Below are positions 1 to 64,000 of a stretch of DNA of 64,000 nt, one piece after another; the stretch's first letter is position 1; the number at the start of each line of letters is the position of its first letter. The notes under the pieces are model-generated. The model was not told where the DNA came from, searched no databases, and was given only the letters and a program-made list of their open reading frames with translations. The translations under genes and the position numbers were made by a program. The stretch spans positions 434,001 through 498,000 of the forward strand of contig NZ_SSWH01000001.1 of NCBI RefSeq assembly GCF_004803505.1. Reading direction: 5' to 3'. This DNA is from Arthrobacter echini (GTDB lineage Bacteria; Actinomycetota; Actinomycetes; Actinomycetales; Micrococcaceae).

Positions 1-2349
1 CAGGACTGGACGATGCGCTATCCGCTCGCACTCGGGCAGGGCAACTTCGGTTCACCGGGCAACGACGGCGCCGCGGCCCCGCGCTACACGGAGACGAAGA
101 TGGCTCCCCTGGCGATGGAGATGGTGCGGGACATCGACGAGGAGACCGTCGACTTCCAGGACAACTACGACGGCAAGAACCAGGAACCGACGATCCTGCC
201 CTCGCGCTTCCCGAATCTGCTCGCCAACGGGTCCTCGGGCATCGCCGTCGGAATGGCCACCAACATCCCGCCGCACAATCTGCGGGAGGTCGCCGACGGC
301 GTCCAGTGGTACCTGGAGAACCCGGGTGCCTCCAAGGAGGAGCTGCTCGAAGCACTGATCCTCCGGATCAAGGGTCCCGATTTCCCCACCGGTGCCCAGA
401 TCCTGGGTCACCGTGGCATCGAGGACGCCTACCGGACCGGTCGCGGTTCCATCACGATGCGGGCGGTGGTCAACGTGGAGGAGATCCAGAACCGTACCTG
501 CCTCGTCGTCACGGAACTTCCCTACCAGGCGAATCCGGACAATCTCGCGGTCAAGATCGCCGAGCTGGTCAAGGACGGAAAGATCAGCGGTATCGCGGAT
601 CTCCGGGACGAGACCTCGGGCAGGACGGGTCAGCGCCTGGTGATCGTGCTCAAGCGGGATGCGATCGCCAAGGTGGTCCTCAACAATCTCTACAAGCACA
701 CACAGCTGCAGGACAACTTCAGCGCCAACATGCTGGCCATCGTCGACGACGTGCCCCGCACGCTGAGCCTCGACGCGTTCATCAGGCACTGGGTGACCCA
801 TCAGCTCGAGGTCATCGTGCGCCGTACGCGCTACAGACTGCGCAAGGCCGAGGAGGAGGCCCATATCCTCCGAGGTCTCCTCAAGGCGCTGGATGCCCTC
901 GACGAGGTCATCGCCCTGATCCGCGCGTCCTCGACCACCGAGGAGGCCCGCGACGGACTGATCACGCTGCTCTCCATCGACGAGCTGCAGGCGACCGCCA
1001 TCCTCAACATGCAGCTGCGCCGGCTGGCGGCACTCGAGCGGCAGAAGATCCAGGACCGCCACGCCGAACTGGAGTCCACGATCGTCGAGTTCCACCGCAT
1101 CCTCGCGTCGGAGGACGTCCAGCGCGGCATCGTGAGTACGGAACTCGCAGAGATCGTCGCGAAGTTCGGCGACGACAGGCGCACCACGATCCTCCAGGGG
1201 TACGACGGCGACATGAGCATGGAGGACCTGATCCCGGAGGAGGAGATGGTCGTCACGATCACCCGCGGCGGCTATGTGAAGCGCACGCGGAGCGACAACT
1301 ACCGTCAGCAGGCGCGCGGCGGTAAGGGGATCAAGGGAGCACAGCTTCGCGGGGACGACGTCGTCGAGCACTTCTTCGTGACCACCACGCACCACTGGCT
1401 GCTGTTCTTCACGAACCTCGGCAGGGTGTACCGGGCCAAGGCGTACGAACTGGTCGAGGCGGCACGCGATGCGAAGGGCCAGCACGTGGCCAATCTGCTG
1501 GCCTTCCAGCCGGACGAGACGATCGCCCAGGTTCTCGATCTGCGCGACTACCAGCAGTCGCCGTATCTGGTTCTGGCGACCAGGCGGGGACTGGTCAAGA
1601 AGACACGCCTGGAGGACTACGACACCAACCGGACCGCCGGCGTGATCGCCATCAATCTCCGCGACGACGACGAACTCGTCTCGGCCCAGCTGGTCTCGAG
1701 CGCCGACGACATCCTGCTGGTCTCGCGGAAGGGCCAGTCCATCCGCTTCACCGCCGACGACGACGCGCTGCGCCCCATGGGGCGGGCGACCTCGGGCGTG
1801 ACCGGAATGAAGTTCCGCAGCGATGACGAGTTGCTGGCGGCGAAGGTGGTCACCGACAACTCGTTCGTCTTCATCGTCACCGAGGGTGGCTTCGCGAAGC
1901 GCACCAGGGTGGACGACTATCGGGTGCAGGGCCGCGGGGGTCTGGGTATCAAGGTGGCCAAGCTGGCCGAGGAGCGGGGTGATCTGGTAGGCGCCCTCGT
2001 GGTCCAGGAGGAGGACGAGGTACTCGTGGTCATGGGTGGAGGCAAGGTTGTCCGCTCCGCCGTGGCCGGTGTCCCCGCCAAGGGGCGAGACACCATGGGG
2101 GTCATCTTCGCGAAGCCGGACAAGTCCGATCGGATCATCGCGGTGGCCCGCAACAGTGAACGCAGCGTCGCGGTGGAGGAAGGGTTGGTCGACGATCCCT
2201 CCGAGGCCAGCCCGGATGTCGAGGTCATGGCCGCGGTCGTCGACGACGAGGTCGATCCGGCGGAGTTCTCCGGTGATGAAGTACCGTTGTCGACAGAAGA
2301 CGTGACTGAGTCAGATGCTGGGTCGCCGGAACACGGAGGTAGCGAGTGA
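1..2349 (+). CDS. gyrA: DNA gyrase subunit A (5' end outside window)
   Basis: DNA gyrase A cuts and reseals both strands and, with GyrB, introduces negative supercoils ahead of replication forks. The reading frame is open from base 1, so the gene is truncated by the window edge; roughly the first 100 residues, including most of the quinolone-resistance region, are not visible. The active-site tyrosine lies in the motif AAPRYTE (Tyr codon at 85-87). The C-terminal DNA-wrapping beta-pinwheel carries a GyrA box, QARGGKG, at 1309-1329; the classical form is QRRGGKG, so position 2 differs. Repeated pinwheel blades with the pattern GxxKRT follow. The protein ends in a long acidic tail (Asp/Glu rich, about the last 60 residues), known to tune supercoiling in some gyrases. 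The stop overlaps the next start (GTGA). Confidence 0.98.
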
Positions 2350-2864
2350 GCTCGGGCAGTACCAATCCGCGGCCGTCAGGCGGCCAAGTGAAGACACCCG
2401 GAGCCACGCCACGCGTGAATCCGCCCAGGCCGGCCCAGCGGCCGGCCACGGCGGGCGCCCAGGCGCGTCCCGGCCCGGTCAAGCCGGCCCCGAAGGCGAA
2501 GGCACGCAAGGCACGCCTGCTCGTGAGCAAGGTGGACCCCTGGTCGGTCCTGAAGATGTCGTTCCTGCTCTCGGTAGCGCTGGGAATCGTCACCGTGGTC
2601 GCCTCCTTCGTGATCTGGACGGTCCTGGATCTCACGGGTATCTTCGACGGCGTCAACGAGCTCCTGAGCGAGATCGCGGGCTCGGAGAGTGGCGGCTTCG
2701 ACCTGCGCCAGTTCGCATCCCTGGCACAGGTTCTCTCCTTCGCCACCATCATCGCTGTTGTGAACGTGGTGCTGCTGACGGCCCTCGCCGTGCTCTCGGC
2801 AGTGCTCTACAACATCGCCTCGAGTCTGGTGGGGGGCATCGGCGTCACTCTCACCGACGACTAG
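2346..2864 (+). CDS. DUF3566 membrane protein following gyrA
   Basis: A 172-residue protein of the DUF3566 family, which in Actinobacteria almost always follows gyrA; its molecular role is unknown. The first 60 residues are rich in Pro, Ala, Lys and Arg and look disordered and cytoplasmic. Two hydrophobic segments follow (about residues 70-95 and 128-158), separated by a short Gly/Ser/acidic loop, so both termini probably face the cytoplasm. The GTG start overlaps the gyrA stop as GTGA, which indicates translational coupling and cotranscription. No alternative start with a better ribosome site is seen. Mycobacterial relatives sit at the same place beside gyrA, but this is conserved context and does not show a gyrase-related function. 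Confidence 0.9.
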
Positions 2865-2881
2865 TGCCGGTTCGGCCTGAT

Positions 2882-2911
2882 TTGAGAAATCGAGAATCAC
2901 TACGGTAAAGT
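2882..2911 (+). promoter_or_regulatory. Candidate promoter of tRNA-Ile
   Basis: TTGAGA (2882-2887), an 18-nt spacer and TAAAGT (2906-2911) form a good sigma-70-type promoter. It lies just after the DUF3566 stop and about 26 nt before the mature tRNA-Ile. It probably drives tRNA-Ile, the DLW-39 peptide gene and tRNA-Ala as one unit ending at the hairpin at 3277-3305. Confidence 0.6.
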
Positions 2912-2936
2912 CATTTCTTGGCCCGTAGCGGTATCG

Positions 2937-3010
2937 GGGCGTATAGCTCAGGCGGTTAGAGCGCTTCGCTGATAACGAAGAGGTCCCAGGTTCAAGTCCT
3001 GGTACGCCCA
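2937..3010 (+). tRNA. tRNA-Ile (anticodon GAT)
   Basis: A complete 74-nt cloverleaf. The acceptor stem GGGCGTA pairs with TACGCCC (3003-3009) and the discriminator is A3010. The anticodon stem CTTCG/CGAAG encloses the loop CTGATAA, with anticodon GAT at 2971-2973. The T arm contains TTCAAGT. CCA is not encoded. tRNA-Ile(GAT) next to tRNA-Ala(TGC) downstream of gyrA is a standard actinobacterial arrangement. Confidence 0.98.
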
Positions 3011-3048
3011 CGGATCCGGCAGTCACGGGTACCTGTTAGGAGACAGTG

Positions 3049-3165
3049 GTGAAGAAGTTGCTCATGGCAGCAGCGGCCGCCGCAGGTGTTCTCGTGTACA
3101 CGCGGTGGCAGGGTGCGGTGAAGGAAAAGAAGGTATGGAGCGACGCGACGGACACCGTGGCGTAG
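3049..3165 (+). CDS. DLW-39 family small protein
   Basis: A 38-residue peptide encoded between two tRNA genes. It starts at GTG 3049, preceded by a Shine-Dalgarno-like TTAGGAGA, and begins MKKLLMAAAAAAG. It has a short hydrophobic N-terminal segment (residues 3-17), a basic patch and a C-terminal WSDATD motif. DLW-39 peptides are known from this tRNA-Ile/tRNA-Ala context in Micrococcales and are named after a DLW motif and their length of about 39 residues; here the motif reads VW instead of LW. The function is unknown. One transmembrane helix, or a membrane-anchored amphipathic peptide, is the likely architecture. Confidence 0.85.
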   Translation: MKKLLMAAAAAAGVLVYTRWQGAVKEKKVWSDATDTVA

Positions 3166-3197
3166 CAGGGGAACTGCAGGAACGAGTTCTTCACTTC

Positions 3198-3270
3198 GGG
3201 GGCATGGCGCAATTGGTAGCGCACCTGCTTTGCAAGCAGGGGGTTCGGGGTTCGAGTCCCCGTGCCTCCA
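3198..3270 (+). tRNA. tRNA-Ala (anticodon TGC)
   Basis: A complete 73-nt cloverleaf. The acceptor GGGGGCA pairs with TGCCTCC (3263-3269, one G-T wobble) and the discriminator is A3270. The anticodon stem CCTGC/GCAGG encloses TTTGCAA, with anticodon TGC at 3231-3233. The T loop is TTCGAGT. CCA is not encoded. It is probably cotranscribed with tRNA-Ile and the DLW-39 gene. Confidence 0.98.
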
Positions 3271-3276
3271 CCGAAC

Positions 3277-3305
3277 GTAGGTCCCGGCCCGAGGCCGGGA
3301 CCTAC
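3277..3305 (+). terminator. Hairpin terminator of the tRNA-Ile/tRNA-Ala unit
   Basis: A perfect inverted repeat with 13-bp arms, GTAGGTCCCGGCC and GGCCGGGACCTAC, around a CGA loop, starting 7 nt after the tRNA-Ala discriminator. No T-tract follows (GACAGTTAAGG), so it may act as a processing or attenuation stem rather than a full terminator. Confidence 0.7.
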
Positions 3306-3328
3306 GACAGTTAAGGAGCAGCTGCAGG

Positions 3329-3361
3329 GTGCGGATCACGAGCACGGGGTTCGCCCGGTGA
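3329..3361 (+). CDS. Possible 10-codon leader ORF coupled to the EamA gene
   Basis: GTG at 3329 has the best ribosome site in this gap (AAGGAG at 3313-3318, 10 nt upstream) and encodes MRITSTGFAR before TGA at 3359-3361. Its stop overlaps the GTG start of the transporter gene (3358) as GTGA, while that GTG has no good ribosome site of its own. This is the geometry of a leader peptide with translational coupling. Expression is inferred only; the Shine-Dalgarno position could be fortuitous. Confidence 0.4.
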   Translation: MRITSTGFAR

Positions 3362-4278
3362 CCATCTTCCTGTCGATCCTCGGCGTCATCGGTGTCTCGG
3401 CATCCGGCCCGATCATGGCCGCCACTGCCGCGCCCGTACTCGCCATCGCCTTCTGGCGGAATCTGCTCGGTGCGGGGCTCATGGCCGTGCCGACCGTCGT
3501 GTCGAAGCGCGCCGAGATCATGGCTCTCACCACAGCTGACTACCGGCGGCTCAGCGTTGCCGCGGTGGCTCTCGCACTCCACTTCGTGTGTTTCATCACG
3601 GCGCTGAAGCTCACGTCCGTCGCTGCAGCTACGGCACTGGTCTGCCTGCAGGTGGCGTGGATCGCCCTCTTCGATTCCCTGTTGGGTCGCCGGCCGCAGA
3701 TAGCGGTGGTGGCAGGGCTCGCCGTGGCGCTGATCGGCGTCACGATCATCACGGGATTCGATCTGTCGCTCTCACGCGAAGCGCTTCTCGGCGACGTCCT
3801 GGCGCTGGCGGGCGGTGCGATGGCGGCGATCTACCAGATGGCAGGTGCAGCTGCACGGAAGACTATGTCCACGGGCACCTACACCACGCTCTGCTACGGG
3901 GCGTGCGCTGCCATACTCGCGGTCCTGTGCGTCACGACGCGTCAGCCGCTCATCGGTTTCACGCCGGCCGCCTGGGCAGGCATCCTCGCGGTCACGCTCC
4001 TGGCACAACTCATGGGGCACTCCGTGTTCAACCATCTACTCGCGGTCATGAGCCCGCTGGTCGTCTCCATGATCATCCTGCTGGAGATCCCGGGTGCTGC
4101 GCTTCTTGCGGCGATCTTCCTGGGTGAAACACTGCCCCTCGGAACCTACGGGGGCCTGGTGCTCATCCTCGTCGGTCTCGCCGTGGTGATCCGCGGCCAG
4201 CAACGCTCCAGGGGCAGACGACCTCCGTCCACCGGCAAAGCTCCGGCTCCGCCCCCGCCGGCACTCGGAGGAGAGTAG
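3358..4278 (+). CDS. EamA/DMT-family transporter
   Basis: An integral membrane protein of the drug/metabolite transporter superfamily (306 residues from GTG 3358). It shows about ten hydrophobic segments in two EamA repeats, residues ~1-130 and ~145-285. The first begins with a helix, a glycine- and alanine-rich segment and FWRN, typical of EamA; the second contains the GEALLGDVLALAGG-type loop. Longer in-frame extensions run back into the tRNA-Ala gene and are rejected, so the start is set at GTG 3358, which overlaps the short leader frame at 3329-3361. The substrate cannot be read from sequence; relatives export amino acids or metabolites. The last 20 residues are basic and proline rich. 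A strong bidirectional hairpin follows. Confidence 0.88.
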   Translation: MTIFLSILGVIGVSASGPIMAATAAPVLAIAFWRNLLGAGLMAVPTVVSKRAEIMALTTADYRRLSVAAVALALHFVCFITALKLTSVAAATALVCLQVAWIALFDSLLGRRPQIAVVAGLAVALIGVTIITGFDLSLSREALLGDVLALAGGAMAAIYQMAGAAARKTMSTGTYTTLCYGACAAILAVLCVTTRQPLIGFTPAAWAGILAVTLLAQLMGHSVFNHLLAVMSPLVVSMIILLEIPGAALLAAIFLGETLPLGTYGGLVLILVGLAVVIRGQQRSRGRRPPSTGKAPAPPPPALGGE

Positions 4279-4308
4279 CCGACTCCGGCCGACACGCCCG
4301 GATCGTCT

Positions 4309-4354
4309 GACGCGAAAGAACCCCCGGGACAGGTCCCGGGGGTTCTTTCGCGTC
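4309..4354. terminator. Bidirectional terminator between convergent genes
   Basis: A perfect 22-bp inverted repeat with an AG centre, GACGCGAAAGAACCCCCGGG... paired with its complement ending at 4354. The AAAGAA/TTCTTT segments give each strand a U-rich distal arm. It lies between the EamA gene (plus) and the minus-strand gene ending at 4373. Confidence 0.9.
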
Positions 4355-4372
4355 AAGCTACCTGCGGTAGGT

Positions 4373-5302
4373 TCAGGCGCGATTCTCGTCCGTCTTCGAA
4401 CCGGTGTCCTTGGCGGTGTTCGTGGTGGTCCCCGGTACATCGTTCGGTGTTGCGCTCTTGGGTGTTGCGCTCTTGCTCGCATCATCCGTCGACTGCGCAG
4501 GCGCATTGCCCTTCGCCTCGCCGGTCTTCGCGTCGCTGGTCTTCTCGGCGGCGCGGTCGGCGGCTTCCTTGATGTCGGCAACCACCTGCTTCGCTTCCTC
4601 CGACTTCGCGCTGGACACCGGAGCGGGTGTCGCCTTGATCGGAGCGGGCGTCTTCCAGGGATCCTCGACCGGCTTGGAAGCCCTCCAGGCGGCGACTGCT
4701 GCCACGATCGCGGCTGCGATTACACCGAAGATCAGCCATCCCTTCCCGGACCTGCGGTTCTGGTTCTTCTTGAGCTGCTTCGACGTCTGCTTCGCAGCGG
4801 CGGCGAGTCGCTTCTGTGTCTTCTTGACCGCCTTCTTGTCGCCCGTCAGCTTCGACACAGTCTTCTCGAGTGCCGGGGGTACATCGGCACCTGCCAGTGA
4901 CCGGGACGCCGTATCGGCCGCTTCGCCCAGTTTCGTGGACAGGGCGGGAAGATAGCCGTCCACAACCTTGGCCTTGGCGGAATTGAGCGCGGGAGTCGCC
5001 TTGTCCAGGGTGCCCTGGATCTTCGGAGTGGTGTCGTCGATGACCTGTGAGATGCGCGGTCCCACCTTGTCGAGGCCGTCCTGGATCCTGGGAGTGACGG
5101 TGGAGATCCCGTCCGAGATCCCGTCCGCTGCCTTGCGATACGTCTGCTGGAGAGCCGGTCCTGCGGTCTCGATCCCCTTCTCCAGACGGGGCCGGGCCCA
5201 CTCGTATGCTGCATCGACGCGAGGTGTGGCCCAGTCGCGGATGACATTCACTCCGGCAACGACGTCCTCGAATTCATGGGTGATGCGGTCGTTCTTCTTC
5301 AC
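4373..5302 (-). CDS. Membrane-anchored protein with proline-punctuated amphipathic repeats
   Basis: A 309-residue protein of unknown function. Residues ~20-125 form a chain of short amphipathic helices separated by 'TP' or 'GP' (ATPRVD, ARPRLE, AGPALQ, VTPRIQ, VGPRIS, TTPKIQ, ATPALN), spaced about 11-15 residues, resembling apolipoprotein-like or LEA-like lipid-binding repeats. A Lys/Gln/Ala-rich linker follows, then one transmembrane helix at ~188-206, then a Ser/Thr/Ala/Lys-rich low-complexity tail. The GTG start at 5302 has a GGAGG ribosome site 5 nt upstream. It stands alone between the EamA terminator and the divergently transcribed cyclophilin gene. A peripheral envelope or membrane-surface role is inference; no enzymatic motif is seen. 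Confidence 0.75.
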   Translation of the reverse strand: MKKNDRITHEFEDVVAGVNVIRDWATPRVDAAYEWARPRLEKGIETAGPALQQTYRKAADGISDGISTVTPRIQDGLDKVGPRISQVIDDTTPKIQGTLDKATPALNSAKAKVVDGYLPALSTKLGEAADTASRSLAGADVPPALEKTVSKLTGDKKAVKKTQKRLAAAAKQTSKQLKKNQNRRSGKGWLIFGVIAAAIVAAVAAWRASKPVEDPWKTPAPIKATPAPVSSAKSEEAKQVVADIKEAADRAAEKTSDAKTGEAKGNAPAQSTDDASKSATPKSATPNDVPGTTTNTAKDTGSKTDENRA

Positions 5303-5466
5303 AAAAACCTCCAGGGGGGTGCCTACTCGTTGTCCTCAGCCTACGTTGCATAGTCAGGGCGTGCTATCCGGAATCGCTGCTCATGTCCACCGAAACCTGC
5401 TTTTCACTGTGCGCGGAATGCAGGCGCCCCAGCTTTTTCTCAGACGCAGCGTGAAAGGATGGACCA

Positions 5467-6009
5467 ATGAGTGCTATTCCAACAGCTAAAGCGACCATCC
5501 ACACGAACCAGGGCGACATCCTGGTGAATCTCTTCGGTAACCACGCTCCCAGGACGGTCGAGAACTTCACCGGCCTCGCCACGGGCGAGACGACCTGGAC
5601 CCATCCGAAGACCGGCGAGCAGAGCAGTGCGCCGCTCTACGACGGAACCATCTTCCACCGCATCATCAAGGACTTCATGATCCAGGGTGGCGATCCCCTC
5701 GGACAGGGTACCGGCGGTCCTGGCTACCAGTTCGATGACGAGATCAATCCGGACCTGACCTTCAACGAGCCGTACAAGCTCGCCATGGCGAATGCCGGAC
5801 TCCAGGGAGGGCGCGGCACCAATGGGTCGCAGTTCTTCATCACCTCGGTGCCCACCACCTGGTTGCAGGGCAAGCACACCATTTTCGGGGACGTCACCGA
5901 CGAGGAATCCCGCGCCGTGGTCGACAAGCTGAACTCGATCCCCACTGACATGCGGGACAAGCCGCTCGACGACGTCGTGATCGAGAGCATCACGGTAGAG
6001 CAGCTCTGA
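5467..6009 (+). CDS. ppiA: Cyclophilin-type peptidyl-prolyl cis-trans isomerase
   Basis: A 180-residue cytoplasmic cyclophilin that catalyses cis-trans isomerisation of Xaa-Pro bonds. Diagnostic motifs are FHRIIKDFMIQGGDP (residues ~60-74, including the catalytic Arg), NGSQFFIT (~119-126) and the Trp-containing WLQGKHTIFGDV (~134-145). There is no signal peptide. ATG 5467 is preceded by GAAAGGA. The rhomboid protease gene follows after 4 nt, so the two are probably cotranscribed, a pairing common near gyrA in Micrococcales. The length fits the family. Confidence 0.95.
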   Translation: MSAIPTAKATIHTNQGDILVNLFGNHAPRTVENFTGLATGETTWTHPKTGEQSSAPLYDGTIFHRIIKDFMIQGGDPLGQGTGGPGYQFDDEINPDLTFNEPYKLAMANAGLQGGRGTNGSQFFITSVPTTWLQGKHTIFGDVTDEESRAVVDKLNSIPTDMRDKPLDDVVIESITVEQL

Positions 6010-6013
6010 CCGG

Positions 6014-6898
6014 ATGTCCTACGGTGTTCCCGCGCCGGATACGGGTAGCCAGCAGATACCGGTCTGCCCACGACATCCGGACCGCGTCAGCTATGTGAGG
6101 TGTCAGCGGTGCGGCCGCCCGGCGTGTGCGCAATGCCAGCGGCCGGCCGCGGTGGGATTCCAGTGTGTCGACTGCGTGCGGGAGCAGGCCGCCACCGCGC
6201 CTGTGCGGAAGAATGCTTTCGGCGGGGTCGCCCGCGGATCTGTGCCGGTGGCAACCTACACGATCATCGGCTTGTGCGTGGTGGTCTTCCTGCTGCAGCT
6301 CGTGGTGCCGGGCCTGACCAGGTCCCTCCTGTATGCCCCGGTGTTCACGGCCGGGCTCGAGGGCGCTGTTCCCGCTCAGCCCTGGCGCATGCTGACGGCC
6401 GCTTTCCTGCACTCCCAGGGCTCCTTCCTGCACATCGCCTTCAACATGTATGCGCTGTACATCCTGGGGAAGGTTCTCGAACCTGCCATGGGCATCGCCC
6501 GTTTCACCGGGTTGTACCTGATCGCGGCCCTGGGCGGGTCGGTCGGAGTACTGCTGCTGAGCCCGAATCCGCTCCAGGGCGTAGTAGGGGCCTCAGGAGC
6601 GGTGTTCGGTCTGTTCGGAGCCCTGTTCATCGTCCAGCGGAAGCGAGGGGGCGATGTGCGGCAGATCGTCGTCCTCATCGCCATCAACGCCGTGCTCGGG
6701 TTCGTGGTACCGGGCATAGCGTGGGAGGCGCACCTCGGGGGTATGCTGACCGGAGCGGCCTGCGCGGCGATCATCGCATATGCCCCGCGTGGTCGACGGC
6801 AGGCGGTCGTCCAGTGGTCAGGCCTTTCAGGCGTCGTGGCAGTACTCGGCCTCCTGACCTTCGCGGGAGTCGTTCTCCTTCCTGCCCAGGTGTACTGA
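6014..6898 (+). CDS. Rhomboid-family intramembrane serine protease with N-terminal zinc finger
   Basis: A 294-residue rhomboid protease, which cleaves substrate helices within the membrane. The cytoplasmic N-terminus carries a cysteine cluster (C18, C30, C33, C38, C41, C51, C54, with H21) of the B-box/LIM-like zinc finger type. Six or more hydrophobic segments follow from residue ~80. The catalytic Ser194 lies in GASGAVFGL and the partner His240 in AHLGGM; Asn144 in HIAFNMY probably completes the oxyanion site. Four nucleotides separate it from ppiA. Zinc-finger rhomboids are common in Actinobacteria, but substrates are rarely known. A strong hairpin at 6921-6955 ends the unit. Confidence 0.93.
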   Translation: MSYGVPAPDTGSQQIPVCPRHPDRVSYVRCQRCGRPACAQCQRPAAVGFQCVDCVREQAATAPVRKNAFGGVARGSVPVATYTIIGLCVVVFLLQLVVPGLTRSLLYAPVFTAGLEGAVPAQPWRMLTAAFLHSQGSFLHIAFNMYALYILGKVLEPAMGIARFTGLYLIAALGGSVGVLLLSPNPLQGVVGASGAVFGLFGALFIVQRKRGGDVRQIVVLIAINAVLGFVVPGIAWEAHLGGMLTGAACAAIIAYAPRGRRQAVVQWSGLSGVVAVLGLLTFAGVVLLPAQVY

Positions 6899-6920
6899 GC
6901 CTGAAGCTGAACCATCGTCG

Positions 6921-6955
6921 GTGAGGGGCCGGTTCATACAGAACCGGCCCCTCAC
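6921..6955 (+). terminator. Hairpin terminator after the rhomboid gene
   Basis: A perfect 15-bp inverted repeat, GTGAGGGGCCGGTTC / GAACCGGCCCCTCAC, with a 5-nt ATACA loop. No clear T-tract follows. It starts 23 nt after the rhomboid stop and directly precedes the DnaA-box cluster. Confidence 0.8.
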
Positions 6956-6959
6956 GACA

Positions 6960-7088
6960 TCATCCACAGCAGTTATCCACAGCGGGGATAACTTACACAC
7001 ATGTAATTCCACAGCTGTGGATAAGCTGTGCCGCAGAACCGCAGCTTCCGCTCCGATTCTCGACCGTTTTCTGCACAGCTGTGGATAA
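6960..7088. promoter_or_regulatory. Cluster of DnaA-box sequences in a convergent intergenic gap
   Basis: Three exact TTATCCACA 9-mers occur within 116 bp: 6973-6981 on the plus strand, and 7016-7024 and 7080-7088 on the minus strand. Near matches are TCATCCACA (6960-6968) and TTACACACA (6993-7001). The two minus-strand boxes share an extended context, CAGCTGTGGATAAG. The gap is flanked by 3' ends (rhomboid on plus, crgA on minus), so the boxes are unlikely to be promoter elements. DnaA binding is inferred from the established consensus; the usual actinobacterial oriC lies between dnaA and dnaN, which are outside this window. Confidence 0.7.
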
Positions 7089-7144
7089 GACCATGCACAC
7101 GGTGTGTACAGCTGGCTTCGAACGGGAGGTCGTCCTCGCGCAGC

Positions 7145-7393
7145 TCACCGCCACCGGGTGGTCATGAGGAACCCGACGATCGCCACACCGAACCCGACCA
7201 TGATGTTCCATGATCCCCATGCCTCCACCGGGAAGCGTTGCTCGGAAATATAGAAAGTGATGATCCAGAGCAGACCGACGATCATCAGACCGAACATCAC
7301 CGGCTTGTACCAGACCGGGTTCGGCTTGGGCTCCGAGGACCGCACGGCGGTCGCTCCGGACCTGGTTCTCTTGCGGCGTTTCGACTCTGGCAC
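7145..7393 (-). CDS. crgA: Cell division protein CrgA
   Basis: An 82-residue membrane protein of the CrgA family, which in Actinobacteria bridges FtsZ/FtsI/PBPs at the septum and modulates cell division and wall synthesis. It has a basic N-terminus (KRRKRTR), a conserved NPVWYKP motif before the first helix (~residues 31-48), the loop SEQRFPVEAWGSWN and a second helix (~60-77), then TTRWR. GTG 7393 is preceded by GAGGAG. Position between the gyrA region and trpG/pkn matches the mycobacterial and streptomycete order. A TAGAAT hexamer at 7525-7530 on the minus strand may be its -10 element. Confidence 0.95.
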   Translation of the reverse strand: MPESKRRKRTRSGATAVRSSEPKPNPVWYKPVMFGLMIVGLLWIITFYISEQRFPVEAWGSWNIMVGFGVAIVGFLMTTRWR

Positions 7394-7745
7394 GGATACT
7401 CCTCAACGAGGCTCAGTCGTGGATCAACTGCGCCGGTGGTCTCATGGATCTTCTTGGCCCGGCGACAGGTCTCCGGGACCCGGAGGTCCGTCGAGGAAGA
7501 CCCGGCCTCCCGGTTCTCCTGAAGATTCTAGCCAACACCTGCGGTGCACGGCGCCTGATGCCCGGCCATGCCCGGACGCACCGCTGCCCGCCCCACGATC
7601 CGGTCGTCACGGACCGTATGTGACGATGAACGGTTCCATGCGAAGGACGGGGGATAATCGGACGGACTGTTCGTTCGGACAACCCCGGTGGTCCGTCCTC
7701 CTGGTTCGTCCCGCCCACTGTTTCAACGATTGGTTCCCCTGGCTC
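7394..7745. other. Divergent intergenic region crgA / trpG
   Basis: A gap of 352 bases between divergent genes without a convincing gene. On the plus strand GATAAT (7653-7658) is a plausible -10 element for the amidotransferase gene, giving a leader of about 80 nt; no matching -35 is obvious. On the minus strand TAGAAT (7530-7525) is a plausible -10 for crgA. Upstream in-frame extensions of the amidotransferase run through this region but are not supported by conservation of the N-terminus. Confidence 0.5.
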
Positions 7746-8390
7746 ATGGCTGACACAATCCGAATTCTCATCGTCGACAACTACGACAGCTTCGTCTACA
7801 CACTGGTCGGCTACCTGCAGGAGCTCGGCGCCGAGACGACCGTCGTCCGCAACGACGACGTGAGCCTCGCTGAAGCGCAGGGCATGGCCGCTTCCCGTGA
7901 CGGCGTCCTGATCTCTCCCGGCCCGGGTACCCCGGCGGAAGCCGGCGTCTGCGTCGATCTCATCAAGTGGTGCGGGGACCATGACAAACCCATGCTCGGG
8001 GTGTGCCTCGGTCACCAGGCACTCGCCGAAGCCTTCGGCGGAACCGTCACGCACGCACCGGAGCTGATGCACGGCAAGACATCTCTCGTCGAGCACGATG
8101 CCACAGGTGTGTTCGCCGGTCTTGCCTCGCCGATGACGGCCACCCGCTATCACTCGCTGGCTGCAGTCAGCGACGATGTGCCGACCGAGTTGGTCGTCAC
8201 GGCGCGCACGGCGAGCGGCATCATCATGGGGCTGGAACACTCGACGGCTCCGCTCAGCGGCGTCCAGTTCCACCCCGAGTCGGTGCTCACCGAGGGTGGC
8301 TACCAGCTGCTGGGGAACTGGTTGGAGTCCCTGGGGCTCGAGGGTGCAGCGGAGACGGCGGCAGGGCTCAGCCCGCTCATCGCGCGCTGA
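7746..8390 (+). CDS. Class I glutamine amidotransferase (anthranilate / aminodeoxychorismate synthase component II)
   Basis: A 214-residue glutaminase subunit that releases ammonia from glutamine for a chorismate-using partner (TrpE for anthranilate, or PabB for 4-amino-4-deoxychorismate and folate). The protein starts with the family-typical ILIVDNYDSFVYTL. The triad is Cys87 in GVCLGHQAL, His176 and Glu178 in VQFHPESV; the oxyanion region is SPGPGTP (~58-63). ATG 7746 is chosen because homologues begin here. No TrpE/PabB partner is nearby; in mycobacteria the same locus (beside pknB) is annotated trpG and may serve both pathways, so trpG versus pabA is left open. It converges on the kinase gene. 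Confidence 0.93.
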   Translation: MADTIRILIVDNYDSFVYTLVGYLQELGAETTVVRNDDVSLAEAQGMAASRDGVLISPGPGTPAEAGVCVDLIKWCGDHDKPMLGVCLGHQALAEAFGGTVTHAPELMHGKTSLVEHDATGVFAGLASPMTATRYHSLAAVSDDVPTELVVTARTASGIIMGLEHSTAPLSGVQFHPESVLTEGGYQLLGNWLESLGLEGAAETAAGLSPLIAR

Positions 8391-8475
8391 GCCCTGCCGG
8401 TTCCCGGTCCGTATCGGCTCCGCGTATCGGCGCGGGCCGACGTCCCGGCCCGGGGGCTCGAGGCCGGGCAGGCTC

Positions 8476-10314
8476 CTACTCGGAGGTCGGCTCTGCGCTC
8501 GGCGTGGGTTCGGCGGGCTCTTCGGGTTCGACGGGTTCCTCGGGACCCGGGGGGCCGGACGAGACGAAGTAGCTGACAGTGGATCCTGTATCCAGCGCGG
8601 AACCGGCTGCGGGTTCCACCCGAACCACCGTGCCTTCGGGCTGACCGGACTCCTCGGTCCCGGCATTGACGGCGACAAGGCCGAGGTCCACGAGGAGCTG
8701 CTCCACGTCGGCAACGGTCCGTCCCTGCAGGCCGGCCGGAACGGTCACGCTCTCGGGCGCCTCGGGGGTGGTGGGTCCGGACGACACCGTGAGCGTGATG
8801 GTGTCCCCCCGACTGAGAGTGCCAGCAGGGTCGATACCCGTGACAAGGCCTTCGGCGACGTCGTCGGACGGCGCTGATGCCCTCGTCACCTCGAATCCGA
8901 GCCTGCCGAGTTCGGCAGTCACATCAGCCACGGGGCGGCCAAGGTAGGCGTTCGGATTGACGACGATCCGCTCGGCCTCCGTCGGGCCCGTGCTCGGGTC
9001 CTCCGCCGGGTCCTCCGCCTGGTCCGCACTCGGGTCCTCCTCCGGGTCCGCACTCGGCTCTTCTGTCGGGTCTTCGCTCGGTTCCTCCGTCGTCGGGTCG
9101 CCCGAAGGTGTCCTCGGTGCGGAGGTGCTCGATTCCGTCGGCACATCCGAAGTGTCCTCGCCGGCGAACAGCGGCTCGAACATCAGGAACGCGATGGCGC
9201 CGAGAGCGAGCAGGAGCAGCACGATCAGCGGTATGAGCCAGGGGCTGCGGGTGTTCGCCTCGTCACGGGCGTAGGACCGCGCCGGTTCCGGGGTGACGGC
9301 GTCCTCCTGCGACCAGTCACGGGAGGCAGCAATTCCTGCGGTGGCAGGGGCAGCCACGGTCGGCAGGGCCGACGTCGTCGGCGCGGGAAGGGCCGTCGTC
9401 GCCTGTGTGTTCTGCCGTTGCACGGCTACCGTCGGGATGTCCGCGCCGCCGCCGAAGGCACGCATGCCGGGGACGGCCGCCTCTGCCGCGTGGATGTCAC
9501 CGGCACGGATGGCATCCACAGCCCGTGCCAGTGCCTCCGCGTCGGCCGGGCGATCGGCCGGATTCTTCGCCAGCATGGAACCGATGAGGGCCTGCACCGG
9601 TCGCGGGATCGACTCCGGCAGTGGTGGTGGCGCGTCGTTGACCTGGGCGAGTGCGATGGCGATCTGCGATTCGCCGGAGAAGGGACGCCGCCCGGCCAGC
9701 AGCTCGTAGCCGATCACGCCGAGCGCATAGATGTCCGAGGACCCCGTTGCGGGCTGGCCGGTCGCCTGCTCCGGGGCGAGGTACTGGGCTGTGCCCATCA
9801 CCTGTCCGGTAGCTGTCAGCGGTACCTGGTCGGCCAGACGGGCTATCCCGAAATCGGTGATCTTCACCCGGTTGTCCGGCATCACGAGGATGTTGCCGGG
9901 CTTCACGTCACGGTGGACCAGGCCCTGCCGGTGCGCGACGGCGAGAGCCGTCGCCGTCTGGCCGATGATGGACAGGGTCCGATCGGGCGAGAGCACCTGC
10001 TCCTTCTCGATGACGGCCGACAGCGGCTGCCCTGGAACCAGCTCCATCACCAGGTAGGCGGAGCCGCCTTCCTCGCCGTAGTCGAAGACGTTCGCGATTC
10101 CCTCATGGTTGAGCAGCGCGGTGTGGCGGGCCTCCGCCCGGAAGCGGTTCAGGAATGCGGGGTCGCCCGAGTACTCCTCCTTGAGGATCTTGATCGCGAC
10201 GACGCGCCCGAGGATGCGGTCACGCGCTTTCCAGACTTCGCCCATACCGCCTATGGCGATGCGCTCGGTCAGTTCGAATCTGCCGCCCAGGGTGATTCCT
10301 GACGTGGGCCTCAT
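8476..10314 (-). CDS. Membrane Ser/Thr protein kinase with PASTA domains
   Basis: A 612-residue sensor kinase of the division/cell-wall cluster. The kinase domain covers residues ~12-275: glycine loop [10 protein letters not shown], Lys42 in VAIKILK, catalytic HRD 134-136 in [12 protein letters not shown] 154-156 and APE 180-182. A juxtamembrane linker leads to one transmembrane helix (~358-380). Outside lie an acidic Glu/Asp/Pro/Ser repeat (~400-445), two PASTA domains (~450-515 and ~520-587) that bind muropeptides or lipid II in relatives, and a Pro/Glu tail. The catalytic domain resembles PknA (start [20 protein letters not shown]-like loop), yet PASTA domains are the hallmark of PknB; no second kinase gene is present in the operon. 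The ATG overlaps the pbpA stop (ATGA). Confidence 0.95.
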
Positions 10315-11753
10315 CTGTTCAACACCGCCTCCATGAGTCGTCGGGCACTGGGTGAGGTCAATTGCTGACCAGTGGGGATGTCCACGTTCTCCATCACGAT
10401 CGATACGGCCACCTGCGGGTCGTCCGCCGGTGCGAAGCCCGTGAACCAGGCATTGTCACCGCTGTCGGTGACCTCCGCGGTTCCCGTCTTGCCTGCGACC
10501 CGGACACCTGCGATCTGCGCTCCGGTGGCCGTGCCGTTGTCCACGACATTGACCATCCACTCCGTGAGCTGGTCCGCCGTGTCCCTGCTCACCGATTGCC
10601 GCAGCACTTCCGGCTGCGGGGACTCGATCAACTCGAGGTCCGCCGCCCTGATCGACGAGACGAGCTGCGGTTTCATCTGCTGCCCGTCATTGGCGATGGC
10701 AGCCGCCACCATGGCCATCTGCAGCGGAGTCACACGCGTGTCGAACTGGCCCACGGCTGACTGGGCCAGTTCGGGGTCCGTGAGCTCCGTCGGGAACGTA
10801 CTCGGAAGGACCCGGGTGGGAATGAACAACTCCTCACCGAATCCGAACTGTTCGGCCTGTTCCCGGATGGCTTCCTCACCGAGATCCAGGGCGATCTGCG
10901 CGAACGCGGTGTTGCACGACTGCTCCAGCGCGAACTCGAGATCCGCCGTCGGCCTGCTGGCGCAGCCGCCGGAGACGAAGTTCGGAAGGGTGTAGTCGAT
11001 GCCGGGGAACTCCAGGGCAGGAGGATTGGGGATCTCGGACCCGGCGTCGTAGTCGCCGGACTCCAGCGCCGCCGCGGCGTCGATGAGCTTGAAGACGGAG
11101 CCGGGTGCCACGAGTGATTCCGTAGCCGGGTTCAGGTACACCGACAGGCCGGGCTGCTCCGAGAGCACGGCGAGATTGTCCATGACGATCGAGGTGTCGT
11201 GACCCGAGAGCAGATTCGGATCGTACGAGGGTTTCGAGACCATCGCGAGGACGTTCCCCGTGGAGGGCTCCATGACCACGATGGACCCGCGCTGGCCGTC
11301 CGGGATGAGATCCCAGGCGAGCCGCTGGAGCTCGGGATCGATCGTGAGTTCCACGGAGGCGCCCCCGGCTTCGGCGCCGGAGAACAGGCTCACCATGCGG
11401 TCGTAGAACATGGAGCTGCTGGTGCCGGCGAGGATCTCCGATTCCGCGTCCTCGAGCTGGGTGGAGCCGAGCGAGAGCGAGTAGAAACCGGTCAGATGTG
11501 CGTACAGGGGGCCTTCGTCGTAGACGCGCTGATAGTTGAACTGGTCGTTCGACGGGACGGATTGGGCGACAGCGCGCCCGTCCACGAGAATCGCGCCGCG
11601 CTGGCGGCCGTAGTCCTGGTAGAGCTGCCGGTTGTTCCACGGATTGGCAGTGAGCTCGGCGGCCTCGAAGAACTGCACGTACGTCAGGGACCCGAGAACG
11701 AGGGTGAACATGCCGATCATGACGATCCACGCTCCCCGGATGGCCTGGTTCAT
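10311..11753 (-). CDS. pbpA: Penicillin-binding protein, transpeptidase (PbpA)
   Basis: A 480-residue class B PBP that cross-links peptidoglycan in partnership with RodA. A single N-terminal signal anchor occupies residues ~8-28. The transpeptidase domain shows SxxK with Ser219/Lys222 (APGSVFKL), SxN at 279-281 (QSCNTAF) and KTG at 422-424 ([10 protein letters not shown]). The start is placed at ATG 11753, which overlaps the rodA stop as ATGA; longer frames upstream run antisense-like through rodA and are discarded. PbpA of mycobacteria is required for septation and is phosphorylated by the adjacent kinase, so regulation by the kinase/PstP pair is likely here too, by analogy. Confidence 0.96.
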
Positions 11754-13180
11754 CCCCTCGCCCCCTTCGCGGACCGTGTCCTGCCGAGCTTCCCGGTGAC
11801 GCCGACGGGCTCGGGGAAGGAATTCTTCATCGGCGCGCTCACGGTAGGTCGCCGTGCGGTTTCGGAGATGAGCAGGAGCAGGGCCACGATCAGCCAGTTC
11901 GCGAGCAGCGAGGAGCCGCCGGCCGACATGAAGGGAGTGGTGAGTCCGGTCAGTGGGATCAGGCGCGTGATGCCGCCGATGACCACGAAGCACTGGAGCG
12001 CGATCGTGAAGGAGAGCCCGCACGCGAGCAGCTTCCCGAACCCGTCCTTGGTGCCCAGCGCTGCCCTGATGCCCCGGGAGACGAGGATGACGTAGAGCAT
12101 GACGATAGCGACGATGCCGATCAGCCCGAGCTCCTCGCCCAGGGCCGCGATGATCATGTCGCTGTTGGCGTAGGTGACGAGATCGGGTCGGCCGCCGCCG
12201 AGACCGGTGCCGAGGAGACCGCCGTCGGCCAGGCCGAAGAGGCCCTGGACGACCTGCCCGCTGCCCCCGGGTGTCCTGTTGTAGACCTCCGGGTCGAAGG
12301 CATTGATCCACGAGTCGAAGCGGAGGGCCACATGACTGAAGAGTTCGAGTGCGACGAACACACCCACCGCGATCATCGCCAGTCCGATCAGAACCCAGCT
12401 GACACGGCTCGTCGCCACGTAGATCATCACCATGAAGAGACCGAAGAAGAGGATCGACGAGCCCAGATCGCGCTGGAAGATCAGCACGCCGATGCTGACC
12501 ACCCAGGCGGCAGCCATCGGCGCCAGATCCCTGAAGCGGGGGAGCTGGAGCGGCCCGATCTTCTTGCCTGCGAGCAGGATCAGATCACGATTGGTGGACA
12601 GATAACCGGCAAAGAATATTGCAAGGGTGATCTTGGCGATCTCGCCCGGCTGGAAGGTGCCGAAGCCGACCGAGATCCAGATCCTCGCGCCGTTGATCTC
12701 CAGGCCGATCGGCGGCGGCATGAGGGGCAGCAGGAGCAGGATCGCGCTGACGACGAGCGAGGTGTAGGTGAATCGGGGAAGGAGCCTGTGATCGCGCAGC
12801 AGGATCAGGAGAGCAGCCGCCGCACCGACGGCCACGATGGTCCACAGCACCTGCTGGGGAGCCACCGGGGTGAAATCAGGATTCACCGCTACCGCCGACA
12901 GATCCAGCCGGTGGATCATGGCCAGCCCGATCCCGTTCAGGGCGACCACGATGGGAAGGATCACCGGATCGGCATACTTTGCCCGGAAACGCAGGATGAC
13001 GTGGACGAACAGACCCATGAGTCCGAGGGTGAGGGCCACGGACAGCAGGTAGTCGTCCACGGGTTCACCGCGACCGAGATTCGCCAGGTAGTTCGCGCCG
13101 ACGCCGACGACGAGTGCGAGCAGGAGCAGGAAGAATTCCACGGTACGCCGCGAGCGTGGAACCGTCAGCACGTCACTCAT
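11750..13180 (-). CDS. rodA: SEDS-family peptidoglycan glycosyltransferase / shape protein RodA
   Basis: A 476-residue polytopic protein of the FtsW/RodA/SpoVE family, which polymerises lipid II into glycan strands together with its class B PBP (PbpA, next gene). It has about ten to twelve hydrophobic segments, with the conserved region FQPGEIAKITLAIFFAGYL and the C-terminal signature LIPLTGLTTPFMSAGGSSLL containing the SEDS PFxSxGGSS motif. ATG 13180 is chosen because the family begins there with a short cytoplasmic tail and because it overlaps the end of pstP by 8 nt. Its stop overlaps the pbpA start. Confidence 0.97.
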   Translation of the reverse strand: MSDVLTVPRSRRTVEFFLLLLALVVGVGANYLANLGRGEPVDDYLLSVALTLGLMGLFVHVILRFRAKYADPVILPIVVALNGIGLAMIHRLDLSAVAVNPDFTPVAPQQVLWTIVAVGAAAALLILLRDHRLLPRFTYTSLVVSAILLLLPLMPPPIGLEINGARIWISVGFGTFQPGEIAKITLAIFFAGYLSTNRDLILLAGKKIGPLQLPRFRDLAPMAAAWVVSIGVLIFQRDLGSSILFFGLFMVMIYVATSRVSWVLIGLAMIAVGVFVALELFSHVALRFDSWINAFDPEVYNRTPGGSGQVVQGLFGLADGGLLGTGLGGGRPDLVTYANSDMIIAALGEELGLIGIVAIVMLYVILVSRGIRAALGTKDGFGKLLACGLSFTIALQCFVVIGGITRLIPLTGLTTPFMSAGGSSLLANWLIVALLLLISETARRPTVSAPMKNSFPEPVGVTGKLGRTRSAKGARG

Positions 13181-14768
13181 CGCTGACACCTCCGCAGTCC
13201 GTGACGGGGAACGAGGCTGTTGCACCCGGTGGGACGCGCGCTCCCGCCCCCGGTGTTGCCGGCGGGTTCGACGAGGTGCTCGTCGAAGGGCTGGAGGATG
13301 GCGTTGCACCCGGGCTCGGCGTCCTGCTGTCCTCCGGAGCCGGCGATGCGGTGCCGGTGCTACCCGGCTCGCAGGAGACTGCACGAAGTTCACCGCGGAG
13401 ATCACTGACGATCCGCTCGGCCTCCCGCAGACTGGCGGCCGGCAGTGCATTGAGCACCTGGGAGCGCTGGTACTCGGGCAGATTGGAGACGGGGATGTCC
13501 GTGGTCCGATACAGGTCTCCGAGACTGAGCGGTCCCACCGACTGCGGTACTCCCGTGAAGATCGCGACACGATTGTCGGCGTCGGCCACGTAGTAGCGCG
13601 TCTGGGTCCAGGTGTACCCGAACCCGAGAACTGCGACCAGGATCAGCGTCAGCAGGGAGAGGAATGTCGGCACGAGCCAGCGCCGTATGCGCGCAGGGGC
13701 CTCGTCCTCGACCTCGTCACCGGTGTGCTGATCGGGTTCCTGGTCCGGATGGCGCATCAGCATCTTCGCCGCCCGGCGTTCGGTGGTCCGCTGGGTCACG
13801 ATGGGGATCTGGCCCGTCTCCGTGGCGAGGGCAGCCGAACCCACCAGCACGTGCGGTCTGGTCAGCAGATCCTGCCGGATGACATCCGCGCGGATGGCCG
13901 TCCCCGGGAGGTCCCCCTTGTGGTCGATGTCCGCGGACACGGGGCGTGCGGTGCCCCCCGTGTGCGTGTCGGGTTCGTCCCGTTCCCCTGCTGCCTGCCG
14001 GGCGGGTGGCAGGGCTCCGAGCGCTGCGGCGTCGTCATCGCCGTCGTACTCGATCACCTCGACGACGACGACGGTGATGTTGTCGGGTGAGCCACCTTCC
14101 AGCGTCAGGTCGACGAGGGTGTTGACCACCTCCCTGATGTCCGGGGCCTCGCGCAGCACCTGTTCCACCACTCGATCGCCGAGCACCGCGTTCAGACCGT
14201 CGGAGCACAGCAGCCAACGCTCGCCCGGGGAGGCATCGAAGTGGTCGAGATCGAGCTCGGGGCTCGCGTCGACGTCGCCCAGAACACGCATCAGTACGTT
14301 CTTGTGCGGGTGGATCTCGGCGTCCTCCGGGGCGAGACGGCCCTCGTCGATGAGTCGCTGCACGAAGGTGTGATCCGTCGTGATCTGTTCGAAGACACCG
14401 TCCTTGAGACGGTACGCGCGTGAGTCACCGATGTGGGCGAGTTGCAGGGTGGAGTCCTCGAGCAGCAGGGCGGTGGCCGTGGTCCCCATACCTGCGAGCT
14501 GTGGATTCGTCCCCACGAGTTCGGAGAGCAGCGAGTTGGCGGTCTGGATCTCGTCCGCCAGATGCGTGCCGGCGTGTCCACCATGTCCCTCGTGATCGAG
14601 GTGTATCAGGTCGAGGACGGTCGACGCGGAGGCGACGTTGCCCCCGGCATGGCCACCCATTCCATCGGCGACGACGGCCAGGTAACGACCCGCATAGGCC
14701 GAGTCGTCATTCTTCGCACGCACCATGCCCACGTCGGAACGTGCCGCGAATGCCAGGGCAAGCCCCAT
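13173..14768 (-). CDS. pstP: PP2C-family Ser/Thr phosphatase PstP
   Basis: A 531-residue membrane phosphatase that reverses phosphorylation by the operon kinase. The catalytic PP2C domain (residues ~5-238) has metal-binding motifs RAKNDDS (~17-23), VADGMGGHAGG (Asp35, Gly36), GTTATALL (~95-102), HIGDSRAYR (~112-120), LLCSDGL (Asp190) and DNITVVVVE (Asp229). A linker of about 120 residues leads to one transmembrane helix (~364-385). The extracellular part of about 145 residues ends in a Ser/Pro/Ala-rich tail. Two nucleotides separate it from fhaB. Gene order matches mycobacterial pstP. Confidence 0.96.
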   Translation of the reverse strand: MGLALAFAARSDVGMVRAKNDDSAYAGRYLAVVADGMGGHAGGNVASASTVLDLIHLDHEGHGGHAGTHLADEIQTANSLLSELVGTNPQLAGMGTTATALLLEDSTLQLAHIGDSRAYRLKDGVFEQITTDHTFVQRLIDEGRLAPEDAEIHPHKNVLMRVLGDVDASPELDLDHFDASPGERWLLCSDGLNAVLGDRVVEQVLREAPDIREVVNTLVDLTLEGGSPDNITVVVVEVIEYDGDDDAAALGALPPARQAAGERDEPDTHTGGTARPVSADIDHKGDLPGTAIRADVIRQDLLTRPHVLVGSAALATETGQIPIVTQRTTERRAAKMLMRHPDQEPDQHTGDEVEDEAPARIRRWLVPTFLSLLTLILVAVLGFGYTWTQTRYYVADADNRVAIFTGVPQSVGPLSLGDLYRTTDIPVSNLPEYQRSQVLNALPAASLREAERIVSDLRGELRAVSCEPGSTGTASPAPEDSRTPSPGATPSSSPSTSTSSNPPATPGAGARVPPGATASFPVTDCGGVSDE

Positions 14769-14770
14769 GC

Positions 14771-15259
14771 TCAGGGCCTCAGCTCGATGACGGTCTTACC
14801 GATCCGGATCGGCACTCCCGGTTCGACGGGCAGTGCGCGGGTCAGCTGCTGGCCGCCCAGGTACGTTCCGTTCGTGGAGCCGAGATCCTCGATGAACCAT
14901 CGGCTCCCTTGCGGGAACAGGCGCGCATGCCGCCCGGACGCATAGTCGTCCTCGAGGACCAGGGACGATTCCTGTGCGCGGCCGAGGAGAATGGGACTCG
15001 CGGCGAGTTCCAGCACGGTTCCGGCGAGCGGTCCTTCGGTGACGACCAGTTGCCGGGCGGCGGTGCGGACGGGCGCAGGCTGCTCCACGAGCTCCGGGTT
15101 CCTGCGGACCTCCCGTGCCGTCGGCGTGCCCACCCTGTTGCGGCGGCCCACCACGAGATCGCGTCGCAGCGCCCCCACGGTACTCAGCACCAGGATCCAG
15201 AGCAGGATCAGGAATCCGAAGCGCAACAGGGTGACGGTGAGTTCACCGACATCGCTCAT
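14771..15259 (-). CDS. fhaB: FHA-domain protein FhaB (FipA-like)
   Basis: A 162-residue protein with an N-terminal membrane helix (residues ~8-28), a basic linker and a C-terminal forkhead-associated domain (~75-160) that binds phosphothreonine. The FHA signature residues are LLGRAQES (Arg), SGRHARLF (Ser-Arg-His) and LGSTNGTYL. In mycobacteria the homologue FipA/FhaB links phosphorylated FtsZ and FtsQ during oxidative stress; the same role here is inference. The ATG overlaps the fhaA stop as ATGA, and pstP follows after 2 nt. Confidence 0.95.
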   Translation of the reverse strand: MSDVGELTVTLLRFGFLILLWILVLSTVGALRRDLVVGRRNRVGTPTAREVRRNPELVEQPAPVRTAARQLVVTEGPLAGTVLELAASPILLGRAQESSLVLEDDYASGRHARLFPQGSRWFIEDLGSTNGTYLGGQQLTRALPVEPGVPIRIGKTVIELRP

Positions 15260-15993
15260 CGCTGTCCGCCGCTCTGTGCGGGGACCAGGCGGAACGTCAG
15301 CCGGGACCGTCCCAGGGAGATGGACGATCCGTCGTCGAGCTCCGCCCGGTCCGTGACGCGCTGGCCGTCGACGTAGCTCCCGTTGGTCGAGCCGAGGTCG
15401 ACGGCGTAGACACGCCCGTTCTCGGTGCGGATCTCGAGATGCCGACGGGAGACACCCGTGTCATCGATGAGGATGTCGGCCTCGGACGAGCGACCCAGCA
15501 CGACGGAGCCGGAGGTGATGAAGTACTGCTGACCGTCGATCTCGAGGACCGGGTGGTAGCGCGCTGGTTGGTTCCGGGGAGCTGCGGGTCCTTCGGGAGC
15601 CGGGGACCGGTGGGAAGCGGCCACCTTCTCGATGGACGAATCGATCTCGAAGACGCCGGCTCTGAGCTCGGGATCGTGCTCGAAGGAGACACGCACCGGA
15701 CCCTGCAGGCTGTACTGCTGGGTGGTGGCGTGCGCTATGACGACGTCGCAGAGCTCTTCGGCGAGGGCGGAACCCCACTGCTGCGCCAGGTTGAAGTCGG
15801 AGTCGGACAGGCGCGCGGCGAAGACGTTCGGTGCAAGAGTGCGTCCCTGCGAGAGGACGAGGGAGCGGTTGTCGAGTTCCTTACGGAGAGCACTGGCGAG
15901 CTCGATGGGCTGCACCTGGGAGTGTGAGCCTGTGGAGAAGGCACCGCGGACGAGTTTCTCGAGCCCACGTTCGACGTTGTCGAGAATACCCAT
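15256..15993 (-). CDS. fhaA: FHA-domain protein FhaA (DUF3662 + FHA)
   Basis: A 245-residue first gene of the operon. The N-terminal DUF3662 domain (residues ~1-125, starting MGILDNVERGLEKLV) is followed by a flexible Pro/Ala linker and a C-terminal FHA domain (~160-240) with VLGRSSEADI, VSRRHLEI and LGSTNGSYVDG. In mycobacteria FhaA binds the phosphorylated pseudokinase domain of MviN/MurJ and restrains peptidoglycan synthesis. ATG 15993 is preceded by a strong GAAGGAGG ribosome site; upstream in-frame codons lack family similarity. All six operon genes overlap or nearly touch, so one promoter upstream of 15993 probably serves them. Confidence 0.96.
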   Translation of the reverse strand: MGILDNVERGLEKLVRGAFSTGSHSQVQPIELASALRKELDNRSLVLSQGRTLAPNVFAARLSDSDFNLAQQWGSALAEELCDVVIAHATTQQYSLQGPVRVSFEHDPELRAGVFEIDSSIEKVAASHRSPAPEGPAAPRNQPARYHPVLEIDGQQYFITSGSVVLGRSSEADILIDDTGVSRRHLEIRTENGRVYAVDLGSTNGSYVDGQRVTDRAELDDGSSISLGRSRLTFRLVPAQSGGQR

Positions 15994-16327
15994 CGCATAC
16001 CTCCTTCTTCTGTCGTCTGCTGCTGCTTCTGCCGTGGTGTGCTTCCCCGCCGGCGCTGTACCGCAGATCATGCCCGGTCCTGCCCGATGGCAGGGTCCAG
16101 CCGGGCGTATTCCATCCGATACTACTGCGAGCCCCCGAGAACGAGCTTCAGGACGCTACCCGGAGGGTCGCTTTGTTCCAACGATCGTCGGCCGACCCGG
16201 TGCCCGTCCTCAGGAGGTCCGTGATCGGTCCACAATCGCGTTTAGGCGATTGACGCCGTGCTCCGCTATGCTCGTTTCTGCTGTTCACAATGATCGCGCC
16301 GTGCGCGCGGGGTTGGAATCTCAGATT
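15994..16327. other. Divergent intergenic region fhaA / tRNA-Leu
   Basis: A gap of 334 bases without a convincing gene. It should hold the promoter of the fhaA-pkn operon (minus strand; TAGTAT at 16124-16119 is a possible -10 without a good -35) and that of tRNA-Leu (plus strand; TATGCT at 16267-16272 is a possible -10, about 55 nt before the mature tRNA). No hairpin or repeat stands out. Confidence 0.45.
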
Positions 16328-16410
16328 GCGCGAGTGGCGGAACGGCAGACGCGCTGGCTTCAGGTGCCAGTATCCGAAAGGGTGTGGGGGTTCAAATCCC
16401 CCCTCGCGCA
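16328..16410 (+). tRNA. tRNA-Leu (anticodon CAG)
   Basis: An 83-nt class II tRNA with a long variable arm. The acceptor GCGCGAG pairs with CTCGCGC (16403-16409), discriminator A16410. The anticodon stem CTGGC/GCCAG encloses TTCAGGT with anticodon CAG at 16361-16363. The variable arm is TATCCGAAAGGGTG and the T loop TTCAAAT. CCA is not encoded. CTG is the dominant leucine codon in this GC-rich genome. Confidence 0.98.
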
Positions 16411-16421
16411 CAGTGTGTGAC

Positions 16422-16461
16422 ACGACGAAGGGCCTCCGCGAAAGCGGAGGCCCTTCGTCGT
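16422..16461. terminator. Bidirectional hairpin between tRNA-Leu and dnaE2
   Basis: An 18-bp perfect stem, ACGACGAAGGGCCTCCGC with its complement, closed by a GAAA tetraloop. It lies 11 nt after tRNA-Leu and 38 nt after the dnaE2 stop on the other strand, so it can serve both. Confidence 0.88.
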
Positions 16462-16499
16462 CGTCGGGGGTCAGCGTGCCGCCGGGTCCAGGAGGCGGG

Positions 16500-19400
16500 T
16501 CAGCGGAAGTCGCGTGACTTGCTGGTGGCCCTGAGCCGGAGGGCCTCGATCCGGTCCGCCACCACGTTCACGACGCCTTCGGCCGAGCGTTCGAGGATGC
16601 CGCGGACCACCACACTGCCCGCTTCCCGCGCAACGCGGCGATGCCGCTGCCAGAGACCCACCGAGCAGATGATGTTCACCAGCCCGGTTTCGTCCTCGAG
16701 ATTCATGAAGGTGATGCCGCTCGCGGTCGCCGGTCTCTGCCGGTGCGTCACGACTCCTGCCACCTCGATCCGCCGCCCGGACTCCGCGGTCCTCAGCTCC
16801 AGGGCGGTCAGGACCCCGCGGCGGATCAGCCTGCTCCTGACATGACGCATCGGGTGGTCGTCCGGGGTGATGCCGGTGGACCAGAGATCGGAGCCCACCC
16901 TGTCGATGTCCGAGAGGTCGGGCATCAGCGGGGGCTGGATGTAGACCGCGGTCCCCCTGATCTGGTCGGCACGCTCCGTGGAGGCCGGCCCGGCATGCCA
17001 CAGCGCCTCCCGGCGGGTCAGACCCAGGGAGTCGAAGGCTCCCGACGCGGCGAGGGCCTCGAGCTGGCCCGCATCGACGCCGGTCCGTCGCGCCAGATCC
17101 GGGAGATCCTCGAAAGGCCCGTCCCGGTCACGCTCGGCGACGATCTTCTCGGCCAGCTTCACCCCGAGGGATTCCACACTCGCCAGTCCGAGCCGCACCG
17201 CATGGTTGCCGTCGCGGCGGTGGGGGGTGGAGTCGAAGGGCGTGTCCGGGTCGAAGGAGCCGACCGGGGCCTGCTCGTTCTCGGTACAGCAGTCCATGCC
17301 GGTGGTACGCCGGGAAGGATCGGCGGGAGCCTCGTATCCGGCGAGTGGCTCCAGTTCGGCGTGCACGCCGGAGAGCAGGATGTCGGGCCGCAGGACGACG
17401 ACGCCGTGCCGTCGGGCATCGGCGACGAGCGTCTGCGGGGAGTAGAAGCCCATGGGCTGCGCACGCAGCAGCGAGGCGAGGAACGCTCCCGGATAATGCA
17501 GACGCAGCCAGGCGCTCACGTAGACCAGCAACGCGAAACTGATCGAGTGGCTCTCGGCGAATCCGAAGTTCGCGAACGCGTGGATCTTGCTGTAGATGGC
17601 GTCCGCCGTCTCCCCGGTGATTCCCCTGGCTGCCATGCCCTCGTACAGCGTGGCCCTGAGGGAGTCGATCCGCTCCTCGCCCCGCTTCGATCCCATGGCA
17701 CGGCGCAGGAGATCGGCGTCCGCGCCGGTGCAGCCGCCCACCACCATGGCCATCTGCATCAGCTGTTCCTGGAAGAGCGGAACACCGAGTGTCCGCTCCA
17801 GGACCGGCTTGAGCTCCGGGTGGATGTACCGCACCTCCTCCTCGCCCATCTTCCGCTTGATGTACGGGTGGACGGCGCCGCCCTGGATGGGACCGGGCCG
17901 GACCAGTGCCACCTCGATCACCAGATCGTAGAACTGACGGGGCTGCAGGCGGGGGAGCATGCCCATCTGGGCGCGACTCTCCACCTGGAAGACCCCGATC
18001 GAGTCAGCGGAGCACAGCATGTCGTAGACGCCCTGCTCCTCCTTCGGGATGGTGTGCAGTTCCCATTCCTCACCGAAGTGCCGCGCCACGAGATCGAAGT
18101 TGTACTGGATGGCCGCAAGGATGCCGAGGCCCAGCAGATCGAACTTCACCAGTCCCATCCAGGCGCAGTCGTCCTTGTCCCACTGCAGGACGGTCCGCCC
18201 CTCCATCCGTCCGTGCTCGATCGGGCATACTTCTCCCACCGGCCGGTCCGTCAGCACCATTCCGCCCGAGTGGATGCCCAGATGACGCGGGAACTTCAGT
18301 ACCTGCTGCGCCAGGGTAACCACGGGCTCCGGGATGTCGTGGTCGGTACTGGAGACCAGACCTCCCCAGCGCTCGATCTGCCGGGACCAGGCGTCCTGCT
18401 GACCGGGGCTGTGACCGAGGGCCTTCGCCATGTCACGGACGGCGAACTTCGGCCGGTACGTGATCACGTTGGCCACCTGGGCGGCGTTGAAGCGGCCGTA
18501 CTTCCGGTAGACGTACTGGATGACCTCCTCGCGCCGGTCCGCGTCGAAGTCGACGTCGATGTCCGGTTCCTCGTCCCGCAGACTCGAGAGGAAGCGTTCG
18601 AAGGGGAGCCGGTACTTGATGGAATCGACGGCCGTGATCTCCAGCAGATAGCAGACCGCCGAGTTGGCAGCGGAGCCCCGGCCCTGGCACAGGATGCCGT
18701 GACGGCGGGCGTACTGCACGAGATCGTGGACGATCAGGAAGTAGCCCGGGAAGTTCTTGTCCTCGATGACCTCCAGTTCGCGCTCGATGCGTTCGCGGAC
18801 ATCGGTCCGGCCCCCGTAGAGTTTGTCGGCTCCCTGCCAGACGAGCCGGCGGAGATAGCTCATCTGGGTGTGACCCTCGGGCAGCTCGATGGTCGGCAGG
18901 CCGGGCGTGACGCTGCGCAGGGTGAAGGACAGCTCCGCCGCGATGTCCACGGTGCTCTCCACGGCTCCGGGGTAGTTTCGGAATCTGCGCAGCATCTCCG
19001 CGCCGCTGCGCAGGTGGGCGGAACCGGCCGCGGGAAGCCAGCCGTCCATCTGGTCCAGGCTCCGGCGGGCCCTGACCGCCGCCAGGGCGGTGGCGAGCCT
19101 GTGCTGGTCCGGGGTGGCGTAGTGGACGTTGTTGGTGGCCACGACGGGCAGGGACAGGCGGGCGGCGAGAGCGGCCAGGGCGTCATTGTGCGCGGTGTCG
19201 AGGGGGTTGCCCTGATCGATGAGTTCGACGGCGACGCACTCCGGGCCGAACAGTTCCACGAGCCGGCGCAGTTCGGTCCCGGCTGCGGCTTCCCCAGCCA
19301 TGAGCGCCGAGCGGACCGATCCCTTCCGGCATCCCGTGAGGATCATCCACTGGCCTCCGGAGTGTCCGGCGAGACGCTCCAGGTCGTAGCGGGGCCTGCC

Positions 19401-19916
19401 CTTCTCCGCACCGGGAGCGAGCTGCGCCTCGGTGATGGCCGTGGACAGGCGGTGATAGCCGCCTGCTCCGCGAGCCAGGACCAGGAGGTGCTGTCCCTCG
19501 GGATCTGCTGCCCCGTTCTGGGGTCCGGACAGTCCCAGGGAGAGCTCCGCGCCGTACAGGGTCGAGAAACCCGGGTACCTCTCGGTGGCCTCGGCGAAGC
19601 GGACAGCGCCGTACAGACCATCGTGGTCGGTCAGTGCCATGCCGGTGAGACCGAGCCTCCGGGCCTCCTCGGCGAGGTGCTCGGGGCTGGAGGCGCCGTC
19701 GAGGAAGCTGAAGTTGGAGTGGGCATGCAGTTCCGCGTACGGAACCACCGGGCCCTCCGGGGCGGGCATCTCCGTGGGAGCCGTGTAGGGCAGACGCTTC
19801 CGCGACCATGCAGGACTGTCACCGCCGTCGGCGCCGACGGGCGGTGCGCCGGGCCGGGTGGCGGAGAGATTCCGCTCGAAGTCCGACCACGGGATGGGTG
19901 GGTTGTTCCAGCCCAT
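16500..19916 (-). CDS. dnaE2: Error-prone DNA polymerase DnaE2
   Basis: A 1138-residue C-family polymerase that performs translesion synthesis in the SOS response with ImuA' and ImuB. The N-terminal PHP domain starts at residue ~55 with ELHAHSNFSFLDGASSP and continues LTDHDGLYG. The polymerase core contains PDIDVDFDADRREEVIQYV, with the catalytic acidic residues, then the finger region and HhH motifs, and near the C-terminus an OB fold (VEVAGVVTHRQRP ... LEDETGLVNII). ATG 19916 follows a GGAGGACC ribosome site. The 96 nt between imuB and dnaE2 contain a 15-bp tandem repeat. It ends the SOS operon. Confidence 0.96.
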   Translation of the reverse strand: MGWNNPPIPWSDFERNLSATRPGAPPVGADGGDSPAWSRKRLPYTAPTEMPAPEGPVVPYAELHAHSNFSFLDGASSPEHLAEEARRLGLTGMALTDHDGLYGAVRFAEATERYPGFSTLYGAELSLGLSGPQNGAADPEGQHLLVLARGAGGYHRLSTAITEAQLAPGAEKGRPRYDLERLAGHSGGQWMILTGCRKGSVRSALMAGEAAAGTELRRLVELFGPECVAVELIDQGNPLDTAHNDALAALAARLSLPVVATNNVHYATPDQHRLATALAAVRARRSLDQMDGWLPAAGSAHLRSGAEMLRRFRNYPGAVESTVDIAAELSFTLRSVTPGLPTIELPEGHTQMSYLRRLVWQGADKLYGGRTDVRERIERELEVIEDKNFPGYFLIVHDLVQYARRHGILCQGRGSAANSAVCYLLEITAVDSIKYRLPFERFLSSLRDEEPDIDVDFDADRREEVIQYVYRKYGRFNAAQVANVITYRPKFAVRDMAKALGHSPGQQDAWSRQIERWGGLVSSTDHDIPEPVVTLAQQVLKFPRHLGIHSGGMVLTDRPVGEVCPIEHGRMEGRTVLQWDKDDCAWMGLVKFDLLGLGILAAIQYNFDLVARHFGEEWELHTIPKEEQGVYDMLCSADSIGVFQVESRAQMGMLPRLQPRQFYDLVIEVALVRPGPIQGGAVHPYIKRKMGEEEVRYIHPELKPVLERTLGVPLFQEQLMQMAMVVGGCTGADADLLRRAMGSKRGEERIDSLRATLYEGMAARGITGETADAIYSKIHAFANFGFAESHSISFALLVYVSAWLRLHYPGAFLASLLRAQPMGFYSPQTLVADARRHGVVVLRPDILLSGVHAELEPLAGYEAPADPSRRTTGMDCCTENEQAPVGSFDPDTPFDSTPHRRDGNHAVRLGLASVESLGVKLAEKIVAERDRDGPFEDLPDLARRTGVDAGQLEALAASGAFDSLGLTRREALWHAGPASTERADQIRGTAVYIQPPLMPDLSDIDRVGSDLWSTGITPDDHPMRHVRSRLIRRGVLTALELRTAESGRRIEVAGVVTHRQRPATASGITFMNLEDETGLVNIICSVGLWQRHRRVAREAGSVVVRGILERSAEGVVNVVADRIEALRLRATSKSRDFR

Positions 19917-19925
19917 GGTCCTCCG

Positions 19926-20000
19926 TCCCCGTTGTCCCTGTCCCTGTTCCTGCTGTCCCTGTTCCTGCTGTCCCTGTTCCTGCTGTCACTGCCCCTACTG
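19926..20000. repeat. 15-bp tandem repeat between imuB and dnaE2
   Basis: Three exact copies of TCCCTGTTCCTGCTG run at 19941-19955, 19956-19970 and 19971-19985, flanked by one degenerate copy on each side (19926-19940 and 19986-20000). On the coding (minus) strand each unit reads CAGCAGGAACAGGGA, which holds an AGGGA/AGGAA ribosome-site-like purine run. The array fills nearly the whole imuB-dnaE2 gap just upstream of the dnaE2 ribosome site. Confidence 0.93.
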
Positions 20001-20012
20001 TCCCGGGACTGG

Positions 20013-21617
20013 TCAGTCGTAGCCGGCCTCCACCCACCAGGCGTGGTCCTCGAGCAGGAGCAGCCAGGCTGATCCCGACCGGTCCACCAGCTGGAAGCGG
20101 TGGAGCACTCGCCCGGCCGGATCCCACCAGCGTTCACTGATCGGCCAGGGGCCGGCCCAGGAGTGCACGGGCCGCCGCTCGTCGTCGGACGCTGCGCTGA
20201 AGAAGGCAGGATCGGCGCTCAGCAGACCGCGGCGATCCACGTCCACCGGGTTGCCGCGGGAGTCGACGACGGCGGCGGCCCGGCGCTCGGCGAACACCGT
20301 GGCGGGGGCGGGGCCCGGCAGTCTGCCGGGCCAGGGCTGGTTCCGCTCCTTCACGGACGTCTGCCGGGACACGCGGTCCGACCCGGTGGGGGCATCGCCC
20401 CAGGGGATGAGGACGCGGCGGTCCGCCAGGAGCCGCCCGCCGGCGATGACCGCGGTGAGGACGGCCCCGTGACCCAGCATGCCCTGTACCCGGGCCAGAC
20501 CGTGGTGGATGCTCTCGTCCGGTCCTGTTCCCCACAGGCCGTCGGCGTGGTCGGCGAGGTCCTCGACGACATCGGGTACCAGGTGCACCCGGGTGATACC
20601 GGAGGTCAGACCATGATCGGAGGCATTGGTCCCCTGCAGCTGCCAGCGCACACGGTCCACGACGTCGTCGGCGTCGAACCAGCGCGGATGCTGCCACCGG
20701 CGTTCGGAGACCTCGCCCGATTCCGTGTGCAGCGCCACGTGCACCGCCGTGCAGACCAGTCCGGCCTCGCGCAGGGCACCGATGAACGCACCGGCGTGGG
20801 CTCGCATGGTGAACGCGAGCTGGTCGATGCGGACCAGCGGCGGCTCGAAGTCGGCGACGGCGTCCAGGTGGGGTGGGGGCGTGCGGGCGACGACGTCGTG
20901 ATGATCGAGTCCGCTCGCCTGACGGTGGGCGATGGCGCCCTCGAGGCCGAAGCGGTTCCGGACGTCGGAGGCCCTGAGTGCCGCGAAGTCCCCCAGGGAG
21001 CGGATCCCGAGCCGCCTGAGGAGCACCGTGAGTTTCGGCTGGTCGAGGACCTCCAGCGGATAGCTGCTGAGGAACCAGGGTGAGCCACCGGACGGGATGA
21101 CGACGAGCGGGGCGTCGTCGTCGTCGAGCTGGTCCGTGGCCCTGGCCGCCTGCTCGGCGGCGAACGGGCCGTCGGCGATGCCGATCCGCACATCGGTGAG
21201 GCCGATGGCGGCAAGGGTGTCGATGACGACGCCGGCGGCTCCTTCCTCGCTGCCGTAGTAGCGCGAGGGCCCCTTGACCCGGATGGCGCACAGTCCCGGG
21301 CGGATCACCTGCACACCGGGCATGATGGTCTCGACCGCGGCGATCACGGGCTCGAAGGCGCGTTCATCGAGTGAGGAATCGTAGGCGAGCGAGACCAGTC
21401 CGGCACTGCGGGCCTGGGCCTCCCTGATGCGCAGTCCCCGCCTCACGCCGTCCTGGCGGGCCGCGGGAGAACACGCGAAGACCTCTCCGCGGTCCACGAG
21501 GACGAGAGCGGTGTCCGCGGGCAGTGCGTGTTCGCGCAGCGCTGCGGTCACGGGCCAGTCCGGGCACCAGAACAGCATGGTCCGGGTGGCGACGGTTGTT
21601 GCGGGCACGGTGGGCAT
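20013..21617 (-). CDS. imuB: ImuB, Y-family polymerase-like SOS protein
   Basis: A 534-residue Y-family polymerase homologue that acts as the hub of the DnaE2 mutasome rather than as a polymerase. It begins with the ImuB signature LFWCPDWPVTAA after a short extension (ATG 21617). The second catalytic motif, where active Y polymerases have SxDE, reads LCAIRVKGP without acidic residues, so it is expected to be inactive, as in other ImuB proteins. The conserved PWPGRLPGPAPATVF region lies ~residue 435, and the C-terminal region supplies protein contacts. The ATG shares one base with the imuA' stop (TGATG). No classical QxxLxLF clamp motif was picked out by eye. Confidence 0.93.
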   Translation of the reverse strand: MPTVPATTVATRTMLFWCPDWPVTAALREHALPADTALVLVDRGEVFACSPAARQDGVRRGLRIREAQARSAGLVSLAYDSSLDERAFEPVIAAVETIMPGVQVIRPGLCAIRVKGPSRYYGSEEGAAGVVIDTLAAIGLTDVRIGIADGPFAAEQAARATDQLDDDDAPLVVIPSGGSPWFLSSYPLEVLDQPKLTVLLRRLGIRSLGDFAALRASDVRNRFGLEGAIAHRQASGLDHHDVVARTPPPHLDAVADFEPPLVRIDQLAFTMRAHAGAFIGALREAGLVCTAVHVALHTESGEVSERRWQHPRWFDADDVVDRVRWQLQGTNASDHGLTSGITRVHLVPDVVEDLADHADGLWGTGPDESIHHGLARVQGMLGHGAVLTAVIAGGRLLADRRVLIPWGDAPTGSDRVSRQTSVKERNQPWPGRLPGPAPATVFAERRAAAVVDSRGNPVDVDRRGLLSADPAFFSAASDDERRPVHSWAGPWPISERWWDPAGRVLHRFQLVDRSGSAWLLLLEDHAWWVEAGYD

Positions 21618-22447
21618 CACGAGGACTTCATAAGCCGGGGTTCGAACAGGGAAGTGGCGGACCTGTCGGTAGCTGCGACGGCAGCTGCGACGGGGCCGAC
21701 GGAGTCGAAGGAACGGGATGCGGAGTGGTCGCCGAACCCGGTGCTGTCCGTGGTGCCCTGCAGATCGTCCAGTCCCACATAGGCATGACGCAGCCGGCCG
21801 GAGGGTTGCGTGGCAGTGATCTTCATGCGGCGTGTCCTCAGGTGGCCGGTACCCGCGCCGAGGCCCTCCCACGCGCTCTCGGCCACCCCGAGCGTGGAGT
21901 CGCTCTGCTTCCAGGCACCGAGGGTGATCAGCGCCGCACCCCGTTGGCGCAGGCGCGCCTTCAGGCGTGCCCACTCGCTGGGCGCGAGGTGGTCGGGGGC
22001 GCGGACCAGCACGACGGACACCACATCCACGAGGGCTGCCGTGACGGAGAGCCACTGGCTTCCGGGATCGGGGATCAGGATGAGCCGCTCGAGGTTGATG
22101 CCCAGGCCCTGCGCCGCTTCGGCACTGAAGTCCGGCACCCCGATGACGCAGCACCACGCGCCCGTCGCGGAAGGACCGGCGAGCAGCGCCATGGCAAGGG
22201 TGCAGGAGTTCCGTACCGCGTACGAGCTCCCGGACTGGAGACCACCGCCGGGCAGGATCCTGGCAAGGGCCGGCACCGTGGGCATGCGTCGGGAATCCAG
22301 CGTGGCGGCCTGCATGCTGTTGATGCGGGCCTGCAGATCGCGCGCGACATCGGATGCTCCGCGACGACCGTCCGGTACGGCGCGTGAGGCGCCCTCGACG
22401 GGAGGATCATCCCACTCGAGGTCATGGCCGGCAGCTGGAGGCGTCAC
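21617..22447 (-). CDS. ImuA'-type SOS mutagenesis protein
   Basis: A 276-residue RecA-fold relative of ImuA/ImuA', the third member of the DnaE2-ImuB mutasome. The P-loop-like segment RILPGGGLQSGSSYAV (residues ~63-78) is a degenerate Walker A without the GKT ending, as usual for ImuA'. Further blocks are NLERLILIPDPG, VVSVVLVRAPD and RGAALITLG (~168-176). The GTG start at 22447 has no Shine-Dalgarno, and a -10 element ends 6 nt before it, so a leaderless mRNA is likely. A LexA-type box lies in the promoter spacer. It is coupled to imuB by TGATG. An internal start at Met45 is possible but less likely given this promoter. Confidence 0.88.
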   Translation of the reverse strand: MTPPAAGHDLEWDDPPVEGASRAVPDGRRGASDVARDLQARINSMQAATLDSRRMPTVPALARILPGGGLQSGSSYAVRNSCTLAMALLAGPSATGAWCCVIGVPDFSAEAAQGLGINLERLILIPDPGSQWLSVTAALVDVVSVVLVRAPDHLAPSEWARLKARLRQRGAALITLGAWKQSDSTLGVAESAWEGLGAGTGHLRTRRMKITATQPSGRLRHAYVGLDDLQGTTDSTGFGDHSASRSFDSVGPVAAAVAATDRSATSLFEPRLMKSS

Positions 22448-22453
22448 CCCCCA

Positions 22454-22482
22454 ATATTCGAAGACGTGTTCGATTAAGTCAA
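22454..22482 (-). promoter_or_regulatory. SOS promoter with LexA box upstream of imuA'
   Basis: Reading on the minus strand: -35 TTGACT (22482-22477), 17-nt spacer, -10 GAATAT (22459-22454). A 16-bp palindrome, TCGAACACGTCTTCGA (22473-22458), matches the actinobacterial/Gram-positive SOS box TCGAAC-N4-GTTCGA with one mismatch and fills the spacer, where bound LexA would block RNA polymerase. The expected start site coincides with the GTG of imuA' (22447). Confidence 0.85.
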
Positions 22483-22520
22483 TCGGTGGTGAGCGTCCGG
22501 TACAGCTGGTCCCGTGGTGC

Positions 22521-22913
22521 TCAGGTGTCGGAGGCCCTGCGCGCAGCGTCGCGTTCCCTGATCCTCGCTGCCTCGCTACGGACGGCCGCCTGCGTGGCGC
22601 GCTCGCCGACCAGCCAGGCCGGTGGGTCCTGCAGCAGGGCGGTGATCTGCTCGCTCGTCAGGGGCTCCGTCAGTCCACCACGCGCCAGACCGCTGATGGA
22701 GATGCCGAGCTTCTGCGCGACGACGGGGCGTGGGTGGGGACCCGTGCGGCGCAGCTCCGCGAGCCATTCCGGGGGCGTGCGCTGCAGTTCGTCGAACTCC
22801 GCGCGCGTCAGCCCGGTCTCCTGGAAGTCCCGGGGCGTGGCCGGCAGATAGATCCCCAGCTTCTTGGCCGCCGTGGCGGGTTTGAGGGTCTGGGGGGATT
22901 TCGCGGGAGTCAT
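22521..22913 (-). CDS. DUF5997 family protein
   Basis: A 130-residue protein of the DUF5997 family, function unknown. The conserved core runs LKPATAAKKLGIYLP, LTRAEFDELQRTPPEWLAEL, then GPHPRPVVAQKLGISISGLA and EPLTSEQITALLQDPPAWL. The segment VVAQKLGISISGLARGG (residues ~64-80) looks like a helix-turn-helix, which suggests nucleic-acid binding, but this is inference. It is divergent from a LysR-type effector-domain gene, with which DUF5997 genes are repeatedly found in Actinobacteria. ATG 22913 has no Shine-Dalgarno; TAAGCT (22925-22920) ends 6 nt upstream, so the transcript is probably leaderless. The C-terminus is Arg/Ala rich. Confidence 0.85.
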   Translation of the reverse strand: MTPAKSPQTLKPATAAKKLGIYLPATPRDFQETGLTRAEFDELQRTPPEWLAELRRTGPHPRPVVAQKLGISISGLARGGLTEPLTSEQITALLQDPPAWLVGERATQAAVRSEAARIRERDAARRASDT

Positions 22914-22919
22914 GCACCC

Positions 22920-22948
22920 AGCTTACGGTCGTGCCCGGGCACTACTGT
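22920..22948. promoter_or_regulatory. Face-to-face leaderless promoters (DUF5997 / LysR-type sensor)
   Basis: On the minus strand TAAGCT (22925-22920) ends 6 nt before ATG 22913; on the plus strand TACTGT (22943-22948) ends 6 nt before ATG 22955. The two -10 elements are only 17 bp apart, so the divergent promoters overlap and polymerase can probably occupy only one at a time. Between them is GTGCCCGGGCAC (22931-22942), a perfect 12-bp palindrome that is a natural candidate operator. Confidence 0.7.
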
Positions 22949-22954
22949 GAGCAG

Positions 22955-23686
22955 ATGCCCAGCGATCAGCCCCGAGTCCTGTCCGTCGGCTTCGTGCCGG
23001 GTGTGACCCCCGGCAAGTGGGTGGCCAGGTGGCGCGAGCGGCATCCCGAGGTACCCCTGGAGCTCCACGAGCGCGACGAGGACGCGCTGCATGCCCTGCG
23101 GAACGGATCCGACGACGTCGTCTTCGTCCGGTTGCCGGTGGACCGCACCGGCCTGCACCTGATCCCCCTCTACGAGGAACGACCCGTGGTGGTCATGTCG
23201 CGCGAGAACGAGCTCTCGCTCTACGACGAGGTGCCGCTCGAGGAGCTCGAGGGGCAGACCCTGCTCGATATCGGGGACTGCGGTGGGCCGAGGAACGCCG
23301 TGGAGGTGGCGGCCTCCGGTGCGGGAGTCGTCGTCCTGCCCATGTCCCTCGCCCGGCTGCACGCACGCAGGGACGCGGTGCACCGGCCGGTTCCGGGTCT
23401 GCCGGTGACGACCATCGGCATTGCATGGCGGGTGGAGGACGAGTCCGACGACGTCGAGGAGTTCGTCGGCATAGTCCGCGGGCGGACGGCGCAGAGCTCG
23501 CGGCAACCCTCCCGGCGGGAGATGCAGAAGACCCAGAAGAAGACGGCGGCGCAGAAGACTGCGGCGAGGAAGACCGCCGCGCAGAAGACCGCCGACCGGG
23601 GCGGAGCGGGGCAGAAGGGCACGAAGAAGGGCACGAAGAAGGGCAGGACGAACAAGGGAAGCGGGAGCACACGGCATGGACGCTGA
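22955..23686 (+). CDS. LysR-type substrate-binding domain protein lacking HTH, with basic tail
   Basis: A 243-residue protein. Residues ~5-180 resemble the effector-binding (periplasmic-binding-like) domain of LysR regulators: SVGFVPGVTPGKWVARW, LELHERDEDALHALRNG, YEERPVVVMSREN and GAGVVVLPMSLARL. The N-terminal winged HTH of about 60 residues is absent. The last ~55 residues are a Lys/Ala/Thr-rich tail with KKTAAQKTAARKTAAQ repeats, like histone H1 or mycobacterial HupB tails, so DNA or polyanion binding through the tail is conceivable. ATG 22955 is preferred over GTG 22931 because a -10 element ends 6 nt before it. It overlaps the next gene by 11 nt. Function unknown. Confidence 0.83.
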   Translation: MPSDQPRVLSVGFVPGVTPGKWVARWRERHPEVPLELHERDEDALHALRNGSDDVVFVRLPVDRTGLHLIPLYEERPVVVMSRENELSLYDEVPLEELEGQTLLDIGDCGGPRNAVEVAASGAGVVVLPMSLARLHARRDAVHRPVPGLPVTTIGIAWRVEDESDDVEEFVGIVRGRTAQSSRQPSRREMQKTQKKTAAQKTAARKTAAQKTADRGGAGQKGTKKGTKKGRTNKGSGSTRHGR

Positions 23687-25352
23687 CGTCATCATCATCG
23701 GTGCAGGACTCGCCGGACTCGTTGCCGGCAACGAGCTGATCCGGGCGGGCAGGAAGGTCGTCATGGTGGAACAGGAGAACGCCCGTAATCTCGGCGGGCA
23801 GGCGTTCTGGTCCTTCGGGGGGATCTTCCTGGTCGACACCCCGATGCAGCGGCGGCTCGGCGTGAGGGATTCGTTCGATCTGGCCTGGCAGGACTGGCAG
23901 GGATCGGCGGGCTGGGACCGTCTCGACGGTGAGCTCCCCGAGGACGAGTGGGCGCAGCAGTGGGGACGTGCGTACGTCGAGTTCGCCGCCGGCGACAAGC
24001 GTCCGTGGCTCCAGGAGCAGGGCGTGAAGTTCACCCCGCTGGTGGGCTGGGCCGAGCGCGGCAACGGCTCGGCGGCCGGACACGGCAACTCGGTCCCCAG
24101 ATTCCATGTCCCCTGGGGTACGGGGACGGGCATCTGTGAGCCCTTCGCCGACAAGGCCCGGGCGGCCGCGGAGGAGGGCTCGCTGAGCCTCCGTTTCCGT
24201 CATCGGGTGGACGGCCTCGTGATGGACGGCTCCACCGTCACCGGGGTCCACGGGACGGTCCTGGCTCCGGACGACGTCGAGCGGGGCATCACCTCGAATC
24301 GGGACGCCGTCGGCGCGTTCGAGCTGCGGGCCCAGGCGGTGGTGGTCGCCAGCGGAGGCATCGGCGGGAATCACGAGCAGATCCGGAAGTGGTGGCCGAC
24401 ACGCCTGGGCACGCCGCCGTCGACCATGATCACCGGGGTTCCGCAGCATGTGGACGGACGCATGCTCGACATCGCCGCCGACGCCGGGGTCCGACTGGTC
24501 AATCGTGATCGGATGTGGCACTACACCGAGGGCGTGCGGAACTGGGATCCGGTCTGGCCGCAGCACGGTATCCGGATCCTGCCGGGACCGTCGTCCATGT
24601 GGTTCGACGCGCTGGGGCGGAGGCTGCCCGCGCCCGGTCTGCCCGGTCACGACACCATCGGGACGCTGAAGCTCCTGCGCACCACACCGGACCTGGTCCG
24701 GTACGACCACTCGTGGTTCATCCTGACGCAGAAGATGATCGAGAAGGAGTTCGCGCTCTCGGGCTCGGAGCAGAACCCCGATCTGACGAACCGGGACCTC
24801 AGGCTGCTGCTGCGCAGCAGGCTGGGTCGCGGCGCGCCGGCCCCCGTCGAGGCGTTCAAGGACCGGGGCGAGGACTTCGTGGTCTCCGACACGCTGCGCG
24901 GGCTCGTCGCCGGCATGAACCGGCTCACCGATACGGCCCTGCTCGACCACGAGTCGATCGAGCGTCAGATCGTCCAGCGCGATGCCCAGCTGGACAACCC
25001 CTACTCGAAGGATGTCCAGGTGATGAGCATCCACAACTCGCGCAGGTTCCTCGGCGACAGACTGACCAGGACGGCCGGTCCCCACAGGATCCTCGATCCG
25101 GCCGCGGGACCCCTGATCGCGGTGAAGCTGCACGTCATCACCCGGAAGACCCTCGGCGGCATCCAGACCGATCTGACCGGCCGGGCGTTCGACGCCGCAG
25201 GAGCGCCGATCCACGGCCTGTATGCCGCGGGTGAGGCCGCCGGCTTCGGGGGAGGCGGCGCCCACGGGTACAACGCACTGGAGGGCACCTTCCTCGGCGG
25301 GTGCATCTTCTCCGGTCGCACCGTGGGCCGCTCGCTCGCGGCGCTGCTGTGA
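23676..25352 (+). CDS. FAD-binding dehydrogenase (KsdD / fumarate reductase flavoprotein-like)
   Basis: A 558-residue flavoprotein. The N-terminal dinucleotide fold reads DVIIIGAGLAGLVAGNEL with the acidic end VMVEQEN, followed by LGGQAFWSFGGIF, typical of the succinate dehydrogenase/fumarate reductase and 3-ketosteroid dehydrogenase superfamily. A second FAD contact, VVASGGIGGNH, lies at ~residue 224, and the C-terminal GGGGAHGYNALEGTFLGGCIFSGR closes the FAD site. No signal peptide is seen. It belongs to the group often annotated only as FAD-binding dehydrogenase; the substrate is unknown. It starts inside the end of the LysR-type sensor gene, so the two are translated from one message, and the sensor may report on its substrate (inference). 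Confidence 0.9.
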   Translation: MDADVIIIGAGLAGLVAGNELIRAGRKVVMVEQENARNLGGQAFWSFGGIFLVDTPMQRRLGVRDSFDLAWQDWQGSAGWDRLDGELPEDEWAQQWGRAYVEFAAGDKRPWLQEQGVKFTPLVGWAERGNGSAAGHGNSVPRFHVPWGTGTGICEPFADKARAAAEEGSLSLRFRHRVDGLVMDGSTVTGVHGTVLAPDDVERGITSNRDAVGAFELRAQAVVVASGGIGGNHEQIRKWWPTRLGTPPSTMITGVPQHVDGRMLDIAADAGVRLVNRDRMWHYTEGVRNWDPVWPQHGIRILPGPSSMWFDALGRRLPAPGLPGHDTIGTLKLLRTTPDLVRYDHSWFILTQKMIEKEFALSGSEQNPDLTNRDLRLLLRSRLGRGAPAPVEAFKDRGEDFVVSDTLRGLVAGMNRLTDTALLDHESIERQIVQRDAQLDNPYSKDVQVMSIHNSRRFLGDRLTRTAGPHRILDPAAGPLIAVKLHVITRKTLGGIQTDLTGRAFDAAGAPIHGLYAAGEAAGFGGGGAHGYNALEGTFLGGCIFSGRTVGRSLAALL

Positions 25353-25363
25353 CTGAGCCCGCG

Positions 25364-26764
25364 TCAGCCGGTCGAGGCGAGGGCGAACACCACGGCGGCG
25401 ATGGCGAAGCCCATGACGCCGATCGTGGTCTCCATGACCGTCCATGTCTTCAGCGTGGTCTTGACGTCCATGCCCAGGAAGCGCCCCACGAGCCAGAAGC
25501 CCGAGTCGTTCACGTGGCTGGCCACCACGGAGCCACCGGCGACGGCGACCACGAGTGCTGCGAGCTGGAACGCGTTGTAGTCACCCGCGAGGATGGCGGG
25601 GGAGATGAGTCCGGACGCCGTCGTCAGCGCCACGGTCGCCGAGCCCTGGGCGATGCGCAGGATCGCTGCGATCAGGAAGCCCGCGAGGATCAGTGGGATG
25701 CCGAGGTCGCCGAGGACATCCGCGAGGGCGTCACCGATCCCGCTGGTGCGCAGCACGCCGCCGAACATGCCGCCGGCGCCGGTGATGAGGATGACGGAGG
25801 CCACCGGTCCGAGTGCGGACTCCAGGGTGCTCTCCAGAACCGTCTTGTCGATCCCGCGCCTGCGTCCGAGGACGTACGAGGCGACGAGCAGGGAGATGAG
25901 CAGGGCCACCGGTGTCTCACCGAGCGTCCTGAGCACCTGGAACCAGGCCTGGTCCGTCAGATCCTCATTGCCCGAGCCCGAGTTCGCCACGGTGTTCAGC
26001 CCGGTGTTGAGGAAGATCAGCACGAGGGGGAGCAGGAGGATCCCGACGACCGTGCCGAACTTCGGGGGATTGGCCTCGGCGTGCTCGTCGGCGGCGCCGA
26101 GGAGTTCCGGAACGGGGAGAACGTACTTCTTGCCGACCCAGATCCCGTACAGGTAGGAGGTCACGTACCAGGTCGGGATGGCGGCGAGCAGGCCGACGAT
26201 GATGACGAAGCCGACATTCGCGCCGAAGAACGCCGAGGCGGCGACCGGTCCCGGGTGCGGTGGAACGAAGATGTGCATGACCGAGAAGGCGCCTGCGGCC
26301 GGGAGCCCGTACCGCAGGACTCCTCCGCCGAGGCGGCGGGCGATCGAGAAGACGATCGGCAGCATGACCACGAGTCCGGCGTCGAAGAAGATGGGGAAGC
26401 CGAAGACCAGGGAGGCGACGCCGAGTGCGAGTGGAGCCCGCTTCTCACCGAAGGCCCTGATGAGCTGGTCGGCGAGCACCTTCGCGCCGCCACTGGTCTC
26501 GACGAGGCGGCCGAGCATGGCACCGAGCCCCACGAGAAGGGCCACAGCGCCGAGGGTGGAACCGAAACTGCCGACCAGGACGGTGATGATCTGTGACGTC
26601 GGGATGCCCGTGGCGAAGGCCGTCACCAGGCTGATGAGGATCAGGGCCACGAACGCGTGGAGTCGCAGCTTGATGATCAGGAACAACAGGACGAGGATCG
26701 CCGCGAGGGCGATCAGCAGGAGAGGACCGGCGCTCAGGCTCTGGGTCCAGCCTTCGACGGTCAT
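25364..26764 (-). CDS. gntP: GntP-family gluconate permease
   Basis: A 466-residue polytopic transporter of the GntP family, importing gluconate with protons. About twelve hydrophobic segments are visible. Family features are LLVGLGAMLGRLVETSGGA (~80-98), FGFPIFFDAGLVVMLPI (~120-136), HIFVPPHPGPVAA (~165-177), and near the C-terminus IAQGSATVALTTASG and ASHVNDSGFWL. Its ATG overlaps the gluconokinase stop by 4 nt (ATGA), so uptake and phosphorylation are coupled. It converges on the FAD dehydrogenase gene with only 11 nt between stops and no visible terminator. Confidence 0.95.
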   Translation of the reverse strand: MTVEGWTQSLSAGPLLLIALAAILVLLFLIIKLRLHAFVALILISLVTAFATGIPTSQIITVLVGSFGSTLGAVALLVGLGAMLGRLVETSGGAKVLADQLIRAFGEKRAPLALGVASLVFGFPIFFDAGLVVMLPIVFSIARRLGGGVLRYGLPAAGAFSVMHIFVPPHPGPVAASAFFGANVGFVIIVGLLAAIPTWYVTSYLYGIWVGKKYVLPVPELLGAADEHAEANPPKFGTVVGILLLPLVLIFLNTGLNTVANSGSGNEDLTDQAWFQVLRTLGETPVALLISLLVASYVLGRRRGIDKTVLESTLESALGPVASVILITGAGGMFGGVLRTSGIGDALADVLGDLGIPLILAGFLIAAILRIAQGSATVALTTASGLISPAILAGDYNAFQLAALVVAVAGGSVVASHVNDSGFWLVGRFLGMDVKTTLKTWTVMETTIGVMGFAIAAVVFALASTG

Positions 26765-27312
26765 GCCGTCTCCTCCGACGATTGCGACGAGGGGCTCGAG
26801 TGCTCGAGCCCGAGCTGGTCGATCACCTCGGCGATCACGTCGTCGGGGGTCCCGGTGTTCACGATCCTGATGCCCTGCTCATCGGACTCCAGTGGTTCGA
26901 GCGTGCTGAGCTGGGAGGGCAGGAGCGACTGCGGCATGAAGTGGCCGCTGCGGGTCTTCATGCGGTCGAGGATGAGGTCTGTGTCGGCGATCAGATGGAC
27001 GAACGAAACCTCACCCGCCGCCTGCGTGAGGATGTCGCGGTACACGCGCCGCAGGGCCGAACACGTGATGACGGTGCTGGTGTCGGCCTGCGCCTGCTCC
27101 GTCAGCCATTCGCGTATCGACTCCAGCCAGGGCCAGCGGTCCTCATCGGTCAGTGGTATCCCGGAGGTCATCTTCTCGATGTTCGCTGCGGAGTGAAACT
27201 CGTCCGCCTCGGCGAAGGTCCAGTTGAGAGTTCGTGCCAGGTGGGTGGCGATGGTGGTCTTGCCGGAACCGGAGATCCCCATGACGACCACGTGGCGTGG
27301 TTCTGCATCCAT
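26761..27312 (-). CDS. gntK: Gluconokinase
   Basis: A 183-residue P-loop kinase that phosphorylates D-gluconate to 6-phosphogluconate, feeding the pentose phosphate pathway. The Walker A motif is MGISGSGKTT (residues ~11-20); then ADEFHSAANIEKMTSGIPLTDEDRWPWL, the substrate-binding signature of the family (~32-60), CSALRRVYRDIL (~83-94), and the SGHFMPQSLLPSQLSTLE region. ATG 27312 follows GGGAG; the frame extends 10 codons further upstream but lacks a ribosome site there. First gene of gntKP. No GntR regulator of gluconate genes is adjacent. Confidence 0.95.
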   Translation of the reverse strand: MDAEPRHVVVMGISGSGKTTIATHLARTLNWTFAEADEFHSAANIEKMTSGIPLTDEDRWPWLESIREWLTEQAQADTSTVITCSALRRVYRDILTQAAGEVSFVHLIADTDLILDRMKTRSGHFMPQSLLPSQLSTLEPLESDEQGIRIVNTGTPDDVIAEVIDQLGLEHSSPSSQSSEETA

Positions 27313-27402
27313 ACTGACTCCCTTGTGGACAGTGCGCGGCACAGGGGCCGCGGAGCACGATGTCGAGTAAACGTAGCATCATCGACGTGGCGCGCGCTGA
27401 GC

Positions 27403-28647
27403 TCACGGACGGTCTCGCGAGTCGGTCCTTCCGCCGTTACGCACGGTGAAGGAGAGCAACAAGGACAGAACTGCGAATCCTGCCAGCAGTGTCAGGCCGA
27501 CGAAGTAGCTGCTGTTCTCGGGGTTGTAGGTGGCGCCCATGACCAGCGGTGGGAAGTATCCGCCCAGACCGCCGGCAGCGGCGATGATCCCGCCGATGGT
27601 GCCGACGTCCTTGGCCGGAGCTGCTCTCCCCACCCAGCCGAAGACCCCACCGGTGCCCAGCCCGAGGAAGAGGGCCATGAGAAGGAAGACGGGCCCGTAG
27701 ACGCGTTCCTGCCCTGGCTGGAAGGCCACGATCATGGCGAGCACCGCCGTACCGCTCAGGGATGCCACCGTGACGGCCCTGGGCCCGATCCTGTCGGCGA
27801 GGATCCCGCCGATGGGACGGGCGATGACGGCGGCCAGCGCGAAGCCTGCGGTGCGGGTGCCGGCGGCGGTGGCGTCGAAACCGTACACATTGTCGAGATA
27901 GGTCGGCAGGTAGTTGGAGAAGGCCACGAACGCTCCGAACACCACTGCGTAGAGGAAGCACAGCTGCCAGGTCACCGTCAGGGTGAAGGCGTGGCTGATC
28001 TTCGGCAGGACCGGCTCGGGGGTCTTGGCGGCCTGCACCGGTGAGTCGCGCAGTAGCAGCCAGCAGACCAGTGCCATGAGGGCGACGAGCACGGCGACGG
28101 TGATATGCGTGCCCAGGTATCCGATTCCGGCTACGAGACGGGGGGTGAGGAACGCCGAGACGGCGGTGCCGATCATGCCGGCACCGAAGACACCGGTGGC
28201 GAAGCCCTTGCGGTGGGACTCGTACCAGGCGGAGCAGAAAGGGATGCCGATGGCGAAGACCGTGCCGGCGATGCCGAGGAAGAACGCCGCAGCCACGAGC
28301 AGCCCGAAGCTGTTCAGTTGCCCGACCACTCCGATGACCAGTACCAGCGGGGCCGTCATGCCGAGGATGACCGTGAACATCACCCGTCCCCCGTAGCGGT
28401 CGGTCAGAGCCCCCACGGGTACCCGGAAGACGGAGCCGACGAGGATCGGCATGGCCACCAGGATGGCGGTCTGGGTTGCATCGAGCTCCATTGCCTGGGC
28501 ATAACGCCTGGAAAGCGGGCCCACGATCGTCCAGGCCCAGAAACCGACTGTGGATGCAAGCGTGGCGAGGATCAGATTGCGCAGTTGCCCGGCTCTGAGC
28601 TCCGGATCAGTGCTGCCCGAAGCTTTTGCAGGAGACGTAGATGACAT
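27403..28647 (-). CDS. narK: Nitrate/nitrite transporter NarK
   Basis: A 414-residue major facilitator protein of the nitrate/nitrite porter family. Twelve hydrophobic segments are apparent. The family traits include FRVPVGALTDRYGGRVMF (~residues 70-87), the glycine-rich nitrate signature around GIAGTVFAIGIPFCSAWY (~126-143), and in the second half IARPIGGILADRIGPR and GLGTGGVFGWVGR. It follows narI on the same strand and completes the nar cluster, supplying nitrate import and nitrite export. ATG 28647 is preferred because GAGGA lies 5 nt upstream; a second ATG 12 nt earlier lacks a site. Confidence 0.94.
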   Translation of the reverse strand: MSSTSPAKASGSTDPELRAGQLRNLILATLASTVGFWAWTIVGPLSRRYAQAMELDATQTAILVAMPILVGSVFRVPVGALTDRYGGRVMFTVILGMTAPLVLVIGVVGQLNSFGLLVAAAFFLGIAGTVFAIGIPFCSAWYESHRKGFATGVFGAGMIGTAVSAFLTPRLVAGIGYLGTHITVAVLVALMALVCWLLLRDSPVQAAKTPEPVLPKISHAFTLTVTWQLCFLYAVVFGAFVAFSNYLPTYLDNVYGFDATAAGTRTAGFALAAVIARPIGGILADRIGPRAVTVASLSGTAVLAMIVAFQPGQERVYGPVFLLMALFLGLGTGGVFGWVGRAAPAKDVGTIGGIIAAAGGLGGYFPPLVMGATYNPENSSYFVGLTLLAGFAVLSLLLSFTVRNGGRTDSRDRP

Positions 28648-28683
28648 GGCGGTCCTCATGCGCTCGGTGGATGGAACGGGACA

Positions 28684-29520
28684 TCAACGGCGACCTGCAC
28701 CTTTGCGACGCGTGGACACCTTCGTGCTGCCGTGGGCCCTGTCCTGCGTGCCCACGGGTTCCCAACCGCGGTGGCCCGATGAGTGATGATGCGACGAGGA
28801 GCCGGTGCCGCGGGAGCGGTAGACGATGTACGGGCGGAAGAGGTAGTGCACGGGTGCTGTGAACGCGTGTACCAACCGGGTGAACGGCCAGATCGCGAAC
28901 AGTGCCATTGCCCATAGCGCGTGGAGTTTGAACGATGGCCCGGCCGCGGTCATGGCAGCCACGTCCGGCTGGAAGATCCAGATCGAGCGGAACCACGGGG
29001 AAACGGTCTGCCGGTAGTCCGCGACCGACTGGTCGAGCACCGAGATGACGGTGGTCGCCAGTCCCGTCAGCAGGGCGGCCAGAAGCATGACGTACATGAA
29101 CTTGTCGTTCCTGGTGGTCGCCATGAACACGGGGCCGGTGGTGCGGCGACGCCAGACGAGCAGGACGATTCCCAGCAGGGTGCCGATTCCGGCAATCGTA
29201 CCGATACTCAGGGCCATGAAGTGGTACATTCCCTCGGTCACGCCCACCGCTGCAGTCCAGGACGCGGGGATGAACAGCCCCATGATGTGACCGGCGAGGA
29301 CCGCGAGGATCCCGAAGTGGAACAGGGGTGAGGCGATGCGCAGGATGCGGGACTCGTAGAGCTGCGAGGACCGGGTGGTCCAGCCGAACTGGTCGTACCT
29401 GTAGCGCCACACCGTGCCGCCGACCACGACGGCCAGCACCACGTATGGGAGTACACCCCACAGCACGATGCTGCCTACGCCCACATCAGCGTTCTGAACG
29501 ATCGGGGCCACGCGGTTCAT
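28684..29520 (-). CDS. narI: Respiratory nitrate reductase gamma subunit (cytochrome b)
   Basis: A 278-residue membrane subunit that oxidises menaquinol and passes electrons through two b hemes to NarH. Five hydrophobic segments are visible; candidate heme ligands are His in SPLFHFGILAVLAGHIMGL (~residues 49-67) and in the later SFKLHALWAMALFAIWPFTRLVHAF (~192-217). The length is slightly above the usual ~225-245 because of a hydrophilic C-terminus rich in His, Ser and Gly (SSSHHHSSGHRG). The ATG overlaps the narJ stop (ATGA), with AGGAG upstream. Confidence 0.95.
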   Translation of the reverse strand: MNRVAPIVQNADVGVGSIVLWGVLPYVVLAVVVGGTVWRYRYDQFGWTTRSSQLYESRILRIASPLFHFGILAVLAGHIMGLFIPASWTAAVGVTEGMYHFMALSIGTIAGIGTLLGIVLLVWRRRTTGPVFMATTRNDKFMYVMLLAALLTGLATTVISVLDQSVADYRQTVSPWFRSIWIFQPDVAAMTAAGPSFKLHALWAMALFAIWPFTRLVHAFTAPVHYLFRPYIVYRSRGTGSSSHHHSSGHRGWEPVGTQDRAHGSTKVSTRRKGAGRR

Positions 29521-30215
29521 GGGGTGCTCCTTCGGCTGACAGGCAGTAACCGGGGGTCGTAGGGATCCAGGCCGACGGACTCGGTCGGTGGACCGTACCC
29601 GGCCATCCGCATCACGGCGTCGCGGTCCTCCGGTGAGACCCCGGGAAGGGTGGAGCACACGAGGGCGACGGCGCCGCGGTGCGGAAGGTGGTCGTCGCGC
29701 AGTGCGAGCCGCAGCAGTTCGAGGGAGGGGCGGTAGCGCTGCAGCAGCTCGTAACCGTCCTCCGGGGAGACCTTCGCGGCGAACTCCAGCACCAGCGGCA
29801 GATAGTCCGGAAGCTCGGACTCCCCGGGCTCTGCCCCGTGGGAGCGATAGATCTCCTTGAACGCTGCCAGGGCTTCCCCACGACGGCGGGTGTCGCCGTC
29901 GGTCCAGTAGGTCAGGTGCAGGCTGTGACGGCGGGAGAGGTCGAACTCCTGGACGTAGTCGGCCTGCACCTGCTCCAGCGGCCGGGCCGTGAACCAGTCG
30001 AGGAGTTCCTCGATCTCCTCCACCGGAGCTGCCACCTCCTCGAGGGCAGCACGAAGGGTCGGCAGCATCGTCAGAAGCTGGCGGTCCGGGTAGCCGAGGA
30101 GCAGAGCGGTGGCCTGGCGGATCACGGCGCTGCGGCGGGGGTCGGTGTCGGTATAGGTGCCGGGATCGACGGTTCCCGGTCCGGCTTTGCCGAGCAGCTT
30201 CTCCAGCACGCCCAT
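29517..30215 (-). CDS. narJ: Nitrate reductase molybdenum cofactor assembly chaperone NarJ
   Basis: A 232-residue cytoplasmic chaperone of the TorD/NarJ family needed to insert the molybdenum cofactor into NarG before membrane docking. Features are RQATALLLGYPD (~34-45), the family motif YVQEFDLSRRHSLHLTYW (~86-103) and DYLPLVLEFAA (~137-147). It is not part of the mature enzyme. It is coupled to narH by TGATG and to narI by ATGA. It belongs to the shorter actinobacterial/Gram-positive NarJ type. Confidence 0.95.
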   Translation of the reverse strand: MGVLEKLLGKAGPGTVDPGTYTDTDPRRSAVIRQATALLLGYPDRQLLTMLPTLRAALEEVAAPVEEIEELLDWFTARPLEQVQADYVQEFDLSRRHSLHLTYWTDGDTRRRGEALAAFKEIYRSHGAEPGESELPDYLPLVLEFAAKVSPEDGYELLQRYRPSLELLRLALRDDHLPHRGAVALVCSTLPGVSPEDRDAVMRMAGYGPPTESVGLDPYDPRLLPVSRRSTP

Positions 30216-31891
30216 CAGGTCGTTCCGTTCCCGGGTCCGCTGTCGGGCGGGAACAGCCCCTGGGGATTGCCCCGGCCGTCCCAGTTGAGCAGGTTGACCC
30301 GTCCGGTCAGGTCCTCGTTGCCGGTGGGATCCTCGCCGCGCTGCCGTGCCTGCAGGGCGTTGAAGTTCTCCATCGCCACGGGCATCGGTCGGCCGGAGGC
30401 CTCGCCGAACACGCCGGTCTGACCCATGCCCGGCCCGCCGTCGACGTCGAGGGAGCAGCCGATCTCCTCGAGGTTGTGTGCATCCTCCAAGTGGGCGGAG
30501 GGGATGACGTAGCGTTCCTCGTACTTGGCGATCGCCATGAGCCGGTACATCTTCCGGATCTCGGCACCGGTCATCCCGACAGCCTCGGCGATGCCCTCGT
30601 CCGGGTCCTCACCGAGGGCGATGTCGCGCATGTACGAACGCATGGCGGCCAGTTTGCCGAGTACCTCCCGGATCGTCCCGGTGTCCCCGGCCGTGAACAG
30701 CTCGGCGAGGTACTCGACCGGGATGCGCAGGGCGTCGATGGCCCCGAACAGGGTGGAGGCGTCCTCGCCGTCGTGTCCCTGGTCCTTGAGCAGGTCCACC
30801 ACCGGGGACAGCGGCGGGACGTACCAGACCATGGGCATGGTCCGGTACTCCGGGTGCAGCGGCAGAGCCACCCGTAGCTCCTTGGCGAGAATATGGACGG
30901 GGGATCGGCGTGCGGCGTCGAGCCAGTCCTCGGGGATGCCCTCGGCACGGGCCGCGGCGACCACCTCAGGGTCATGAGGATCGAGCATGATGTCCAGCTG
31001 GGCCGCGTAGAGGTCCTGCTCGTCCGGGGTCGCGGCGGCCTCGCTGACCCGGTCGGCGTCGTAGAGGACGATGCCGATGTAGCGCAGGCGACCCACACAC
31101 GTCTCCGCGCACACGGTGGGGATGCCAACCTCGATTCGGGGGTAGCAGAAGGTGCACTTCTCCGCCTTACCGGATTTGTGGTTGTAGTACATCTTCTTGT
31201 ACGGGCAGCCGGTGATGCACTGGCGCCAGCCTCGGCACCGGTCCTGGTCCACCAGCACGATCCCGTCCTCGGCGCGCTTGTAGATCGCACCGGAGGGGCA
31301 GGAGGCCATGCAGGAGGGATTCAGGCAGTGCTCGCAGATCCGGGGAAGGTAGAAGGCGAAGGTCTGTTCGAACTCGAACTTGATCTTGTCCTCCGATTCC
31401 CGCCGGACCTTCTCCACGACCGGGTCCAGATGGCCCAGCTGGGGCGCGCCTCCCAGATTGTCGTCCCAGTTGGCCGACCACTCGATCTTCATGTCCTCGC
31501 CGGTGATCAGGGACTTGGGCCGGGCCACCGGGAAGTCGGTGCCGGCCGGAGCGGTGATCAGGTTCTCGTAGTCGTAGGTCCACGGCTCGTAGTAGTCATT
31601 GAGCTCGGGCTGGACAGGACTCGCGAACAGGCCGAAGAGCTTCGCCCATCGCCCGCCCGCCTTGAGCTTGAGATTGCCGCGGCGGTTGAGCTCCCAGCCG
31701 CCCTTCCACTTCTCCTGGTCCTCGTACCGGCGGGGATACCCCTGACCGGGGCGGGTCTCCACATTGTTGAACCAGACGTACTCCGTGCCGGCGCGGTTCG
31801 TCCACGCCTGCTTGCACGTCACCGAACAGGTGTGACACCCGATGCACTTGTCGAGCGCCATCACCATGGCGACCTGGGCCATGACTCGCAT
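30215..31891 (-). CDS. narH: Respiratory nitrate reductase beta subunit (iron-sulfur)
   Basis: A 558-residue electron-transfer subunit binding three [4Fe-4S] clusters and one [3Fe-4S] cluster. The cysteine groups are CIGCHTCSVTCKQ (~residues 16-28), CEHCLNPSCMASCP (~182-195), CRGWRQCITGCPYKK (~215-229, where Trp replaces the second Cys, the hallmark of the 3Fe-4S site), and CTFCYPR...CAETC (~242-263). It passes electrons from NarI to NarG on the cytoplasmic face. ATG 31891 shares one base with the narG stop (TGATG); the long upstream frame runs antisense-like through narG and is not used. Confidence 0.97.
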   Translation of the reverse strand: MRVMAQVAMVMALDKCIGCHTCSVTCKQAWTNRAGTEYVWFNNVETRPGQGYPRRYEDQEKWKGGWELNRRGNLKLKAGGRWAKLFGLFASPVQPELNDYYEPWTYDYENLITAPAGTDFPVARPKSLITGEDMKIEWSANWDDNLGGAPQLGHLDPVVEKVRRESEDKIKFEFEQTFAFYLPRICEHCLNPSCMASCPSGAIYKRAEDGIVLVDQDRCRGWRQCITGCPYKKMYYNHKSGKAEKCTFCYPRIEVGIPTVCAETCVGRLRYIGIVLYDADRVSEAAATPDEQDLYAAQLDIMLDPHDPEVVAAARAEGIPEDWLDAARRSPVHILAKELRVALPLHPEYRTMPMVWYVPPLSPVVDLLKDQGHDGEDASTLFGAIDALRIPVEYLAELFTAGDTGTIREVLGKLAAMRSYMRDIALGEDPDEGIAEAVGMTGAEIRKMYRLMAIAKYEERYVIPSAHLEDAHNLEEIGCSLDVDGGPGMGQTGVFGEASGRPMPVAMENFNALQARQRGEDPTGNEDLTGRVNLLNWDGRGNPQGLFPPDSGPGNGTT

Positions 31892-34800
31892 CAGTACCGC
31901 ACCTCCTGGGAACGCTTGCGGACCACGGAGACGATGTCGCGTTGGTTGCCGGTGGGCCCGAGATAGTTGAAGGCCCAGGACAGCTGTGCGTAGCCACCGA
32001 TCATGTGGGTGGGTTTGACGAGGATGCGGGTGACCGAGTTGTGGATCCCGCCCCGGCGGCCGGTCGCCTCGGATTTCGGCACGTCGATGGTGCGCTCCTG
32101 GGCATGATGGACATAGACCACCCCGGCCGGCATGCGGTGGGAGACGATGGCCCGTCCCACGTAGACGCCGTTGGTGTTGACGCACTCGACCCAGTCGTTG
32201 TCGGAGACCTCGATCAGCGCGGCGTCCTGGGGGCTCATCCACACCGTGGTGCCGCCGCGGGAGAGGGAGAGCATGAACAGGTTGTCCTGGTACTCCGAAT
32301 GGATCGACCACTTGCTGTGCGGGGTCAGGTACCGTACGGCGATCGACAACTCCCCACGCTGCCCGAGCTGGGGCTCCCCGAACAGGCGGTGCATGTCCAG
32401 GGGCGGACGATAGATCGGCAGGGACTCACCCATGTCCTTGATCCAGTCGTGGTCGAGGAAGAAGTGCATCCGCCCGGTGAGGGTGTGGAACGGTTTGAGG
32501 CGCTCGATGTTGATCGTGAACGGGGCGTAGCGCCGGCCCCCGGTCTCCGAGCCCGACCACTCCGGGGAGGTGATTACGGGCACGGGAGCGGCCTGGGTGT
32601 CGGCGAAGGTGATCCGCTTCTCCTGGGATCCGCGAGCCAGATCCGCCAGCTGGACTCCTGTGCGCTGCTCGAGCGTCTCGAATCCCTGTACGGCCAGCTC
32701 CCCGTTGGTGGTGCCGGAGAACAGCAGGATCGCCTCGGCCATCCGCGCGTCGGTGTCCACCGCCGGTCGGCCCGCCGCGGCACCGGAGTCGAAGACCCCG
32801 TGCATCCGGGAGAGTTGCCCGACCTGATGGGTCACGTCGTAGGTGATGTGTTTCGTGGTGAATCCCAGCTTCTCCGCCAGCGGCCCGACGGCTGCGAACT
32901 TCTGCCCCACCGCGGCGTAGTCCCGTTCCACGATCTTCAGCTCCGGCAGATTCTTCCCCGGCACGGCCGGGATGTCAGTGCCCTTCCAGTCCGGAGCGTG
33001 GCCTCCGGGCTGGGCGAGCTCGCCGGGGGTGTCGTGGGTGAGTGCAGTGGCGACAAGGTCCTTCCGCACGCCCAGGTGGGCGCTGGCCTGCCGGGAGAAC
33101 TCCTCGGCCAGCAGCCGGAACAGGTCGTAGTCCGTCTTGGCCTCCCACGGCGGGTTGATCGCCGGGGTGAAGGCGTGCACGTACGGGTGCATGTCGGTCG
33201 AGGAGAGATCATGCTTCTCGTACCAGGTCGCCGCCGGGAACACGACGTCGGAGAGCAGCGTGGAGCTGGTCATCCGGAAGTCGGCCGAGACGAGCAGGTC
33301 GAGTTTGCCCTCGGGAGCCTCCTCGTGCCAGGTCACGTCCTTCGGCCGTGACCCGGCGTGGTCCTCCCCCATGACGTTGTGATGAGTGCCCAGCAGGTGC
33401 TTGAGGAAGTACTCCTCGCCCTTGGCCGAGGAACCCAGCAGATTGGAGCGCCACAGGATCAGGGTGCGAGGCCAGTTCTGCGGGGCGTCGACGTCCTCCA
33501 CCGCGAAGCGCATGTCCTCGGCCTTGAGCCGGTCCGCGACCCACTGCGCCTCGTCGGCAGCCTCACCGCGGGCCACACCCGCGATGGCCGCGTCGGCCGC
33601 ATCGAGTGAATTCCGGTCGAACTGCGGGAAGAACGGCATCCACCCCATCCGGGTGGACTTGGCGACCACATCAGCGGTGTGCGTGCCCTTCAGATGGCCC
33701 TGGGCCAGAGGCGATTGCAACGAGTCGGAGGAATAGCCGTCGGAGCGGAACTGGTCGGTGTGCATGTACCAGAAGGCCGTGCCGATCATGAACCGCGGCG
33801 GACGGGTCCAGTCGGTGGCTGCCGCCATCGCCGCCCAGCCCGTGATCGGGCGGGCCTTCTCCTGACCGACGTAGTGCGCCCATCCCCCGCCGTTGCGGCC
33901 CTGGCAGCCGCAGAGCATGAGCATCGCCAGGATGGCCCGGTAGGTGACGTCCCCGTGGTACCACTGGCAGATGCCGGCACCCAGGATGATCATCGACCGG
34001 CCTCCTGACTTCTCCGCGTTGGTCGCGAATTCCCGGGCGATGCGGGCCACGGCCTGAGCCGGGACCGAGGTGATCTCCTCCTGCCAAGCCGGGGTGTAGG
34101 GCGTGGCGACGTCGTCGTACCCTGATGCCCACTGTCCGGGCAGTCCCGCCCTGCCCACCCCGTACTGGGCGAGCATGAGGTCGAAGACCGTCGTGACCCG
34201 CCGTCCGGCAACCTCCGTGACGGGCACTCCGCGGTGGACCACCGAACCCTCGCCGGTGGCATCCGTGAAGGCGGGCAGCTCCACCGCGCTCGTGGTCCCG
34301 GTGTAGGAGGCCGCGTCCGAGATCGACAGCGCCGGCCGCACGCCCTGCAGATCCAGGTTCCACTTCCCCTCGTCCGCCTCGTTGTACCGGAACCCCACCG
34401 ACCCGTTGGGCACCACCGGGGTGCCCGCATCCCGATCGATCAGCACCGTCTTGAACGCCGCGTCGGAAGTTCCCGCCTCGGCGTTGCCCAGGTCCGTGGC
34501 GGTGAGGAACTTACCCGGCACCACGGCGCCGTCCGCTCGCTGCTCGAGGGTGACGAGGAAGGGTAAGTCGGTGTACTGCACCACGTAGTCCTCGAAGAAC
34601 GGGACCCTTCGGTCCACGAAGTTCTCCTTCAAAATCACATGTCCCATCGCCATGGCCAGGGCGGCGTCCGTGCCGGCCTGGGCCGGCAGCCACTCGTCGG
34701 CGAACTTGGTGTTGTCGGCGTAGTCGGGGCTGACGGAGACGACCTTCGTCCCCCGGTAGCGTGCCTCGACCATCCAGTGCGCGTCAGGGGTGCGGGTCAC

Positions 34801-35616
34801 CGGGATGTTGGAGCCCCACATCATGAGATAGGTGGCGTCCCACCAGTCGCCGGACTCCGGGACGTCCGTCTGGTCGCCGAAGACCTGAGGACTGGCAACG
34901 GGCAGGTCCGCGTACCAGTCGTAGAAGCTGTTCATCACTCCGCCGATGAGGTTGATGAACCGCGCGCCGGCCGCGTGGGAGACCATCGACATGGCCGGGA
35001 TGGGGGAGAACCCGGTGCACCGGTCGGGTCCGTAGGTCTTGATCGTGTGCACGTGGGCGGCGGCGGTCATCTCCAGGGCCTCCTGCCAGCTCGAGCGCAC
35101 CAGCCCGCCCTTGCCACGGGCCTGCTGGAATGCCCGGCGCTTCTCCGGGTCGCTCACCACCGCCTGCCAGGCGAGCACCGGATCCCCGCCCACCTCTTCC
35201 TTGGCCTGGCGGTACATGCCGAGCAGTACGCCACGCACGTACGGGTAGCGCACGCGGGTGGGTGAGTAGGTGTACCAGGAGAACGCTGCTCCGCGGGGGC
35301 AGCCGCGGGGCTCGTACTCCGGGCGGTCCGGGCCCACCGACGGGTAGTCGGTCTCCTGCGCCTCCCAGGTGATGATCCCGTCCTTGACGTAGACCTTCCA
35401 TGAGCACGAACCCGTGCAGTTCACCCCGTGCGTGGAACGGACCACCTTGTCGTGACTCCAACGGTTCCGGTAGAACGCGTCACCGGCGCGTCCGCCCGAA
35501 CGGAACACCGCGCGGCGGTCCGGGCTCTGGTCCCACCTCGTGAAGAACTGCCCGAGCTTGAGCAGGGCGTCGGACGCGGGACCATCGGTAGCCGGCGCTA
35601 CAGGAGGGGTAGCCAT
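31891..35616 (-). CDS. narG: Respiratory nitrate reductase alpha subunit (molybdenum)
   Basis: A 1241-residue catalytic subunit that reduces nitrate to nitrite on the cytoplasmic side. The FS0 [4Fe-4S] ligands are in THGVNCTGSCSWKVYVK (His plus Cys residues) with the distal Cys in EPRGCPRGAAF. The molybdenum ligand Asp lies in YDWYADLPVASPQ, as in E. coli NarG. There is no Tat signal. The start is set at ATG 35616; TTG 35649 would add 11 residues without a clear ribosome site. First gene of narGHJI-K, all overlapping or closely spaced. No NreABC, FNR or NarXL gene is in the window, so regulation is unresolved; a 16-bp inverted repeat lies 34-50 nt upstream. Confidence 0.97.
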   Translation of the reverse strand: MATPPVAPATDGPASDALLKLGQFFTRWDQSPDRRAVFRSGGRAGDAFYRNRWSHDKVVRSTHGVNCTGSCSWKVYVKDGIITWEAQETDYPSVGPDRPEYEPRGCPRGAAFSWYTYSPTRVRYPYVRGVLLGMYRQAKEEVGGDPVLAWQAVVSDPEKRRAFQQARGKGGLVRSSWQEALEMTAAAHVHTIKTYGPDRCTGFSPIPAMSMVSHAAGARFINLIGGVMNSFYDWYADLPVASPQVFGDQTDVPESGDWWDATYLMMWGSNIPVTRTPDAHWMVEARYRGTKVVSVSPDYADNTKFADEWLPAQAGTDAALAMAMGHVILKENFVDRRVPFFEDYVVQYTDLPFLVTLEQRADGAVVPGKFLTATDLGNAEAGTSDAAFKTVLIDRDAGTPVVPNGSVGFRYNEADEGKWNLDLQGVRPALSISDAASYTGTTSAVELPAFTDATGEGSVVHRGVPVTEVAGRRVTTVFDLMLAQYGVGRAGLPGQWASGYDDVATPYTPAWQEEITSVPAQAVARIAREFATNAEKSGGRSMIILGAGICQWYHGDVTYRAILAMLMLCGCQGRNGGGWAHYVGQEKARPITGWAAMAAATDWTRPPRFMIGTAFWYMHTDQFRSDGYSSDSLQSPLAQGHLKGTHTADVVAKSTRMGWMPFFPQFDRNSLDAADAAIAGVARGEAADEAQWVADRLKAEDMRFAVEDVDAPQNWPRTLILWRSNLLGSSAKGEEYFLKHLLGTHHNVMGEDHAGSRPKDVTWHEEAPEGKLDLLVSADFRMTSSTLLSDVVFPAATWYEKHDLSSTDMHPYVHAFTPAINPPWEAKTDYDLFRLLAEEFSRQASAHLGVRKDLVATALTHDTPGELAQPGGHAPDWKGTDIPAVPGKNLPELKIVERDYAAVGQKFAAVGPLAEKLGFTTKHITYDVTHQVGQLSRMHGVFDSGAAAGRPAVDTDARMAEAILLFSGTTNGELAVQGFETLEQRTGVQLADLARGSQEKRITFADTQAAPVPVITSPEWSGSETGGRRYAPFTINIERLKPFHTLTGRMHFFLDHDWIKDMGESLPIYRPPLDMHRLFGEPQLGQRGELSIAVRYLTPHSKWSIHSEYQDNLFMLSLSRGGTTVWMSPQDAALIEVSDNDWVECVNTNGVYVGRAIVSHRMPAGVVYVHHAQERTIDVPKSEATGRRGGIHNSVTRILVKPTHMIGGYAQLSWAFNYLGPTGNQRDIVSVVRKRSQEVRY

Positions 35617-35650
35617 GACGGAAACTGTAGTGACGTCTGATATCCGCAAT

Positions 35651-35666
35651 AGGGTCTCAGGACCCT
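35651..35666. promoter_or_regulatory. Inverted repeat upstream of narG
   Basis: AGGGTC-TCAG-GACCCT is a perfect inverted repeat with 6-bp arms, 34 nt before the narG ATG. Nearby, TTCCTGAGT and TTCCTGGGT form a loose direct repeat (about 35686-35717). No FNR box (TTGAT-N4-ATCAA) was seen. It could be an operator or a 5'-leader stem; the evidence is symmetry and position only. Confidence 0.4.
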
Positions 35667-35760
35667 GGTATTCAGACGCGTTTCCTGAGTCACCCGGTTC
35701 GTGGTTCCTGGGTGGATCAGGTATTCGCGGCGCTGGGCCCGGGATGAGGACAGCAGAAAA

Positions 35761-35799
35761 GGTGGAGGGGAAGTACCCGTCGGGTACTTCCCCTCCACC
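35761..35799 (-). terminator. Rho-independent terminator of dps
   Basis: An 18-bp perfect inverted repeat (GGTGGAGGGGAAGTACCC and its complement) with a GTC loop. On the minus strand it is followed by TTTTCTGC, giving a short U-tract. It starts 30 nt after the dps stop and separates dps from the narG upstream region. Confidence 0.88.
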
Positions 35800-35828
35800 A
35801 GGTGACCGTCACGTGACGGCGCGGGAGA

Positions 35829-36323
35829 TCAGACAGTGGCCTCGTCGGTGCCGTCCGGAGTGACGACCTCGGCGGTGGGTTCCATGTTCTCGGCGTCGAC
35901 CATCCAGGCGTACTGCTCGAGCTTCGCGATGAACCCGTGGAGCAGGTCGGCCGTGGTGGGGTCCTCCTCGTCGATCTGGTCGTGGACGTCCCGCATGGTC
36001 TTGACGGTGGCCTTCAGCATCCTGACCACGAGGCTCACCGTGTCCTTGGTGGAGACGAGGCCGGCGGGGAAGGCTGCGATCTTCGTCCCCTCGGCCACTG
36101 CCACGCTGCGGCCGTCCGGCACCGCGTGCAGTGCGCGCATGCGCTCTGCCATGTCGTCGGCGAAGGTACGGGCGTCGTCGATGATCTCGTCCAGCTGCAG
36201 GTGGAGGTCGCGGAAGTTCTTGCCGACCACGTTCCAGTGAGCCTGCTTGCCCTGCAGGTGCAGTTCGACGAGGTCCACGAGGACCGCCTGCATGTTGTTC
36301 GTCAGGGTGGGTGAAGCCTTCAT
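35829..36323 (-). CDS. dps: Dps-family ferritin-like DNA-protection protein
   Basis: A 164-residue ferritin-fold protein that stores iron and protects DNA during starvation and oxidative stress. The Dps dinuclear ferroxidase ligands are recognisable: KQAHWNVVGKNF (His, ~residue 29) and LHLQLDEIIDDARTFADDMAERM (Asp/Glu, ~40-62). The four-helix core spans ~8-150. The acidic C-terminal tail (ENMEPTAEVVTPDGTDEATV) lacks the Lys/Arg DNA-binding extension of E. coli Dps. ATG 36323 follows GGAGG. It is a single-gene unit ending at the hairpin at 35761-35799. Confidence 0.95.
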   Translation of the reverse strand: MKASPTLTNNMQAVLVDLVELHLQGKQAHWNVVGKNFRDLHLQLDEIIDDARTFADDMAERMRALHAVPDGRSVAVAEGTKIAAFPAGLVSTKDTVSLVVRMLKATVKTMRDVHDQIDEEDPTTADLLHGFIAKLEQYAWMVDAENMEPTAEVVTPDGTDEATV

Positions 36324-36528
36324 TGATCCTCCAGTGCTAGAGAAATACCTCCTCCGGGACGCCCGTTGTTCGCGCTGCAGGGTGCCGGGGACTTCTTTTC
36401 AGCGTAGCCCCGGTGTTGGCCAAACCCAACCGGAATCAATACGCTGAGGGAACTTACGGTCAGGCCGTGCCGATCTCCGCGAAAGGAGGTGAGGGCGGCT
36501 CCGGAGCACCCGAGAAGGAGGAACCCTC

Positions 36529-37077
36529 GTGGCTTCAGTGCAGGAATCCATCGATGTAGCAGTACCGGTCAGCACGGCCTACAACCAGTGGACCCAGTTC
36601 GAGAGTTTTCCCCGGTTCATGGATGGGGTGGACTCCATCACGCAGTCCTCGGAGACCATGACCCACTGGGTGACGAGCATCGGTGGGGTGAAACGTGAGT
36701 TCGACGCCGAGATCACCGAGCAGCACCCTGACCAGCGGATCGCCTGGAAGAGCACCGACGGCGAGTCGCATGCAGGTGTGGTCACGTTCCACCGGCTCGA
36801 CGAGAGCACCACGCGGCTCATGGTGCAGATCGACTGGCGCCCGGAATCGTTCGTGGAGAAGGTCGGGTCCGTGGTGAACGCCGATGCGATCCAGGTGAAG
36901 GGCGATCTCAAGCGGTTCAAGTCCTTCATCGAGAAGAGCGGCGGGGAGACCGGCGCCTGGCGTGGCGAGGTGGACGCGCCTCCGACGGGGGAGACCGGGG
37001 ATGCGGTACCGGCGAACGACGCGGTGCCGGACACCTCGACGAACGACCCCGACTCGGGTGGTCCACGCGCGAACTGA
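36529..37077 (+). CDS. SRPBCC-family protein (polyketide cyclase/dehydrase-like)
   Basis: A 182-residue START/Bet v1-fold protein. Residues 1-145 show the typical pattern ESIDVAVPVSTAYNQWTQFESFPRFMDGV and a C-terminal long helix (VVNADAIQVKGDLKRFKSFIEK). Related coenzyme Q-binding or cyclase proteins bind hydrophobic ligands, but none can be assigned. The last ~35 residues are Asp/Pro/Thr rich and probably disordered. The GTG start has a strong AAGGAGG site (36515-36521). It stands alone, ended by the hairpin at 37092-37119. Confidence 0.88.
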   Translation: MASVQESIDVAVPVSTAYNQWTQFESFPRFMDGVDSITQSSETMTHWVTSIGGVKREFDAEITEQHPDQRIAWKSTDGESHAGVVTFHRLDESTTRLMVQIDWRPESFVEKVGSVVNADAIQVKGDLKRFKSFIEKSGGETGAWRGEVDAPPTGETGDAVPANDAVPDTSTNDPDSGGPRAN

Positions 37078-37091
37078 TGTGCGGGCGAACG

Positions 37092-37119
37092 AGAGGCGGA
37101 CCCAGCAGGGTCCGCCTCT
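37092..37119. terminator. Bidirectional terminator between SRPBCC gene and pstS
   Basis: AGAGGCGGACCC and GGGTCCGCCTCT (12 bp) around an AGCA loop, followed on the plus strand by TGTTGTGT. It lies between two convergent stops. Confidence 0.85.
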
Positions 37120-37128
37120 TGTTGTGTC

Positions 37129-38238
37129 CTAGGGGATCTCCGCGACGTCGATGGTGGCGATCGCGTCGGTGGCCTGGCGGGAGAGCTCGGCCGAGATCGG
37201 TGAGCTCATCGCCGCCTCGGCCGCCTCGGCCTGGCCCTCCGGGCTGACCGCGTACGTAGCGAAGGCACGCACGACGTCGGCCGTCGGTTCGTTCTCGTAC
37301 TGGGCGCAATAGATGTGGTAGGACACCAGGACCAGCGGGTACACGCCGGCATCATCCGTGGAGCGGTCGAGTTCCAGCGCTATGTCGTAGTCCTGGCGGC
37401 CCGGAACACGGGCCGCGAGGTCGACGGCGGCAGCGGCCGCCTCGGCGCTGACCGGGACGTAGTCATCGCCGACCAGCAGAGCAGTGCGTCCCAGAGGCTC
37501 CCCGACGGCCGAGTCGTCGGCGTAGGTGACCGCTCCTTCGGTGGCTGTCACCGTGCTGACCACTCCGGCGTTGCCCTTCGCGTTCTCGTTGTCGAGACCG
37601 GACGGCCAGGTTCCGTCGGCCTCCTCGGGCCAGACCTCGGGAACCACGGCATGCAGGTAGTCGGTGAAGTTCTCGGTGGTGCCGGAGTCGTCCGATCGGC
37701 TGACGGCGGAGATCGCCAGTGCCGGCAGGTCGACGTCGTTCTGCTCCGTGATCGCGGGGTCGTCCCACCGGGTGATCTCCCCCCTGAAGATCCGGGCGAT
37801 CGTCGCGGCGTCGAGGTTGAGCTCGGTGATGCCGGGGAGATTGAAGGCGACGGCGATGGGGGAGACATAGGCGGGGATGTCGAACGCGCCGCCGGGCCCA
37901 CAGGCTTCCCGTGACGCATCGAGCTCCTCGTCACTGAGGTACGCATCGGAGCCGGCGAAGGAGACGGCCCCGGCCAGGAGCGCCCCGCGCCCCGCGCCTG
38001 AGCCATCGGGCGAGTACTGCACCTGCGCGCGGGGGTACTGCGTGGCGAAACCCGCGCGCCAGGCATCCATCGCCGGGCCCTGGGCGGAGGATCCCGCGCC
38101 GGTGATGGACCCCCGCAGGCTCATGTCCCCGTTCTCCGCTGCCGCTTCCTGCTCGGCTCCCAGGGGATAGTCGGAGCCGCAGGCGCTCACCCCGAGGGCG
38201 GCGGCAAGGGCCAGGGACACGACGGCTCGGTTTCTCAC
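37129..38238 (-). CDS. pstS: Phosphate-binding lipoprotein PstS
   Basis: A 369-residue ABC-transporter binding protein for inorganic phosphate. The signal peptide MRNRAVVSLALAAALGVSAC ends in a lipobox (LGVSAC), so Cys20 is lipidated and the protein is membrane anchored outside. Phosphate-contact regions are ITGAGSSAQGPAMDAW (~40-55), SPDGSGAGRGALL (~70-82), FAGSDAYLSDEE and SRSDDSGTTENFTDYL (~180-195). The pstCAB genes do not follow; it is a single gene. GTG 38238 is preferred (TAACGT -10 ends 7 nt upstream, and it gives a cleaner signal peptide); GTG 38247 would add three residues. An 11-bp direct repeat like a PHO box lies upstream. Confidence 0.93.
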   Translation of the reverse strand: MRNRAVVSLALAAALGVSACGSDYPLGAEQEAAAENGDMSLRGSITGAGSSAQGPAMDAWRAGFATQYPRAQVQYSPDGSGAGRGALLAGAVSFAGSDAYLSDEELDASREACGPGGAFDIPAYVSPIAVAFNLPGITELNLDAATIARIFRGEITRWDDPAITEQNDVDLPALAISAVSRSDDSGTTENFTDYLHAVVPEVWPEEADGTWPSGLDNENAKGNAGVVSTVTATEGAVTYADDSAVGEPLGRTALLVGDDYVPVSAEAAAAAVDLAARVPGRQDYDIALELDRSTDDAGVYPLVLVSYHIYCAQYENEPTADVVRAFATYAVSPEGQAEAAEAAMSSPISAELSRQATDAIATIDVAEIP

Positions 38239-38267
38239 CGGAGCCACGTTACAGGTGGAGAAAACAC

Positions 38268-38289
38268 AGCCGGAAAACAGTCGGTGAAC
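38268..38289 (-). promoter_or_regulatory. PHO-box-like direct repeat upstream of pstS
   Basis: On the minus strand two contiguous 11-mers, GTTCACCGACT (38289-38279) and GTTTTCCGGCT (38278-38268), agree at 8 of 11 positions. This matches the layout of actinobacterial PhoP boxes (11-bp direct-repeat units beginning GTTCA). An overlapping palindrome GTGAAC-GGGA-GTTCAC (38284-38299) is also present. PhoP control of pstS is expected from family knowledge; binding here is inference. Confidence 0.6.
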
Positions 38290-38327
38290 GGGAGTTCACG
38301 AACGGGTGGCCCGCGATGCTCGAGGTC

Positions 38328-38372
38328 TTGACACGCTATTCCACACCTCTTAGGTTCATTAGTGTAGTAATG
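38328..38372 (+). promoter_or_regulatory. Promoter and putative operator of the GntR-ABC operon
   Basis: A perfect -35 TTGACA (38328-38333), 17-nt spacer and -10 TAGGTT (38351-38356). The inverted repeat CATTA-N6-TAATG (38357-38372) starts directly after the -10 and covers the expected start site (~38363), an ideal place for autorepression by the GntR protein encoded next. AAGGAGG (38377-38383) then serves the GTG at 38388. Confidence 0.78.
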
Positions 38373-38387
38373 GACCAAGGAGGTTCG

Positions 38388-38747
38388 GTGTTCACCGAGG
38401 ACAGCCCGATCTATCAGCAGCTCGCCACGCAGATCGCCGACGACGTCGTGGCCGGGACCTACCCGGAGGATGCGGCGGTGCCGTCGTCCAACGAGTTCGC
38501 CACCTTCTTGCACATGAATCCTGCTACGGCGGGGAAAGCACTCAATGTGCTCGTGGAGCAGGGCATCCTGTACAAGAAGCGGGGTGTCGGCATGTTCGTT
38601 TCTCCCGGCGCGCGGTCCCAGCTCCTCAAGCAGCGCAGAACGGATTTCCCGCAGCAATACGTCCGGCCGCTCATCAGGGAGGCCCGGGCCGTCGGCATCG
38701 ATCCCGTCGAGTTGGCAGAGATGATCAAGGAGGAGTACACCCCATGA
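38388..38747 (+). CDS. GntR-family regulator, YtrA subtype
   Basis: A 119-residue regulator consisting of the GntR winged HTH (residues ~8-78: PIYQQLATQIADDVVAGTYP, VPSSNEFATFLHMNPATAGKALNVLVEQGILYKKRGVGMFV) plus a short two-helix C-terminal dimerisation segment, as in the YtrA subfamily, which lacks a large effector domain. Such proteins repress an adjacent ABC-transporter operon induced by cell-wall stress or by antimicrobial peptides. GTG 38388 is chosen for the AAGGAGG site; upstream in-frame ATGs lie inside the promoter. The stop overlaps the ABC ATPase start (ATGA). Confidence 0.93.
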   Translation: MFTEDSPIYQQLATQIADDVVAGTYPEDAAVPSSNEFATFLHMNPATAGKALNVLVEQGILYKKRGVGMFVSPGARSQLLKQRRTDFPQQYVRPLIREARAVGIDPVELAEMIKEEYTP

Positions 38748-39649
38748 CGCATGCAATCGAACTACTGTCCGCCACCCGGAGCTTCCGCAGTGACGATGCC
38801 GTGCAGGATGTCACCCTGGCCGTACCCGAGGGGGCCATCTGCGGCGTGCTCGGCCGGAACGGTGCGGGCAAGACCACCGTGATGTCGCTGATCTCCGGAC
38901 AGGACAGACCGACGACCGGTCGGGTGCTCGTGGACGGCGAGGACCCGTTCGAGAACGAGGCGGTCCTTTCCAGGATCAGCTTCGTGCGCGATAACCAGCG
39001 GTATCCCGACGACTACTTCCTGCATCACGTCCTGGGTATCGCCCCTGCTTTCGCACCGTACTGGGACGGCGAACTCGCTGCCGAACTGGTGGAGAGGTTC
39101 CGGCTGCCGAGGAAACCGGCGATCAGGAAGTTCTCCAGGGGTCAGCTCTCCGCCGTGGCCATCGTCCTCGGGCTCGCGTCGCGGTCACCGATCACCCTGC
39201 TGGACGAGCCGTACCTCGGCCTCGACGCCACGGCCCGCGGGCTGTTCCACGACATCCTGCTCCGCGATCTCGGTCTGTATCCGCGCACGCTTCTGCTCTC
39301 CACGCACCTCATCGACGAATCGGAGTCGCTCTTCGATCACATCGTGCTCATGGACCGCGGTCGGGTGGTTCTCCGGACGGAGGCCGAGGAGGCCCGTCAT
39401 CTCGCGATGTGCGTCAGCGGTGTGGCCGACGCCGTCCAGGCGTTCGCCGCGGACTACCCGGTGCTGTACAGCCACTCCATCGGCGGTCTGCAGACGTCCA
39501 CCGTCACCGGCAGGCTCGACGACGACGCCCGCTCGCGTGCGGCAACCCTCGGCGTCCGGGTCAAGGGCGCATCGCTGCAGGATCTCGCGGTGGCCTATGG
39601 CTCCGGGGACGCCCTGCAGGACTCCAGCAAGGAAGGAATCAGCGCATGA
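38744..39649 (+). CDS. ABC transporter ATP-binding protein
   Basis: A 301-residue ATPase. Walker A is GRNGAGKTT (residues ~38-46), the signature motif is a variant, FSRGQLSAV (~132-140, instead of LSGGQ), Walker B is ITLLDEPYLGLDA (~152-164) and the switch His is in STHLIDE (~187-193). The region after ~residue 215 is an accessory C-terminal domain found in YtrB-like/BcrA-like ATPases. It is coupled at both ends by ATGA overlaps to the regulator and to the permease. Direction of transport (export is usual for this type) is inferred. Confidence 0.93.
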   Translation: MTHAIELLSATRSFRSDDAVQDVTLAVPEGAICGVLGRNGAGKTTVMSLISGQDRPTTGRVLVDGEDPFENEAVLSRISFVRDNQRYPDDYFLHHVLGIAPAFAPYWDGELAAELVERFRLPRKPAIRKFSRGQLSAVAIVLGLASRSPITLLDEPYLGLDATARGLFHDILLRDLGLYPRTLLLSTHLIDESESLFDHIVLMDRGRVVLRTEAEEARHLAMCVSGVADAVQAFAADYPVLYSHSIGGLQTSTVTGRLDDDARSRAATLGVRVKGASLQDLAVAYGSGDALQDSSKEGISA

Positions 39650-40359
39650 ACAGCATCCAGGCGGCCACCCGGCTGCATCTCACCAAGAAGAACATGACGT
39701 TCGGGGTCCCCCTGCAGATTGTGGGGCTTATCGCCGTCATCTCAGCCCTGATCGTCCTCATCATCTGGCGGGCCGGCGGGACTCCCGGGTCCGAGGAATG
39801 GATCGACGGAGCACGAAGCAACGGTGGCATGGTCTTCGGGCTGCTGGGCTTCCTCGTCTACATGGGGGTCCAGTCGATCGCCACCACGTTCCCCTTCGCC
39901 CTGACGCTCGGCTCCACCAGGAAAGCATTCGTGGCCGGCACCCTGGTATGGGCCGCCGTCACCTCCGCGTATCTCGCGCTCATCTACGCCGTACTCCTGC
40001 TGGTGGAGCTGGCCACCGATCACTGGTTCGTGGGCATCTACATCTTCGACGTCTACTACCTCGGGACCGGCAATCTGCTGATCCTGCTGCCCACGGTGTT
40101 CCTCGGCAGCCTCGGCGCGCTGACCATCGGGGCCCTGTTCGGGGCGTCCTGGGCACGCTTCGGAAATCGCGGACCGATCTTCCTCGGAGCCGGTCTGGCG
40201 ATCGTCCTCCTCGGCCTGCTCGCTCTCGTCATCCCGCTGATCACCGGGTCCGTGCTCGCCGACTTCCGGCTGTGGTGGCTGGCGGCCGCCGCCGTCGTGA
40301 TCATCGCCGTCAGCGCGGTCATGACCCTGCAGCTGCTGCGCTCGGCAGTGGTCCGGTAG
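39646..40359 (+). CDS. ABC transporter membrane subunit
   Basis: A 237-residue permease with six hydrophobic segments (about residues 22-42, 60-82, 97-120, 140-165, 178-200 and 205-228). It has no recognisable periplasmic domain. The start ATG overlaps the ATPase stop (ATGA), which fixes it. It resembles the small membrane subunits paired with YtrA-type regulators rather than a nutrient permease. The substrate cannot be named. A hairpin at 40384-40422 ends the operon. Confidence 0.9.
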   Translation: MNSIQAATRLHLTKKNMTFGVPLQIVGLIAVISALIVLIIWRAGGTPGSEEWIDGARSNGGMVFGLLGFLVYMGVQSIATTFPFALTLGSTRKAFVAGTLVWAAVTSAYLALIYAVLLLVELATDHWFVGIYIFDVYYLGTGNLLILLPTVFLGSLGALTIGALFGASWARFGNRGPIFLGAGLAIVLLGLLALVIPLITGSVLADFRLWWLAAAAVVIIAVSAVMTLQLLRSAVVR

Positions 40360-40383
40360 CAGCCCCAGGCTCGGCGAGATTAC

Positions 40384-40422
40384 AGAAATGACGGGTCCCG
40401 AGACGCGGAACCCGTCATTTCT
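40384..40422. terminator. Bidirectional terminator
   Basis: AGAAATGACGGGT and ACCCGTCATTTCT form a 13-bp perfect stem around a 13-nt loop that extends it by CC/GG pairs. The right arm ends CATTTCT, U-rich in the plus direction, and is followed by GCTGTTTC. It separates the permease from the convergent SDR gene. Confidence 0.83.
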
Positions 40423-40435
40423 GCTGTTTCGGGGG

Positions 40436-41233
40436 CTAGAGCGTGCGCCAGTCCCCACTCGTGAGATGTGAGCCCGCCTGCGTGCCCATCAGGAGCATCC
40501 CGCCGTCCACCACGAACGAGGCGCCGTTGACGTAGCTGGAGGCGCCGGAGGCGAGGAAGGCGACGACGTCGGCGACCTCCTTCGCCGATCCCGGCCGGCC
40601 CAGCGGGATCCCGGGGCGGTCCATGGTCTCCGGGTCCTGTTCCTCGGAATCGTTCATGGGCGTGTTGATCTCACCGGGCAGGACGGCGTTGGCGGTGATC
40701 CCGCGGTCGGCGAGTTCCAGCGCGATGGTCTTGATGAGTCCGCCGAGTCCGTGCTTCGAGGCGTCGTAGGCCGCCGAGCCGACCAGCGGCTGTACCTGGT
40801 GGACGCTGGTGACCGCGATGATGCGCCCGCCCCGACCGGCGTCGATCATGCGCTTCGCGGCGCGCTGGATGCAGACGAAGGCGCCGTCGAGATTCGCACC
40901 GATGGTGTTCCGCCAGAGGTCCCAGTCGGTGTCCATGAACATGGTGCCGCCGTTGATGCCGGCATTGTTGACGAAGACGTCCACACCACCGAGTTCCTCC
41001 GCGAGTGCGTCGATGACATCACCGCACGCCGGTGCATCCATGGTGTCGAGGTGCGCGACGGCGGCCCGGACCCCCTTCTCGCGCACGAGGCGTGCGGTCT
41101 CCTCGGCGCCGTCCTGGTCCGAGTGCCAGGTGACCCCGACGGCGCAGCCGGCCTCCGCGAGGGAGAGGGCAGTGGCCCGGCCGATGCCCGAGTCGGAGCC
41201 GGTGACGATTGCTGTGCTGGGTGTGAAGTCCAT
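40436..41233 (-). CDS. Short-chain dehydrogenase/reductase (SDR)
   Basis: A 265-residue classical SDR. The cofactor motif is TGSDSGIGRA (residues ~11-20), followed by NNAGI (~90), the catalytic Ser in AVTSVHQ (~140) and YxxxK in AAYDASKHGLGG (~153-164). It aligns with the glucose-1-dehydrogenase-like / 3-oxoacyl-ACP reductase-like group; the substrate is unknown. ATG 41233 follows GGATGGAG; the frame extends 23 codons upstream without family similarity. It lies downstream of tRNA-Val on the same strand but is separated by a hairpin. Confidence 0.92.
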   Translation of the reverse strand: MDFTPSTAIVTGSDSGIGRATALSLAEAGCAVGVTWHSDQDGAEETARLVREKGVRAAVAHLDTMDAPACGDVIDALAEELGGVDVFVNNAGINGGTMFMDTDWDLWRNTIGANLDGAFVCIQRAAKRMIDAGRGGRIIAVTSVHQVQPLVGSAAYDASKHGLGGLIKTIALELADRGITANAVLPGEINTPMNDSEEQDPETMDRPGIPLGRPGSAKEVADVVAFLASGASSYVNGASFVVDGGMLLMGTQAGSHLTSGDWRTL

Positions 41234-41306
41234 GGCTCCATCCTTGGTGCCCGGGGTGCTGCTGTGCAAGGTGGCCCTGGCCGTGACGACCATGGGTCGC
41301 ACCGAC

Positions 41307-41352
41307 CACGGGGAGGGCCGGTACCGACGTAAGCGGTACCGGCCCTCCCGTG
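41307..41352 (-). terminator. Hairpin downstream of tRNA-Val
   Basis: A near-perfect stem of about 19 bp: CACGGGGAGGGCCGGTACCG and CGGTACCGGCCCTCCCGTG (one bulged G) around ACGTAAG. It starts 21 nt beyond the encoded CCA of tRNA-Val and 74 nt before the SDR start, so it probably terminates the tRNA transcript. Confidence 0.8.
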
Positions 41353-41375
41353 TCGCCGCTGCCGGCGTCCTGTGG

Positions 41376-41449
41376 TGCCTGCGCGGGGCCTCGATCCCCG
41401 GGCCTTCCGCGTGTGAAGCGGATGCTCTACCAGACTGAGCTACACAGGC
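41376..41449 (-). tRNA. tRNA-Val (anticodon CAC)
   Basis: A 74-nt tRNA on the minus strand. The acceptor GCCTGTG pairs with CGCAGGC (one T-G wobble) and the discriminator is A. The anticodon stem TCCGC/GCGGA encloses TTCACAC with anticodon CAC (41415-41413). Unlike the other tRNAs in the window, CCA is encoded (41375-41373). Confidence 0.96.
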
Positions 41450-41631
41450 ATGTGATTCCTGAACAGCTTAGGGCATCGGGGCGGTGCACCAAATTCTCGC
41501 CGGGCTCCGGTGGTCGGTGCGAACTGGCACGACGTTGGCTATCGGTCCGGCGCGTCAGTAGCCTGAAGGGAAGCCTGTCCCTCCCGCCATGGGTGCGGAG
41601 CAGGCAGGCACGACGACGAAGGGACAGCATC

Positions 41632-41883
41632 ATGGACAACCAGGACATCCTGCAGCGCATCCAGGCACTCGTACAGGAGGAGCACGATCTCCGGGAGCAG
41701 CCCCAGGTCGGCGAGGCCGACTCGGAGCACCAGGACAACGCGACGAGGCTGAAGCGCGTCGAGGAGGACCTCGACCAGTGCTGGGACCTGCTGCGCCAGC
41801 GCCGCGCCAAGGCAGATGCCGGGGAGAACCCCGCCGATGCCCACGCACGACCGATCAGCCAGGTGGAGGGATACCGCCAGTAA
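41632..41883 (+). CDS. DUF2630 family protein
   Basis: An 83-residue, highly charged helical protein of the DUF2630 family, widespread in Actinobacteria and of unknown function. Typical features are the start MDNQDILQRIQALVQEEHDL, a middle heptad-like helix, and the conserved LDQCWDLLRQRRAKADAGENP followed by ARPISQVEGY near the end. It is probably a small coiled-coil protein. A candidate promoter, TTGGCT-N18-TAGCCT (41535-41564), precedes it. The stop and the next ATG share a base (TAATG), so the HAD gene is translationally coupled. Confidence 0.9.
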   Translation: MDNQDILQRIQALVQEEHDLREQPQVGEADSEHQDNATRLKRVEEDLDQCWDLLRQRRAKADAGENPADAHARPISQVEGYRQ

Positions 41884-42551
41884 TGGCACTGCCCCTGGTC
41901 CTCTTCGACGTCAACGAGACACTGTCGGACATGAGTGTGATGTCCCAGCACTTCGAGGAGATCGGCGCGCCGCCCCAGCTGGCCGGCCTGTGGTTCGCCT
42001 CCGTCCTCCGGGACGGCTTCGCCCTGACCGTCGTGGGCCAGAACGCCGCTTTCCGTGACGTCGCCGAGGGGGCGCTGCGGACCGTGCTGGCGGACCAGCC
42101 GCTCAATCGGGAGATCGGACCGGCCGTGGAGCACGTCCTCACGGGCCTGCAGGAACTTCCCGTCCATGCGGATGTGGCGGACGGCATCCGCGAACTGACC
42201 TCCAGCGGATTCAGTGTGGCTGCGCTGACCAATGGCGCCACCGCGACCGCGAAGGCCCTGCTCGGGCGCGCCGGGGTCCGTGGTCAGGTCGACGCCGTCC
42301 TGTCGGTCGAGGACGCTCCGCGGTGGAAACCGGCCCCCGAGTCCTACGCCTACGCCCTGCGGGTGCTGAACCGCAGGGCGGACGACGTCGTCCTCGTCGC
42401 CGTCCACCCCTGGGACATCGACGGGGCAGCGCGGGCGGGCCTTCGCACCCTCTGGCTGAACCGCGGGAGTGCGCCCTACCCGCCTGCCATGACACCGCCC
42501 GACGACGAGATCCGTACACTCGCCGAAGCACGCGGTGTCCTGCTCGACTGA
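41883..42551 (+). CDS. Haloacid dehalogenase type II-like hydrolase
   Basis: A 222-residue HAD hydrolase of the type II 2-haloacid dehalogenase group. The nucleophile Asp is in LFDVNETL (residues ~7-14), motif II Thr/Ser in AALTNGAT (~117-124), motif III Lys in RWKPAPESY (~146-154), and motif IV in VAVHPWDIDGA (~173-183, where dehalogenases usually show S/AxHxWD). The cap domain lies between residues ~15 and 95. True haloacid activity is uncertain, as many relatives are phosphatases. It is coupled to DUF2630 by TAATG. Confidence 0.9.
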   Translation: MALPLVLFDVNETLSDMSVMSQHFEEIGAPPQLAGLWFASVLRDGFALTVVGQNAAFRDVAEGALRTVLADQPLNREIGPAVEHVLTGLQELPVHADVADGIRELTSSGFSVAALTNGATATAKALLGRAGVRGQVDAVLSVEDAPRWKPAPESYAYALRVLNRRADDVVLVAVHPWDIDGAARAGLRTLWLNRGSAPYPPAMTPPDDEIRTLAEARGVLLD

Positions 42552-42636
42552 CGTCCGTCCCGGGCGTCTTTCACCCGGTGCGGATGCGGCGTAGGATCGG
42601 CTCGCCGTATTCCGCTATCGGAGGTCCAGGGTTCCC

Positions 42637-44058
42637 GTGAGGCTCACCAATCAGTCCTTCCGGGCAGCACGGACCTCCTCCATCCCGACGCTTCGTGCCG
42701 GCGTCAGGATCCTCGGGGCATGGGCCGCGCATCTGAGCCCGCGGCATCCCGCCCAGGTGATCGCGCTGGGCTTCGCCTCGGCGATCCTCGGTGGCACAGT
42801 TCTGCTGATGCTGCCGACGTCCAGGGTGGGCCCGGGGGGCGCGAGCTTCCTCGAGGCGCTCTTCACCGCCACGTCCGCGGTCTGCGTCACGGGCCTGACC
42901 GTCGTCGACACTCCCGTGTACTGGACCGGCGCGGGCCAGGTGATCATCCTCGCCCTGATCCAGATCGGCGGCTTCGGCATCATGTCCTTCGCCTCGCTGC
43001 TCGGTGTCCTGCTGGCCCGCCACCTGGGGCTGCGGTCGCGGATCTCGACGGCCGCCGAGACCAAGAGCGTCGGTATCGGCGATGTCCGTCGCATCCTGTT
43101 GGGGATCCTGAAGATCACCCTGCTGGTCGAAGCGATCACCGCGGTGCTGCTCTCCGGTCGTTTCTTCGTCGGATACGACCGCGGACCGGCGGAGGCCCTG
43201 TGGCTCGGCGTCTTCCATGCGGTGTCGGCGTGCAACAACGCAGGGTTCGCCCTCTTCAGCGACAATCTGGTGGGGTACGTGGGCGATCCGTGGATCTGCC
43301 TGCCCGTGGCGGGAGCGGTGATTCTCGGCGGACTCGGCTTCCCCGTCCTGTTCGAACTCCGGCGTCGTTTCCGGTACCCGCGCAAATGGTTCCTGACCAC
43401 CAAGCTCGTCCTGCCCGGAACCGTCCTGCTCCTGGTCCTGGGAACCATCTTCATCACAGCGGTGGAGTGGTCCAGTCCTGCCACCCTCGGGCAGCTCCGG
43501 CCCGATCAGCGGGTCCTCGCCGGCTTCTTCCAGTCCACCATGACCCGCACCGCGGGCTTCAACAGCCTCGACATCGGGCAGCTCCACCCGGTGACCCTGC
43601 TGGGCATGGATGTGCTCATGTTCATCGGGGGTGGTCCGGCCGGCACCGCGGGAGGGCTGAAGATCACCACGTTCGCCGTGCTGTTCTTCATCGTCTACAC
43701 CGAGATCAGCGGGGGCACGGCCGTCAACGTCTTCGGCAAGCGGCTTCCGCGCTCGGTGCATCGCCAGGCCATCTCGATCGTGCTGCTCGCAGGAGCGCTG
43801 GTGGTCGGTGCCACGATGTTCCTCATGCTCATCACGGACTTCGGGCTGGACCGGATCCTGTTCGAGGTCGTCTCCGCCTTCGCGACCGTGGGACTGTCCG
43901 CGGGCATCACCGCCGACCTCCCCTCCGTGGGTCAGGTGGTCCTGATCCTCGTCATGTTCGCCGGACGGTTGGGTCCGGTGACCCTCGCCTCGGCCCTGGC
44001 GCTACGGTCCAGGCCCCTCCAGTTCGAATACCCGAAGGAAAGGCCCCTCATTGGCTAG
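42637..44058 (+). CDS. TrkH/KtrB-family potassium transporter membrane subunit
   Basis: A 473-residue K+ transporter pore subunit with four membrane-pore-membrane repeats. The selectivity-filter glycines lie in SAVCVTGLTV (~residue 86), SACNNAGFAL (~198), TRTAGFNSLD (~308) and FATVGLSAGI (~428). The GTG start follows GGAGGTCC. The N-terminus is a basic cytoplasmic tail. It pairs with the regulatory RCK subunit gene, which starts 8 nt before its stop. Single-helix-bundle size and the partner indicate a Ktr/Trk system for potassium homeostasis under osmotic stress. Confidence 0.95.
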   Translation: MRLTNQSFRAARTSSIPTLRAGVRILGAWAAHLSPRHPAQVIALGFASAILGGTVLLMLPTSRVGPGGASFLEALFTATSAVCVTGLTVVDTPVYWTGAGQVIILALIQIGGFGIMSFASLLGVLLARHLGLRSRISTAAETKSVGIGDVRRILLGILKITLLVEAITAVLLSGRFFVGYDRGPAEALWLGVFHAVSACNNAGFALFSDNLVGYVGDPWICLPVAGAVILGGLGFPVLFELRRRFRYPRKWFLTTKLVLPGTVLLLVLGTIFITAVEWSSPATLGQLRPDQRVLAGFFQSTMTRTAGFNSLDIGQLHPVTLLGMDVLMFIGGGPAGTAGGLKITTFAVLFFIVYTEISGGTAVNVFGKRLPRSVHRQAISIVLLAGALVVGATMFLMLITDFGLDRILFEVVSAFATVGLSAGITADLPSVGQVVLILVMFAGRLGPVTLASALALRSRPLQFEYPKERPLIG

Positions 44059-44749
44059 GCAGCGCTTGTTCTCCTCCAAACCCATCGAAGCGATCAAGGC
44101 CGCCGACTCGGTCGCCGTCATCGGGCTCGGCAGATTCGGTGGCGCGCTCGCGCTCGAGCTCGAGAGTGCGGGGACCGAGGTCCTCGGGATCGACATCGAC
44201 GAGGAGGTGGTCCAGTCCTACAGCGGACTCCTGACGCACGTGGTGCGCGCCGACACCACCAGGGAGGAGGCGCTGCGCCAGTTGTCGGTCCCGGACTTCG
44301 AGCGCGTGGTGGTCGGTATCGGCAGTGTCCTGGAGGCGAGCATCCTGACGACGTCGATCCTCCTGCGGTTCGAGCGGTCCACCATCTGGGCCAAGGCCAT
44401 CAGTGAGCCGCATGCCCAGATCCTCTCGCAGCTCGGTGTGGAACACGTCATCCGGCCCGAGCACGACATGGGTCGGCGCGTGGCGCACCTGGTCCGCGGC
44501 ACCATGCTCGACTACGTGGAGTTCGAGGACAACTTCGCCATGGTCAAGACCCGCCCGCCGCGCGAGTACTGGGACCGCGAACTCGGCACCACGGGTCTGC
44601 GCGCGAAATACGGCGTGACGGTCGTGGCCGTCAGGCGCAGCAACGGCACCTGGGACTACACCACGGCACAGACCGTGCTGTACGACGACGACGAGATCAT
44701 CGTCGCCGGGCCCACGGCCAAGGCCGAGCTCTTCAGCTCCGTCCTCTAG
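44051..44749 (+). CDS. TrkA/KtrA-family potassium transport regulatory subunit
   Basis: A 232-residue cytoplasmic RCK protein gating the TrkH-type channel. The N-terminal Rossmann domain has AVIGLGRFGGALALEL (residues ~22-37) with the acidic end GIDIDEEVV, binding NAD(H) or ATP/ADP. The C-terminal TrkA_C domain spans ~150-230. The start is TTG at 44051, inside the end of the trkH-type gene, with GAAGGAAAGG upstream; no ATG or GTG fits better without losing the N-terminal strand. The 8-nt overlap ensures balanced synthesis of both subunits. Confidence 0.94.
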   Translation: MARQRLFSSKPIEAIKAADSVAVIGLGRFGGALALELESAGTEVLGIDIDEEVVQSYSGLLTHVVRADTTREEALRQLSVPDFERVVVGIGSVLEASILTTSILLRFERSTIWAKAISEPHAQILSQLGVEHVIRPEHDMGRRVAHLVRGTMLDYVEFEDNFAMVKTRPPREYWDRELGTTGLRAKYGVTVVAVRRSNGTWDYTTAQTVLYDDDEIIVAGPTAKAELFSSVL

Positions 44750-44884
44750 GTCGCAGCCGAGTCCATCCCCGGCCATCACGTCATCGATGTCGCTCGGACG
44801 CCGCAGCGGGACTAGTGTGGACGAACTGGTGAGCCGGGAAGTCTGGTCGGCGTGTCAACGAGCCTGCCCAACAGAAGGAATCCC

Positions 44885-46300
44885 ATGGCCCATCTCCCAG
44901 GCCCCACCGACCCTGCTCCGAAGTCCCCACCCGGCAGCAGGATCTTCTCCCGCAGCAGCTACCCGGAACACCTGCGCATCACGAGCATCCTGCGCAAGGA
45001 GACCGTCGGCGGGGGCCTCCTGCTCCTGGCGACGGTGATCGCGCTGGTCCTCGCGAACACCGCTGCAGCGGACACCTACTTCGCGGTCCGGGACTTCCGG
45101 TTCGGGTACGAACCGTGGCACCTCGAACTCAGCGTCGGTGCGTGGGCAGCAGACGGCCTGCTCGCCATCTTCTTCTTCCTCGCCGGCCTCGAACTGAAGC
45201 GCGAGTTCGTCGCCGGCGACCTGCGCAAGTTCGACCGCGCCGTCGTCCCGGTGGCCGCGGCGGTGGGCGGCGTCGTCGTTCCGGCACTCGTCTACGTGGC
45301 CATCACGTTCAGTACGGGACCGGAAGCGCTGCGCGGCTGGGCCATCCCGACCGCGACCGACATCGCGTTCGCCGTGGCCGTGCTCGCCGTCGTCGGAGCC
45401 AATCTGCCCAGCGCGCTGCGCATCTTCCTGCTGACGCTTGCCGTGGTCGACGACCTGCTGGCGATCAGCATCATCGCCTTCTTCTACTCCGAGGAGATCG
45501 AGTTCCCGCCGCTGCTGCTGGCGATCGTGCCGCTGGCCGTCTACGCGTTCGCAGCGCAGCGTTTCCGCATCTTCTTCCAGCGCCACGCGTGGTCACCCTG
45601 GGTGATCCTGCTTCCCCTCGGCTTCGCCGTGTGGGTGCTGGTGCACGAGTCGGGCGTCCATGCCACCGTGGCAGGGGTCCTGCTCGCGTTCGCGATCCCC
45701 GTGCTGCCCCGCGGCGTCACACGCGCCGACGCCGTGGAGTCAGCGGACGCCGTGGAGTCGGCGGAGGCCTCGGCGGAGGAGGCTCCTGCCGCTCAGCCGC
45801 ACGGACTGGCCGACACGCTCGAACACCGCATCCGTCCGCTGTCCGCAGGCTTCGCCGTGCCGGTCTTCGCCTTCTTCTCGGCCGGAGTGGCCGTGGGCGG
45901 GATCGATGGTCTGGTGGATGCGATCACCGATCCGATCGCGGTCGGGATCATGGTGGCGCTCGTCATCGGTAAGCCCGTCGGTATCCTGCTGGCCACCGTC
46001 CTGGTCACCAAGACGACGAAGGCAGCCCTCGCCCCGGACCTGGCGTGGATCGACATCATCGGCGTCGCGCTCCTGGCCGGTGTCGGCTTCACGGTGTCGC
46101 TGCTCATCAGCGAACTCGGCTTCGGTCAGGCCACTGTGGAGGACGATCACGCCAAGGTGGCCATCCTTGCCGGGTCGCTGATCGCCGCGCTCGCCGCCGC
46201 GGTCCTGCTGCGCCTGCGCAACAAGCGCTACCGCCAGATCGAGGAGCAGGAGAAGATCGACGCCGACGACGACGGCGTGCCCGACGTCTTCGAGCAGTAG
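44885..46300 (+). CDS. nhaA: Na+/H+ antiporter NhaA
   Basis: A 471-residue antiporter that exports sodium in exchange for protons. NhaA motifs are [18 protein letters not shown] (~residues 88-105), [18 protein letters not shown] (~153-170) and [17 protein letters not shown] with the ion-binding Asp-Asp pair (~188-204). A hydrophilic loop with a short duplication ([16 protein letters not shown]) separates the halves at ~280-300. The C-terminal tail ends [13 protein letters not shown], resembling calcium-binding DxDxDGxxD motifs and absent from enterobacterial NhaA. ATG 44885 follows AGAAGGA. TAGTGT at 44813-44818 may be the -10. Confidence 0.95.
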
Positions 46301-46322
46301 GACGCGCTGTTCGCGCGAGCGG

Positions 46323-46571
46323 TCAGCGCTTCCCCCACAGCCAGGAGAGCGTGAGGACCCCGGCGCTGCGTCGGAAACCGCTCCGGCCGGTGGTGACCTC
46401 GAGCACCGCCCAGATCAGCAGGCAGGCCGAACTCGCCGCGCTGAGCCGATCGCGGTTCTTCTGCTCCAGTGCCATGAAGGACGCCGCTCCGAGCGCCGCC
46501 CACCCCAGGATCGGTGGGTTGGGTTTCAGCAGCACAGTCTGTCGGCCGAGGTCATCGGTGAAGAATCCCAT
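46323..46571 (-). CDS. Small membrane protein downstream of ku
   Basis: An 82-residue hydrophobic protein of unknown function. It begins MGFFTDDLGRQTVLLKPNPPILGWAA and has two likely membrane helices (about residues 21-37 and 46-62), then a Arg/Gly/Trp-rich C-terminus ending LSWLWGKR. Its ATG shares a base with the ku stop (TGATG); GTG three bases upstream is an alternative. Coupling to ku suggests cotranscription, although a DNA-repair role for a membrane protein is not expected. Similar small proteins with a LLKPNPP motif exist in Actinobacteria to my recollection; no function is known. Confidence 0.68.
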   Translation of the reverse strand: MGFFTDDLGRQTVLLKPNPPILGWAALGAASFMALEQKNRDRLSAASSACLLIWAVLEVTTGRSGFRRSAGVLTLSWLWGKR

Positions 46572-47407
46572 CACGCGCCCTTCTGTTTCGAGGATCCGGA
46601 CGCCTTCTTGGCGCCCGCTTTCTTCTGGCGGTTCTGCTCCACGCTGCGGCGCAGGGCTTCCATGAGGTCGAGGACGTTGTCGTCGTCCTCCTCGTCGCCC
46701 GCTCCGAAGGTCTCCTCGGTATCGAGGGAGTCGCCCCTGTCGATCTTCGCATCGATGAGGGTCCGCAACTGGGTCTGGTACTCGTCGGTGAAGTTCCCGG
46801 GATCGAAGTCCGTGGAGAAGGACTCGACGAGCGCCGCGGACATCTGTTTCTCCTTCGAGGAGATGCGCACCTTCTCCTCGAGGGCTGGAAAGGCGGCCTC
46901 ACGGATCTCGTCGTCCCAGAGGAGCGTCTGCAGCATCAGGACGTCGCCGCGTACGCGCAGTGCTGCGAGCCTGCTCTTCTGCCGGAGGGCGAACTGCACG
47001 ATGGCCGTGCGGTCCGTCTCCTGGAGTGTGCGTCGCAGCAGCACGTACGCCTTGATCGAGGTGCTGTCCGGTTCGAGGTAGTAGGAGCGGTCCAGCATGA
47101 TCGGATCGAGTTGGTCGCTCGGAACGAACTCGACCACCTCGATCTCGTGACTGCGCTCGACCGGCAGCGAGGAGAGATCCTCGTCCGTGAGCACCACGGT
47201 GCGCTCGCCGTCGTCGTAGGCCTTGTCGATGTGCTCGAAGTCCACGATCTCGCCGCAGATCTCGCAGCGCCGCTGGTAGCGGATACGGCCGCCGTCCCTG
47301 TCGTGGACCTGATGGAGTCCGATGTCGTGGTCCTCGGTGGCGCTGTAGACCTTGACGGGCACATTCACCAGCCCGAATGCAACAGCACCCTTCCAGATGG
47401 CTCTCAT
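46571..47407 (-). CDS. ku: Ku protein, non-homologous end joining
   Basis: A 278-residue bacterial Ku, which forms a homodimeric ring on DNA ends and recruits LigD. The core starts MRAIWKGAVAFGLVNVPVKVYSA and includes the conserved CEICG (~residues 49-53), VLTDEDLSSLP and the central beta-barrel ring (SYYLEPD, ~113-119). The C-terminal extension, after an acidic GDEEDDDN run, is Lys/Ala rich (RQKKAGAKKASGSSKQKGA), the type of tail that in mycobacterial Ku aids DNA binding. ATG 47407 is the family start. ligD lies divergently, separated by one SRPBCC gene. Confidence 0.96.
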   Translation of the reverse strand: MRAIWKGAVAFGLVNVPVKVYSATEDHDIGLHQVHDRDGGRIRYQRRCEICGEIVDFEHIDKAYDDGERTVVLTDEDLSSLPVERSHEIEVVEFVPSDQLDPIMLDRSYYLEPDSTSIKAYVLLRRTLQETDRTAIVQFALRQKSRLAALRVRGDVLMLQTLLWDDEIREAAFPALEEKVRISSKEKQMSAALVESFSTDFDPGNFTDEYQTQLRTLIDAKIDRGDSLDTEETFGAGDEEDDDNVLDLMEALRRSVEQNRQKKAGAKKASGSSKQKGA

Positions 47408-47473
47408 GTCCTCAGTAGACACCAGCCGGGCCGGGCGGGCCAGAGCCGGCACAGCCGCGCCTAGACTTGTGGG

Positions 47474-47968
47474 GTGACTTCCGAAACCGCAGAGCCCACG
47501 GTCAGCAAGGCCACCAGCGACGACGGCGGCACCGTGCTGCGCCTCGAGTTCGGGTTCGCCTTCCCGCCCACCGTGCTGTGGAAGCATCTCACCGAGGCCG
47601 ACAAGCTCAAGTACTGGTTCCCCTCCGAGATGGAGTTCGAGCCGCGGAAGGATGCTCAGATCCTGTTCCGTTACGCCGATCAGAAGCCGTTGCGGGGCGT
47701 GGTGCTGGAGGCCGAGCGGCCCTCGGTACTGGCGTACACGTGGGAGAAGGATGCCCTGCGCTGGGAATTGACCCGGACAGCCGAGAACGGTGCACGGCTC
47801 GTGCTCCTGCTCACCCCCGGCAGTCCGCGACACGCGGCGACCATGGCCGCGGGCTGGCACCTGACCATTGCGGGCCTCGACGACCTCCTGAACAAGCGCG
47901 ACCTCGGACAGGATCCGGCGCTCTGGGACGTCTATGTGGAGCGGTATCGCGAGCAGTTCGCCGACTGA
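47474..47968 (+). CDS. SRPBCC/AHSA1-like protein
   Basis: A 164-residue START-fold protein of the AHSA1 (activator of Hsp90 ATPase homologue) type: RLEFGFAFPPTVLWKHLTEADKLKYWFP (~residues 23-50), then PSVLAYTWEKDALRWELTR (~83-101) and a C-terminal helix. The ligand is unknown. The GTG start lacks a Shine-Dalgarno; TAGACT (47462-47467) ends 6 nt before it, indicating a leaderless mRNA. It is divergent from ku (66 bp apart) and 89 nt upstream of ligD, so its promoter may also contribute to ligD transcription. Any link to end joining is only positional. Confidence 0.86.
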   Translation: MTSETAEPTVSKATSDDGGTVLRLEFGFAFPPTVLWKHLTEADKLKYWFPSEMEFEPRKDAQILFRYADQKPLRGVVLEAERPSVLAYTWEKDALRWELTRTAENGARLVLLLTPGSPRHAATMAAGWHLTIAGLDDLLNKRDLGQDPALWDVYVERYREQFAD

Positions 47969-48057
47969 CGCCGAGCACGTCCTCCTGAGGGCGTCCAGCC
48001 CTGCACCCCGCGCCGCTGTGACTGGATTCCCGGGGACATCCGATCAAGACTGGGAGC

Positions 48058-50580
48058 ATGGCCTCGACCCGCTCCTCGTCGCAGACCGTCACCGTCGACG
48101 GACGCACGCTCCGGCTGTCGAATCTGGACAAGGTGCTGTACCCGGCCACGGGAACCACCAAGGCCGAGGTGCTGGCCTACTACGCAGCCGTCGCTCCCCA
48201 CCTCATCCGTCACGCGGCGGACCGTCCCGTGACGCGGAAGCGCTGGGTCCACGGGGTCGGGACCGGGGATGCTCCGGGTCAGGTCTTCTTCCACAAGAAC
48301 ATCGAGGACAACGCGCCCGGCTGGTTGCCCCGCAACGCCGTCCGGCACAAAGATCACACGAATGTCTACCCGATGGTCAACGATCCTGCGACACTGACCT
48401 GGCTCGGACAGATCGCGGCCCTCGAACTCCATGTGCCGCAGTGGCGCTTCGCCGCCGGCGGCGCCGCACGGAATCCCGACAGGCTGGTACTGGATCTGGA
48501 CCCCGGGGAGGGCGCAGGACTTGCCGAGTGCGCTCAGGTCGCGCTCCTGGCGCGGGCCATCCTGCAGGGCATGGGGCTCGAGCCCTTCCCCGTCACCAGC
48601 GGATCCAAGGGGATCCACCTCTACTGCGCTCTGGACGGGAGACAGACCTCCGCCGAAGTGTCCGCCGTCGCCCACGGACTCGCGCGGGCACTCGAGGCGG
48701 ATCATCCCGAACTCGCGGTCAGCGACATGAAGAAGGCGCTCCGACCGGGCAGGGTCCTCGTGGACTGGAGCCAGAACAGTGCCACCAAGACCACGGTGTG
48801 CCCCTACTCCCTCCGCGGCGATGTCACACCGACCGTCGCAGCGCCGCGCTCCTGGCAGGAGCTCGAGGCGGCAGGACTGGAGCAGCTGGACCACACATCG
48901 GTCATGCGGCGGATCGAGTCGCTCGGGGATCTCCTCGCGCCGGCGACCACCCCGATTCCTGTGGACGATGATGCCGACGAAGCGCCGGCCGACCGACTCT
49001 CCACTTACCGCAGTATGCGCGACGGATCGAGGACGCCGGAGCCCGTACCCGAGGAGGTAGGACCGCGCGGGGGTAGCAGCTTCGTGATCCAGGAACACCA
49101 CGCACGGCGCCTCCACTATGACTTCCGGCTGGAGCGCGAGGGCGTACTGGTGTCCTGGGCCATTCCCAAGGGCCCGCCGCTGACGCCGGACCGGAACCAC
49201 CTCGCAATCCAGACCGAGGATCATCCACTGGAGTACGGATCGTTCGAGGGAACTATTCCGGCGGGGGAATACGGTGGGGGCCAGGTGAGCATCTGGGACG
49301 CCGGAACCTGCGAGCTGGAGAAGTGGCGCGAGGGCAAGGAGGTGATCTGCACCCTGCACGGCAGGCCCGACGGCGGTCTGGCGCGTGGGGGAGCGGCCGT
49401 CCGGCGGTTCGCGCTCATCAGCACGGGCGTGCGGAAGGGGAAGAACACCTGGCTCATCCACCTCATGAAGGACCAGCCCGCGCAGCAGGACGACACCTCG
49501 GGACAGGATGGGGCGCTCGCGGACGAGCCGCGCCCGGACGGTGGGCAGCCCTCGTCGGAGAGCACCGATGTCGCTCCGATGGCAGGCGATGCCGCGTTCA
49601 TCCCGCCCATGCTCGCGAGCCCGGGTACGGTGCGCACCATCGCGGATCCGGAGAACTGGGCGTACGAGCTGAAGTGGGACGGTGTGCGGTGCATCGCCTC
49701 CATCAGCGAGGCCGGGATCGTACTGACCAGCCGCAACGGCAAGGACATCACGGCGCTCTACCCGGAACTCGGCGACCTGGGCGATCTGGTCAGCGCCGAC
49801 AGCGCGGTGCTCGACGGCGAGATCGTGGCCCTGAACGCCAGGGGTCGGCCGGACTTCGGTCTGCTCCAGCAGCGGATGACGCTCACTCCGGGCCCGGAGG
49901 TCGAGCAGGCCCGCACGAGGACGCCGGTGCGCTTCGTGATCTTCGACCTGCTCTCGCTCGAGGACAGGGACCTGACCGGGCTGGAGTACCGCCAACGGCG
50001 TGAACTGCTGGAGCGGGCCGTCGACGAGGCCGTGGACCAGCACGTACAGGTGCCCGCCCCGCTCGATGCGACGCTCCAGGAAGCGGTCCGGGCGAGCCGG
50101 CAGCTGGGACTGGAGGGCATCGTGGCCAAACGGCTCACCGCCGGCTACCGCCCCGGCACGCGGTCGTCGTCGTGGGTGAAGATCAGGCACCTGCAGACGC
50201 TCGAGGTCGTGGTGGTGGGATGGCGCCCGGGCAGGGGCAGCAGGGCGCGCACCATCGGGTCCGTGCTGGTCGCCGTGCCCGACGCCGGCGAGCTCCGCTA
50301 CGTGGGCCGGGTGGGATCCGGATTCACCGACCGGCAGCTCGATCTCGCACGGACACAGCTGAAGAAACTGGCCCGCCCGAGTCCACCGCTCAACGACGTC
50401 CCGAAAGCGGAGGCCTCCGATGCCCGGTGGGTCACGCCCTCGCTGGTGGCCGAGGTCCACCACAGCGGGTTCACCGGCGCCGGCCGACTCCGGCATCCCG
50501 TCTGGCGTGGCTGGCGTCCGGACAAGACACCGGACGACGTCTTCCTCGAAACCCGACCGACGACCACACCAGTTCCATGA
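48058..50580 (+). CDS. ligD: Multifunctional ATP-dependent DNA ligase LigD
   Basis: An 840-residue end-joining enzyme with the mycobacterial domain order. Polymerase/primase domain (~1-300): [10 protein letters not shown] with catalytic Asp pair, [10 protein letters not shown] and VLVDWSQNS. 3'-phosphoesterase domain (~340-480): [13 protein letters not shown] (His and Asp metal ligands) and [15 protein letters not shown]. Ligase domain (~520-840): nucleotidyl Lys in [10 protein letters not shown], then [16 protein letters not shown] and WVKIRH. A Gln/Asp-rich linker separates the last two. It fills, trims and seals breaks held by Ku. The stop region overlaps an alternative start of the phosphoketolase gene. 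Confidence 0.97.
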
Positions 50581-50594
50581 ACACGGAGGTATCC

Positions 50595-52976
50595 ATGAGT
50601 ATCGACATCGAGGGCCTGAATGCGTGGTGGCGCGCCGCCAACTACCTGTCCGTCGGGCAGATCTATCTGCGGGACAATGCACTCCTGACGCGACCGCTCG
50701 CGAGCGAGGACGTCAAGGAGCGCTTACTGGGACACTGGGGGACCACCCCAGGGCTCAACTTCGTCTACGCGCACCTGAACCGGGTGATCTCCCAGCGGCA
50801 GCAGGAGATGCTGTTCGTCACCGGGCCCGGCCACGGCGGCCCGGCCAATGTGGCCAACGCCTGGCTGGAGGGGACCTACTCCGAGATCTACGGGAACATC
50901 GGCTCCGACGCCTCCGGCATGAACGCCCTGTTCAAGCAGTTCAGTTACCCCGGTGGCATCCCGTCCCATGCGGCACCGGAGACGCCGGGTTCCATCCACG
51001 AGGGTGGCGAGCTCGGCTACTCCCTGGCCCACGCCTACGGCGCCGTCTTCGACAATCCGACGCTCATCGCGGCCACCGTGGTGGGAGACGGTGAGGCGGA
51101 GACGGGTCCGTTGGCCACGAGCTGGCTCTCGAGCAGTTTCGTGGACCCGGCCGTCGACGGAGCGGTACTGCCCATCCTGCACCTCAACGGGTACAAGATC
51201 GCCAATCCCACGGTGCTGGCCCGCATGCCGGAGGATCAGCTGCGACAGCTCATGTACGGCTACGGGTACGACCCCCGCTTCGTCACCGTGACCGATCCCG
51301 CGGACACGGCCGCGGCGCATCAGGACTTCGCGGATGTCCTCGACGGGTGCATCGACGACATCCACGCCATCCAGGACCGGGCGCGGACCTCCCCGGCCCA
51401 GGCCGGGGACCCCGCGCCGCGGTGGCCGATGATCGTGCTGCGCTCGCCCAAGGGCTGGACAGGACCGGCGGAGGTGGACGGCAAGCCCGTGGAGGGGACG
51501 TGGCGGTCCCACCAGGTACCGCTGTCCGAGATCCACACCGACGAGCAGCACCTGCACCAGCTCGAGGAGTGGATGAGGTCCTACGATCCGGGGACGCTCT
51601 TCACCGAGAACGGGGAACTGAGACCGGAGATCGCGGCTCTCGCCCCCGAGGGCAGTCTGCGGATGAGCGCAACACCTTACGCCAACGGCGGCTGGCTCCT
51701 GAAGGACCTCGTCCTGCCCTCCTACACCGAGCACGCCGTGGCGGTTTCGGCTCCGGGCACCGAGAAGGTGAGCCCCATGATCACGGTGGGAGGCTACCTG
51801 CGCGATGTCATCGACCTCAATCCGCACACGTTCCGCCTGTTCGGGCCGGACGAAACGGCGTCGAACCGGCTGTCGGCCGTCTATGAGGTGACCGACAAGG
51901 CCTGGCAGCCGCGCATCGAGGACGTCGACGAGCACCTTGCGCGGTCCGGACGCGTGATGGAGGTCCTCAGCGAGCACCTGTGCCAGGGCTGGCTCGAGGG
52001 CTACCTGCTCACGGGCCGGCACGGCGTCTTCAACTGCTACGAGGCGTTCGTCCACATCGTCGATTCCATGTTCAACCAGTTCGCCAAGTGGCTGAAGGTG
52101 CACCGGGTACTGTCCTGGCGCCGGCCCATCGCCTCGTTCAACTACATGCTCTCCAGCCACGTCTGGCAGCAGGACCACAACGGGTTCTCCCACCAGGACC
52201 CGGGTTTCATGGATCACGTGGTGAACAAGACGGCCGACATCACCCGCGTCTATCTGCCGCCGGACGCGAACACCATGCTCGCGGTGACCGAGCACTGCAT
52301 GCAGACCCGCGACACCGTCAACGTGATCGTCACGGGCAAGCAGCCCACGCCCACCTGGTTCGGACCGGAGGAGGCGCAACTGCACGTCAGGCGGGGTATC
52401 GGCATCCTCGACTTCGCAGGTACCGAGGAGCCGGGTGTGGAGCCCGACGTCGTCCTCGGGTGTGCCGGCGACGTGCCGACCCTCGAGGCCGTGGCGGCAG
52501 CGCGTCTGCTCAGCGCCGGGGTCCCCGGACTGAAGATCCGCGTGGTGAACGTGGTGGACCTGATGCGCCTGCAGGACGAGACCGAGCACCCGCACGGGCT
52601 CTCGTCCCGTGACTTCGATACGCTGTTCACGACGTCCAAGCCCGTCATCTTCGCCTTCCACGGCTACCCGGCCCTCATCCATCGCCTCACCTACCGGAGG
52701 AACAACCACGCGAATCTGCACGTTCGGGGCTACAAGGAGGAAGGTACGACGACGACGCCGTTCGACATGGCGATGCTGAACCAGATCGACCGGTTCCAGT
52801 TGGCCATGGACGTCATCGATCGCGTGCCGACTCTCGGCGCTTCGCAGGGCCGGCTCCGGCAGGACCTGCAGGACCAGCGGGAGCGCGCGTGGCAGTACAC
52901 GCGCGATGCCGGCAAGGACCTCGAAGCCATCACCGGCTGGACGCTCGACGAATCCTCACCGGACGACGCGCAGTAG
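50595..52976 (+). CDS. Phosphoketolase (Xfp)
   Basis: A 793-residue thiamine-diphosphate enzyme that splits xylulose-5-phosphate and/or fructose-6-phosphate with phosphate into acetyl phosphate plus glyceraldehyde-3-phosphate or erythrose-4-phosphate. Motifs are [13 protein letters not shown] (~14-26), [19 protein letters not shown] (~72-90), the cofactor motif [14 protein letters not shown] (~162-175) and [18 protein letters not shown] (~515-532). ATG 50595 has GGAGG 5 nt upstream, preferred over ATG 50577, which overlaps the ligD stop. It follows ligD by 14 nt but has no functional link to it. No acetate kinase gene is adjacent in the window. Confidence 0.96.
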
Positions 52977-53010
52977 CAGGCGCCGTCCCCAACCAGAAGG
53001 AGAACGCTCA

Positions 53011-53475
53011 ATGGCAGAGACAAGCATTTCCGCAAGCCGACTGATCGATGCACCCGCCGACGCGATTTTCGAGATCCTCTCGAATCCGGAGCGGCATGCC
53101 GCCCTCGACGGCTCGGGGATGGTGCAGTCCGACAGCAAGTCGGATCGCATCACGGCCGTGGGCCAGGTGTTCACCATGAACATGCACTGGGACAAGATGG
53201 GCGGCGACTACCAGACCGACAACCACGTGGTCGGGTACGACCCGAACAAGCTGCTGGCCTGGAAGACCGCCCCCGCCGGAGAGGTGCCCCCGGGCTGGGA
53301 GTGGGTCTGGGAACTGGAGCCCCAGGGCCCCGATTCCACGCAGGTCTCGGTGACCTATGACTGGTCGGCGGTCACCGACAAGGAGACCCTGAAGAAGGTC
53401 AGTTTCCCCGCGGTGCCCCAGGAGGACCTGGACGCCACGCTCGGGAATCTGGCGGCGCAGGCCTCCGACGCCTGA
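53011..53475 (+). CDS. SRPBCC-family protein
   Basis: A 154-residue START-fold protein: ISASRLIDAPADAIFEILSNPERHAALDGSG (~residues 5-35) is the classical SRPBCC N-terminus, followed by WEWVWELEPQGPDSTQVSVTYDW (~94-116) and a C-terminal helix. Ligand and role are unknown. ATG 53011 follows GAAGGAGA, 34 nt after the phosphoketolase stop on the same strand, so the two may be cotranscribed. A hairpin ends the unit at 53494-53528. It is not closely alike to the two other SRPBCC proteins in the window. Confidence 0.9.
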   Translation: MAETSISASRLIDAPADAIFEILSNPERHAALDGSGMVQSDSKSDRITAVGQVFTMNMHWDKMGGDYQTDNHVVGYDPNKLLAWKTAPAGEVPPGWEWVWELEPQGPDSTQVSVTYDWSAVTDKETLKKVSFPAVPQEDLDATLGNLAAQASDA

Positions 53476-53493
53476 TCAGCAGAGGCTTCACAT

Positions 53494-53528
53494 GGAACGG
53501 CCGGCTCCCTTCAGGGGCCGGCCGTTCC
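53494..53528 (+). terminator. Terminator after the SRPBCC gene
   Basis: GGAACGGCCGGC and GCCGGCCGTTCC (12 bp) with an inner CC/GG extension and an 11-nt loop; GGCGTTTTGG follows, a short T-tract. It also marks the left edge of the lower-GC islet. Confidence 0.85.
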
Positions 53529-53554
53529 GGCGTTTTGGATCTGACCACTACGAA

Positions 53555-55321
53555 TTACGGCGCATCAAGGTCAAGTTCTGCTCGGGCCGACACCTCTGCC
53601 TCGTCCGGCGCTGGTGACGATCTATTCGATCGACGGCTTTTCGGAAAGGACTTGCCCGGGCCGTATGTGACGCTAGGGCCTCTGGTCGCTTTGCTGGTCT
53701 TGTCAAGGATGCGGCGATCAACAAGATCAGAAAGTATTCTCGAGGCCGTTGCCGGCTGTACATCGAACATGGTCTGCACCATGCGGCCTGTGATCTTGCC
53801 GACTTCTCTGACCATTTCAACTATCTTTCGATCAGTGTCGTCGCCAGACCTAGCGCGATAGGTCACAGCAGAACCCAGTGACCTCAGGGCCTCTCCGACA
53901 AGGCGATACTCCCCGCGTCTGCTTCGGGCGGTGTCGGCCGTTCGTTCTACAAGTGCTTGACCTGGGGCCGACAGGTGCAGAAGAACGGCCTCTACTTCGG
54001 CCTCATTCTTCTGCACAAGCGAAGCCATTTTTCTCGCCGTCGTTGTCCTGTGTTGCAGAAGAAAAGTCAGAACGAGAAGAGTATCAGGATCGTCCCGCCG
54101 ATCCTCGGGCAGCGAAGCTACGAAACGAGTAAGAGGCTCATTGGGAGCGCCACCCTGCAGTGTTATCTCGACGCTGCGCCCATCAGTCGTAAAGCCCGGC
54201 GGTTCGTGGCCGACAGCGGTCATGGCAGAGTACATCCGATCCACGCCGACTCCTGCCGATTCACCTAGACCGAGCCCTCGAATGGCATGGGCAAGTGAGC
54301 CGTTGCGGGAGCGCGACGACACCGTAAGAACGTTGTCCACAGTTACTCCAGGGACGAAGCCGCCAGGGGAGGTAATACGAAGCCGGGAGGATCCGTGTTC
54401 GACGCGGATGGGGTCGGATGATCGGTAGTCACGATGCATGAACGCGTTGACGATCGCTTCCCGCACTGCACTCTCGGGAAGATCGCCGATCAAGAGTTGA
54501 GCGCCGCTCGGGGTGACTATCGCCGTGCGTTCGATTCGTCCCTCGATGAGTTCCAGAACCCGTCGTATTACCCAAACCCCTGATCCAGAAATATGGTCAT
54601 TGGCGGCCAGAAGACCTGGTCTCGGGACACGCCGGGTGTATTGGACGTGGATACGGCCATCGTCAATGAACAGCATTGCTCCGCCGTTCGTGAGCTGACC
54701 GGCTGGGGTCAAAACACCCAGACGTCGGCAGAGATCGGGCCATAGCAGTTCGGACCAGGACCTCCGCTCCGGATCCTGTGATTGTTTCAGGAGATCCCGA
54801 GCCACTTCCATCGCTACTGGCGATACGGCATCAACGCCGTTGCCGGAGTCTTTCGATGACCAGTCGTCGCCCCGTCGATCGAGTTGAACCTGCGCAATGC
54901 GTGAGGCCGACATCGGTTCGCAGGATGTGCCGACGCGTTCCGTGGCCCGTCCCCTGACCTGATGGATGTCGGGACTCTGCGGAACGGATATTACCGTCAG
55001 ATTGACGCCGCGAAACTCTAAGGAGTTCACCGTCACGATCAGACCAGGGTCAGTCAACTCGTAGATCCGGCTCACAGTTTGAATCGCTTCAAGAGTTGAA
55101 CCGAGGAACGCGTCATCACCCCGCACCCGATCCTGAACCCCTACCACAAGAGACCCACCATGTGAGTTCGCAAAACAAGCGGCTGCTTCCGCGAGGTCGG
55201 TCAACGTGTCTTTGATTGACCGGCCGATGATCTTGAAGTCCAAGGTCGGGCTTTCTTGACTATCGGCAGTTTCACCTCCCGAAATCGCTTCGAGGACCTG
55301 ATCGAGCGGGACGGTGCTCAT
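53555..55321 (-). CDS. AlbA_2-domain putative ATP-binding / RecG-like regulator
   Basis: A 588-residue protein of the group often annotated as ATP-binding protein or RecG-like helicase C-terminal protein. An N-terminal AlbA_2/Schlafen-type domain (~residues 22-150) contains LDFKIIG and the hallmark ACFANSHGGSLVVGVQD. The middle to C-terminal HATPase_c_4 region has ESAVREAIVNAFMHRDYRSSDPIRV (~residue 285) and LRITSPGGFVPGVTVDNVL. A winged-helix segment (~500-550) and a basic Ser/Pro tail follow. Base composition is clearly lower in GC than its neighbours (30 of 60 bases G+C at 54001-54060 versus 44 of 60 at 53281-53340), a sign of transfer. ATG 55321 follows AGGAG. Function is unknown; DNA-binding regulator or defence factor are possible. 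Confidence 0.85.
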   Translation of the reverse strand: MSTVPLDQVLEAISGGETADSQESPTLDFKIIGRSIKDTLTDLAEAAACFANSHGGSLVVGVQDRVRGDDAFLGSTLEAIQTVSRIYELTDPGLIVTVNSLEFRGVNLTVISVPQSPDIHQVRGRATERVGTSCEPMSASRIAQVQLDRRGDDWSSKDSGNGVDAVSPVAMEVARDLLKQSQDPERRSWSELLWPDLCRRLGVLTPAGQLTNGGAMLFIDDGRIHVQYTRRVPRPGLLAANDHISGSGVWVIRRVLELIEGRIERTAIVTPSGAQLLIGDLPESAVREAIVNAFMHRDYRSSDPIRVEHGSSRLRITSPGGFVPGVTVDNVLTVSSRSRNGSLAHAIRGLGLGESAGVGVDRMYSAMTAVGHEPPGFTTDGRSVEITLQGGAPNEPLTRFVASLPEDRRDDPDTLLVLTFLLQHRTTTARKMASLVQKNEAEVEAVLLHLSAPGQALVERTADTARSRRGEYRLVGEALRSLGSAVTYRARSGDDTDRKIVEMVREVGKITGRMVQTMFDVQPATASRILSDLVDRRILDKTSKATRGPSVTYGPGKSFPKSRRSNRSSPAPDEAEVSARAELDLDAP

Positions 55322-55330
55322 GTTTCTCCT

Positions 55331-55370
55331 AGTTTTGATTCAGTACCTGAAGTCATCCTAAGTCAAAACT
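55331..55370. repeat. Inverted repeat in the promoter region of the AlbA_2 gene
   Basis: AGTTTTGA (55331-55338) and TCAAAACT (55363-55370) are perfect 8-bp inverted arms 24 bp apart, ending 10 nt upstream of the start codon. On the minus strand the distal arm contains TTGACT (55367-55362), a possible -35, so the arms would bracket the promoter core. This is a good candidate for an autoregulatory operator. Confidence 0.6.
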
Positions 55371-55579
55371 TTGCAATAGGACATCTCTCCTCACCTCAGG
55401 AACTGGGGCATGACTTCTGGGCGTCGGTTCGCCAAGACGCTCATGAAGCACCGACCAGCATGAAGACCTACGAAGCCGAGGGGTTGATTGACCAGCGGCC
55501 CGCTAGAGCAGTCGGGTGACTCCTGAGGCAAGCCGAACCTACGTGGTCCGGACCGCCCGGCCCGTGCTTACATGCATCC
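55371..55579. other. Right edge of the lower-GC islet, no clear gene
   Basis: About 210 bases between the AlbA_2 promoter and the VIT gene. A short frame at 55411-55464 (ATGACTTCTGGG...; MTSGRRFAKTLMKHRPA) and one ending at 55519 (KTYEAEGLIDQRPARAVG) are present, but neither is recognised; they may be remnants. The composition returns to the local high-GC level by about 55500. No target-site duplication, tRNA end or integrase was seen. Confidence 0.35.
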
Positions 55580-56299
55580 ATGACACATGTCCCGTCCGGT
55601 CGGCTCGAGCCCCACGACAGCGGCATCACCTCACGCCTGAACGGGCTCCGCGCCGCTGTCCTCGGCGCCAACGACGGCATCGTCTCGACCGCGGCCACGG
55701 TGATCGGGGTCGCGGGCGTAACCAACTCGGTGACGCCCATCCTGGTGGCGGGAACGGCGGCGGTGGTCGGCGGATCGGTGTCCATGGCCCTCGGGGAATA
55801 TGTCTCGGTCAGCAGCCAGCGGGACAGCCAGCGGGCCCTCATCGAGAAGGAACGCGAGGAGCTTCGTGACGATCCGGAGGGGGAATTCCTGGAACTCGTC
55901 GGACTCTACGAGGAGAAAGGCCTCGCCCCGGCAACCGCCCAGCGGGTCGCGGCTGAACTCACCGAGCACGACGCGCTGGCCGCCCACCTCTCCATCGAGC
56001 TCAACATCGACGAACTCGAGGTGGCCAATCCCTGGCAGGCAGCGTTTGCCTCGGCGGCGGCCTTCGCCGTCGGCGCCGTCCTTCCGCTGCTGACGATCCT
56101 CCTCACCCCTGCTGATCTTCGTGTACCGCTGACGTTCGTCGCGGTGCTGGTGGCCCTGGCCATCACGGGAGCGATCAGTGCCCGCGTGGGTGAGAGTTCC
56201 GTACCTCGCGCCGTCACCCGCCTGACGATCGGCGGCGCCCTGGCCATGGCGTTCACCTACACCGTCGGGACCCTGCTGGGAACGGCCGGAGTCGGGTAG
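55580..56299 (+). CDS. VIT1/CCC1-family Fe2+/Mn2+ transporter
   Basis: A 239-residue membrane protein of the VIT family, exporting iron or manganese. The first helix carries LNGLRAAVLGANDGIVSTAATVIGVAG (~residues 21-47), diagnostic for the family, followed by GGSVSMALGEYVSVSSQRDSQ (~64-84). A hydrophilic, Glu-rich metal-binding helix region lies at ~85-150 (EKEREELRDDPEGEFLELVGLYEEKG), then three further helices. ATG 55580 is taken as start. Its physiological metal cannot be told from sequence. It follows the lower-GC islet and precedes the convergent RelA/SpoT-domain gene. Confidence 0.93.
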   Translation: MTHVPSGRLEPHDSGITSRLNGLRAAVLGANDGIVSTAATVIGVAGVTNSVTPILVAGTAAVVGGSVSMALGEYVSVSSQRDSQRALIEKEREELRDDPEGEFLELVGLYEEKGLAPATAQRVAAELTEHDALAAHLSIELNIDELEVANPWQAAFASAAAFAVGAVLPLLTILLTPADLRVPLTFVAVLVALAITGAISARVGESSVPRAVTRLTIGGALAMAFTYTVGTLLGTAGVG

Positions 56300-56391
56300 G
56301 CGCTCTGATGGCGAGCCAGAGCCATACGCCTCGTGAACGGGGGTCGTGCGGCGCAACGAAGCGCAGCACGGACGCCGCGGAGTAGCCGCCG

Positions 56392-57495
56392 TCAGGGATG
56401 CTGCTGGCGGTAGCTCTCCATCTGCCGGTACCGGCGCAGCAGGCTGTCTCGGCGGGGAGTGCTCTCGGCACCCTCCGGTTCGGCGGTGAGCTGGATGTGC
56501 GGATACCCGTAGTGCCAGAGCAGCATGTCGTCCAGGAGACGGTCGGGGCCGGGTGAATAGCGATGGTCCAGGGCCCTGCGGACCGAGGTGATGGAATCGG
56601 CCTGCAGCAGCGAGACGAGTTCGAGCGTGGTCTTCAGTCCATGGGCCGCCAGGAGCTCGGCCGCCCACGCCCAGTCGTCACCCGCCTTGCGGTCCACGTG
56701 GGGCAGGAGCGTCTGCCAGACGTCCCGGATGCGATTGGGGGTCAGCGGTGCGCTTCCCTCGCCGTCCTCGTCCCAGAAGCCGGTAATGGTCTCGTACCGC
56801 TCGTGCAATTCCGCGAACGTCGACTCCACGGTCTCGAGCATGGCCGCGGTGGCAGTGAACTGCCGGTCGAAATAGGGGCTCCAGGCCAACGGGTTGGAGG
56901 CCTTGAAGCGCAGATCGTGCTCGATCTCGGACCAGGCGTGTGCCAGCACCGTGCGGATCTGGATCTCGAACAGGTAGCTGCCCGCAGCCTTCGTCTCGGG
57001 ATCCACGGCCTGCTGGAACGCTCTGACCACGTCACTGTGGATGGTGCGCATGATCAGGTGACGGCTGGAGTAGCCGTAGGTGCCCGACTCGATCGACCCG
57101 ATGTCCTTCTCGCGGTCGCCACGGCAGTCGAACTCGCGGCGTTGCCGTTTGAGCAGATTCGCCGCGAGATCCACTTCGTGCGGGAGGGTGGTGATGATGC
57201 GCACACCCACCAGATCGATCAGGTTGCGCATCGGATCCGGGAACACGAGGGCCGGAGGGGCGCCCGGCTCGGACGAGGGCAGGGTGCGGGAGGCCTTGTC
57301 GCGGAACGACTCGACGGTCTTGGTGCGGGCAGTGACGAACAGGGGGCTCAGCTCGGGGCCCTCGAAGATCGCCGAGATGCTCTCCCGCATGGAGGTGGTC
57401 ACCCTGTCCAGTGCCGGGCGGACGCGCTCGTACTCGCGCGTGTGCGCTTCGACGGCAGGGCGCAACCGTTCGTCGAGATCGTCCCACGCGCCCAT
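56392..57495 (-). CDS. RelA/SpoT-domain nucleotidyltransferase-like protein
   Basis: A 367-residue protein with a (p)ppGpp-synthetase-like domain but no HD hydrolase or TGS/ACT domains. Motifs include TARTKTVESFRDK (ATP-binding RxKxxxSF, residues ~56-67), DLVGVRIIT (catalytic Asp94), GTYGYSSRHLIM (~138-149) and FEIQIRTVLAHAWSEIEHDL (Glu177 to ~195). A C-terminal helical region of about 150 residues follows, ending with WHYGYPHIQL. Standalone small alarmone synthetases are usually 200-260 residues, so this one has an extension. It could be an alarmone synthetase, a tRNA-pyrophosphorylating toxin of the ToxSAS type, or a fused toxin-antitoxin of CapRel type; sequence alone does not decide. A GGAAAGG site precedes ATG 57495. 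Confidence 0.85.
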   Translation of the reverse strand: MGAWDDLDERLRPAVEAHTREYERVRPALDRVTTSMRESISAIFEGPELSPLFVTARTKTVESFRDKASRTLPSSEPGAPPALVFPDPMRNLIDLVGVRIITTLPHEVDLAANLLKRQRREFDCRGDREKDIGSIESGTYGYSSRHLIMRTIHSDVVRAFQQAVDPETKAAGSYLFEIQIRTVLAHAWSEIEHDLRFKASNPLAWSPYFDRQFTATAAMLETVESTFAELHERYETITGFWDEDGEGSAPLTPNRIRDVWQTLLPHVDRKAGDDWAWAAELLAAHGLKTTLELVSLLQADSITSVRRALDHRYSPGPDRLLDDMLLWHYGYPHIQLTAEPEGAESTPRRDSLLRRYRQMESYRQQHP

Positions 57496-57559
57496 GCATC
57501 ATGCCTTTCCGAGAAGAACCACCATCCTAGCCAACGCGTACGACGGTTAGACTTCGCGA

Positions 57560-58465
57560 GTGACTCCAGTGGCAAGACGCCCCCTCCTCGCCCTCGCCCT
57601 CGCAGCCGGTGTAGCGATCCTGATCGGCGGTATCAGGGCGGCCGTGAAGCCGGCGGCACCGGGGACGGCGGTGACACCGCAGCGCTACGCCTACGGTGAT
57701 GATCCCAGCCAGGTCGCAGATCTCTATCTGCCGCCGTCGGGCGCTGCCGCAAGGGGCGTCGTCGTGATCATCCACGGCGGTTACTGGCGTTCCACCTATG
57801 GCATGGAACTCGGTGTGCCGCTGGCCCAGGATCTGGTGCGGCGCGGGTACGCCTGCTGGAATCTCGAGTACCGCCGGGCGGGCAACGGCGGCGGCTGGCC
57901 CGCGACGTTCGACGACGTCGCCGCCGGTATCGATCGGCTCGCGGTGGCCGCGGCGGAGCACGGACTCGACCTGCGCTCGACGACGGCGCTCGGGCACTCC
58001 GCCGGAGGTCACCTCGCCGTGTGGGCGGCAGGCCGTGGTTCCCTTCCGACCGGAACACCCGGAGCCGGTGTGCCGGTGGTGCCGCTCACGGCGGTCGTCA
58101 GCCAGGCAGGTGTCCTGAATCTGGGTGAGGCGCGGGAGCTGGGACTCAGCGACGACGCCGTCGTGAACTTCCTCCAGGGGCCCGAGGATCCACAGCGTTA
58201 CCGGCTCGCGGATCCGATGACGGCCGTCCCGCTGGGTGTCGCGGTCTACGCGGTGCACGGGAGGAAGGACTCCTCGGTGCCGCTCAGCCAGTCGGCGAGC
58301 TACGTCGCGGCAGCACAGGCGGCGGGGGCGACGGCGGAACTCACCACGGTGCCGGGCGATCACTTCGCACTCATCACGCCCGGGTCGAGGGCGTGGGCCG
58401 CCGTCGTGCAACTGCTGGAGACCGCAGCAGATACGACGAACCCCGGCCCGTCCTCTGGGGACTGA
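57560..58465 (+). CDS. Alpha/beta hydrolase (esterase/lipase family)
   Basis: A 301-residue hydrolase with an N-terminal hydrophobic segment (~residues 8-26) acting as signal peptide or anchor. The oxyanion motif is VIIHGGYWRS (~69-78); the nucleophile Ser lies in ALGHSAGGHLA (~142-152); the acid is likely Asp in VHGRKDSSVP (~233-242) and the base His in VPGDHFALI (~263-271). It belongs to the BD-FAE/HSL-like esterases. The GTG start lacks a Shine-Dalgarno; TAGACT (57548-57553) ends 6 nt upstream, so the mRNA is probably leaderless. Its 3' end overlaps a bidirectional terminator stem. Confidence 0.88.
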   Translation: MTPVARRPLLALALAAGVAILIGGIRAAVKPAAPGTAVTPQRYAYGDDPSQVADLYLPPSGAAARGVVVIIHGGYWRSTYGMELGVPLAQDLVRRGYACWNLEYRRAGNGGGWPATFDDVAAGIDRLAVAAAEHGLDLRSTTALGHSAGGHLAVWAAGRGSLPTGTPGAGVPVVPLTAVVSQAGVLNLGEARELGLSDDAVVNFLQGPEDPQRYRLADPMTAVPLGVAVYAVHGRKDSSVPLSQSASYVAAAQAAGATAELTTVPGDHFALITPGSRAWAAVVQLLETAADTTNPGPSSGD

Positions 58466-58479
58466 CCGGGGTTCGACGT
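58433..58479. terminator. Bidirectional terminator overlapping the hydrolase stop
   Basis: CGAACCCCGG (58437-58446) and CCGGGGTTCG (58466-58475) pair perfectly, and the stem extends outward by three to four pairs with one mismatch. The left arm is within the hydrolase coding region. It lies between convergent stops at 58465 and 58487. Confidence 0.78.
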
Positions 58480-58486
58480 GGACGGG

Positions 58487-59284
58487 CTAGTTCAGGGGCC
58501 GCGTGCCCTCGGGCAGCGCTCCGCCGTCGTACAGTTCGCGGGCCGAGTCCGCAAGGGCGGTCAGTGCCACGCGCTGGGTCCACGGACCGTAGGAGATCCG
58601 GGCGACGCCGAGCTCCTGCAGCCGGGCCGGTGAGAGGCTGCCCGGGCCGTTGATGACGCTCAGGCGCTGCGGGCCGAAGGCCTCCACGAGCGTGGTCACG
58701 GTATGCTCGTCGAGCAGACCGGGAACGAACACGTTCGTGGCGCCGATGTCGAGGAACGCCTTGCCGCGCTCGACGGCGTCGGCAAGGACCTCGGCGCGGT
58801 CGCGGTCGCCGACCCGCACGAACGCGTCGGTCCGCGCGTTCAGCACGAAGTCGATGCCCTCGCCCTGCCCGGCCTTCATGGCGGCTTCCATCTGTGTCAC
58901 GGCGTCGGCCAACGGGCGCATCTGGTCCTCGATGTTCGCCCCGACGATCCCCACGCCGATCGCCCGGCGTACGGTGTCCTCCGGATCGCCGTAGCCCGAT
59001 TCGAGATCGGCCGAGACCGGCAGGTCGGTGGCGGCGGCGATCCTGCCGACGGCTGCGATCATCTCCTCGAGGGGGATGTTCTCGCCGTCCTCGTAGCCCA
59101 GCGATGCGGCGATCGAGTGGCTCGCCGTCGCGAGGGCCCTCGTGCCGGGTACGTCCGCGATGGTCCTCGCGCTGATGACGTCCCAGACGTTGACCACCTG
59201 CAGGATCTCGGGGGCAGCGTGCAGCTTCGCGAGGGTCGTCGCCTTCGCGGCGAGGTCGTGGTGTTCGGTGGACTGCTCAGTCAT
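58487..59284 (-). CDS. Isocitrate lyase / phosphoenolpyruvate mutase-family protein
   Basis: A 265-residue TIM-barrel enzyme of the ICL/PEP mutase superfamily. Features are VVNVWDVISARTI (~residues 30-42), ATASHSIAASLGY (~52-64), PVSADLESGYGDPEDTVRRAIG (~90-111, the metal-binding Asp-Leu-Glu region), GANIEDQM (~115-122) and VLNARTDAF (~147-155). The active-site lid KxCG of true isocitrate or methylisocitrate lyases is absent; relatives include oxaloacetate- or 2-oxoacid-acting C-C lyases. It overlaps the upstream hydrolase gene by 8 nt and is the third gene of the mhqO-like operon. Confidence 0.9.
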   Translation of the reverse strand: MTEQSTEHHDLAAKATTLAKLHAAPEILQVVNVWDVISARTIADVPGTRALATASHSIAASLGYEDGENIPLEEMIAAVGRIAAATDLPVSADLESGYGDPEDTVRRAIGVGIVGANIEDQMRPLADAVTQMEAAMKAGQGEGIDFVLNARTDAFVRVGDRDRAEVLADAVERGKAFLDIGATNVFVPGLLDEHTVTTLVEAFGPQRLSVINGPGSLSPARLQELGVARISYGPWTQRVALTALADSARELYDGGALPEGTRPLN

Positions 59285-59918
59285 GGGATACCTCCCGGGT
59301 GTGGGCGGCGATCCACGTTGCTGCTGTGGTCACCTCGGTGGGGTGGAGCCCGTGACCGCCGTCGCGGACGTTCCTGTCCACGTGGGCGCCGCGGCTCTCG
59401 AGGACCGATCCGAGACGCACCACGCTGTCCATGGGAGCCATGGGATCCGCGCTGCCGTTGAACAGTGCAACGGATGCCCCGGACAGATCGGTCTCGACCG
59501 CTCGTCCGTCCAGCGGGTACATGCCCGAGAAGGCCACGGTGGTGTCCACGGCCTCGGGGTGCAGCAGCGTGGTTGCGAGCCCGATGTTGGCGCCGTTGGA
59601 GAAGCCGACGGCCACGAGCTGACGGTCCTCGATGCCGTAGTTCCCGCGGGCCCACTCCAGGAAACCGGCCAGTTCACCGGCGCGCCGGACGACGTCGTCG
59701 ACGTCGAACTTGCCCTCGCCGAAGCGGCGGAACCAGCGGTTCATGCCGTGTTCCTGCACGGGTCCCCTGGGGGAGAGGTAGCCCGCTCCGGGGGAGAGCT
59801 CGTCGACCAGTGGCAGGAGGTCGTGCTCGCTGCCGCCCGTGCCGTGGAGGAGCAGCAGCACGGGGCTGTCCGGTGACCCTTCCGTGAACAGGTGGGGCCA
59901 TTCATGCGTGGTGCTCAT
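59277..59918 (-). CDS. Carboxylesterase/phospholipase family hydrolase (MhqD-like)
   Basis: A 213-residue alpha/beta hydrolase. Signature segments are LLLLHGTGGSEHDLLPL (~residues 20-36), SPRGPVQEHGMNRWFRR (~49-65), nucleophile Ser in AVGFSNGANIG (~103-113), Asp in FNGSADPMAP (~153-162) and His in GGHGLHP (~187-193). These match Bacillus MhqD-type esterases of the hydroquinone/methylhydroquinone response. It sits 10 nt after the ring-cleaving dioxygenase gene, the same pairing as mhqO/mhqD. It probably handles a ring-cleavage product or a quinone conjugate; this is inference from context. Confidence 0.88.
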   Translation of the reverse strand: MSTTHEWPHLFTEGSPDSPVLLLLHGTGGSEHDLLPLVDELSPGAGYLSPRGPVQEHGMNRWFRRFGEGKFDVDDVVRRAGELAGFLEWARGNYGIEDRQLVAVGFSNGANIGLATTLLHPEAVDTTVAFSGMYPLDGRAVETDLSGASVALFNGSADPMAPMDSVVRLGSVLESRGAHVDRNVRDGGHGLHPTEVTTAATWIAAHTREVSHD

Positions 59919-59928
59919 GCGTGCGCTC

Positions 59929-60906
59929 CTACTTCAGAGAGGACTGGACGGCGGGATTGTTCTCGCCCGGGATGTCGACCTTGGCCACAGCGTGGGAGAT
60001 GGCCTCGCGGTTGGGCTCGAGCCACGGTGGCAGCTTCAGCGAGCGGCCCAGTTCCAGCAGGGGCTCGTCGATATCGAAGCCCGGGGTGTCCGTGGCGATC
60101 TCCAGCAGGGTTCCACCGGGCTCGCGGAAGTAGATCGAGGTGAAGTACTGGCGGTCGAGGATCGCCGTGACCCCATAGCCGCGCTCGACCAGTTCACGGC
60201 GCCACAGTTCCTGCGTCTCCTGGTCGGGGACGCGGAAGGCGATGTGGTGCACCGTGCCACCGGCCACGAGGCCGCGCTGACCACGGGCATCCGTGACGAC
60301 GTCGACCACGGTTCCGGGCTCGCCGTCGTGCGTGCTGAGGCGGTAGCGCCCGTCCTTCTCGCTGAGCACATGCATGCCGAGGTCGCGCGTGAACGTCTCG
60401 AGGGTGTGGGTGGGATCCTGCACCGTCAGGACCGAGGAGTGCTGGCCGCGCACGGCGTACTCTGCGGGCACGGAGGCGGAGTCCCAGGGATTGCGCGGAT
60501 CGGAGATGGACGAGGCCACCAGGTCGATCTGCAGGCCGTCGGGGTCGCGCAGGGAGAGGCGCTCCTCCTCGGACGACGCACGCGAGATGGTGGACTCGAC
60601 GCCGATCTCCTTGAAGTGCTCCTGCCACCAGCCGAGGGTGCCCTGGGGTACGGAGAACGCCGTGGTGGTTGCCTGTCCGCTGCCTACGCGGCCGCTGCGG
60701 ACACCCTGCCAGGGGAAGAAGGTCAGGAGAGACCCTGGATGGCCGGCCTCATCACCGTAGTACAGGTGGTAGGTGCCGGGGTCGTCGAAATTCACGGTCT
60801 TCTTGACCAGGCGAAGTCCGAGCCCCTTGATGTAGAAGTCGATGTTCTTCTGCGGGTCGCCAGCAATCGCCGTGACGTGGTGGAAACCCTCGGTCTGGAT
60901 GGTCAT
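59929..60906 (-). CDS. Ring-cleaving dioxygenase, VOC family (MhqO-like)
   Basis: A 325-residue protein made of two vicinal-oxygen-chelate modules. Module one begins GFHHVTAIAGDPQKNIDFYIKGLGL (~residues 6-30) with metal ligand His; module two contains TVHHIAFRVPD (~217-227) and IYFREPGGTLLEIATD (~255-270), providing further His and Glu ligands. This pattern is typical of the MhqO/MhqA/LinE-like hydroquinone dioxygenases. ATG 60906 follows AAGGAGG; 18 further upstream codons are rejected. First gene of a three-gene operon with the MhqD-like hydrolase and the ICL/PEPM-like enzyme. A palindromic element at 60954-60977 may be a MarR-type operator. Confidence 0.92.
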   Translation of the reverse strand: MTIQTEGFHHVTAIAGDPQKNIDFYIKGLGLRLVKKTVNFDDPGTYHLYYGDEAGHPGSLLTFFPWQGVRSGRVGSGQATTTAFSVPQGTLGWWQEHFKEIGVESTISRASSEEERLSLRDPDGLQIDLVASSISDPRNPWDSASVPAEYAVRGQHSSVLTVQDPTHTLETFTRDLGMHVLSEKDGRYRLSTHDGEPGTVVDVVTDARGQRGLVAGGTVHHIAFRVPDQETQELWRRELVERGYGVTAILDRQYFTSIYFREPGGTLLEIATDTPGFDIDEPLLELGRSLKLPPWLEPNREAISHAVAKVDIPGENNPAVQSSLK

Positions 60907-60953
60907 CCCGTCCTCCTTGGTAGGGCTGGCGTTTCTCGACCAGCGCATACATG

Positions 60954-60977
60954 CAAACACATCGATGTCTGCGTTTG
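60954..60977. promoter_or_regulatory. Palindromic element upstream of the MhqO-like gene
   Basis: Outer arms CAAAC (60954-60958) and GTTTG (60973-60977) enclose a perfect 10-bp palindrome ACATCGATGT (60959-60968). It lies 48 nt upstream of the dioxygenase start and about 90 nt upstream of the plus-strand gene. MarR-type regulators (MhqR, QsrR) control mhq genes elsewhere through palindromes; none is encoded in the window, so the assignment is tentative. Confidence 0.45.
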
Positions 60978-61068
60978 TTCCCCGCAGGGTGGAAGCCTAC
61001 GCCCTCCGCGGGCGTCCCGTCCGGCAGGATCCGGTGGAACGTCCATCATCCTGTGGCATCCTGTGTGC

Positions 61069-61551
61069 ATGGCAGCGAAACGGCGGGTCTCGGTGTGGAT
61101 GCGCCGCACCGGCATCGAGGTACTCGGCTGGACGCTGGTGGTCGTGGGACTCGCCGCCCTCGTACTGCCCGGCCCGGGACTGCTGATGCTCGCCGCCGGT
61201 CTGGCGGTCCTGTCCCAGCAGTACCACTGGGCTCGCCGCTTCCTCACCCCGCTCAAGGGCAACGCCTTCCATGCGGCAGCGCTCGGGGTGCAGACCGTCC
61301 TGCGGATCGCCCTGAGCTGTACCAGCGCGTTCATCATCATGGGCCTCGGCGTGGTGTGGGTGCTGCAACCCGAGGTCCCGTCCTGGTGGTTCCTCGACGA
61401 CAAGTGGTGGCTTCCCGGGGGTATGGGCACGGGGATCAGTCTCATCGTCTCCGCGCTCATCGCCCTCGGGCTGATCGTGTACAGCATGCACCGCTTCCGC
61501 GGCCGGCCGCTGCCGCCCAAGGTGCCGCTCTTCCGCAAGAACGCCGTCTGA
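61069..61551 (+). CDS. PGPGW / TIGR02611-family transmembrane protein
   Basis: A 160-residue membrane protein. It contains the family hallmark LPGPGLLMLAAGLAVLS (~residues 33-49), preceded by a hydrophobic segment (EVLGWTLVVVGLAAL) and followed by two further helices (~75-95 and ~115-140) and a basic C-terminus (KVPLFRKNAV). Function is unknown. ATG 61069 has no good ribosome site; the region just upstream contains a short duplication, ATCCTGTG (61048-61055 and 61058-61065). It is a single gene, divergent from the mhqO-like operon. Confidence 0.87.
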   Translation: MAAKRRVSVWMRRTGIEVLGWTLVVVGLAALVLPGPGLLMLAAGLAVLSQQYHWARRFLTPLKGNAFHAAALGVQTVLRIALSCTSAFIIMGLGVVWVLQPEVPSWWFLDDKWWLPGGMGTGISLIVSALIALGLIVYSMHRFRGRPLPPKVPLFRKNAV

Positions 61552-61611
61552 CGCCCTGCCGAAACGGTCGCCTCCGGTGTGGCCGCACGGTGCGGCTGGT
61601 ACGTTGAAGGC

Positions 61612-62535
61612 GTGCTCACCGTGATCGGGGAAACCCTCATCGACGAAGTCGTCAGCGATACGGCCCCCATGCGCGCCCACGTGGGCGGCAGCCCCATGAA
61701 TGTGGCGGTGGGGATCGCTCGGCTCGGTCATCCTGCCCAGTTCGTGGGCCGCTACGGCGACGACGAGTACGGGCGCCTGGTCCAGCAGCACCTCCGGGAC
61801 AACTCGGTGCCGTTTCCGGTGGACCCTGACAGCTCTCCCACGAGCGTCGCCACCGCACGGCTCGATCCCGTCGGTGGCGCGTCCTACGATTTCCAGCTCG
61901 TCTGGGAGCTGCCGGGGCTCGCGGAGCAGGGCCCGGAGTTGCTCGACGGCACGACGCTCCTGCATACCGGATCCATCGCGACGATGCTCACGCCAGGAGC
62001 CGACGACGTCCTGGCCCTCGTGAGGTCCGCCCACCCCGGCATCACCATCACGTACGACCCGAACTGCAGGCCCACCATCATCCGGGACCGTGACTTCGCC
62101 CGCGACCAGGCGGAGAAGTTCGTCGCGCTCGCGGACGTCGTGAAGGCCTCGGACGAGGATCTGCGCTGGCTCTACCCCGACCGCAGCCCCGAGGACACCG
62201 CACGTTCCTGGCTCGACGGCGGGGCGGCCGTCGTCGTCGTGACCCGCGGGTCGAGAGGCCCATGGGCCGTATGTCGCGCCGGAGAGCGGGAAGTCCCCGC
62301 CCCGACCACCAGCGTGGTGGACTCCGTGGGCGCCGGGGACTCGTTCATGGCAGCCCTCATCGGGTCGCTCGTGGACCTCGAGTTCGACGGCGGGCAGCGC
62401 CGGGACGAGCTGAGGCGCATCACGCTCGAGCAGCTGGGCGGCATGCTGCAGTATGCGGCGCGGGCAGCGGCGATCACCGTCTCCCGGCCCGGCGCGGACC
62501 CGCCCTCACGTGACGAGATGATCCAGACCCGTTGA
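61612..62535 (+). CDS. PfkB-family carbohydrate kinase (fructokinase-like)
   Basis: A 307-residue sugar kinase of the ribokinase/PfkB family. The N-terminal signature is [12 protein letters not shown] and [16 protein letters not shown] (~residues 26-41); the C-terminal signature [13 protein letters not shown] (~240-252) holds the catalytic Asp and anion hole. The ATP loop includes [10 protein letters not shown] (~218-227). The protein resembles fructokinases, but substrate assignment needs assay. The GTG start has no Shine-Dalgarno; TACGTT (61600-61605) ends 6 nt upstream, so a leaderless message is likely. It stands 43 nt upstream of the PEBP-like gene on the same strand. Confidence 0.92.
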
Positions 62536-62578
62536 GCTGCAGACTCTGACCACCGGCACCCACCAGAAGGAGCATCCC

Positions 62579-63115
62579 ATGACCCGCGATCCCTACGCCG
62601 ATCTGCCGGACGTCCCCGGCTTCGAGCTCACGAGCGAGGACATCACCGACGGCGCGCCGCTGGCGCCGGCACAAGCCTCGGGGGTGATGGGCGCCGGCGG
62701 CGAGGACGAATCCCCGCAGCTCTCCTGGAGCGGCTTCCCCGAGGGCACCAAGAGCTTCGCCGTCACGGTGTACGACCCGGATGCCCCGACCGCCAGCGGC
62801 TTCTGGCACTGGGCCGTGGTGGACCTGGACCTCGGCACCACGTCACTGCCGGCCGGTGCAGGGTCGGAGGACTCGGGTTCGCTGCCCGCAGGAGCGTTCC
62901 AGTTGAGGAACGACGGCGGATTCGTCGGCTACGTGGGTGCTGCTCCGCCTCCGGGACACGGCACGCATCACTACCATGTGGTGGTCCACGCCGTCGACGT
63001 CGAGTCCCTCGGGATTCCCGAGGACGCGACGCCCGCCTACCTCGGCTTCAATCTGTTTTCCCACACCCTGGGACGAGCGCGCCTGATCGGCACGTTCGAC
63101 GTGCCGGCCGAATGA
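62579..63115 (+). CDS. YbhB/YbcL-type PEBP family protein
   Basis: A 178-residue phosphatidylethanolamine-binding-protein fold (Raf kinase inhibitor-like). Family motifs are [26 protein letters not shown] (~residues 43-68, with the ligand-site DPDAP), [10 protein letters not shown] (~72-81) and [15 protein letters not shown] (~125-139). The bacterial function is unknown; the anion-binding pocket is conserved. ATG 62579 follows AGAAGGAGC. It may be cotranscribed with the sugar kinase gene. Confidence 0.93.
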
Positions 63116-63159
63116 GCTCCGGGCGCCGGTAGCCGGGGGGTCGGGCAGTGGAGTCAGTG

Positions 63160-63969
63160 ATGCGCCTCGTCGCGAGTGACCTGGACGGAACGGTCATCGG
63201 CCACGACGGACGCATGAGCACACGCACCATCCGGGCCTTCGAGGCGTGCGTCGAGGCGGGAATCCATGTCGTCTTCGTCACCGGCCGTCCGCCCCGCTGG
63301 CTCCAGCCCCTGCGCGATCAGCTCGGGCACACGGGCACCGTCATCTGCTCCAACGGCGCGCTGACCTACGATCTCGGGACCGAGACAGTCCTCAGCGCGA
63401 AGCTCCTCGCGCCGAGTGACGTCTACGCCGCCCGGGACATCATCCGCGATCTCTTCCCTGCCGCGACGTTCGCCGCCGAGACCATCGCTGGCTTCACCAT
63501 CGAACCAGGCTTCGGCGACCCCTCGGCGTCCGAACTCCTCGACGGGATAGCCGCCCGACCGTTCGAGGAAACCCTGCCCGGGGAGGAGATCGTGAAGTTC
63601 CTCGCCCGCGAGGTGGACGTCTCACCGGACGAGTTCCTCGCAACCGTGCGTCCCGCCGTCGCGCACCTGGTTTCGACGACGCACTCGGCTCCGAGCGTCG
63701 CGCTCCTCGAGATGGCGCGGCCGAACATCGACAAGTCCGTCACTCTGGCGCAATACGCGGCCGGGCTCGGCGTGGACCGGGCCGACGTCGTCGCCTTCGG
63801 TGACATGCCCAACGACGTGCAGATGCTCGGCTGGGCGGGCCACGGCTACGCGATGGCCTCCGGTCACCCGGATGCGCTCGCGGCAGCGAATCTGGTGGCA
63901 CCTCCGTTCGAGGAGGACGGCGTGGCGCAGGTTCTGGAGGCTCGCCTTGCGGCGCTCCGCACGGCCTGA
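63160..63969 (+). CDS. Cof-type HAD-IIB phosphatase
   Basis: A 269-residue HAD phosphatase of the Cof/IIB class. Motif I is LVASDLDGTVIG (residues ~3-14, nucleophile and acid Asp), motif II VTGRPP (~47-52), motif III Lys around the NIDKSVTLAQYAAGLGV segment (~190-206), and motif IV AFGDMPNDVQML (~212-223). The cap domain lies between ~80 and 185. Such enzymes dephosphorylate sugar phosphates, pyridoxal phosphate or FMN with broad specificity. ATG 63160 is preferred because GGAG lies 6 nt upstream; GTG 63148 would add four residues. The last 31 bases of the window hold no feature. Confidence 0.92.
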   Translation: MRLVASDLDGTVIGHDGRMSTRTIRAFEACVEAGIHVVFVTGRPPRWLQPLRDQLGHTGTVICSNGALTYDLGTETVLSAKLLAPSDVYAARDIIRDLFPAATFAAETIAGFTIEPGFGDPSASELLDGIAARPFEETLPGEEIVKFLAREVDVSPDEFLATVRPAVAHLVSTTHSAPSVALLEMARPNIDKSVTLAQYAAGLGVDRADVVAFGDMPNDVQMLGWAGHGYAMASGHPDALAAANLVAPPFEEDGVAQVLEARLAALRTA

Positions 63970-64000
63970 TCCGGGGCGGTTCCCCTATCTGGACGACCGG

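Follow-up and report, generated by a model that had tools for sequence, protein, structure and literature searches.

A DnaA-box cluster conserved at the crgA 3′ end in Actinomycetes, often with an McdR/ResR-type palindrome

Introduction

What is the role of a dense group of DnaA boxes that lies outside the replication origin, in the space between two genes that both end there? To our knowledge, the coordination of replication with division in actinobacteria is largely an open question. DnaA-box clusters outside oriC are already known as a kind of site, and Smulczyk-Krawczyszyn and coworkers reportedly described such clusters near oriC of Streptomyces coelicolor in 2006. According to two reviews, clusters in Bacillus subtilis and S. 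coelicolor repress untimely initiation, in the manner of datA (PMC5742627, PMC4585315).

We analyzed a cluster of this kind in a 64,000-nucleotide stretch of the Arthrobacter echini genome (hereafter, the window; NZ_SSWH01000001.1, positions 434,001 to 498,000), together with related loci in other genomes. Coordinates are those of the window unless a contig is named. A first-pass annotation had proposed that the site titrates DnaA, as datA does in Escherichia coli, or else reactivates DnaA or serves as an auxiliary initiation site.

Results

A DnaA-box cluster between converging genes, 13.8 kb from the dnaA-dnaN gap

The element lies between its left neighbor, a gene encoding a rhomboid-family membrane protein (6014..6898, forward strand; Pfam PF01694, E = 1.1e-29) that stops ahead of it, and crgA, which encodes an 82-aa cell division protein (7145..7393, reverse strand; PF06781, E = 3.2e-32). 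Both genes end towards the site, as the first-pass annotation had stated, and a sigma-70 scan found no promoter-like site within 6000-8500. The three exact copies of the DnaA box TTATCCACA that had been claimed were confirmed: box 2 (6973..6981, forward), box 3 (7016..7024, reverse), and box 4 (7080..7088, reverse). Two one-mismatch boxes had also been claimed, of which a single one was found (box 1, TCATCCACA, 6960..6968, forward), along with three weak DnaA-like sites having two mismatches each: TTATCCCCG (6983..6991, reverse), TTACACACA (6993..7001, forward), and TTCTGCACA (7069..7077, forward, head-to-head with box 4). The extended context said to be common to two boxes is present as CACAGCTGTGGATAAG at 7010-7025 and 7074-7089. 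Between boxes 2 and 3 lies a palindrome, ACTTACACACATGTAATT (6991..7008), which contains the TTACACACA site; the centers of boxes 1, 2, and 3 are at -35.5, -22.5, and +20.5 bp, respectively, from the palindrome center. A conserved 3′ palindrome follows box 4 (7092..7110; GTGCACA-N3-TGTGYAC in some relatives). On the other side, 3′ of the rhomboid stop codon, a perfect 15-bp inverted repeat with a 5-nt loop (6921..6955) is a possible terminator without a T-run; a terminator scan gave no terminator-type match for this repeat. An RNA gene was considered and rejected, as the four Rfam matches over 6800-7300 all scored below the gathering score of their families.

The box cluster is far above chance. 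The window contains seven matches with at most one mismatch, compared with a mean of 2.65 in window shuffles, and four of the seven are at the cluster. The whole 3.18-Mb assembly contains 12 exact TTATCCACA boxes, of which the cluster and the dnaA-dnaN gap have three each. For 12 boxes in an assembly of this size, the probability of finding any three within 120 bp was calculated as about 9e-7, and such a triplet arose in none of 200,000 simulated placements. The cluster (C11:440960-441088) and the boxes of the dnaA-dnaN gap (C11:427011-427187) are 13.8 kb apart, which bears out the earlier placement of the site outside the usual oriC position. Similar clusters at many unrelated sites, which would have counted against the proposal, were not found: the remaining six exact boxes are all single. 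Two other genomes of the genus have nine exact boxes (G003; three at oriC, three at the element) and eight (G012; two at oriC, three at the element).

One of the six single boxes of the A. echini genome, at C1:63961, has at least three one-mismatch neighbors within 222 bp; this loose group (C1:63961-64183, L001) contains repeated CTCATGTGCACA sequences.

Conservation within Arthrobacter

All 35 same-genus genomes have an element of ~153 bp immediately 3′ of the rhomboid gene, and the absence from close relatives that had been raised as a counterargument was thus not encountered. It is complete in 34 of these genomes, which make up the genus alignment, and truncated in the other (L064), which was left out. 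Box spacing is near-constant across the genus (13, 43-44, and 63-66 bp, start to start). In the 21 genomes that could be aligned for both regions, the element has 69 invariant columns out of 157, up to 15 of them consecutive, versus 94 of 572 columns, at most 9 consecutive, in the dnaA-dnaN gap, which was compared over its entire length, sequence outside the boxes included. The most constant stretch of the element, AACTTACACACATGT, does not correspond to a consensus DnaA box. In the 34 aligned genomes, conservation is highest at the palindrome, which makes up most of the invariant core. A search of 84,980 species genomes for the 24-base core returned 32 stretches, which belong to Arthrobacter (A. 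agilis, A. echini, A. ruber, and others), Psychromicrobium, Specibacter, and one record titled Vibrio cholerae. The last (strain 35D; L274, WNZI01000003.1) carries the Arthrobacter core, and the record name is probably wrong.

The palindrome is a near-match to the McdR/ResR motif

The palindrome beside the DnaA boxes was found by comparing families. McdR/ResR (Rv1830) is a MerR-family regulator that, according to a published study, binds AATnACAnnnnTGTnATT, represses mycobacterial whiB2, and binds upstream of MSMEG_0833 (PMC9040748). The palindrome in the window agrees with this motif at 11 of 12 specified positions, the same score being obtained for 34 of 34 aligned genus copies, and in families f19, f22, f44, and f45 all 12 positions match. 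The element copy has the same palindrome as the McdR/ResR box of the whiB2 promoter but is not in a promoter; it lies between converging 3′ ends and among DnaA boxes. Other interpretations of the palindrome were dropped. It had been considered as a site for BldD, whose consensus is 1 bp shorter, and as one for autoregulation by DUF3263/NapA; both were abandoned because the published McdR motif is identical and McdR was reported upstream of MSMEG_0833. That McdR is the FtsR of Corynebacterium glutamicum was ruled out, since FtsR is the homolog of Rv1828 and has a different motif.

The motif is rare and recurs at particular genes. At ≤1 mismatch, AAYNACACNNGTGTNRTT occurs at 0 to 7 places per genome, with a match in 13 of 14 genomes. 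It is found upstream of whiB homologs in eight of the 14 (L157, L158, L159, L161, L173, L176, L185, and L187), which widens the published mycobacterial case, and the WhiB domain was confirmed in four of these homologs. Genes for DUF3263 proteins, which we take to be the NapA/Rv0430 family, have the motif (≤2 mismatches) within 360 bp upstream in 15 of 30 genomes (L193-L200, L204-L206, L208-L210, and L214; in A. echini itself, C37:18514, L189), where shuffles gave an expectation of 0. McdR-like boxes at ≤2 mismatches are also present in seven of 21 Arthrobacter dnaA-dnaN gaps (L252, L254, L255, L256, L265, L267, and L268; 0.07 expected), several of them near the dnaA stop codon.

The palindrome was also seen close to where some long ORFs begin; by eye, their products appear to be secreted proteins, and one resembles an NlpC/P60-type hydrolase (L177, L178, L181, L183, L184, L192, and L164). 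In two other genomes, an McdR-like palindrome stands beside boxes at a contig end (L170 and L188).

DnaA boxes accompany the 3′ end of crgA across the class

At E ≤0.01, a sequence-only model of the element had matches in 142 of the 297 genomes searched from the order; run against both strands of the A. echini genome, it matched this site alone. Among 30 model-matched loci that were read, the rhomboid gene lies inside the 1.5-kb flanks in 27 (all except L068, L078, and L085). For class-wide counts, two sets of loci were used. The rhomboid-anchored set comprised 61 rhomboid-crgA gaps (80 loci less 18 without crgA nearby and L134, whose gap is <30 bp), each cut to the ≤400 bp adjoining crgA. These gaps contain 182 DnaA boxes (at most one mismatch from TTRTCCACA), compared with 4.6 in shuffles, with at least two boxes in 52 of the 61; L056 has a large cluster beyond this limit, which is uncounted, and in loci with long gaps (L139, L141, and L145) the boxes remain beside crgA. 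The crgA-anchored set comprised 51 loci of 13 families (52 less L331, whose contig ends 142 bp after crgA and shows no boxes). Within 350 bp downstream of crgA, these loci have 136 boxes versus 4.4 expected, and at least two in 43 of 51, whereas the control region, 350 bp upstream of crgA, has three boxes among the 49 loci whose flanks are complete. Shuffle expectations for this set were computed over the 52 loci.

Loci without a box are few: L041, L056, L058, and L138 of the 61, and L334, L335, and L341 of the 51 (two from f44 and one from f53). The two sets overlap in genomes (e.g., G454 and G425) and are therefore not independent, and each leans towards one group, with 14 of the 61 loci from a single Streptomyces-like genus and 22 of the 51 from a single family, f38. 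The McdR motif (≤2 mismatches) is present in 34 of the 61 rhomboid-crgA loci (0.18 expected) and in 40 of the 51 crgA-anchored loci (0.17 expected). The element thus goes with the crgA 3′ end across Actinomycetes, in a similar arrangement in most relatives examined. This link, and the near-match to McdR/ResR as the most conserved part of the element, were not visible to the first-pass annotation. Among the titles and abstract openings of the open-access literature that were searched, we found no earlier report of a class-wide link to the crgA 3′ end or of an McdR motif among DnaA boxes.

Box positions relative to the palindrome, and McdR-type genes

Box positions were compared in 57 motif-bearing loci, namely those of the rhomboid-anchored set, 22 crgA-anchored loci chosen for the motif, and the window, all turned to the window orientation. 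A forward DnaA box is centered 34.5-36.5 bp to the left of the motif center in 39 of the 57 loci. Further left-hand groups comprise 18 forward boxes at -21.5 to -23.5, 14 reverse boxes at -23.5 to -25.5, and 16 reverse boxes at -11.5 to -12.5; right-hand groups, at about +11.5, +23.5, and +35.5, are smaller. With left-hand steps of ~11-12 bp, the boxes would face roughly the same side of the DNA helix as the palindrome. In the window, one weak box is inside the palindrome, and the strong boxes are 9 and 7 bp off its ends.

The A. echini genome has, in a row, an FtsR gene, a bifunctional-nuclease (BFN) gene, and a MerR-family gene of the McdR type (MerR_1). We take this order to be that of Rv1828-Rv1829-Rv1830 in Mycobacterium, which makes the MerR-family gene a putative McdR ortholog. 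An McdR-type gene adjoins BFN in 23 of 27 loci, with no BFN locus obtained from three of 30 genomes.

Discussion

Of the readings considered, the best is that the element is a datA-type site that sequesters DnaA and is modulated by McdR, coupling initiation to division, and we regard it as just on the probable side. As a noncoding control site near oriC, it would be copied soon after initiation, and its strong and weak DnaA boxes would then hold, and perhaps inactivate, DnaA, so that re-initiation would be damped. The central palindrome is a predicted McdR/ResR site, and a dimer bound there would overlie one weak DnaA box, with a strong box on either side. McdR might either displace DnaA, which would then be available to oriC, or give the DnaA complex its shape, the part that IHF plays at datA, and the outcome would be initiation tied to the McdR-WhiB2 division program. 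Binding of DnaA and of McdR, and the sign of the effect, are here predicted from the presence of the sites, from how they are spaced, conserved, and placed, and from the presence of an McdR-type gene; at the level of sequence, titration, hydrolysis, and reactivation are indistinguishable. The deep positional conservation supports assignment to a datA-kind class that titrates or otherwise regulates DnaA.

The conserved arrangement suggests an old replication-division switch. In its broadest form, the proposal is that of an ancient Actinomycete switch downstream of crgA, in which McdR/ResR among phased DnaA boxes would set the amount of DnaA withheld from oriC. We put this forward tentatively and think it somewhat more apt to fail than to hold. 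If true, the switch would give actinobacteria an equivalent of datA in which a division-checkpoint protein takes the place of IHF, and it would explain why origin copy number rises under McdR overexpression. The McdR study reports that overexpression in Mycobacterium smegmatis inhibited division, increased ori-proximal copy number, and also raised dnaB and dnaN expression (PMC9040748). Extra origins would be expected if McdR displaced DnaA or spared it from inactivation at the element; the raised dnaB and dnaN expression is a possible competing account of them. The accessible part of that study names no oriC mechanism for the effect, which the element makes directly testable.

Several observations count against the McdR-modulated reading. 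DIP-seq of McdR gave five peaks, and those named in the accessible part of the study are whiB2, MSMEG_0833, and MSMEG_5468, none of them crgA (PMC9040748). The dnaA-dnaN gap of A. echini has no McdR-like box, the best candidate having four mismatches. Some boxes break the spacing pattern (the window box at +20.5 and seven reverse boxes at +30.5/+31.5), and the strong boxes flanking the palindrome point towards each other. Beside BFN, an McdR-type gene was not seen in four genomes from f6 and f19 (G054, G116, G146, and G251), though these have the motif upstream of whiB. Finally, no recognizable McdR motif was found in any of 14 Streptomyces-like loci or five f35 loci.

These motif-less loci bear on a simpler explanation, that of a plain DnaA titration site, for whose function the boxes suffice, while McdR or another protein uses the palindrome for something unconnected. 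At least one DnaA box is retained in 14 of 14 Streptomyces-like and 5 of 5 f35 loci where the motif is lost, as plain titration would allow, and McdR-type genes are present in the genomes tested (3 of 3 Streptomyces-like and 2 of 2 f35), so the coupling is not universal. The S. coelicolor clusters resemble the element as actinomycete DnaA boxes outside but near oriC, with boxes at the crgA place in all 14 Streptomyces-like loci, but they differ in that these loci lack the motif. Of the published Streptomyces clusters H69, H24, and D78, the first (a cosmid name) may well be the crgA-linked site. Plain titration nevertheless leaves unexplained why the palindrome is the most conserved part of the element in 34 aligned genomes and why the boxes hold preferred distances to it across families. 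A separate role for the palindrome also sits poorly with a place where both genes end and no sigma-70 promoter-like site was found in 6000-8500. We consider this explanation unlikely.

In one Streptomyces-like genome (G434), a second trio of exact TTATCCACA boxes was seen at C1:4028186-4028467, ~107 kb from the crgA site; it may be a published cluster.

The orientation of the boxes raises a further alternative, in which the element is a DARS-like reactivation site where opposed boxes would promote ADP release, McdR would act as IHF/Fis, and ATP-DnaA would be raised. E. coli datA consists of noncoding DnaA boxes on the oriC side with a site for a second protein between them. The element is likewise a noncoding DnaA-box cluster outside oriC, and at 13.8 kb from it, its dosage would double soon after initiation. 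It departs from datA in that its central site fits a MerR-family regulator and in that the flanking strong boxes are opposed: the essential boxes of datA share one direction, and here boxes 1 and 2 are forward and boxes 3 and 4 reverse. Opposite orientation is a property of the E. coli DARS1/DARS2 boxes, with box I opposite to boxes II and III, and DARS2 has sites for helper proteins (PMC5742627). The increase in ori-proximal copy number reported in the McdR study is also in the direction expected of an activator. By the datA argument, however, a location beside oriC better suits a negative, dosage-driven site, and we judge reactivation a little less likely still than plain titration.

A different regulator at the palindrome is improbable, though it deserves consideration. 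Its TnAC-N6-GTnA pattern resembles MtrA repeats, so that it could be an MtrA-type site instead of an McdR site, and MtrA binds oriC, dnaA, and dnaN according to one report (PMC5487470). In the Streptomyces-like loci (L096-L109), CGGCGTCAA is present in 14 of 14, mostly within GTCACACCGGCGTCAAC and ~10 bp before a GTTATCCACAGATC box; GTCACACCGGCGTCAAC-like sequence is loosely similar to the published MtrA repeat (PMC5650626). The four motif-bearing genomes in which the McdR gene was not seen at its expected place would fit such a reading as well. MtrA sites are, however, direct repeats (PMC5650626), whereas the palindrome of the element is an inverted repeat; in f19, f22, f44, and f45 it agrees with the McdR motif throughout (12 of 12 positions), and it recurs upstream of whiB homologs.

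A second functional or ancestral origin module is very improbable: although the element equals the dnaA-dnaN gap in its number of exact boxes, its GC content is 52% (43% in the core, 67% in the window), no long AT-rich stretch is apparent from its composition, and the element model has no match to the A. echini oriC at E ≤10. The auxiliary initiation site of the first-pass annotation likewise finds no support in composition, whereas the datA-kind titration that it had proposed stands as the best class.

For the McdR-modulated, datA-type reading, the element offers a small, fixed target that can be deleted in laboratory strains and has two predicted binders, and it could serve as a reference point when DnaA regulatory sites are annotated in other members of the class. 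Copy number differs in two genera. Five genomes of genus g23 (G118, G239, G058, G201, and G187) have two close model matches at the rhomboid locus, where the element seems to be tandem-duplicated. In genus g24 (G090, G159, G227, and G322), the model matches more than one distant place per genome, which gives extra copies away from crgA.
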